Shown: positions 1 through 25,865 of the stretch, one piece after another | Numbering within the stretch: position 1 is the stretch's first letter | Layout of the letters: each line of letters starts with the position of its first letter | Assembly: GCA_025464735.1 (NCBI GenBank) | Contig: JAODMX010000474.1 | Location: forward strand, 1-25,865 | Reading direction: 5' to 3' | Length of the DNA stretch: 25,865 nucleotides | Source: Frondihabitans sp. | GTDB taxonomy: Bacteria > Actinomycetota > Actinomycetes > Actinomycetales > Microbacteriaceae | The notes under the pieces: model-generated | Databases searched by the model: none | What the model saw: only the letters and a program-made list of their open reading frames with translations | Told to the model about the DNA's origin: nothing | Program-made: the position numbers and the translations under genes

Positions 1-1249
<1,249 letters not shown>

Positions 1250-1276
1250 TCAGCGCGCCTGGTTACGAGGCCACTG

Positions 1277-1314
1277 AAAAAGGAGCCGGTTTCGCCTTCG
1301 AGGACCGGTTCTCC
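1277..1314 (-). terminator. Intrinsic terminator after the SGNH-like gene
   Basis: Read on the minus strand, GGAG-aa-CCGGT pairs with ACCGG-CTCC (plus-strand arms 1304-1314 and 1282-1290). The stem has a 2-base bulge and a 13-base loop and is followed directly by five T residues. This is the normal form of a Rho-independent terminator. It lies 23 bases after the stop codon of the upstream gene and would separate it from guaB. Confidence 0.7.
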
Positions 1315-1337
1315 ATCTTAACCCAGCAGCGCCGTTT

Positions 1338-2117
1338 CTATTCCTTCGGTTTGCCGCCGGCAGCGCCACCGGCAACAGCCGCAGCCAACGACTGCGCCCA
1401 CGTCTCGTGCAGGGCCTTCCACGAGAAGAGCTGCTTGATGTACATGTCGCCGATCCGCCAGGCGGGGAAGGGCACGAACGTCAGACCCGGCGTGGAGGTT
1501 GCGACATCCGAACTCACGGCGTTGAGGCGGTCGACCTGCTTCGTGATGATGCGTCGGAGGGTGGCGCTGATCGGACGGAAGTCGGACAGCGGCGGAACAC
1601 CCGCCACCAGCACGCGACAGCCGGAGGAGCCGCGACCGGACTCGTCCTGGATCCTGCGGGCCAGGAGGGCGAGATCGCGCGCCCAGTCTTCGGAGCGCGT
1701 GATCAGCAGAACGTCGGGGATGCCGAGCAGCACGAACGCTACTTCGACCCCCTCGGCGCCGAGTCGAGGTCGCGCGAGCAGTGCCGCCAGCGTCAGGTTG
1801 GTCTCCGCGATCACGCTCCAGGACATGCCGCGGCCGCTCTCACCGGCCATGATCGCCGCCGTGCGCGATGCAACGGTCAGACCGTGGCTGAGGACGCCGT
1901 GCCCGGACGCCGCCACGTCGCCGACGAAGAGGAGGCGTTCAGGATCCGGACCGTACACGGTGTCGACGAGGGCATCGCGCGGGTAGAGATTGCGACGGAC
2001 CTCGAGCTGGTAGAGGGCGAACGAAATTCGGAGGAGCGGACGGCCCAGTGCCAAGAAGGCATCGGTCGCGCGCTGGCGCGTCGTTGTCGGACGGGGCGCT
2101 TCGGGGAGCGTGGACAT
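1338..2117 (-). CDS. SGNH/GDSL-hydrolase-like protein with degenerate active-site blocks
   Basis: A 259-residue protein resembling the SGNH (GDSL) hydrolase fold. The first strand and loop RLLFVGDVAASGHG (about residues 61-74) sits where the GDSxSxG block would be, and VLLGIPDVLL (130-139) sits where the GxND block would be. An alternating helix/strand pattern follows, ending in a DMY...SW..LHETWA segment (224-240) like the last helix of the family. The nucleophilic Ser is Val68, the block-III Asn is Pro134, and no clear DxxH pair is present, so ordinary SGNH esterase chemistry is doubtful. No signal peptide is visible, so it is probably cytoplasmic. The ATG at 2117 was chosen because residues upstream in this frame look non-coding (Arg/Pro/Ser-rich and unlike the domain). 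It lies between rarD and guaB on the same strand. Function is unknown, and the fold assignment rests on pattern only. Confidence 0.6.
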   Translation of the reverse strand: MSTLPEAPRPTTTRQRATDAFLALGRPLLRISFALYQLEVRRNLYPRDALVDTVYGPDPERLLFVGDVAASGHGVLSHGLTVASRTAAIMAGESGRGMSWSVIAETNLTLAALLARPRLGAEGVEVAFVLLGIPDVLLITRSEDWARDLALLARRIQDESGRGSSGCRVLVAGVPPLSDFRPISATLRRIITKQVDRLNAVSSDVATSTPGLTFVPFPAWRIGDMYIKQLFSWKALHETWAQSLAAAVAGGAAGGKPKE

Positions 2118-2205
2118 CGGGTCAATCGTGACATGACCGGAGGGGTTTCGGTGCACCGACTGTCCACAAAAAGGGGGACACGAGAAATCATGGCCTGAAA
2201 CGGGC

Positions 2206-3153
2206 CTACGAGGTCGTCTCCCGGACCTCGAAACGGGCCTGACGACGCTCGGCCGCCCCCGCTCGGCCGTGGGCGAACGCATCCCAACTGAGCAGGATCA
2301 GCGCCACCCAGATCAGCCCGAAACCGACCCAGCGCCCGACGGACATCGGCTCGTGGAGCACGGCCACGCCGACCGCGAGCTGCAGAATCGGCGCCAGGTA
2401 CTGCGTCAGTCCGATGGTCGAGAGCGGCAGACGCCGCGCCGCCCCGGCGAAGAGCAGCAGCGGGACCGCAGTGACGATCCCGGTGCCGACCACAGCGATC
2501 GCCTGGCCCGTTCCCGCATGCCCAAAGGCAAGACCTCCCGTCGTGCCGACCACGATGAGGGCGATCGCGGCGAACGGCGACATCAGGAGGGTCTCGAGCG
2601 ACAGCCCAGAGACCGCGTCGATCTTGCCGCCGACGCGCTTCTTGATCAGGCCGTAGGTGCCGAACGAGAATGCCAGGACGAGCGAGATCCAGGGGAACTG
2701 CCCGTAGCCGATGGCGATCACGAGAATCGCGACGACGCTGATCCCGACGGCGATCCACTGCCGGAGTCTGAGTCGTTCGTGCAACACGAGCACACCGAGC
2801 AGGACGGTCACGACCGGGTTGATGAAGTAGCCGAGCGCGGCCTCGACGACGTGCCCGCTGAGGGTGGCGAAGATGAAGGTCGTCCAGTTCACGACGATGA
2901 CGGCGCCCGCGACCGCCATGGTCATGACGAGGCGCCGGTCACGGAGGAGCTCCCTGAAGTGAGCAAAGGAGCGCGTCACGGCCAGCAGCACGGCACAGAA
3001 CACGAGCGACCACACGATGCGCCAGGCGACGATCTCGACGGCCCCCGCCGGTGTCAGCAGGAGGAAGTAGACCGGAAGCACACCCCAGAGCCCATAGGCG
3101 GCGAGCGCCTGGATGAGCCCCGCACGGGTGCGAGAGGTTTCGTTGTGGTTCAC
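2206..3153 (-). CDS. rarD: RarD-type EamA/DMT-family permease
   Basis: A 315-residue polytopic membrane protein of the drug/metabolite transporter superfamily, RarD subfamily (E. coli RarD is about 296 residues; original name: chloramphenicol sensitivity). About ten hydrophobic helices are visible. The family start AAYGLWGVLPVYFLLL (about residues 18-33), the Trp-rich EIVAWRIVWS segment and WTTFIFA...EAALGYFINPVVTVLLGVL in the first EamA half all match RarD. The C-terminal half contains GLTQYLAPILQLAVGVAVLHEP. The start is GTG at 3153. No Shine-Dalgarno is seen, but TAGCCT ends 6 bases before it, so a leaderless transcript is possible. The C-terminus carries a basic/acidic tail of about 30 residues. 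It follows groES on the same strand but is separated by a strong hairpin. The transport substrate cannot be read from the sequence. Confidence 0.9.
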   Translation of the reverse strand: MNHNETSRTRAGLIQALAAYGLWGVLPVYFLLLTPAGAVEIVAWRIVWSLVFCAVLLAVTRSFAHFRELLRDRRLVMTMAVAGAVIVVNWTTFIFATLSGHVVEAALGYFINPVVTVLLGVLVLHERLRLRQWIAVGISVVAILVIAIGYGQFPWISLVLAFSFGTYGLIKKRVGGKIDAVSGLSLETLLMSPFAAIALIVVGTTGGLAFGHAGTGQAIAVVGTGIVTAVPLLLFAGAARRLPLSTIGLTQYLAPILQLAVGVAVLHEPMSVGRWVGFGLIWVALILLSWDAFAHGRAGAAERRQARFEVRETTS

Positions 3154-3249
3154 GCTTCAAGGCTATGACCGAGGATCCGGGTCGCATGAGACGGATCCGG
3201 CCACGCACCGCCTCCTGACTGCCAGTCGGGTCGCGCCCGCAGGTCGACG

Positions 3250-3285
3250 AAGGGCCCCGCCTCCTTGAGTGGAGGAAGGGCCCTT
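3250..3285 (-). terminator. Strong hairpin after groES
   Basis: AAGGGCC-CCG-CCTCC-TTGAGT-GGAGG-AAG-GGCCCTT forms two perfect stacked stems (7 and 5 bp) separated by a 3x3 internal loop. It starts 18 bases beyond the groES stop codon. It lacks a T tract on the minus strand, so termination may be partial or protein-assisted. It separates the heat-shock gene from rarD. Confidence 0.6.
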
Positions 3286-3303
3286 CGGGCGGTGCGGTCG
3301 CTA

Positions 3304-3600
3304 CTACGCGACGATGACTGCCAGCACGTCGCGAGCGGAAAGCACCAGCAGGTCTTCACCCGAGTACTTCACCTCGGTTCCGCCGTACTTCGAGTAGATG
3401 ACCTTGTCGCCCACGGCGACGTCGAGCGGAACGCGGTTGCCGTTGTCGTCGATGCGACCCGGACCGACTGCCACGACCTCGCCCTCCTGGGGCTTCTCCT
3501 TGGCGGTGTCGGGGATCACAAGACCGGAAGCAGTGGTCTGCTCGGCCTCGACCTGACGGATGACGATGCGATCTTCGAGCGGCTTGATGTTGACCGACAC
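3304..3600 (-). CDS. groES: Co-chaperonin GroES (Hsp10)
   Basis: A 98-residue co-chaperonin, the lid of the GroEL folding chamber in the cytoplasm. It shows the family start [14 protein letters not shown], the mobile loop region [21 protein letters not shown] at about residues 17-37, the VVAVGPGR turn, and the closing [15 protein letters not shown]...YLVL-like strand ([18 protein letters not shown]). The GTG at 3600 was chosen over an upstream ATG at 3621 because GAGG (in AAGAAGAGG) lies 6 bases before it and the family begins here. The stop is a tandem TAG TAG. No groEL follows; the next gene is rarD. So the chaperonin partner must be encoded elsewhere. Regulation is by two CIRCE operators upstream. 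Confidence 0.98.
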
Positions 3601-3652
3601 GGTTGACCTCTTCTTTCTCACGAGCTGCGGCGATGTTTCTGGAAAATCCGAG

Positions 3653-3679
3653 TTAGCACTTCACCTGTGTGAGTGCCAG
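3653..3679. promoter_or_regulatory. CIRCE operator 1 (HrcA site), groES-proximal
   Basis: TTAGCACTT-N9-GAGTGCCAG matches the CIRCE consensus TTAGCACTC-N9-GAGTGCTAA with three mismatches and the exact 9-base spacer. It lies immediately downstream of the predicted -10 box, over the expected transcription start, which fits repression by HrcA until heat shock. The 5' leader of groES would carry this hairpin. Confidence 0.88.
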
Positions 3680-3683
3680 ATCA

Positions 3684-3712
3684 ACTGTAGGGCGTGGCTG
3701 GCACTCGGTCAA
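3684..3712 (-). promoter_or_regulatory. groES promoter (SigA-like)
   Basis: On the minus strand, TTGACC (plus 3707-3712) is followed by exactly 17 bases and then TACAGT (plus 3684-3689), a good housekeeping promoter. The -35 box falls in the 9-base spacer of the upstream CIRCE, and the -10 box lies between the two CIRCE elements. Either operator should therefore block RNA polymerase. The expected start is near 3677. Confidence 0.75.
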
Positions 3713-3724
3713 TCCGAGTGCCAA
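3698..3724. promoter_or_regulatory. CIRCE operator 2 (HrcA site), overlapping the -35 box
   Basis: CTGGCACTC-N9-GAGTGCCAA has near-perfect dyad symmetry with the 9-base spacer typical of CIRCE. Its spacer contains the -35 hexamer of groES. Together with the element at 3653-3679 it makes a double operator. It also lies about 70 bases upstream of the divergent methyltransferase start. Confidence 0.85.
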
Positions 3725-3793
3725 TGTGTGTCGGGCGATTCACCCGGTATCGGGTCGCAGGGCGCAGGATCCGAGGTGGGCCAGGATGGACAC

Positions 3794-4987
3794 ATGGACT
3801 CCGCCGAACTCCGCGAGCTACTCACCCCCGAGGGGCTCCGTCTGCTCGACGCCCTCCCTCCCTTCGACTCGAAAGCGGATGTTGTCGCGCAGGTCTCGAG
3901 ACTTCGCCGCGAAGGTCACTCCCCCGAACTCGTCGCCGCGGTTCTCAGCCAATCGAAACTGCGATCGAAAGGGCGCGCGAAGTTCGGCGACTTCGCCGAT
4001 CGGATGCTGTTCACCGAGGCGGGGCTGGAGCAGGCGACCCGACTCCCGGTCGCATCGACGCACGCCGGGCGCTTCCATCGCGCCGGCATCCGCCGCGTGG
4101 GCGACCTCGGCTGCGGAATCGGCGGAGACGCCCTCGCCTTCGCCGCTCTCGAGCTCGACGTGCTGGCCGTCGACCGCGATGAGGTCACCGCGGCGATCGC
4201 CACGTACAACCTGGCACCCTGGGAGAGCGCGGAGGTGCGTCTGGGCGACGCCGCTTCGTTCGATGCTTCCGAGGTCGACGCGATCTTTCTGGATCCGGCG
4301 CGCCGCACGTCCGGCCACAACCAGACCTCTCGACTGGCCGATCCCGCCGACTGGTCGCCCTCGCTGGACGTGGCCTTCGGCTTTGCTTCGCGGGTTCCGA
4401 CGGGAGTCAAGCTCGGGCCGCGCATCGATCGCGAGCTGCTGCCGGACGACGCGGAGTGCCAGTGGATCTCGGTCGATCGGTCGGTCGTGGAGGTCGGGGT
4501 CTGGTTCGGCGCTCTCGCGCGGCCTGGGATCCGGCGGGCCGCTCTCGTGCTCGGAGCCCACGGCCCCGCCGAGCTGACCGCAGCGGGAGACTCGGAGGAC
4601 GTCGAGGTCGGCGACCTCGGCGATTACCTCTACGAACCGGACGGCGGCGTGATCCGCGCTCGGCTCATCGGCGACCTCGCGCGAACCCTTTCTGCACGGA
4701 CGATCAGCCGCGACATCGCCTACCTGTCGTCCGACGAGGCGGTGTCGACCCCGTTCGCCCAGTGCTTCCGGGTCGTCGAGACCTTCCCGCTCGACGAACG
4801 ACGGCTGCGTCAGGAACTGAAGAAGCGGGCCATCGGACGGGTGGAGATCAAGAAACGCGGCGTCGACGTCGACCCCGCGGCCTTCCGCAAGAAGCTGCAG
4901 CCGTCCGGGCCGAACGCGGCCACGCTCATCTTGACCCGCGTCGCGGGCCGGCACACGGCGCTGCTCTGCGAGCGGGTGCAGTTCTAG
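3794..4987 (+). CDS. Class I SAM-dependent methyltransferase with C-terminal THUMP-like domain
   Basis: A 397-residue protein. An N-terminal helical segment (residues 1-85, from LRELLTPEGLRLLDALP) leads to a Rossmann methyltransferase core. The SAM-binding motif I is RVGDLGCGIGGDAL, followed by acidic motif II VLAVDRDEVTA and a motif-IV-like FLDPARRTSG. The last third, ending KKRAIGRVEIKKRGVDVD then LILTRVAGRHTALLCER, matches the THUMP-like C-terminal domain family. This suggests an RNA substrate, but that is family inference; substrate and product are not known. The ATG at 3794 has AGGA 7 bases upstream and starts just before the conserved region. An in-frame GTG at 3776 also has an AGGA and cannot be excluded. 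It is divergent from groES and convergent with the DUF4190 gene. Confidence 0.88.
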   Translation: MDSAELRELLTPEGLRLLDALPPFDSKADVVAQVSRLRREGHSPELVAAVLSQSKLRSKGRAKFGDFADRMLFTEAGLEQATRLPVASTHAGRFHRAGIRRVGDLGCGIGGDALAFAALELDVLAVDRDEVTAAIATYNLAPWESAEVRLGDAASFDASEVDAIFLDPARRTSGHNQTSRLADPADWSPSLDVAFGFASRVPTGVKLGPRIDRELLPDDAECQWISVDRSVVEVGVWFGALARPGIRRAALVLGAHGPAELTAAGDSEDVEVGDLGDYLYEPDGGVIRARLIGDLARTLSARTISRDIAYLSSDEAVSTPFAQCFRVVETFPLDERRLRQELKKRAIGRVEIKKRGVDVDPAAFRKKLQPSGPNAATLILTRVAGRHTALLCERVQF

Positions 4988-5014
4988 CGGTCGGTGTGCT
5001 GCTGCTCGCTGGCG

Positions 5015-5073
5015 GCGAGTGTCCACAATGTGCTGTCTCAGTTCGATGCAGGCAGCGCATGGTGGACACTCGC
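5015..5073. terminator. Long inverted repeat between convergent genes; probable bidirectional terminator
   Basis: Arms 5015-5035 and 5053-5073 are 21 bases each with two mismatches around a 17-base loop. The outer core GCGAGTGTCCAC is perfectly repeated as its complement GTGGACACTCGC. It fills the 93-base gap between the stop of the methyltransferase (4987, +) and the stop of the DUF4190 gene (5081, -), so it can fold in either transcript. No T tract follows on either side. Confidence 0.65.
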
Positions 5074-5080
5074 GAGAGGG

Positions 5081-5905
5081 CTAGGGGTTGTACGTGCCGC
5101 CGTACTGGTCGCCCTGGGAGAAAGCCGTCCCTAGGATGATGAAGAACGCAAGGGTGAGGGCGATGCTCACGAAGCCGCAGATGATGCCGGCGAGCGCCAT
5201 CCCCGACCCTGTCTGCTGGAACCTCCTGATGCGACCGCGCGCGATGAAGCCCAGGACGACCGCAGCGATGCCCATCAGGCCGAAGGTGAAGACCCACCCC
5301 ACGACGAGACTGGCGATGCCGAGGATCATCGACACGAGCGCGAGCGCACTCTGGCTGCCGGGGCGCGGGACCGGATTGCCCGGGTTGTAGGCGCCGTAGG
5401 GCTGGGCGCCGTACGGCTGGCCGCCGTAGGGCTGGGCCGGGAACTGCTGCGGTGGGTACTGCTGGCCCGGATACGGGGGGACGCCGGGCTGCTGGACGGG
5501 ATAGGGCTGGGCGCCGGGCTGCTGGGCGTACTGCCCGTATGCCTGCTGTTGCGCGCCGGGCTGGCCCGGATACTGCGGGGCACCGGATTGCTGGCCCGGA
5601 TACTGGGCGCCGGCCTGCTGCCCGTAGCTCGGCTGCTGGCCCTGCGCGGGCGCCTGCTGGCCGTACACCGGCTGGCCCTGCACCGGCTGCCCGGCGCCGG
5701 GCGTCCCGGCCGTTGCGGGCGGCGTACCGACCGAAGGCGTCGCGACCGGAGGCGTCGCGGGCGTCGGTGTGTCCGCCACCCCAGGGGCGGTGGTCTCGGC
5801 GGCGGCCGTCTCGGCATCGCCCGAATCGACCGACGCGTTCTCGACCGGGGTGTTGTCGCCTGACCCGTCGAAAGGATCGTTGTCGGATGGTGTCTGGTCG
5901 GACAT
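5081..5905 (-). CDS. DUF4190 membrane protein with long Gln/Pro/Gly/Tyr-rich N-terminal region
   Basis: A 274-residue protein. Residues 1-45 are acidic (MSDQTPSDNDPFDGSGDN...). Residues 46-75 are Ala/Thr/Pro-rich. Residues 76-180 are a low-complexity region built of short repeats such as YGQQ, YPGQQ, QPYG and PGAQ, with almost no charged residues. The C-terminal 90 residues are a DUF4190 domain: two hydrophobic helices (SALALVSMILGIASLVVGWV and a segment near MALAGIICGFVSIALTLAFF) separated by a short Arg-rich loop, GFIARGRIRRF. The domain is common in actinobacterial membrane proteins of unknown function, and the disordered part probably lies in the cytoplasm. The ATG at 5905 begins the conserved acidic start, with a weak GGGAG upstream. 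It is transcribed after tsaD with a 161-base gap, so it may be independent. Confidence 0.85.
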   Translation of the reverse strand: MSDQTPSDNDPFDGSGDNTPVENASVDSGDAETAAAETTAPGVADTPTPATPPVATPSVGTPPATAGTPGAGQPVQGQPVYGQQAPAQGQQPSYGQQAGAQYPGQQSGAPQYPGQPGAQQQAYGQYAQQPGAQPYPVQQPGVPPYPGQQYPPQQFPAQPYGGQPYGAQPYGAYNPGNPVPRPGSQSALALVSMILGIASLVVGWVFTFGLMGIAAVVLGFIARGRIRRFQQTGSGMALAGIICGFVSIALTLAFFIILGTAFSQGDQYGGTYNP

Positions 5906-6034
5906 GATCTCGCTGCTCCCGGTTCGTAGAGAAGCCGGAAACTCAGCGCCCCGGCGTGCGCCGTGATCACGAGCCCACCCGATGGGGCTCGAAGACGCTC
6001 CTTGCACTTTCGACCCTACCGCTCGTCGCGCGGG

Positions 6035-6058
6035 GTGGGTTCGACCCGGCCAACCCAC
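6035..6058 (-). terminator. Weak hairpin after tsaD
   Basis: GTGGGTT and AACCCAC are perfect 7-base arms around a 10-base loop, 8 bases past the tsaD stop codon. No T tract follows on the minus strand, so it may be a processing or attenuation hairpin rather than a full terminator. The rest of the 161-base gap also contains GAGCCC...GGGCTC (5971-5990), but no convincing promoter for the DUF4190 gene. Confidence 0.35.
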
Positions 6059-6066
6059 AGCCCAGG

Positions 6067-7119
6067 CTAAGCCGCAGACGCGCTCGTCACCGGCAGGGTC
6101 GAGTCCGCCCCGAACCCCATCGGCGACGGCGGGCGCCCCCGCGAAACCAGTTCGGCGCCCAGCGCCGCGATCATGGCGCCGTTGTCGGTGCACAGGGAGA
6201 GCGGCGGGATGCGCAGTTGGATTCCGGCCGCGGCGCACCGTTCCGTGGCCACCTGGCGGACACGGGCGTTGGCGACGACTCCGCCGCCGAGGAGGAGTCG
6301 AGGCACGCCGCGGTCAGCGCACGCAGCGAGAGCCTTGGTCAGCAGCACGTCGACGACCGCCTCTCGGAAGCTTGCCGCGACGTCCGCCACCGGCACCTCG
6401 GATCCTGCGCTCTCGGTTTTCTCGACCCAGCGCGCGACGGCCGTCTTGAGGCCGGAGAACGAGAAGTCGTAGCGGTGCCGCTCGAGGTCTTTCGGCAGCG
6501 TGAGACCGCGGGGGAAACGGATCGCACGAGGGTCGCCGAGCGCCGCCACGCGGTCGATCTCGGGGCCACCGGGGTAGGGCAGCCCGAGGAGGCGGGCGAC
6601 CTTGTCGAAGGCTTCTCCGGCTGCGTCGTCGATTGTCTCGCCGAGGAGTTCGACGTCGTCGATGAGGTCGCGCACGTGCAGGAGGGACGTGTGCCCGCCC
6701 GAGACGAGCAGCGCAATCGTGGGCAACTCGATCTCGGAGCCGTCGGACCGCAGCACGTCGGCCCCGACATGGCCCACGAGGTGGTTGACCGCGTAGAGGG
6801 GCTTTCCGGCGCCGAGAGCCAGGGCTTTCGCGGCGCCAACCCCGACCATGAGGGCTCCGGCGAGGCCGGGGCCGCTCGTCACCGCGATGGCGTCGAGGTC
6901 GTCGAGGGCCACGCCCGCCTCGGCGAGCGCCGCCGCCAGTGCCGGCTGCATGGCTTCGAGGTGGGCACGGGCTGCGATCTCGGGAACGACACCGCCGTAG
7001 CGGGCGTGCTCGTCCATCGACGAAGCGATGACGTTGGCGAGCAGGGTGCGCCCTCGGACGATTCCGATGCCGGTCTCGTCGCAGCTCGTCTCGATGCCGA
7101 GCACAAGTGGTTCTGTCAC
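6067..7119 (-). CDS. tsaD: tRNA N6-adenosine threonylcarbamoyltransferase TsaD
   Basis: A 350-residue TsaD (Kae1/Gcp) that transfers the threonylcarbamoyl group to A37 of ANN-decoding tRNAs, working with TsaB and TsaE. It has the N-terminal ASKHA motif [29 protein letters not shown], the metal-binding His pair in VNHLVGH (His113 and His117), [11 protein letters not shown], and the C-terminal [14 protein letters not shown] and [11 protein letters not shown] with the third metal ligand Asp. Length is normal. The start is GTG at 7119, chosen because AGGAG lies 7 bases upstream and the family begins at this point. The GTGA overlaps the rimI stop by four bases, indicating translational coupling. 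It is the last gene of the t6A group. Confidence 0.97.
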
Positions 7120-7589
7120 GAAGCATCTCCTGAAAGCGCCGGGAGCTTCGCACGCATCACCAGCGCGTCGATCCCCTCCGGCATGTAGTAACGGGGCCTC
7201 ACGGCGATGCCCTCGAATCCGAGCGACTCGTAGAGCGTCTGTGCGCCGGGATTGTCGACGCGCACTTCGAGGAAAGTCTCGCGGGCGCCCCGAGCCACAG
7301 CTTCGGCGAGGAGGCGCTCCATGAGGTCGCGGGCGATTCCCCGACGACGGGCCTCGGGGACGACCGCGATCGTGTGGATATCGGAGTCGGGCGAGCCCGT
7401 CGGAGCGTTCAAGCCCGCGTAGGCCACCACTTCGCCCGTGTCGACGACCACGAGGTAGAAGCACGACGAGTTCGCCAGCTCGGCAGCCATGACGTCGGGC
7501 GACCAGGCGTCGGTGGTGAAGACGCTGGTCTCGATCGCCATGATCGCGTCGAGGTCGTCGGGAGTGGCGCGACGCACCTCCCCGGTCAC
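7116..7589 (-). CDS. rimI: GNAT acetyltransferase RimI (ribosomal protein S18 N-acetyltransferase type)
   Basis: A 157-residue single-domain GNAT protein. RimI acetylates the N-terminus of ribosomal protein S18 in E. coli; actinobacterial members may have broader protein N-terminal activity. The acetyl-CoA-binding motif A is [19 protein letters not shown] (about residues 72-90). The C-terminal [26 protein letters not shown] is typical of RimI, including the Tyr-rich end. The start is GTG at 7589, overlapping the tsaB stop in GTGA, with GAAGAGGG just upstream. It sits between tsaB and tsaD, as it does in many bacteria. The true substrate is inferred from the family. Confidence 0.93.
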
Positions 7590-8275
7590 GAGACCCTCTT
7601 CGGAGCCCCGGGAACGGTGACGTCGGGCGACCGCAGGTAGAGCGGCACATCGGCGGCGAACGAACGCCCATTTGAGAAGAGTGTTTCGGCGAGCATGCCC
7701 AGAGCGGCTGCCGAGACGACCGTGTCGGCGGGATCCGTCCGCTCAGCGCTGTCTCTGAACCCGGGCCCCAAGGATCCCTGCACCACCTCATCGAGAACGC
7801 CAGGCTTGGTCAGCCCCGGCTCCCCCAGCCGCACGGGGAGGCCCTCGGCGTCGATTCCGGTGTACGCGCTCCAGTAGACCTCGCGCCGGCGGGCGTCGGT
7901 CACCACGAGGAGCGGCGCCTCCTGCGGGCTCTCGCGCTCCTGGCCGAGGGCGCGCTCGAGGCCGCCGAGGCGCTCGAAGGCGATGGCGTCGTGGCTCACG
8001 AGCGGGAGGCAGGGCTTGCCTGCGCCGAACGCGAAGGCCCGCGCCGCGGCAATGCCGACGCGCAGCCCCGTGAAGGGCCCGGGGCCCATCCCGGAGACGA
8101 CGGCGCTGAGCTCGGCCGGCGCGACCCCGGCGTCGTCGAGGCACTCGGCGATGAGGGTACCGATGACCTCGGCGTGGCGACGGGTGTCGCGCTCGGTCCG
8201 CTCTGCCAGGACGCCGCCGTCACGATCGACCACGGCGACGGAGGTACCCGAGGAGGTGTCGATCGCCAGGAGCAT
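7586..8275 (-). CDS. tsaB: tRNA threonylcarbamoyladenosine biosynthesis protein TsaB
   Basis: A 229-residue TsaB (YeaZ), the inactive ASKHA paralogue of TsaD that forms the TsaB-TsaD core of the t6A complex. It shows [15 protein letters not shown] at the N-terminus and the hallmark [21 protein letters not shown] at about residues 62-82. The middle [14 protein letters not shown] and the end YLRSPDV are also typical. The ATG at 8275 was chosen because TsaB proteins begin at this point. However, its GGAGG directly abuts the ATG with no spacer. A CTG two codons in would have a 6-base spacing, and a GTG at 8308 is another option, so the exact start is uncertain. It is separated from tsaE by a palindrome-rich gap of 190 bases. 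Confidence 0.95.
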
Positions 8276-8322
8276 CCTCCAATCGTAGGCGTCTGGCCGC
8301 GCGCCCACGATGTCGCGCCCCG

Positions 8323-8434
8323 TCGCCCACGAATCGGACTACGCGCCACGAAGCGGCGTGGCGGGCGAGGCTCCGCCCAGAAATCGGACTCGGCACCACG
8401 AAGCTGTTTGGTGCCGAGTCCGATTCGTGGGCGA
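8323..8434. repeat. Palindromic island between tsaE and tsaB with competing stems
   Basis: Three stems are visible. The outer arms TCGCCCACGAATCGGACT (8323-8340) and its exact complement (8417-8434) make 18 perfect pairs. An inner hairpin has arms 8382-8398 and 8409-8425, 17 perfect pairs around a 10-base loop. A small hairpin CGCCACG-aagcgg-CGTGGCG lies at 8344-8363. The right arms of the first two share 8417-8425, so they cannot both form in full. The unit AATCGGACT-N5-CCACGAAGC occurs twice in direct orientation (8332-8354, 8382-8404). No gene is visible in this gap. Confidence 0.85.
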
Positions 8435-8465
8435 AGGCGACGGCGACGGCGAGCGGCAGCCAGCG

Positions 8466-8999
8466 TCAGGCGGGCAGCGCGACGCCCGACCACCGTGGGC
8501 CGTGCGCGTCGAGGGTCACGACGCGGGGTTCGTCGGCCTCGCCGGCTTCGGAGCCGACGTCGGTGGCGACATCGGTGGCGACATCGGAGCCATCATCGCC
8601 TCCCGCGCCCCCGCCGACCGGCCGCTCGATCCGCACGTCGAGCCACGACTCGGCGACCCCGTCGAGCAGCCCCTCACCCCATTCGACCACCACAACCGAC
8701 GGCGCGTAGTCGAGGTCGAGGTCGTCGAGCTCGGCGGCGAAGCCCAGCCGGTACGCGTCGACGTGGACGAGTGGCACCCCGTCAGCGGCGAGCGAGGGAT
8801 GCGTCCGCGCCAGTACGAAGGTCGGCGATGCCACCTGCCCACGCACCCCGAGCCCGCGCCCGATGCCGCGCGTGAGCGTCGTCTTCCCCGCCCCGAGTGG
8901 GCCGGTCAGCACGACGAGGTCACCCGCCCGAAGGAGACCGGCGAGCGCGAGCCCCAGTTCTTCCATAGCCGAAGAGGAAGCGACGGTGAGCGTCGTCAT
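8466..8999 (-). CDS. tsaE: tRNA threonylcarbamoyladenosine biosynthesis ATPase TsaE
   Basis: A 177-residue P-loop ATPase (YjeE) that drives turnover of the TsaB-TsaD complex in t6A synthesis. The Walker A motif is GPLGAGKT at residues 33-40. The family motifs SPTFVLAR (switch-like), HVDAYRL and VVVEWGEGLL follow at about 58-112. Residues 129-157 are an acidic Gly/Asp/Val-rich insertion not expected in TsaE, encoded partly by a tandem 12-base repeat at 8560-8583. The conserved C-terminal strand resumes after it. The ATG at 8999 overlaps the upstream racemase stop in ATGA, so translation is coupled. The family is usually about 150 residues, and the insertion explains the extra length. Confidence 0.95.
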   Translation of the reverse strand: MTTLTVASSSAMEELGLALAGLLRAGDLVVLTGPLGAGKTTLTRGIGRGLGVRGQVASPTFVLARTHPSLAADGVPLVHVDAYRLGFAAELDDLDLDYAPSVVVVEWGEGLLDGVAESWLDVRIERPVGGGAGGDDGSDVATDVATDVGSEAGEADEPRVVTLDAHGPRWSGVALPA

Positions 9000-10162
9000 C
9001 CGACGTACACCCGCGGGATCCGGGGGCCAAGACCCGAACAGAGTTCTTCGCCGATCGTGCCGATCAGGTCGGCCCACTCGCCCACCGTCAGCTCGCCGGA
9101 CGAGCCGGTGCCGAAGAGCGTCGCCTCGTCGCCGACCTCGATCGGGTCGTCGCCGACGTCGATCAGGAACTGGTCCATCGCCACGCGCCCGACGATCGGG
9201 TAGCGGTGGCCGCGCACGGCGACGCTGCAGCCGTTCTGGGATCGGCGCGGGATGCCGTCGGCGTAGCCGATCGGCACGAGGGCCACGGTCGTGTCGCGGG
9301 GTGCACGGAAGGTGTAGTCGTACGAGACCCCCGTCCCTGCCGCGATGCGCTTCACCCGGGCGATCCTGGCCGAGAGCGTGAGCACCGGCGTCAGCCCGCG
9401 GTCGGCCGCGCTGACGCCGTCGGTCACGGGAATGCCATAGGTGTTCGAGCCCATCCTGACCATGTCGAGCCGCAGCTCCGGCCTCTCCATCCCCGCCGAC
9501 GAGGCGGTCAGATGCCGGCGTTCGAATCGGGCGCCGAGCGCCTCGGCCTCGTCGATGGCGCGAGCGAGCGCATCCGCGGACGATGTGTCTTCGTCGTCGG
9601 AGGCCTCGGCGAGATGCGAATATGCGCCGCGAAGACGCAGGATCCCTTCCTCGCGCAGCGAGACGGCTCGCGTCACGATCTCAGACCACTCGGTTGCGAG
9701 GGCTCCGTCGCGATGCAGCCCGGTGTCCACGTTCAGGTGCACCAGCGCCGCCGCGTCGAGAGCAGCGAAGGCCGGAGCGTCAGGGGCGGCGGCCGACGCA
9801 ACCGAACGGACCGCCGCGGCCACCGCCTCAAGCTGTCGCAGAGTCGAGATGCCGAGGTCGATGCGCTCGGACACCGCCCGCTCGAACGTCTCGTGCGGCG
9901 AGAACTGCCAGGCGAAGATCGCGACACCGTCGCCGATCCCCGCGGCCCGGAGCTCGTGGGCGTTGGCGAGCTCGAGCGCGCCGAGCCAGCGCACCCCCGC
10001 GTCGACGGCTGCGGCCGCCATCGTCGTCGCCCCGTGCCCGTAGCCGTTGGCCTTGACGACAGCCATCAGTTCGGCCGGCTCGATGAGCCGCTGCAGTGCC
10101 ACGAGATTGGCGCGGTAAGCCGCGAGGTCGACCGTGGCGCGCCTCAGGTACGTGTCGCTCAT
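8996..10162 (-). CDS. alr: Alanine racemase family protein, second of a tandem pair
   Basis: A 388-residue fold-type III PLP racemase. The N-terminal barrel carries the PLP lysine in MAVVKANGYGHG (Lys37). The C-terminal beta domain carries the second catalytic residue Tyr281 in GVSYDYTFRA and the substrate-binding Met in GRVAMDQ (Met329). Differences from a textbook Alr are Asp282 where Gly is usual after the Tyr, Asn in HLNVDTGLHR where a carbamylated Lys often sits, and TASSAGM at the phosphate-binding ANSA position. An Ala-rich insertion lies at about 114-139. ATG 10162 overlaps the stop of the preceding racemase in ATGA. It probably supplies D-alanine for peptidoglycan, or racemises another amino acid. 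Which paralogue is the main alanine racemase cannot be told from the sequence. Confidence 0.9.
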   Translation of the reverse strand: MSDTYLRRATVDLAAYRANLVALQRLIEPAELMAVVKANGYGHGATTMAAAAVDAGVRWLGALELANAHELRAAGIGDGVAIFAWQFSPHETFERAVSERIDLGISTLRQLEAVAAAVRSVASAAAPDAPAFAALDAAALVHLNVDTGLHRDGALATEWSEIVTRAVSLREEGILRLRGAYSHLAEASDDEDTSSADALARAIDEAEALGARFERRHLTASSAGMERPELRLDMVRMGSNTYGIPVTDGVSAADRGLTPVLTLSARIARVKRIAAGTGVSYDYTFRAPRDTTVALVPIGYADGIPRRSQNGCSVAVRGHRYPIVGRVAMDQFLIDVGDDPIEVGDEATLFGTGSSGELTVGEWADLIGTIGEELCSGLGPRIPRVYVG

Positions 10163-11250
10163 CGATAGGTCCTCGGCAGACGCGCGGAGAGGCGGGCGAC
10201 GACTTCGTAGTTGATGGTGCCGGTGGCCTCCGCCCAGTCGTCAACGGTCGGGTGACCCGCTGTGGCATCGCCGAACAGCACGGCTTCGTCGCCCAGCTGG
10301 ATGTCGTCGTCGGGGCCGATCTCGACCGACAGGGCGTTCATGGCGATTCGGCCTACGACCGGGCGCAGCTTGCCGCCGAGCAGCACGCGCGCGTTGTTGC
10401 TGGCGACCCGTTCGATTCCGTCGGCGTACCCGATCGGAAGGAGCGCCAAACGCGTGTCCGAGGATGCACGCCAGGTGAAGCCGTACGACGTGCCCTCGCC
10501 CGCGGGGACCGCCTTGACGCCGATCACGGGCACGGCGAGCGTGAGCGCCGGGCGCAGTCCGAGATCGGCGGGGGTGCGCTCCGGGAACGGGCTGAGCCCG
10601 TAGCAGGCGAGCCCGAATCGCACGAGCGTGAACCGCGCCTCCGCGATCGTCAGCGCCGCGGCGGAGGCCGCGAGGTGCAGCACCGATGGAGTGATCCCAC
10701 GCTCGATCAGCATTCCGAAGGCGCGCTCGAAGAGGTCGATCTGGCGGCGGTCTTCGTCGGGCGAGGCATTCGAGACGTGAGTCATCAGCCCCTCGATCAG
10801 CACACGGTCACCGAGGTCGGCAGCACGATCGAAGAGCGCCTCCCACTCTCCTTCGGTCGCGCCGTTGCGACTCAGGCCCGTGTCGATCACGAGATGCACC
10901 GCCGGCACTCCAGCGGCGACGCAGGCGTCGAGCTGGGCGAGGTCGGAGACACCCGGCGTCACGTCGTGGCGGACGGCGCTCTCGAAAGTCTCGCCGGGGG
11001 CATGCAACCACGAGAGCACCGGCAGAGTGATGCCCGCCTCCCGAAGCGCCAGCGCTTCCGTGAGATCGACCACGCCCAGCCAGTCGACCCCCGCTTCCTC
11101 GAAGGCGCGAGCGCACTCGAGGGCGCCGTGCCCGTAGGCGTTGGCCTTGACGACGGCCATGACCTTGGCCGAGCCGACGGCAGACCGCAGAACCGCCACG
11201 TTGTGGGCGAGCGCGGTGGTGTCGATGGTGAGTCGCGCCTCCTGGGTCAT
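10159..11250 (-). CDS. alr: Alanine racemase family protein, first of a tandem pair
   Basis: A 363-residue PLP-dependent racemase that interconverts L- and D-alanine by family assignment. It has Lys35 in [13 protein letters not shown], the DTGLSRNG loop (124-130), Ser196 in HLAASAAA for PLP phosphate, Tyr256 in [10 protein letters not shown] and the [10 protein letters not shown] strand. The loop GRIAMNAL has Asn305 where Asp is usual (MDQ). It is clearly homologous to the next gene but quite divergent, so this is not a recent duplication. ATG 11250 overlaps the acpS stop in ATGA, and the residues upstream in frame belong to the shadow of acpS. It lies in a chain with glmS and acpS, which suits a role in cell-wall precursor supply. 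Confidence 0.92.
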
Positions 11251-11645
11251 TCCTCGCCGCCTTGACCCGCAGGATCCTGGGCTTCCGCGATCACAAACGC
11301 GGTCGCGACCCCGCCGTCGTGGCTGAGCGAGAGATGGACTCTGGTCACCCCGCGCGACGCTGCCAGCGCGGCCGCTCCCCCGCCGACCCCGAGCGAGGGC
11401 GCCCGCTGATCGTCCGCACTCACGACCATGTCGTGCCACGAGACGCCTGTCGACGAACCGAGCGCCTTGATGAACGCCTCCTTCGCGGCAAAGCGCGCGG
11501 CGAGCGACTCGATCCGCCGCGGTTCACCGTCGCGCAGGAGCTCCTGGTCGGTAAAGAGACGCCAGCGAAGCTTCGGGGTGCGTTCCAGGGCGCGGTCGAA
11601 CCGCGCGATGTCGACCACGTCGACGCCGATGCCCACAATGCTCAC
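11247..11645 (-). CDS. acpS: Holo-[acyl-carrier-protein] synthase
   Basis: A 132-residue 4'-phosphopantetheinyl transferase of the AcpS type, which moves phosphopantetheine from CoA to the Ser of acyl carrier protein. It has the Mg-binding [16 protein letters not shown] at the N-terminus, the second Mg ligand Glu in [16 protein letters not shown] (about residues 53-68), and the C-terminal [16 protein letters not shown]. The GTG at 11645 gives the exact family start and lies 13 bases after the glmS stop; the gap is GC-rich with GCGGGGCGG as a weak ribosome-binding site. Length is normal. It is co-transcribed between glmS and the racemases. Substrate supply from coaA (CoA synthesis) starts only 2 kb away. 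Confidence 0.96.
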
Positions 11646-11658
11646 CTCGCCGCCCCGC

Positions 11659-13506
11659 TTACTCGACGGTGACGGATTTCGCGAGGTTGCGCGGCTGGTC
11701 GACGTCGAGGCCCTTGGCACGGCTGAGTTCCATTCCGAAGATGTGCAGCGGGACGACCGCGAGAAGCGGCTCGAACAGCGGTGCCGCCAGCGGGATGCGG
11801 AGCACCTCGTCGGCAAACGGCAGGACCGCGGCGTCACCCTCTTCGGCGATCGCAATCACGCGAGCACCGCGGGCACGGATCTCCTGGATGTTCGACACGA
11901 CCTTGGAGTGCAGCGAGCGCGGGTCGCGCGGGCTCGGCACGATGACGAAGACGATCTGCCCGGGCTCGATCAGCGCGATCGGACCGTGCTTGAGCTCCCC
12001 GGCCGCGAAGCCCTCGGCGTGGATGTAGGCAAGCTCTTTCAGCTTGAGGGCACCCTCGAGGGCGATCGGGTAGCCGACGTGGCGGCCCAGGAAGAGCACC
12101 GAACGGGTGTCGGCCATCCAGCCTGCGAGGGTCTTGATGCGCTCTCCGGTCTCGAGCACCTTCTCGATCTTCGCGGGGATCGCCTTGAGGTCGTCGACCT
12201 GCGCTCTGATCTCGGCCGCACTGAGCGTGCCGCGGATCGTGGCGAGGTGAAGGCCCAGGAGGAACAGGGCCGTGCCCTGTGCGACGAACGCCTTCGTCGA
12301 CGCGACCGCGACCTCGGGACCGGCGTGGGTGTAGATGACGGCATCGCTCTCGCGCGGGATGGTCGCACCCTGGGTGTTGCAAATAGAGAGCACCTGGGCG
12401 CCGCGTTCGCGAGCGAACTTGACCGCCATCAGAGTGTCCATGGTTTCGCCCGACTGGCTGATGGAGACGACCAGGGTGTGTTCGTCGAGCACGGGGTCTC
12501 GATAACGGAACTCGTGCGCGAGCTCCACCTCGACGGGAAGCCTCGACCACTGCTCGATGGCGTACTTGCCCAGGATCCCGGCGTAGGCAGCCGTGCCACA
12601 GGCGATGATGATGATGCGGTTGACGGTGAGCAGGCGCTCACGGAGCGGCTCGAGATCGTCGAGATGCACGGCGCCGTCGACGGCGCGCCCGAGCAAGGTA
12701 TTCGCAACGGCCTCGGGCTCCTCGCTGATCTCCTTGGCCATGAAGCTCGACCAGCCACCCTTCTCGGACGCCGCGGCGTCCCAGGTGACCTCGAATTCCT
12801 CGGCTTCGACGGGCGAACCGTGGAAGTCGACGACCGCAACGTCGTTCGCCGTGATCGTCACGATCTGGTCCTGGCCGATGGCCATTGCCCGCTGGGTGAA
12901 CGCGATGAAGGCGGCGACATCGGATCCGAGAAAATTCTCTCCCTCGCCGAGACCGATCACGAGGGGCGAGTTGCGGCGGGCACCGACGACAACGCCGGGC
13001 TGGTCGGCGTGGACGACCAGGAGCGTGAACGCGCCCTCGAGCCGGTTGACCACGAGACGCAGGGCCTCGGTGAGGTCGCCCGTCACGCGATACTCGCGCG
13101 CCACGAGATGCGCGGCGACCTCGGAGTCGGTCTCGCTCAGGAACTCGACGCCCTCGGCGAGGAGCTCAGCCTTGAGGGCGGAGAAGTTCTCGATGATGCC
13201 GTTGTGGATCAGCGCCAGCTTGCCAGAGTCGGAAAGGTGAGGATGCGCGTTCTCGTCGGTCGGCCCACCGTGAGTAGCCCAGCGAGTATGGCCGATCCCG
13301 GTGTCGCCGTCGACCAGGGGGCGAGCCTCGAGGTCGTCCACCAGCACCTGCAATTTGCCGGCTTTCTTGCGCATGTCAAGGGTGCCGTCCGGGCCGATCA
13401 CCGCGACGCCGGCCGAGTCGTAGCCGCGGTACTCCAGGCGCTTCAGACCCCCGAGGAGCACCTCCACACTTTTGTCGGACCCGACGTAACCCACGATGCC
13501 ACACAT
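11659..13506 (-). CDS. glmS: Glutamine--fructose-6-phosphate aminotransferase (isomerizing)
   Basis: A 615-residue enzyme making glucosamine-6-phosphate from fructose-6-phosphate and glutamine, the first step to UDP-GlcNAc. It begins MCGIVGYVG, giving the N-terminal nucleophile Cys after Met removal. The glutaminase domain (to about 230) shows [18 protein letters not shown] and HNGIIENF. Two SIS sugar-binding domains follow: [11 protein letters not shown] and [18 protein letters not shown] in the first, and [20 protein letters not shown] with the conserved C-terminal NLAKSVTVE in the second. The start is ATG at 13506 with no Shine-Dalgarno. TAGGCT ends 7 bases before it, so a leaderless mRNA is likely. 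No glmS ribozyme can fit, because the gap to the divergent coaA is only 65 bases. GlmM, the next enzyme in the pathway, is encoded nearby. Confidence 0.98.
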
Positions 13507-13571
13507 GCGAGTCAGCCTAATTGACCCCGATGTGACGCTCGTCCACCGCTCGGCGTATACCGTTACTGCTT
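13507..13571. promoter_or_regulatory. Divergent glmS/coaA promoter region, both probably leaderless
   Basis: On the plus strand TATACC (13556-13561) ends 10 bases before the coaA ATG. On the minus strand TAGGCT ends 7 bases before the glmS ATG. Neither gene has a Shine-Dalgarno sequence in this gap, so transcripts starting at or next to the ATG are expected. The -35 boxes are weak: TTGACC at 13521-13526 is too far (29 bases) from the coaA -10. Confidence 0.5.
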
Positions 13572-14513
13572 ATGGTCGATGTCACGACACCCACCCACCT
13601 CACGCCGTTCGTGGAGATCGATCGTGCCGCCTGGGCAGCTCTGGCTCCGACGACGCAGAACCCACTCACCGAGACCGAGCTGGTCCAACTCCGCGGCCTC
13701 GGCGACCGGCTCGATCTCCAGGAGGTGAGCGACGTCTATCTGCCGCTCAGCCGCCTGATCAACCTCTACGCCGCCGGGGCCAGCAACCTCCACCGCGCGA
13801 CGAGCGACTTCCTCGGTGAGCGAGCCCAGCGCACGCCGTTCGTCATCGGTGTCGCCGGATCCGTGGCGGTCGGCAAGTCGACCGTCGCGCGTCTGATGCG
13901 CGAGCTCCTGTCGCGCTGGGGCGATACGCCGCGCGTCGAACTGATCACCACCGACGGCTTCCTCTACCCCAACGCCGAACTCGAACGCCGCGGCATCATG
14001 GACCGCAAGGGCTTCCCCGAGTCGTACGACCGGCGCCAGCTGCTCAGGTTCGTGTCGCGGGTGAAGAGCGGCGCCGAAGAGGTGCGCGCGCCCTTCTACT
14101 CCCATGTCGAGTACGACATCGTGCCAGGAGCCGAGGTCGTCGTGCGCCGCCCCGACATCCTCATCGTCGAGGGCCTCAACGTTCTCCAGCCGCCGATCGA
14201 CGGTCGCCTCGCCCTGAGCGACCTGTTCGATTTCACAATCTACGTCGACGCCCGCACCCACGACATCGAGAACTGGTTCGTGGAGCGCTTCCGCAAGCTT
14301 CGCGAGGGCGCCTTCAGCCGTGAGGAGTCGTTCTTCCACCGTTTCGCCGAGATCCCCGAAGACGAGGCGCTCCGCTTCGCCCACGAGGTCTGGCGCACGA
14401 TCAACGAACCGAACCTGAAGGAGAACGTGCAGCCGACCCGGTCGCGCGCGACGCTCGTGCTGCGCAAAGGCTTCGACCATAAGGTTGCGAGCGTCCTGCT
14501 CCGCAAGATCTAG
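13572..14513 (+). CDS. coaA: Type I pantothenate kinase
   Basis: A 313-residue CoaA, which phosphorylates pantothenate with ATP as the first and controlling step of coenzyme A synthesis. The start [13 protein letters not shown] is characteristic. The P-loop is [12 protein letters not shown] (residues 93-104). [19 protein letters not shown] and [11 protein letters not shown] follow, then the substrate-binding [21 protein letters not shown]. The C-terminal [20 protein letters not shown] and [11 protein letters not shown] complete the family. Length equals the E. coli enzyme (316). The ATG at 13572 is the family start; no Shine-Dalgarno is present. It is transcribed alone, divergent from glmS and convergent with glmM. 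Confidence 0.97.
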
Positions 14514-14541
14514 CGCTGCGCCTCTGGGCGGTGAAGCGCCA

Positions 14542-14615
14542 CCGCAAAAAGTACGGTTCCACGCACGAAGTACGAACTAGAACGTACTCGTCGCACGAGC
14601 GCGTACTTCTTGCGG
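14542..14615. terminator. Inverted-repeat structure between convergent coaA and glmM
   Basis: Outer arms CCGCAAAAAGTACG (14542-14555) and CGTACTTCTTGCGG (14602-14615) pair with one mismatch. Inside, AGTACG-aactagaa-CGTACT forms a second small stem. The segment starts 28 bases after the coaA stop and ends 56 bases before the glmM stop, so both transcripts would run into it. No T tract is seen. The remaining bases to 14670 are GC-rich with no gene visible. Confidence 0.55.
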
Positions 14616-14670
14616 GCCCAGCGCCCAGCGCCCGGCACCCGGCTTCGGGGGCCAGGCCCGGCCACGCGGC

Positions 14671-16041
14671 TCAGGCGGCGGCGACGCCCAAGCGTTCGCG
14701 GACCACGGCCGCCAGCGCGTGCGCGATCCGATCGGCATCCGGCTGCGACACCGCTTCGACCATGACCCGGACGAGCTGCTCAGTGCCGGAGGGACGCAGC
14801 AGCACTCGGCCGGAGTCGCCGAGCTCACGCTCGGCCGAAGCGACGGCCGACGCGATCACCTCGTCACCCTTGAGACCGTTGCGGTCGACGCCGCGAACGT
14901 TGAGCAAGATCTGCGGGTACACCGTCATGGCCGACGCCAACTCGGCGAGGCTCTTGCCCGTGCGGGCCATCTCCGAGACGAGGGTGAGCCCGGTGAGGAC
15001 GCCGTCGCCCGTGGTGGCATAGCGCCGGAGGACGATGTGGCCCGACTGCTCGCCGCCGAGGTTGTAGCCGTGCTCGTTCATCTCCTCGAGGACGTAACGG
15101 TCACCGACCGCGGTCTCGAGCATCCGGATGCCATGTTTCTGCATGGCGCGTTTCAGACCCAGGTTGCTCATGACGGTGGCGACGAGGGTGTCTTCCACCA
15201 GCTCGCCGCGCTCTTTCAGCGAGAGAGCGAGGATCGCCATGATCTGGTCGCCGTCGACGATGTTGCCCTCGGCGTCAACAGCGAGGCACCGGTCGGCATC
15301 GCCGTCGTGCGCGATCCCGACGTCGGCGCCGTGTTCGAGGACAGCAGCGGCCAGGTTGTCGAGGTGGGTGGAACCGACGCCGTCGTTGATGTTGATCCCG
15401 TCAGGATCCGCACCGATCACCGTGACCTTCGCGCCCGCCAGCGCGAACGCCTCCGGCGAGACACCCGCGGCAGCGCCGTTAGCGCAATCGAGCACCACGT
15501 GGACGCCATCGAGACGGTGCGGCAATGCCCCCATGAGGTGGACGACGTAGCGGTCTTCCGCGTCGGCGAAGCGCCGGATCCGGCCGACGTCGCCGCCCAC
15601 GGGCATGAGCCGCGGCGAATCCATGGTCGCCTCGATGCGGTCCTCGACCTCGTCGGGCAGCTTGGTGCCTCCGAACGCGAAGAACTTGATGCCGTTGTCG
15701 GGCGCCGGATTGTGCGACGCACTGATCATGACGCCGAAGTCGGCCTTGGAGTCGTCGACAAGGAAGGCCAGGGCCGGCGTCGGAATGACGCCGGCATCGA
15801 GCACGTCGACACCGGACGAGGCGAGACCAGCGGCCACAGCGGAGGCGAGGAACTCCCCCGAGATGCGGGGGTCACGCGCGAGAACGGCGACGGGTCGCCG
15901 CCCCTCCGCGCGTCGGGCATCGGCATGATGCCCCTTCGTGAGAACGACCGCGCTCGCCTGGGCAAGACCCAGGGCGAGAGCGGCCGTCAACTCACGGTTG
16001 GCAAGGCCCCGAACACCGTCGGTTCCGAAGAGACGCGTCAT
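14671..16041 (-). CDS. glmM: Phosphoglucosamine mutase
   Basis: A 456-residue mutase converting glucosamine-6-phosphate to glucosamine-1-phosphate, the step after GlmS on the way to UDP-GlcNAc and peptidoglycan. It begins [12 protein letters not shown]. The phosphoserine loop is [17 protein letters not shown], with the catalytic Ser at residue 109. The Mg loop is [12 protein letters not shown], the sugar-binding loop is GGEQSGHI, and the phosphate-binding C-terminus is [14 protein letters not shown]. All four active-site loops are present and length is normal. The start is ATG at 16041 with GGCAGG 7 bases upstream. It follows rpsI closely (19-base gap), so it is probably co-transcribed with rplM-rpsI, an arrangement common in actinobacteria. 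Confidence 0.98.
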
Positions 16042-16060
16042 CGCGAGACCTGCCAGGCGC

Positions 16061-16546
16061 TTAGCGCTTGGAGAACTGAGGAGCCTTACGAGCCTTCTTG
16101 AGACCGGCCTTCTTGCGCTCCTTGACGCGAGCGTCGCGGCTGAGGAAGCCCGCCTTCTTCAGCTCGGCGCGGTTGTTCTCTTCGTCGATCTCGTTCAGCG
16201 TGCGGCTGATGCCGAGGCGGAGAGCACCGGCCTGACCCGAGGGGCCACCACCGGAGATCTTCGCGACGACGTCATACGAGCCGAGGAGGTCGAGGACCTT
16301 GAACGGGTCGTTGATGAGCTGCTGGTGCAGCTTGTTGGGGAAGTACTCCTCGAGGGTACGACCGTTGACGGTGATGACACCGGTGCCGGGCGTGAGGCGC
16401 ACGCGGGCGATTGCCTGCTTGCGCCGGCCGACGGCGCCGCCGCCGACAGTGAGGACGGGGCGAGGGGTGGACGCGACGACGGGAGCAGCGCTCTCGGTCG
16501 TGAAGCTCTCGGGGGTGGATTCGATGGAATCGGCGATGCTGGCCAC
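16061..16546 (-). CDS. rpsI: 30S ribosomal protein S9
   Basis: A 161-residue S9. The conserved core begins at [17 protein letters not shown] and includes [32 protein letters not shown] and the C-terminal basic tail [17 protein letters not shown], whose last Arg reaches the P-site tRNA. The first 35 residues ([18 protein letters not shown]...) are an acidic Ser/Thr-rich extension absent in E. coli S9 (130 residues) but common in actinobacteria. The start is GTG at 16546 with AAAGGAC 7 bases upstream. It follows rplM with a 29-base gap, the usual L13-S9 pair. Confidence 0.98.
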
Positions 16547-16575
16547 TGTAAAAGTCCTTTAGGTCTTAGCGGGCG

Positions 16576-17022
16576 CTACTGGGCGACCTGGTCGAGGGTG
16601 TACGGCGTGGGCTTCTGTGCCGCGTGAGGGTGCTCAGGACCCGCGTACACCTTCAGCTTCTGGATCTGGGCGCGGCCCAGCGAGTTCTTCGGCAGCATGC
16701 CACGGATGGCCTTCTCGACGGCGCGCGTCGGGTGCTTCTCAAGCAGCTCGGAGTAGGTCTGAGCCGTGAGCCCGCCCGGGTAACCCGAGTGGCGGTAGGC
16801 CAGCTTCTTCTCGAGCTTGGCGCCGGTGAGGGCAACCTTCTCGGCGTTGACGATGATGACGAAGTCGCCCATGTCCATGTGGGGAGCGAAGGTCGCCTTG
16901 TGCTTGCCGCGGAGAAGCGCGGCGGCGTGGCTGGCGAGACGGCCGAGGATGACGTCGTTCGCGTCGATGATCAGCCACTCCGGCTTGACATCAGCCGGCT
17001 TGGGGGAGAAAGTGCGCGTCAC
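16576..17022 (-). CDS. rplM: 50S ribosomal protein L13
   Basis: A 148-residue L13 of normal length. Recognisable segments are [63 protein letters not shown] and [16 protein letters not shown], with [17 protein letters not shown] near the end. The start is GTG at 17022; the ribosome-binding site is weak (AGAAAGCAG). It is the first gene of the rplM-rpsI-glmM run, with a promoter and about 130 bases of leader upstream. Confidence 0.98.
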
Positions 17023-17189
17023 AGTAGTGCTGCTTTCTGGTCGAGGTGAGAGGTTCGTGAATCCCGCTCCGTTGCCGTTCGATCTCGATGAGGCCGAACG
17101 AGTCAGGTGGAGGGCTCAACTTCGGGCGAAAGCGCGCAGTTGCGCAGACACCAAGGGGAAACGTTACAGGACGACGCGGTCGACGGCAA
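17023..17189 (-). promoter_or_regulatory. rplM promoter and structured leader
   Basis: On the minus strand, TTGCCG (plus 17184-17189) and TAACGT (plus 17161-17166) are 17 bases apart, an acceptable SigA promoter. The leader of about 130 bases contains CGTTCG...CGAACG (17076-17081 with 17095-17100) and GCGC-agtt-GCGC (17134-17145). Such a leader could carry ribosomal-protein feedback control, but no known motif was recognised. Confidence 0.5.
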
Positions 17190-17197
17190 GCGCGGGC

Positions 17198-18085
17198 TCA
17201 GAGCGCCGCCCGGCGAGCCCGGGTGAGAGCCGCACGCGCCTCGAAGTGCTCCTCGCCCGGGTACGCGACTTCGAGCAGGGTGAGACCGTTGGCCTGCGCG
17301 ACCTTGAACTGGCCGTCTCGGAGCCGGGCGTCACGGATCCTGGTCACATCGTCGATCGAGAGCCGACCTTCACCGACGGCCAGGGTCGCCCCGACGAGCG
17401 AACGCACCATGCTGTGGCAGAAGGCGTCGGCCCTGACCCGGGCCACCAGGATCCCGTCCGGGTCGCGTCGCCAGTGGAACCCCAGGAGGCTCCGCACCGT
17501 CGTCGCGCCGTCACGGGGTTTGCAGTAGGCGGCCCAGTCGTGCAGACCCAGAAGGGAGAGGGCGGCAGCGTTCATGAGGTCGAGATCGACGGTCGCCGGG
17601 AACCACATCGTGTCGTGACGCCTGATCGGATGGCGAGGACCGGACAGGTCGGAGACGCGGTACTCGTACTCGCGCCACAGCGCGGAGTAGCGCGCATCGA
17701 ACGTGCCAGGCACCACCGACGCGTGGGTCACGAAGAGATCGTCGGCCGCACCGGCCAACCCGTTGATACGCCTGGCCAGCAACAGCGCCGGCGGGAAAGG
17801 CGGGTACTTCGTCTTATTGCGGTGCGGGCGCGCGAGCAAGCCGAACTGCGCTGGCGTCACGTCGAGGTGAGCGACCTGTCCGATCGCGTGGACGCCCGTG
17901 TCCGTGCGTCCCGCCACGACGAGTCGGGGGGCCGGATGATGCCGCCGGAACACGATGTCGAGGGCATCTTCGATCTCGCCCTGAACCGTCCGGAGCCCCG
18001 GCTGTTTGCTCCAGCCATTGAACGCGGTGCCGTCGTAAGAGACGTCCAGGCGGATCCGCGTCGCCCCGGTCGTCTCCTCGTGCAC
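17198..18085 (-). CDS. truA: tRNA pseudouridine(38-40) synthase TruA
   Basis: A 295-residue TruA, which makes pseudouridine at positions 38-40 of the tRNA anticodon arm. The start RIRLDVSYDGTAFNGW, the catalytic Asp in VVAGRTDTGVHAIGQVAHLD, YEYRVSD, and the C-terminal RVRADAFCHSMVRSLVGATLAVGEG are all diagnostic. The start is uncertain. GTG at 18085 fits the family and is used here. An in-frame GTG at 18214 has a far better ribosome-binding site (AAGGAG, 4 bases away) and would add 43 residues. That stretch has about one third A/T in third codon positions, unlike the rest, so it looks non-coding. TruA follows rplQ in transcription but is separated by a strong terminator-like hairpin. Its stop is 8 bases from the rplM promoter. 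Confidence 0.93.
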   Translation of the reverse strand: MHEETTGATRIRLDVSYDGTAFNGWSKQPGLRTVQGEIEDALDIVFRRHHPAPRLVVAGRTDTGVHAIGQVAHLDVTPAQFGLLARPHRNKTKYPPFPPALLLARRINGLAGAADDLFVTHASVVPGTFDARYSALWREYEYRVSDLSGPRHPIRRHDTMWFPATVDLDLMNAAALSLLGLHDWAAYCKPRDGATTVRSLLGFHWRRDPDGILVARVRADAFCHSMVRSLVGATLAVGEGRLSIDDVTRIRDARLRDGQFKVAQANGLTLLEVAYPGEEHFEARAALTRARRAAL

Positions 18086-18254
18086 TTCGCCCAACACGGA
18101 AACCAAGTCTACGAGGCCGAGTGGCGGGCGGTCCGCGGCAACGGTCCCTCCGCAAAATGAAGGAGATCCCGACCCGACGAGGCAGACGGCGGCCGGAGTA
18201 GGGCGCGAAGGCACGATTCTCCTTCGTTTTGATCGGGCACAGCGGGCAGCATAA

Positions 18255-18292
18255 CGAAAGGCCCGCCCCCGGGACAGGGGGCGGGCCTTTCG
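18255..18292 (-). terminator. Terminator of the infA-rplQ operon
   Basis: A perfect 16-base stem (arms 18255-18270 and 18277-18292, CGAAAGGCCCGCCCCC and its complement) encloses a 6-base loop, 13 bases after the rplQ stop. On the minus strand only GTTAT follows, so there is no strong T tract. The stem is stable enough for termination in a high-GC genome. Any truA expression must come from read-through or a promoter overlapping this site. Confidence 0.8.
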
Positions 18293-18305
18293 GCTGTGGT
18301 GCGGA

Positions 18306-18962
18306 CTACTTCTTGTCGGCCTCGGGCGCGTCTTCCGGCGTCTCGGTCGTCGCCTCGATGATCGTCTCGTCCGAAGCCGTCAGGTCTTCGGCCGACTCCG
18401 ACTCGAGCTCGGCGGTCGTCTCGGGCGTCTCGTCGGTGTCGACGGGAGCCTCGGTCGTCGCCTCGATGATCGCCTCGTCGGAGGTGGTCAGCTCGTCTGC
18501 CGACTCTTCGAGAAGGGCCTCGGTCGTGGCGGGGACGTCAGCAAGTTTCGCCGCCGATGAACGCTTCGAGGAGCTCTTGGCCGAGCCCTTCGTCTTCGGG
18601 GTCACGGGCTCGAGAACGAGCTCGATCTGCACCATGGAGGCATTGTCACCCTTGCGGAAGCCGAGCTTCGTGATGCGGGTATAGCCGCCCTCACGGAGTT
18701 CGAGCAGGGGCGCCACCTCGGAGAACAGGATGTGGGTGCTCTCCTTGTTGCGGAGAATAGCCTGCACACGACGACGCGAATGCAGGTCACCGCGCTTCGC
18801 GAACGTGACGAGGCGCTCGGCGACGGGGCGAAGGCGCTTGGCCTTCGTCTCGGTCGTCTTGATGCTCTTGTGCGTGAACAGCTGGCCGGCCAGGTTGGCG
18901 AGGAGAAGGCGCTCGTGCGCCGGTCCGCCTCCGAGGCGGGGACCCTTGGTGGGCTTGGGCAT
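18306..18962 (-). CDS. rplQ: 50S ribosomal protein L17 with long acidic tail
   Basis: A 218-residue L17. Residues 1-120 are the normal protein: [29 protein letters not shown], then [36 protein letters not shown] and [17 protein letters not shown]. From about 122 a basic linker ([16 protein letters not shown]) leads to about 80 acidic Thr/Glu-rich residues with an internal duplication at a 36-residue period ([14 protein letters not shown] and [14 protein letters not shown]). The DNA shows the same repeat at 18342-18371 and 18450-18479, 29 of 30 bases identical. E. coli L17 has 127 residues. The ATG at 18962 has AGGAAA upstream. It is the last gene of the rpoA operon. Confidence 0.97.
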
Positions 18963-19011
18963 TGTCGTTTCCTAAATATGTGTAAGAGGGAAGGGCGGAC
19001 GCGCAGGAGAC

Positions 19012-20004
19012 CTAGTTGGTCTCCTCCTCGTCGTAGCCGCTGTAGAAGTGGGCGCCGTCGAAACCGGGAACCGTGTCTTTCAGCGAAAGGCCGAGCTCGA
19101 CGAGCTTGTCCTTCACCTCATCGACCGACTTCTGACCGAAGTTGCGGATGTTCATCAGCTGCGTCTCGGAAAGGGCGACGAGCTCGGAGACGGTGTTGAT
19201 GCCCTCGCGCTTGAGGCAGTTGTAGCTGCGCACCGAGAGGTCGAGGTCTTCGATCGGGGTCTGCAGCTCGCTGGAGAGGACGGCGTCAACCGGCGCGGGG
19301 CCGATCTCGATGCCCTCGGCCGCGTTGTTGAGCTCGCGGGCCAGACCGAACAGCTCGGTCAGTGTGCGACCGGCCGACGCGATTGCGTCACGGGGCGTGA
19401 TCGCCGGCTTCGTCTCGACGTCAACGACCAGGCGGTCGAAGTCGGTGCGCTCACCGGCACGAGTCGCCTCGACGCGGTAGGTCACCTTGAGCACGGGCGA
19501 GTAGATCGAGTCGATCGGGATCTGCCCGGCCTCGGAGAACTCCGAGCGGTTCTGCACGGCCGAGACGTAGCCACGGCCACGCTCGATCGTCAGCTCAAGC
19601 TCGAACTTGGCCTTGTCGTTGAGCGTCTCGATGACGAGCTCGGGGTTGTGGACCTCGACACCGGCAGGAACTGAGATGTCGGCGGCGGTCACCTGACCGG
19701 CACCCTGCTTGCGCAGGTAGGCGGTGATCGGCTCGTCGTGCTCGCTCGAGACGACGAGGCTCTTGATGTTCAGGATGACCTCGGTGACATCTTCCTTGAC
19801 ACCGGGAACGGTCGTGAACTCGTGGAGCACACCATCGATCCGGATGCTGGTGACAGCGGCTCCGGGGATCGAGGAAAGAAGGGTGCGGCGCATCGAGTTG
19901 CCGAGCGTGTAGCCGAAGCCTGGCTCGAGGGGTTCGATCACGAAGCGCGAGCGGAACTCCGAGATGTTCTCCTCGGTGAGGGTGGGGCGCTGTGCAATGA
20001 GCAC
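19012..20004 (-). CDS. rpoA: DNA-directed RNA polymerase subunit alpha
   Basis: A 330-residue alpha subunit of RNA polymerase, normal length. The N-terminal assembly domain shows [28 protein letters not shown] and [16 protein letters not shown]. The C-terminal domain, from about residue 245, shows [19 protein letters not shown] and [19 protein letters not shown], the part that contacts UP elements and activators. The start is GTG at 20004 with AAAGGAA 7 bases upstream. It lies between rpsK and rplQ. The gene for S4 (rpsD), often found just before rpoA, is not here, and the 196-base gap to rpsK holds only hairpins. Confidence 0.98.
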
Positions 20005-20022
20005 TGTGGATTCCTTTCGGCG

Positions 20023-20180
20023 AAGAGTCCGCTATATGACTCTTGGCGGTACGACTGGTGGCTGCAGTCGGTCTATTGAGTTGTACTGACCGGGATCCTG
20101 AAGGGTGAAACCTCAGGACCCCGAAAGCTTCGTGAACGCGGTGAACGCCACGACCCCGGAACCCTTGCTGGGCTCCGGGG
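20023..20180 (-). promoter_or_regulatory. Structured rpsK-rpoA intercistronic region with three hairpins
   Basis: Three stems are visible. CCCCGGAACCC/GGGCTCCGGGG (20154-20180) has 11 pairs including one wobble. GGGATCCTGA/TCAGGACCC (20092-20121) has one bulge. AAGAGTC-cgctatat-GACTCTT (20023-20044) is a perfect 7-base dyad ending just before the rpoA ribosome-binding site. No gene is visible between. An internal promoter, attenuator or processing site for rpoA is possible. Confidence 0.5.
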
Positions 20181-20200
20181 AAACGCGGCGATGACGGTCG

Positions 20201-20599
20201 TTAGACGCGACGGCGCTTCGGCGGGCGGCACCCGTTGTGCGCCTGCGGGGTGACGTCGTTGATCGAACCCACCTCGAGGCCGGCGGCCTGAAGCGAGCGG
20301 ATCGCAGTCTCGCGACCGGAACCCGGGCCCTTGACGAACACGTCGACCTTCTTGACGCCGTGCTCCTGCGCCTGACGCGCAGCCGACTCGGCGGCGAGCT
20401 GCGCCGCGAACGGGGTCGACTTGCGCGAACCCTTGAAGCCGACGGCGCCGGACGAAGCCCAGCTCAGCACGGCGCCCGAGGGGTCGGTGATCGAAACGAT
20501 GGTGTTGTTGAACGTCGACTTGATGTGAGCCTGGCCCACGGCGACGTTCTTCTTCTCTTTGCGGCGGGGCTTGCGCGCGGCCGTCTTCGGTGCTGCCAT
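20201..20599 (-). CDS. rpsK: 30S ribosomal protein S11
   Basis: A 132-residue S11. A basic N-terminal tail ([18 protein letters not shown]) is followed by [65 protein letters not shown] and the invariant end [19 protein letters not shown]. Length is normal. The ATG at 20599 has AGGAG 5 bases upstream. It follows rpsM by 39 bases in the same transcript. Confidence 0.98.
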
Positions 20600-20638
20600 T
20601 TTTTCTCCTACAACCTAATCGCCTGGCGGAAGCCCGGC

Positions 20639-21013
20639 TTATCGAGCCTTCTTCTTGCCGGCGACCGTGCGCTTCGGGCCCTTGCGGGTGCGAGCGTTGG
20701 TCTTGGTGCGCTGGCCGCGGACGGGCAGGCCACGGCGGTGGCGGATGCCCTCGTAGCTACCGATCTCCACCTTGCGGCGAATGTCGGCGGCGACCTCGCG
20801 GCGGAGGTCACCCTCTACCTTGTAGTTGCCCTCGATGTAGTCGCGGAGCAGGACGAGCTGGTCGTCGCTCAGGTCTTTGACGCGGATGTTGCCGTCGATC
20901 GAGGTGTCGGCAAGAGTCTTGAGCGCGCGCGTGCGGCCGACTCCGTAGATGTAGGTCAGTGCGACTTCCACGCGCTTGTCGCGCGGGATGTCAACGCCTG
21001 CTAGACGTGCCAT
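20639..21013 (-). CDS. rpsM: 30S ribosomal protein S13
   Basis: A 124-residue S13. [30 protein letters not shown] at the N-terminus, the helical middle with [13 protein letters not shown] and [19 protein letters not shown], and the C-terminal [27 protein letters not shown] tail with lysines are all typical. The tail reaches the P-site tRNA and the bridge to L5. The ATG at 21013 has AAGGAG 7 bases upstream. It follows rpmJ after a 156-base structured gap. Confidence 0.98.
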
Positions 21014-21035
21014 TGTGGCTTCTCCTTGAGAGATG

Positions 21036-21089
21036 GTGGAGGTGTGTCACAGCACCGGTGCCCGGGCCTCCGCCCGGGGTGTCCTCCAC
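21036..21089 (-). promoter_or_regulatory. Nested hairpin in the rpmJ-rpsM gap
   Basis: An outer stem GTGGAGG/CCTCCAC (21036-21042 with 21083-21089) encloses CCCGGGC-ctcc-GCCCGGG (21061-21078), a very stable 7-base stem. A perfect 10-base palindrome GCACCGGTGC at 21052-21061 can compete with the inner stem. The structure ends about 10 bases before the rpsM ribosome-binding site. A regulatory or processing role is inferred only. Confidence 0.5.
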
Positions 21090-21169
21090 AGTTCGTGTGA
21101 CCACGACGTGGATTCTGGTGCTGCTCGGTTGTGTTGCTGGTGACCGTATTGCTGTTAAACCTGCTGCGT

Positions 21170-21286
21170 TCAGCCCTGGCGCTGCTTGTGGCGCGGGTTG
21201 CTGTTGCAGATGACCATGACGCGGCCATTCCGGCGAATCACTTTGCAGTGCTCGCAGATGGGCTTGACGCTGGGCTTGACCTTCAT
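21170..21286 (-). CDS. rpmJ: 50S ribosomal protein L36, zinc-binding type
   Basis: A 38-residue L36, too short for most gene finders. It reads [20 protein letters not shown], continuing to [13 protein letters not shown]. The CxxC pair (Cys11, Cys14), Cys27 and the His in NPRHKQRQG make the zinc ribbon of the C-plus form, so the protein is zinc-dependent. Many actinobacteria also carry a zinc-free copy elsewhere. The ATG at 21286 has AAAGGAAA 5 bases upstream. It lies between infA and rpsM as usual. Confidence 0.97.
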
Positions 21287-21315
21287 GTTGTTTCCTTTTG
21301 ACTCGCTGGCCTCGT

Positions 21316-21335
21316 GCCCGACGGGTGCGTCGGGC
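21316..21335 (-). promoter_or_regulatory. Hairpin in the infA-rpmJ gap
   Basis: GCCCGACG-ggtg-CGTCGGGC is a perfect 8-base GC-rich stem with a tetraloop in the 85-base gap between infA and rpmJ. There is no T tract, so it is more likely an RNA-stability or attenuation element than a terminator. Confidence 0.45.
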
Positions 21336-21371
21336 CGTTCCTTTCCAGCACTGCCTCTTCTTAGGGACGAC

Positions 21372-21593
21372 CTACTTGTAGCGGTAGACGATCCGGCCGC
21401 GGGTCAAGTCGTAGGGGCTGAGTTCGACGATCACCCGGTCTTCGGGGAGGATGCGGATGTAGTGCTGACGCATCTTTCCGGAGATGTGTGCGAGAACTTT
21501 GTGTCCGTTGCTGAGCTCGACGCGAAACATCGCGTTGGGCAGAGCTTCGACCACTGCTCCTTCGATTTCGATGACACCGTCTTTTTTGGCCAT
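21372..21593 (-). CDS. infA: Translation initiation factor IF-1
   Basis: A 73-residue IF-1, a single OB-fold protein that binds the ribosomal A site during initiation. [52 protein letters not shown] and [18 protein letters not shown] match the family throughout. The ATG at 21593 was chosen because the family starts MAKK and GTGAGG lies just upstream; the residues before it in frame are not conserved. It is the first gene of this operon here, since the usual upstream neighbour map is cut off by the inverted LCP gene. Confidence 0.98.
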
Positions 21594-21718
21594 AGCCTCA
21601 CTGTCGCTAAGAATTGAATGTGCTGGTCGTGCGGGGATCGGCATCTCTCGAACGGGCGACGTGAAGGAACCCGCTCAGAAAGGCATGCAAAAATGCAGGC
21701 CGGAGACACCAAAGATCA

Positions 21719-21748
21719 AGCTTATGTGATTGCGCTACAGTTTGCCAA
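21719..21748 (-). promoter_or_regulatory. Possible infA promoter
   Basis: On the minus strand TTGGCA (plus 21743-21748) and TAAGCT (plus 21719-21724) are 18 bases apart, a fair SigA-type promoter that would give a leader of roughly 120 bases. TTGACC lies further upstream as an alternative -35. A plus-strand TACAGT at 21736-21741 could be the -10 box of the divergent LCP gene, overlapping this promoter. Confidence 0.35.
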
Positions 21749-21822
21749 CCCGGCAGGTCAACCCGACACGCCGTTCTCGACTTCTCGACTTTTCGAGCGA
21801 CTCCGTCACGAAAGGGAGCCCT

Positions 21823-23085
21823 GTGCCCGGACAACGATCCAGCCGTAGAACCGCTAAGGAGCAAGGTATCGCCCGGCACGGCCGCCTGCGTCGCCCCAGC
21901 CCGGTGAAGTTCATTGCGCTCGTGGTCGCCGTGCTTGTCGGAGCTACCGCAGTCAGCGGCGCGTCGCTCGCCGCGATCGCCGCCGTATCGTTGAAATCCC
22001 AGATCAAGACCGTTTCTATCGGCGCGAAAGACGACAAGATCGCCCAGAACACCTCCATCGGAGCGATCAAGGGCGGCGCGAACATCCTGCTGGTCGGAAG
22101 CGACACCCGGGCGGGCCAGACGCAGGTGTCTGCGGGGGTCGCCGATGGCAGCCGAAATGACGTCACGATCCTGATTCATATCTCAGCGGACCACAAGCAG
22201 ATGACCGCCGTCAGCTTTCCGCGTGACCTGATGGTCGACATCCCCGCCTGCACCGGAACGGACGGTGCGACGTACCCTGCAGAGACTTACCAGCAATTTA
22301 ACACGACACTCGGAGAAGGGCTCGGCTGCAGCGTTGCGACCGTGGAATCGATGACAGGCCTGACGATTCCCTATGCGGCCGAGATCACGTTCGACGGCGT
22401 CATCGAAATGTCGAACGCGATCGGTGGTGTCAGCGTCTGTATCGCCCAACCCATCAACGACACCGATTCCGGCCTCGTCCTCTCCGCGGGCACTCACACC
22501 CTCGAGGGACTCCAGGCACTCGAGTTCCTCCGCACACGCCACGGTGTCGGTGACGGAAGCGACCTCGCCCGGATCAGCTCGCAGCAGGTCTTCCTCTCGT
22601 CGATGATGCGCAAGATCGTTTCGAGCGGCACCCTCGGAAATCCGCTCCAGCTGTACGGACTCGCCTCGGCCGCTGTCAAGAACATGACCCTCTCGCAGAG
22701 CCTGTCGTCGACCGACACCATGATCGAGCTGGGGCTGGCGTTGAAGAACATCAACCTCGCCAACGTCGTGTTCGTCCAGTACCCGACTGCGACGGATCCC
22801 CAGAACGTCAACCGTGTCATCCCGGACAGCGCCGATGCGACCATCCTCAACACCGACCTGCAACAGGATCTGAAGTTCACCCTGGGTGCCAACAGCACCG
22901 GGCGGGCGTCCGAAGTCAGCGGGTCGTCCACCTCCGGGTCGACGGGCACGGCGACTACCACCCCTTCGACCGGTACCGCGACGGCGACGGCGACGCCGAC
23001 CGCTACGTCAGGAACCTCGACGCTGCCCTCGACGATCACGGGACAGTCCGCCAACGAGCAGACCTGCTCGGTCGGTAACGGCTGA
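21823..23085 (+). CDS. LytR-CpsA-Psr (LCP) family cell-wall polymer ligase
   Basis: A 420-residue membrane-anchored LCP protein. Family members transfer undecaprenyl-linked glycopolymers (teichoic acid or arabinogalactan type) onto peptidoglycan outside the cell. A basic cytoplasmic N-terminus (1-28) precedes one transmembrane helix (about 29-56) and the LCP domain. The domain has ILLVGSDTRAG (Asp94, Arg96), RNDVTILIHI (Arg111, Asp113), VSFPRDLMVDIP (Arg134, Asp135), and GTHTLEGLQALEFLRTRHG with LARISSQQVFLSSM near the end. Residues 365-405 are a Ser/Thr/Gly/Ala-rich tail; no LytR_C domain follows. The start is GTG at 21823, chosen for AAAGGGAG 4 bases upstream. The gene is inverted between map and infA, and a perfect hairpin terminator follows. 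Confidence 0.92.
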   Translation: MPGQRSSRRTAKEQGIARHGRLRRPSPVKFIALVVAVLVGATAVSGASLAAIAAVSLKSQIKTVSIGAKDDKIAQNTSIGAIKGGANILLVGSDTRAGQTQVSAGVADGSRNDVTILIHISADHKQMTAVSFPRDLMVDIPACTGTDGATYPAETYQQFNTTLGEGLGCSVATVESMTGLTIPYAAEITFDGVIEMSNAIGGVSVCIAQPINDTDSGLVLSAGTHTLEGLQALEFLRTRHGVGDGSDLARISSQQVFLSSMMRKIVSSGTLGNPLQLYGLASAAVKNMTLSQSLSSTDTMIELGLALKNINLANVVFVQYPTATDPQNVNRVIPDSADATILNTDLQQDLKFTLGANSTGRASEVSGSSTSGSTGTATTTPSTGTATATATPTATSGTSTLPSTITGQSANEQTCSVGNG

Positions 23086-23118
23086 CGCGTCGTCGGCCCG
23101 CCCGGGCCTCGCCTCCGT

Positions 23119-23170
23119 AACTCCACAACACGCCGCTCACTTCTATTCGTGAGCGGCGTGTTGTGGAGTT
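23119..23170. terminator. Perfect 22-bp hairpin after the LCP gene
   Basis: Arms 23119-23140 and 23149-23170 are perfect complements of 22 bases (core AACTCCACAACACGCC) around the 8-base loop TTCTATTC. The right arm ends in GTT followed by TTG, giving four T residues in a row on the plus strand. It lies 33 bases beyond the LCP stop codon, so it should terminate that gene. It belongs to the same sequence family as the two 62-bp repeats that follow. Confidence 0.85.
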
Positions 23171-23207
23171 TTGCGCGCTGGTCCGCGCATCGCCACCACC
23201 CAGCGCC

Positions 23208-23269
23208 ACGGCTCAACTCCACAAATGGCCACCACACGCAAACATGAGTGGCGTGTTGTGGAGTCCTGC
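23208..23269. repeat. 62-bp palindromic direct repeat, copy 1
   Basis: Identical over 62 bases to 23311-23372. Each copy has hairpin arms ACTCCACAA-atg-GCCAC and GTGGC-gtg-TTGTGGAGT around a 15-base loop. The right half (GAGTGGCGTGTTGTGGAGT) is nearly identical to the right arm of the hairpin at 23119-23170. The 336-base gap between the LCP gene and map holds these elements and no gene. Confidence 0.92.
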
Positions 23270-23310
23270 AGACTCCGCCGCAAGCCGACGTCCCCTCGCC
23301 CCGTGACACG

Positions 23311-23372
23311 ACGGCTCAACTCCACAAATGGCCACCACACGCAAACATGAGTGGCGTGTTGTGGAGTCCTGC
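23311..23372. repeat. 62-bp palindromic direct repeat, copy 2
   Basis: An exact copy of 23208-23269 in the same orientation, after a 41-base unrelated spacer. It lies 49 bases before the map stop codon, so a map transcript on the minus strand would fold it as the first hairpin downstream and it could serve as a map terminator. Confidence 0.92.
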
Positions 23373-23421
23373 GGGGCGGGCACACACGAGCGCTCGCAGC
23401 CGCGCGCGCGGCCGGGCCCAG

Positions 23422-24255
23422 CTAGAGAAGCGGGACGGGGCGGACGCCCAAGGGCGCTAGGCCCGCCGCGCCGCCATCGACAGCGGTCAGCACCCAGATG
23501 CCGCCCGCATGGACGGCGACGGAGTGCTCCCAGTGCGAGGCGTCCGACGAGTCGACCGTGGTGACCGTCCAGTCGTCGTCCTGCGTGAAGGTGTCGATCC
23601 CCCCGGCGGTCACCATCGGCTCGATAGCGACCACGAGACCGGGACGGACTGCGGGCCCGCTGCCGCGCACCCGGTAGTTGAAGACGGGCGGATCTTCGTG
23701 CATTGAGCGACCGATGCCGTGTCCGACGTAGTCCTCGAGAATTCCGTACGACCCCTGCGTCTCGATGAAGTCCTCGATGGCTTCACCGACCTGGTTGAGG
23801 TGCTTCGCCGTGGCCAGGGCGGCGATCCCGTGCCAGAGCGACTGCTCGGTGACCTGATTGAGTTTCCTGCGAATTTCCGCGACCTCAGGATCCTGATGGT
23901 CACCCACCACAAACGTCCGCGCGCTGTCGCCGTTCCAGCCTTCGAACTGCGCTCCCGAGTCGATGGAGACGATGTCGCCCTCCGCCACCACCCGGTCACC
24001 CGGGATCCCGTGAACCACGTCGGAGTTGACCGAGGCACAGATCGTGTGCCGGTAGCCCGGCACGAGCATGAAGTTGGGCTCGCCGCCACCGTCGCGGATG
24101 GTCTTCTCGGCGATCGCGTCGAGCTCACCGGTCGTGACTCCGGGCCGGATGTCGGCCGCGACCGCGTCCAGCGACGCCGCGGTCAGGAGACCCGGCTGCA
24201 CCATCCTGCGCAGTTCGTCGGGCGTCTTGTAGATGCCCGGTTTGCGGAACGCCAC
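23422..24255 (-). CDS. map: Type I methionine aminopeptidase
   Basis: A 277-residue enzyme removing the initiator Met from new proteins. All pita-bread active-site residues are in place: His82 in NSDVVHGIPG, Asp99 in VSIDSGA, Asp110 in GWNGDSARTF, His179 in YVGHGIGRSMHEDP, Glu212 in VVAIEPMV and Glu243 in SHWEHSVAV. There is no N-terminal zinc-finger extension (MetAP Ia). The end (GGAAGLAPLGVRPVPLL) is a short extra tail. The start is GTG at 24255, 11 bases after the adk stop, with only a weak GGGG as ribosome-binding site. It is transcribed with secY and adk. The usual next gene, infA, is displaced by the inverted LCP gene and repeats. Confidence 0.97.
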   Translation of the reverse strand: MAFRKPGIYKTPDELRRMVQPGLLTAASLDAVAADIRPGVTTGELDAIAEKTIRDGGGEPNFMLVPGYRHTICASVNSDVVHGIPGDRVVAEGDIVSIDSGAQFEGWNGDSARTFVVGDHQDPEVAEIRRKLNQVTEQSLWHGIAALATAKHLNQVGEAIEDFIETQGSYGILEDYVGHGIGRSMHEDPPVFNYRVRGSGPAVRPGLVVAIEPMVTAGGIDTFTQDDDWTVTTVDSSDASHWEHSVAVHAGGIWVLTAVDGGAAGLAPLGVRPVPLL

Positions 24256-24266
24256 GGATGCCCCGG

Positions 24267-24884
24267 TCAGGCCACGGCGGTCGGCCGGATGCCCCGCGAC
24301 GACAGGGCGCCGTCGATGCGGGCAGCGACATCGTCGACGCTGCCGAGACCATTGACCTCGAGCACGAGACCCCGTTCGGCGTAGGCGGCGATTAGCGGGC
24401 CGGTCTCGCGCAGGTAGACGTCTTGACGGTGCCGGATGGCCTCTTCGGTGTCGTCGCTGCGACCCTGCTCGAGGGCACGCTTGCGCAGACGAGCGACGAT
24501 CTCATCGCGGTCGGCCACAAGCTGGACGACAGCGCTCAGTTCCTCACCGCGGCTCGCCAGGAGCTCGTCGAGGAAGTGCACCTGATCGGCCGTGCGAGGG
24601 TAACCGTCGAGCAGGAAGCCGTCGACGGCGTCGGGCTGAGCCAGGCGGTCGGCGATCAGCTCATTCGTGAGCGAGTCAGGTACGTAGTCGCCGGCGTCGA
24701 GAATGGCCTTGACCTGCAGACCGAGCTCGGTTTCGTCCTTCACGTTAGCCCGGAAGATGTCGCCGGTCGAGATGGCCGGGATCGCGAGGTTCTCGGCGAC
24801 ACGGCCGGCCTGCGTGCCCTTGCCCGCACCGGGAGGGCCGACGATGAGAAGACGAGGCGCGAGGGAAGCCGCCACGTCGCTCAT
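24267..24884 (-). CDS. adk: Adenylate kinase, short form
   Basis: A 205-residue enzyme converting ATP and AMP to two ADP. The P-loop is [15 protein letters not shown] (residues 14-28). [12 protein letters not shown] and [12 protein letters not shown] are AMP-binding and core segments. The lid is the short form, [23 protein letters not shown], without the zinc-binding LID domain of longer adenylate kinases. This is usual in actinobacteria, though the C-terminus is about 20 residues longer than the mycobacterial type. ATG 24884 overlaps the secY stop in ATGA, so the two are translationally coupled. Confidence 0.97.
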
Positions 24885-25865
24885 CGAAGCAAGCCCTCGT
24901 AGTGGCGCTGCTGCAGCTGGGAGTCAACCTGCTTCACGGTCTCGAGGCCGACACCGACGATGATCAGAATGCTCGCGCCGCCGAAGGGGAAGTTCTGGTT
25001 CGCGCCGACGGTGGCGAGCGCGATCAGCGGGATCAGAGCGACCAGGCCCAGGTACAGCGAACCCGGAAGAGTGACTCGGGTCAGAACGTAGTCGAGGTAG
25101 TCCGCTGTGGGGCGACCCGCCCGGATCCCGGGAATGAACCCGCCGTACTTCTTCATGTTGTCGGCGACTTCTTCGGGGTTGAAGGTGATCGCCACGTAGA
25201 AGTAGGTGAAGCCGATGATCAGGAGGAAATACAGCACCATGTAGAACGGCTTGTCGCCGGACGTGAGGTTCGCCTGCACCCAGCTGACCCAGGCCGCAGG
25301 TGCCGAGCCGTCGGAGGGAGTGTTGAACTGCGCGACAAGGGCGGGCAGATACAGCAGCGAGGACGCGAAGATGACGGGAACGACGCCGGCCATGTTGACC
25401 TTGATCGGGATGTAGGTGTTGTTGCCGCCGTAGGTTCGGCGGCCGACCATTCGTTTCGCGTATTGCACAGGTATGCGGCGCTGCGATTGTTCGACGTAGA
25501 CCACGAGACCCATGATCACGATCCCCACCAGGATCACCATCAGGAAGATCTCGAAGCTCTTGGCCTGCTCGATGGCCCAGAGGGCGGTCGGGAACTTGGC
25601 GGCGATCGAGGTGAAGATGAGGAGCGACATGCCGTTGCCGATGCCGCGCTCGGTAATGAGCTCGCCCATCCACATGATGAGGCCGGTGCCGGCGGTCATG
25701 GTGATGACCATGAGCAGAATCGCGTACCACGCGTTGTTCGAGATGAGCGAGGAGCAGGCGGAGACGCTCGACGAGCCGAACAGGGCGCCGGAGCGAGCGA
25801 CCGTGATCAGGGTGGTGGACTGCAGGATGCCCAGCGCGATGGTGAGGTAGCGCGTGTACTGCGTG
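24881..25865 (-). CDS. secY: Preprotein translocase subunit SecY, 5' end outside the window
   Basis: The last 327 codons of SecY, the pore of the SecYEG protein-export channel; the family is about 440 residues. The reading frame stays open to base 25865, so the start lies beyond. Visible are several membrane helices: [26 protein letters not shown], the cytoplasmic loop [42 protein letters not shown], and the C-terminal loop [37 protein letters not shown] that binds SecA and the ribosome. The end is [15 protein letters not shown]. It heads the secY-adk-map operon. Confidence 0.98.

What the first reader, a model, noticed from the sequence alone, without database searches (positions are those of the whole stretch)
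23119..23372. A family of three related palindromes, two identical over 62 bp, between LCP and map
One perfect 22-bp hairpin and two exact 62-bp direct repeats share the core ACTCCACAA...TTGTGGAGT and a right half GAGYGGCGTGTTGTGGAGT. Exact identity of two non-coding copies 41 bp apart implies recent duplication or conversion, and the palindromes suggest a mobile (MITE- or REP-like) or protein-binding element. They also occupy the terminator position of both convergent genes. No known repeat family was recognised.
Basis: partly seen in the sequence, partly recalled or inferred. Interest (0 to 1): 0.7.

Follow-up and report, generated by a model that had tools for sequence, protein, structure and literature searches.

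The report
Three duplicated hairpins between converging genes
Three related DNA hairpins, two of them identical, sit where two bacterial genes run towards each other and most likely act as stop signals for transcription; how they were copied is mildly unusual, but the arrangement looks ordinary.

Summary
Hairpin 1 (23119-23170) has perfect 22-bp arms. Two identical 62-bp units (23208-23269, 23311-23372) each fold into an imperfect hairpin. All six arms end in ACTCCACAA/TTGTGGAGT. The cluster fills much of a 336-bp gap between convergent LCP (+) and map (-) genes of a Frondihabitans-like actinobacterium.

Best reading: a cluster of bidirectional 3'-end hairpins of the U-poor type known in GC-rich actinobacteria, which would stop, or protect the ends of, transcripts from both sides. 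One hairpin was copied locally, or homogenised by conversion. It is not a plain tandem duplication: identity is 62/62 inside the unit and near chance outside (17/41, 14/41). There is no supported target-site duplication, no GTAG tag and no other copy in the window.

A scan of 84,980 species genomes for the exact 19-mer gave three hits, about what chance gives, none in a hairpin. The window's own genome is not held and Microbacteriaceae genomes could not be reached, so a low-copy, species-specific mobile palindrome remains possible (about 0.2). The two other convergent gaps also carry inverted repeats, but strong hairpins occur at some other gaps too.

The parts
21730..23085 (+). LCP (LytR-CpsA-Psr) family gene, converging on the cluster from the left; start codon not settled
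   Evidence: PF03816, E 1.3e-37; nearest organism-named relatives are Frondihabitans, 68-74% identity
23119..23170 (.). hairpin 1: perfect 22-bp arms, 8-nt loop
   Evidence: fold z about -10 on both strands
23208..23269 (.). 62-bp unit, copy A; hairpin arms 23216-23232 / 23248-23264
23270..23310 (.). 41-bp spacer between the identical units, not itself repeated
   Evidence: ungapped identity 17/41 to the stretch before copy A and 14/41 to the stretch after copy B, 13-13.6 expected; spacer alignments are reached by 400-438 of 500 shuffles
23311..23372 (.). 62-bp unit, copy B; hairpin arms 23319-23335 / 23351-23367
23422..24255 (-). map, type I methionine aminopeptidase (start codon not settled), converging from the right; adk and secY lie upstream of it on the same strand
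   Evidence: PF00557, E 5.4e-41; ADK and SecY in the next ORFs

Best explanation
The junction carries a three-hairpin, strand-symmetric 3'-end element shared by LCP (+) and the secY-adk-map side (-). RNA from either strand folds into stable hairpins, which would pause and release converging polymerases and shield mRNA 3' ends. They lack a strong U tract and so resemble the 'highly structured, U-lack' ends described for a GC-rich actinobacterium. The three hairpins come from one ancestor. Copies A and B became identical by a short, hairpin-bounded copying event (template switch or conversion) rather than by tandem duplication. Shown: sequence, predicted folds, position, identity limits. Inferred: termination or stabilisation activity and the copying mechanism.
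For: The cluster lies wholly inside the 336-bp gap between two convergent genes. Hairpin 1 is the third strongest + strand 64-nt fold found in the window, at or below 1 in 3,226 sampled segments on each strand, and has the longest perfect arms. Each of the three hairpins folds on both strands. The two other convergent gaps of my hand-drawn gene map also hold inverted repeats: 5015-5073 (24-nt arms, 88%) and 14542-14615 (14-nt arms, 93%). Over 14 pairs chosen from the shared stem all three hairpins pair, with one G-C to A-T double change. Six of six tails have 0-2 U in 8 nt. In Streptomyces clavuligerus 353 of 535 highly structured 3' ends have fewer than three U in 8 bp, and bidirectional ends have longer stems and less read-through than all ends (PMC8269248, passages). 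No other copy in the window.
Against: No canonical terminator is scored in 22900-23600, and U-lack ends read through more than U-rich ones in S. clavuligerus (PMC8269248, passage). Position is not specific: counting gaps whose best fold is in the lowest 0.3% of segments, 2 of 3 convergent, 2 of 6 co-directional, 1 of 2 divergent and 0 of 1 mixed gaps qualify; the third convergent gap reaches only 0.37% on - and 4.8% on +. The single covarying pair is reached by 185 of 500 shuffles, and the structure was taken from these same sequences, two of which are identical in it. A terminator does not need two exact 62-bp copies. There are no RNA data.
Confidence: 0.62

Rival explanations
1. A REPIN- or MITE-like mobile palindrome: an inverted pair of the about 20-nt arm is the moving unit, and this junction collected three insertions.
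For: Inverted-pair architecture with a conserved outer arm. Sharp 62/62 identity with flanks near chance (17/41, 14/41) is what insertion of a bounded unit predicts and a plain tandem duplication does not. Three copies lie in one junction.
Against: Target-site duplication not above chance at any of the three, though REP elements need not make one (recalled). No GTAG in the junction. No copy elsewhere in the window. None of the 3 exact 19-mer hits among 84,980 species genomes is in a hairpin. Ordered REPIN clusters in P. fluorescens SBW25 typically repeat their flanks too (PMC3116915, passage); here the flanks are not repeated.
Confidence: 0.2
2. A protein-binding array: three inverted operator sites (9-bp half sites TTGTGGAGT, 31-32 bp apart) for a DNA-binding protein.
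For: The 9-bp half site is the same in six of six arms while the inside varies.
Against: It lies at gene ends, and no sigma-70-like site is scored there (other promoter types are not covered). No other half site in the window even with one mismatch. Pairing extends beyond the half site and is kept where one pair changes. A paper search for the 9-mers found 663 papers holding either; only the 20 listed titles were seen, and none is about a bacterial DNA repeat or a regulator's binding site.
Confidence: 0.1
3. A neutral scar or assembly error: the second 62-mer is an artefact or a random replication slip without function.
For: The window may be a metagenome contig, since no whole genome is held for it; exact short repeats can be misassembled.
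Against: The two copies have different flanks on both sides, which an assembler duplication would not readily give (inference). Hairpin 1 and the units differ in letters but keep the shared stem.
Confidence: 0.08

Closest known systems
Bidirectional transcript ends (Bi-TEPs) and U-lack structured ends of actinobacteria, as in Streptomyces clavuligerus (PMC8269248, passages read)
   Same: Long stable stem foldable on both strands, few U after the stem, here between converging genes
   Different: Three sequence-related hairpins in one junction, two of them identical over 62 bp; no 3'-end data here
REPINs (REP doublets forming hairpins; PMC3116915, passages read)
   Same: Two inverted copies of an about 20-nt arm forming a hairpin in extragenic DNA, clustered
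   Different: No dispersed copies found, no transposase among the 34 window ORFs scanned, flanks not repeated
GTAG/CGTC-tagged REPs (PMC3733652, passages read)
   Same: Palindromic extragenic repeats, often near gene 3' ends
   Different: No GTAG in the junction; CGTC and GACG occur only outside the shared unit. Stems here are 17-22 bp, against 5-13 bp for single REPs in that paper's table (its REP dimers can form larger hairpins). The word Actinobacteria has 0 occurrences in that paper's main text

Membership tests
Bidirectional 3'-end hairpin / terminator | Position between the 3' ends of convergent genes | tested here: met
   LCP + ends 23085, map - ends 23422
Bidirectional 3'-end hairpin / terminator | Stable stem on both strands | tested here: met
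   z about -10 on both strands for hairpin 1; -2.1 to -3.5 for the units
Bidirectional 3'-end hairpin / terminator | U tract after the stem (canonical intrinsic terminator) | tested here: not met
   0-2 U in 8 nt in six of six tails; no canonical site in the scan. Hairpin 1 on + is borderline: if its last A-T pair is left out of the stem, the tail read has 3 U. Filed only as the U-poor class
Bidirectional 3'-end hairpin / terminator | Transcript 3' ends map there | not testable with these tools
   no RNA data
REPIN / REP element | Many dispersed copies in one genome | tested here: inconclusive
   none elsewhere in the 25,865-base window; whole genome not held
REPIN / REP element | GTAG tag at one end | tested here: not met
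   no GTAG or CTAC in 23086-23421; GGAG occurs three times, each inside the right arm
REPIN / REP element | Associated RAYT (Y1 tyrosine) transposase | tested here: inconclusive
   none among the 34 window ORFs scanned with Pfam, some of them overlapping antisense frames; genome not held
MITE | Target-site duplication | tested here: not met
   best is 4 nt for copy A, none of 4 nt or more for the other two; 867 of 2,000 random places give 4 nt or more
Rfam families | Score above gathering threshold | tested here: not met
   0 matches in the window

The most novel reading that the evidence does not exclude
The 62-bp unit is a REPIN-like mobile palindrome of an actinobacterial lineage. It is copied as a hairpin-bounded unit without target duplication, and it doubles as a convergent-gene terminator.
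Probability: 0.18. Interest if true: 0.55.

Novelty: new member of a known kind. Interest (0 to 1): 0.22.

Why it matters
If ordinary, it is a tidy case of how bacteria thicken a stop signal between converging housekeeping genes by copying a hairpin. If the unit proves to be dispersed, it would be a REPIN-like family in actinobacteria; the one search that asked for REPIN, RAYT and Actinobacteria together found 0 papers in the held library, which is not a search of all literature.

Tried and rejected
Simple recent tandem duplication of a 103-bp unit: rejected, because it predicts 103 matching positions; 62/62 match and the 41-bp flanks are near chance.

MITE with target duplication: not supported.

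Kinship with the other long hairpins of the window: the 5015-5073 hairpin shares TCCACAA with the family, but its alignment score is reached by 51 of 1,000 shuffled hairpins against hairpin 1 and by 147 of 1,000 against the unit; the three others give 119 to 999 of 1,000. Left open, not claimed. A plasmid search with 5000-5085 gave 9 records with short matches of 19-30 bases.

Relatives by the gapped core ACTCCACAA-N16-46-TTGTGGAGT in viral contigs: 16 loci; L006 keeps a partly similar left arm without a mate; none of the 16 has both inner arms. A stricter two-arm pattern found 0. A looser 9-base-arm pattern found 30 loci of other hairpins. Searching viral contigs for relatives of map and adk found none. 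Searching plasmids for map and LCP gave only relatives under 60% identity.

A Hymenobacter plasmid hairpin (L023) shares 16 nt of the left and 12 nt of the right arm with hairpin 1 (blastn E 0.3, 81.5% over 52 query bases), and a second Hymenobacter plasmid has a hairpin with the same inner core. It is another phylum and was picked from 7.3 Gb, so I treat it as chance, without proof. In the covariance search L023 scores 24.2 bits and the pattern-selected L001, L006 and L009 22.6-24.0.

Integron attC: considered from the arm ends (recalled consensus) and dropped, because the right end does not fit. DNA-uptake sequence: dropped, because there is no copy outside the junction in the window.

Papers: 10 searches. 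Three papers were seen in passages only (PMC8269248; PMC3733652; PMC3116915); the others were seen only as listings with the start of the abstract.

Full report
What is there. Between the stop codon of an LCP-family gene (+, ends 23085) and the stop codon of map (-, ends at 23422) lie 336 bp. They hold a perfect 22-bp hairpin (23119-23170) and two identical 62-bp units (23208-23269, 23311-23372), each an imperfect hairpin. All six arms end in ACTCCACAA/TTGTGGAGT, and this 9-mer occurs nowhere else in the window even with one mismatch; 3 of 100 shuffles reach six such matches somewhere in the window, so the count alone is weak. The 19-base right arm occurs four times, counting the left arm of hairpin 1 on the other strand, against 0.01 expected. 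The base composition of the junction (67% GC) is that of the window.

Structure. Hairpin 1 folds at about -46 kcal/mol on either strand (z about -10); the units fold at -25.3 to -30.9 (z -2.1 to -3.5). Of 3,226 sampled 64-nt segments of the window, about one is as low as hairpin 1 on each strand; note that the gaps were scanned in small steps for their best fold, while the segments were single samples. Aligned, the three share a 9-bp outer clamp, a 3x3 position that is paired in hairpin 1 and open in the units, and a 5-bp inner stem. In the inner stem one pair changed on both sides (G-C to A-T) and stayed paired. That is one event, reached by 185 of 500 shuffles, on a structure taken from these sequences, so it is weak support.

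How the copies arose. A tandem duplication with period 103 would give 103 matching positions. Only the 62 of the unit match; the 41 bases on either side match at 17/41 and 14/41, with 13-13.6 expected, and gapped alignment of the spacers is not above shuffles. The copied piece is therefore bounded by the hairpin plus about 8 and 5 bases. A template switch or conversion at a palindrome fits this, and so would the insertion of a palindromic element. Target-site duplication is not above chance. The perfect pairing of hairpin 1 would also fit quasi-palindrome correction; this is inference.

Neighbourhood. By ORFs and Pfam I drew 12 gaps between genes by hand: 3 convergent, 6 co-directional, 2 divergent, 1 mixed. 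The two other convergent gaps hold inverted repeats, 5015-5073 (24-nt arms, 88%) and 14542-14615 (14-nt arms, 93%), and their folds beat shuffles (z -6.2 and -4.6 for the first, -4.7 for the second, which was folded on + only). Taking the best 64-nt fold of each gap, the lowest 0.3% is reached by 2 of 3 convergent (4988-5080, 23086-23421), 2 of 6 co-directional (8309-8465, 18215-18305), 1 of 2 divergent (3154-3559) and 0 of 1 mixed gaps; the third convergent gap reaches 0.37% on - and 4.8% on +. Strong hairpins are thus common at gaps here but not confined to convergent ends, and the numbers are small. The other hairpins are not clearly kin of this family.

Search for relatives. No genome is held for the window. 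The LCP protein points to a Frondihabitans-like Microbacteriaceae: four Frondihabitans-named proteins have 68-74% identity, and the best proteins without an organism name 75-79% (120 of 4,385 hits listed; the first is the window's own). The exact 19-mer was sought in one genome for each of 84,980 species: 3 hits, in a Saccharibacter, a Halobacteriales archaeon and an unnamed bacterial MAG. None has the partner arm in the 46-60 bases read on the partner side, and by my own equal-base estimate chance alone gives about 4. The scan was for exact matches only, so diverged kin in Frondihabitans would be missed. Viral contigs: 0 for the 19-mer, 16 chance-like loci for the gapped core, 0 for the two-arm pattern. 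Plasmids and phages: 3 records and 1 record with short weak matches for 23100-23400. E. coli genomes: none for hairpin 1. A covariance model of the three, run over the window and 8 of the loci then held, found only these three in the window, on both strands, plus eight matches in four loci that I had picked by pattern or BLAST and one weak place in L017 (E 0.54).

What it does. The position, the strand symmetry and the stem strength fit a bidirectional 3'-end element. The tails carry 0-2 U in 8 nt (3 for hairpin 1 on + if its last A-T pair is not counted as stem) and the consensus scan finds no canonical terminator, so it is not a textbook intrinsic terminator. In S. clavuligerus, 353 of 535 highly structured transcript ends have fewer than three U. 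Bidirectional ends there have longer stems and lower read-through than ends overall, which the authors relate to polymerase collision and pausing at the stem (PMC8269248, passages). In function the cluster works like that U-poor bidirectional class and is a probable member. The defining test, mapped 3' ends, could not be run.

Verdict. The mobile-element reading has one point for it (hairpin-bounded identity) and several against (no other copies found, no supported target duplication, no GTAG tag, flanks not repeated). Without the genome it cannot be excluded.

Noticed in passing
window 5015-5073: 24-nt inverted repeat (88%) filling most of the convergent gap between a THUMP-like gene and a DUF4190 gene; shares TCCACAA with the finding.
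   Followed up: partly
window 14542-14615: Nested inverted repeat built on AAGTACG/CGTACTT in the convergent gap between a PRK-family (coaA-like) gene and a phosphoglucomutase-family (glmM-like) gene.
   Followed up: partly
window 8382-8425: Perfect 17-bp hairpin between a tsaE gene and a TsaD-family (tsaB-like) gene on the same strand, where a terminator would split the operon.
   Followed up: no
window 8996-11439: Two alanine racemase genes in tandem on the minus strand.
   Followed up: no
L028, L034-L037, L042, L044, L046, L049, L050, L052: 11 of the 30 viral loci, of varied GC, share a hairpin AGGTGCCACAACACC...GGTGTTGTGGCACCT with varied loops: a recurring hairpin unrelated to this finding.
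   Followed up: no
L023 301-353 and L054 395-439: Two Hymenobacter plasmids carry hairpins with the shared core ACGCCGTTACTGGCTATT and different outer arms; the L023 arms resemble hairpin 1.
   Followed up: partly
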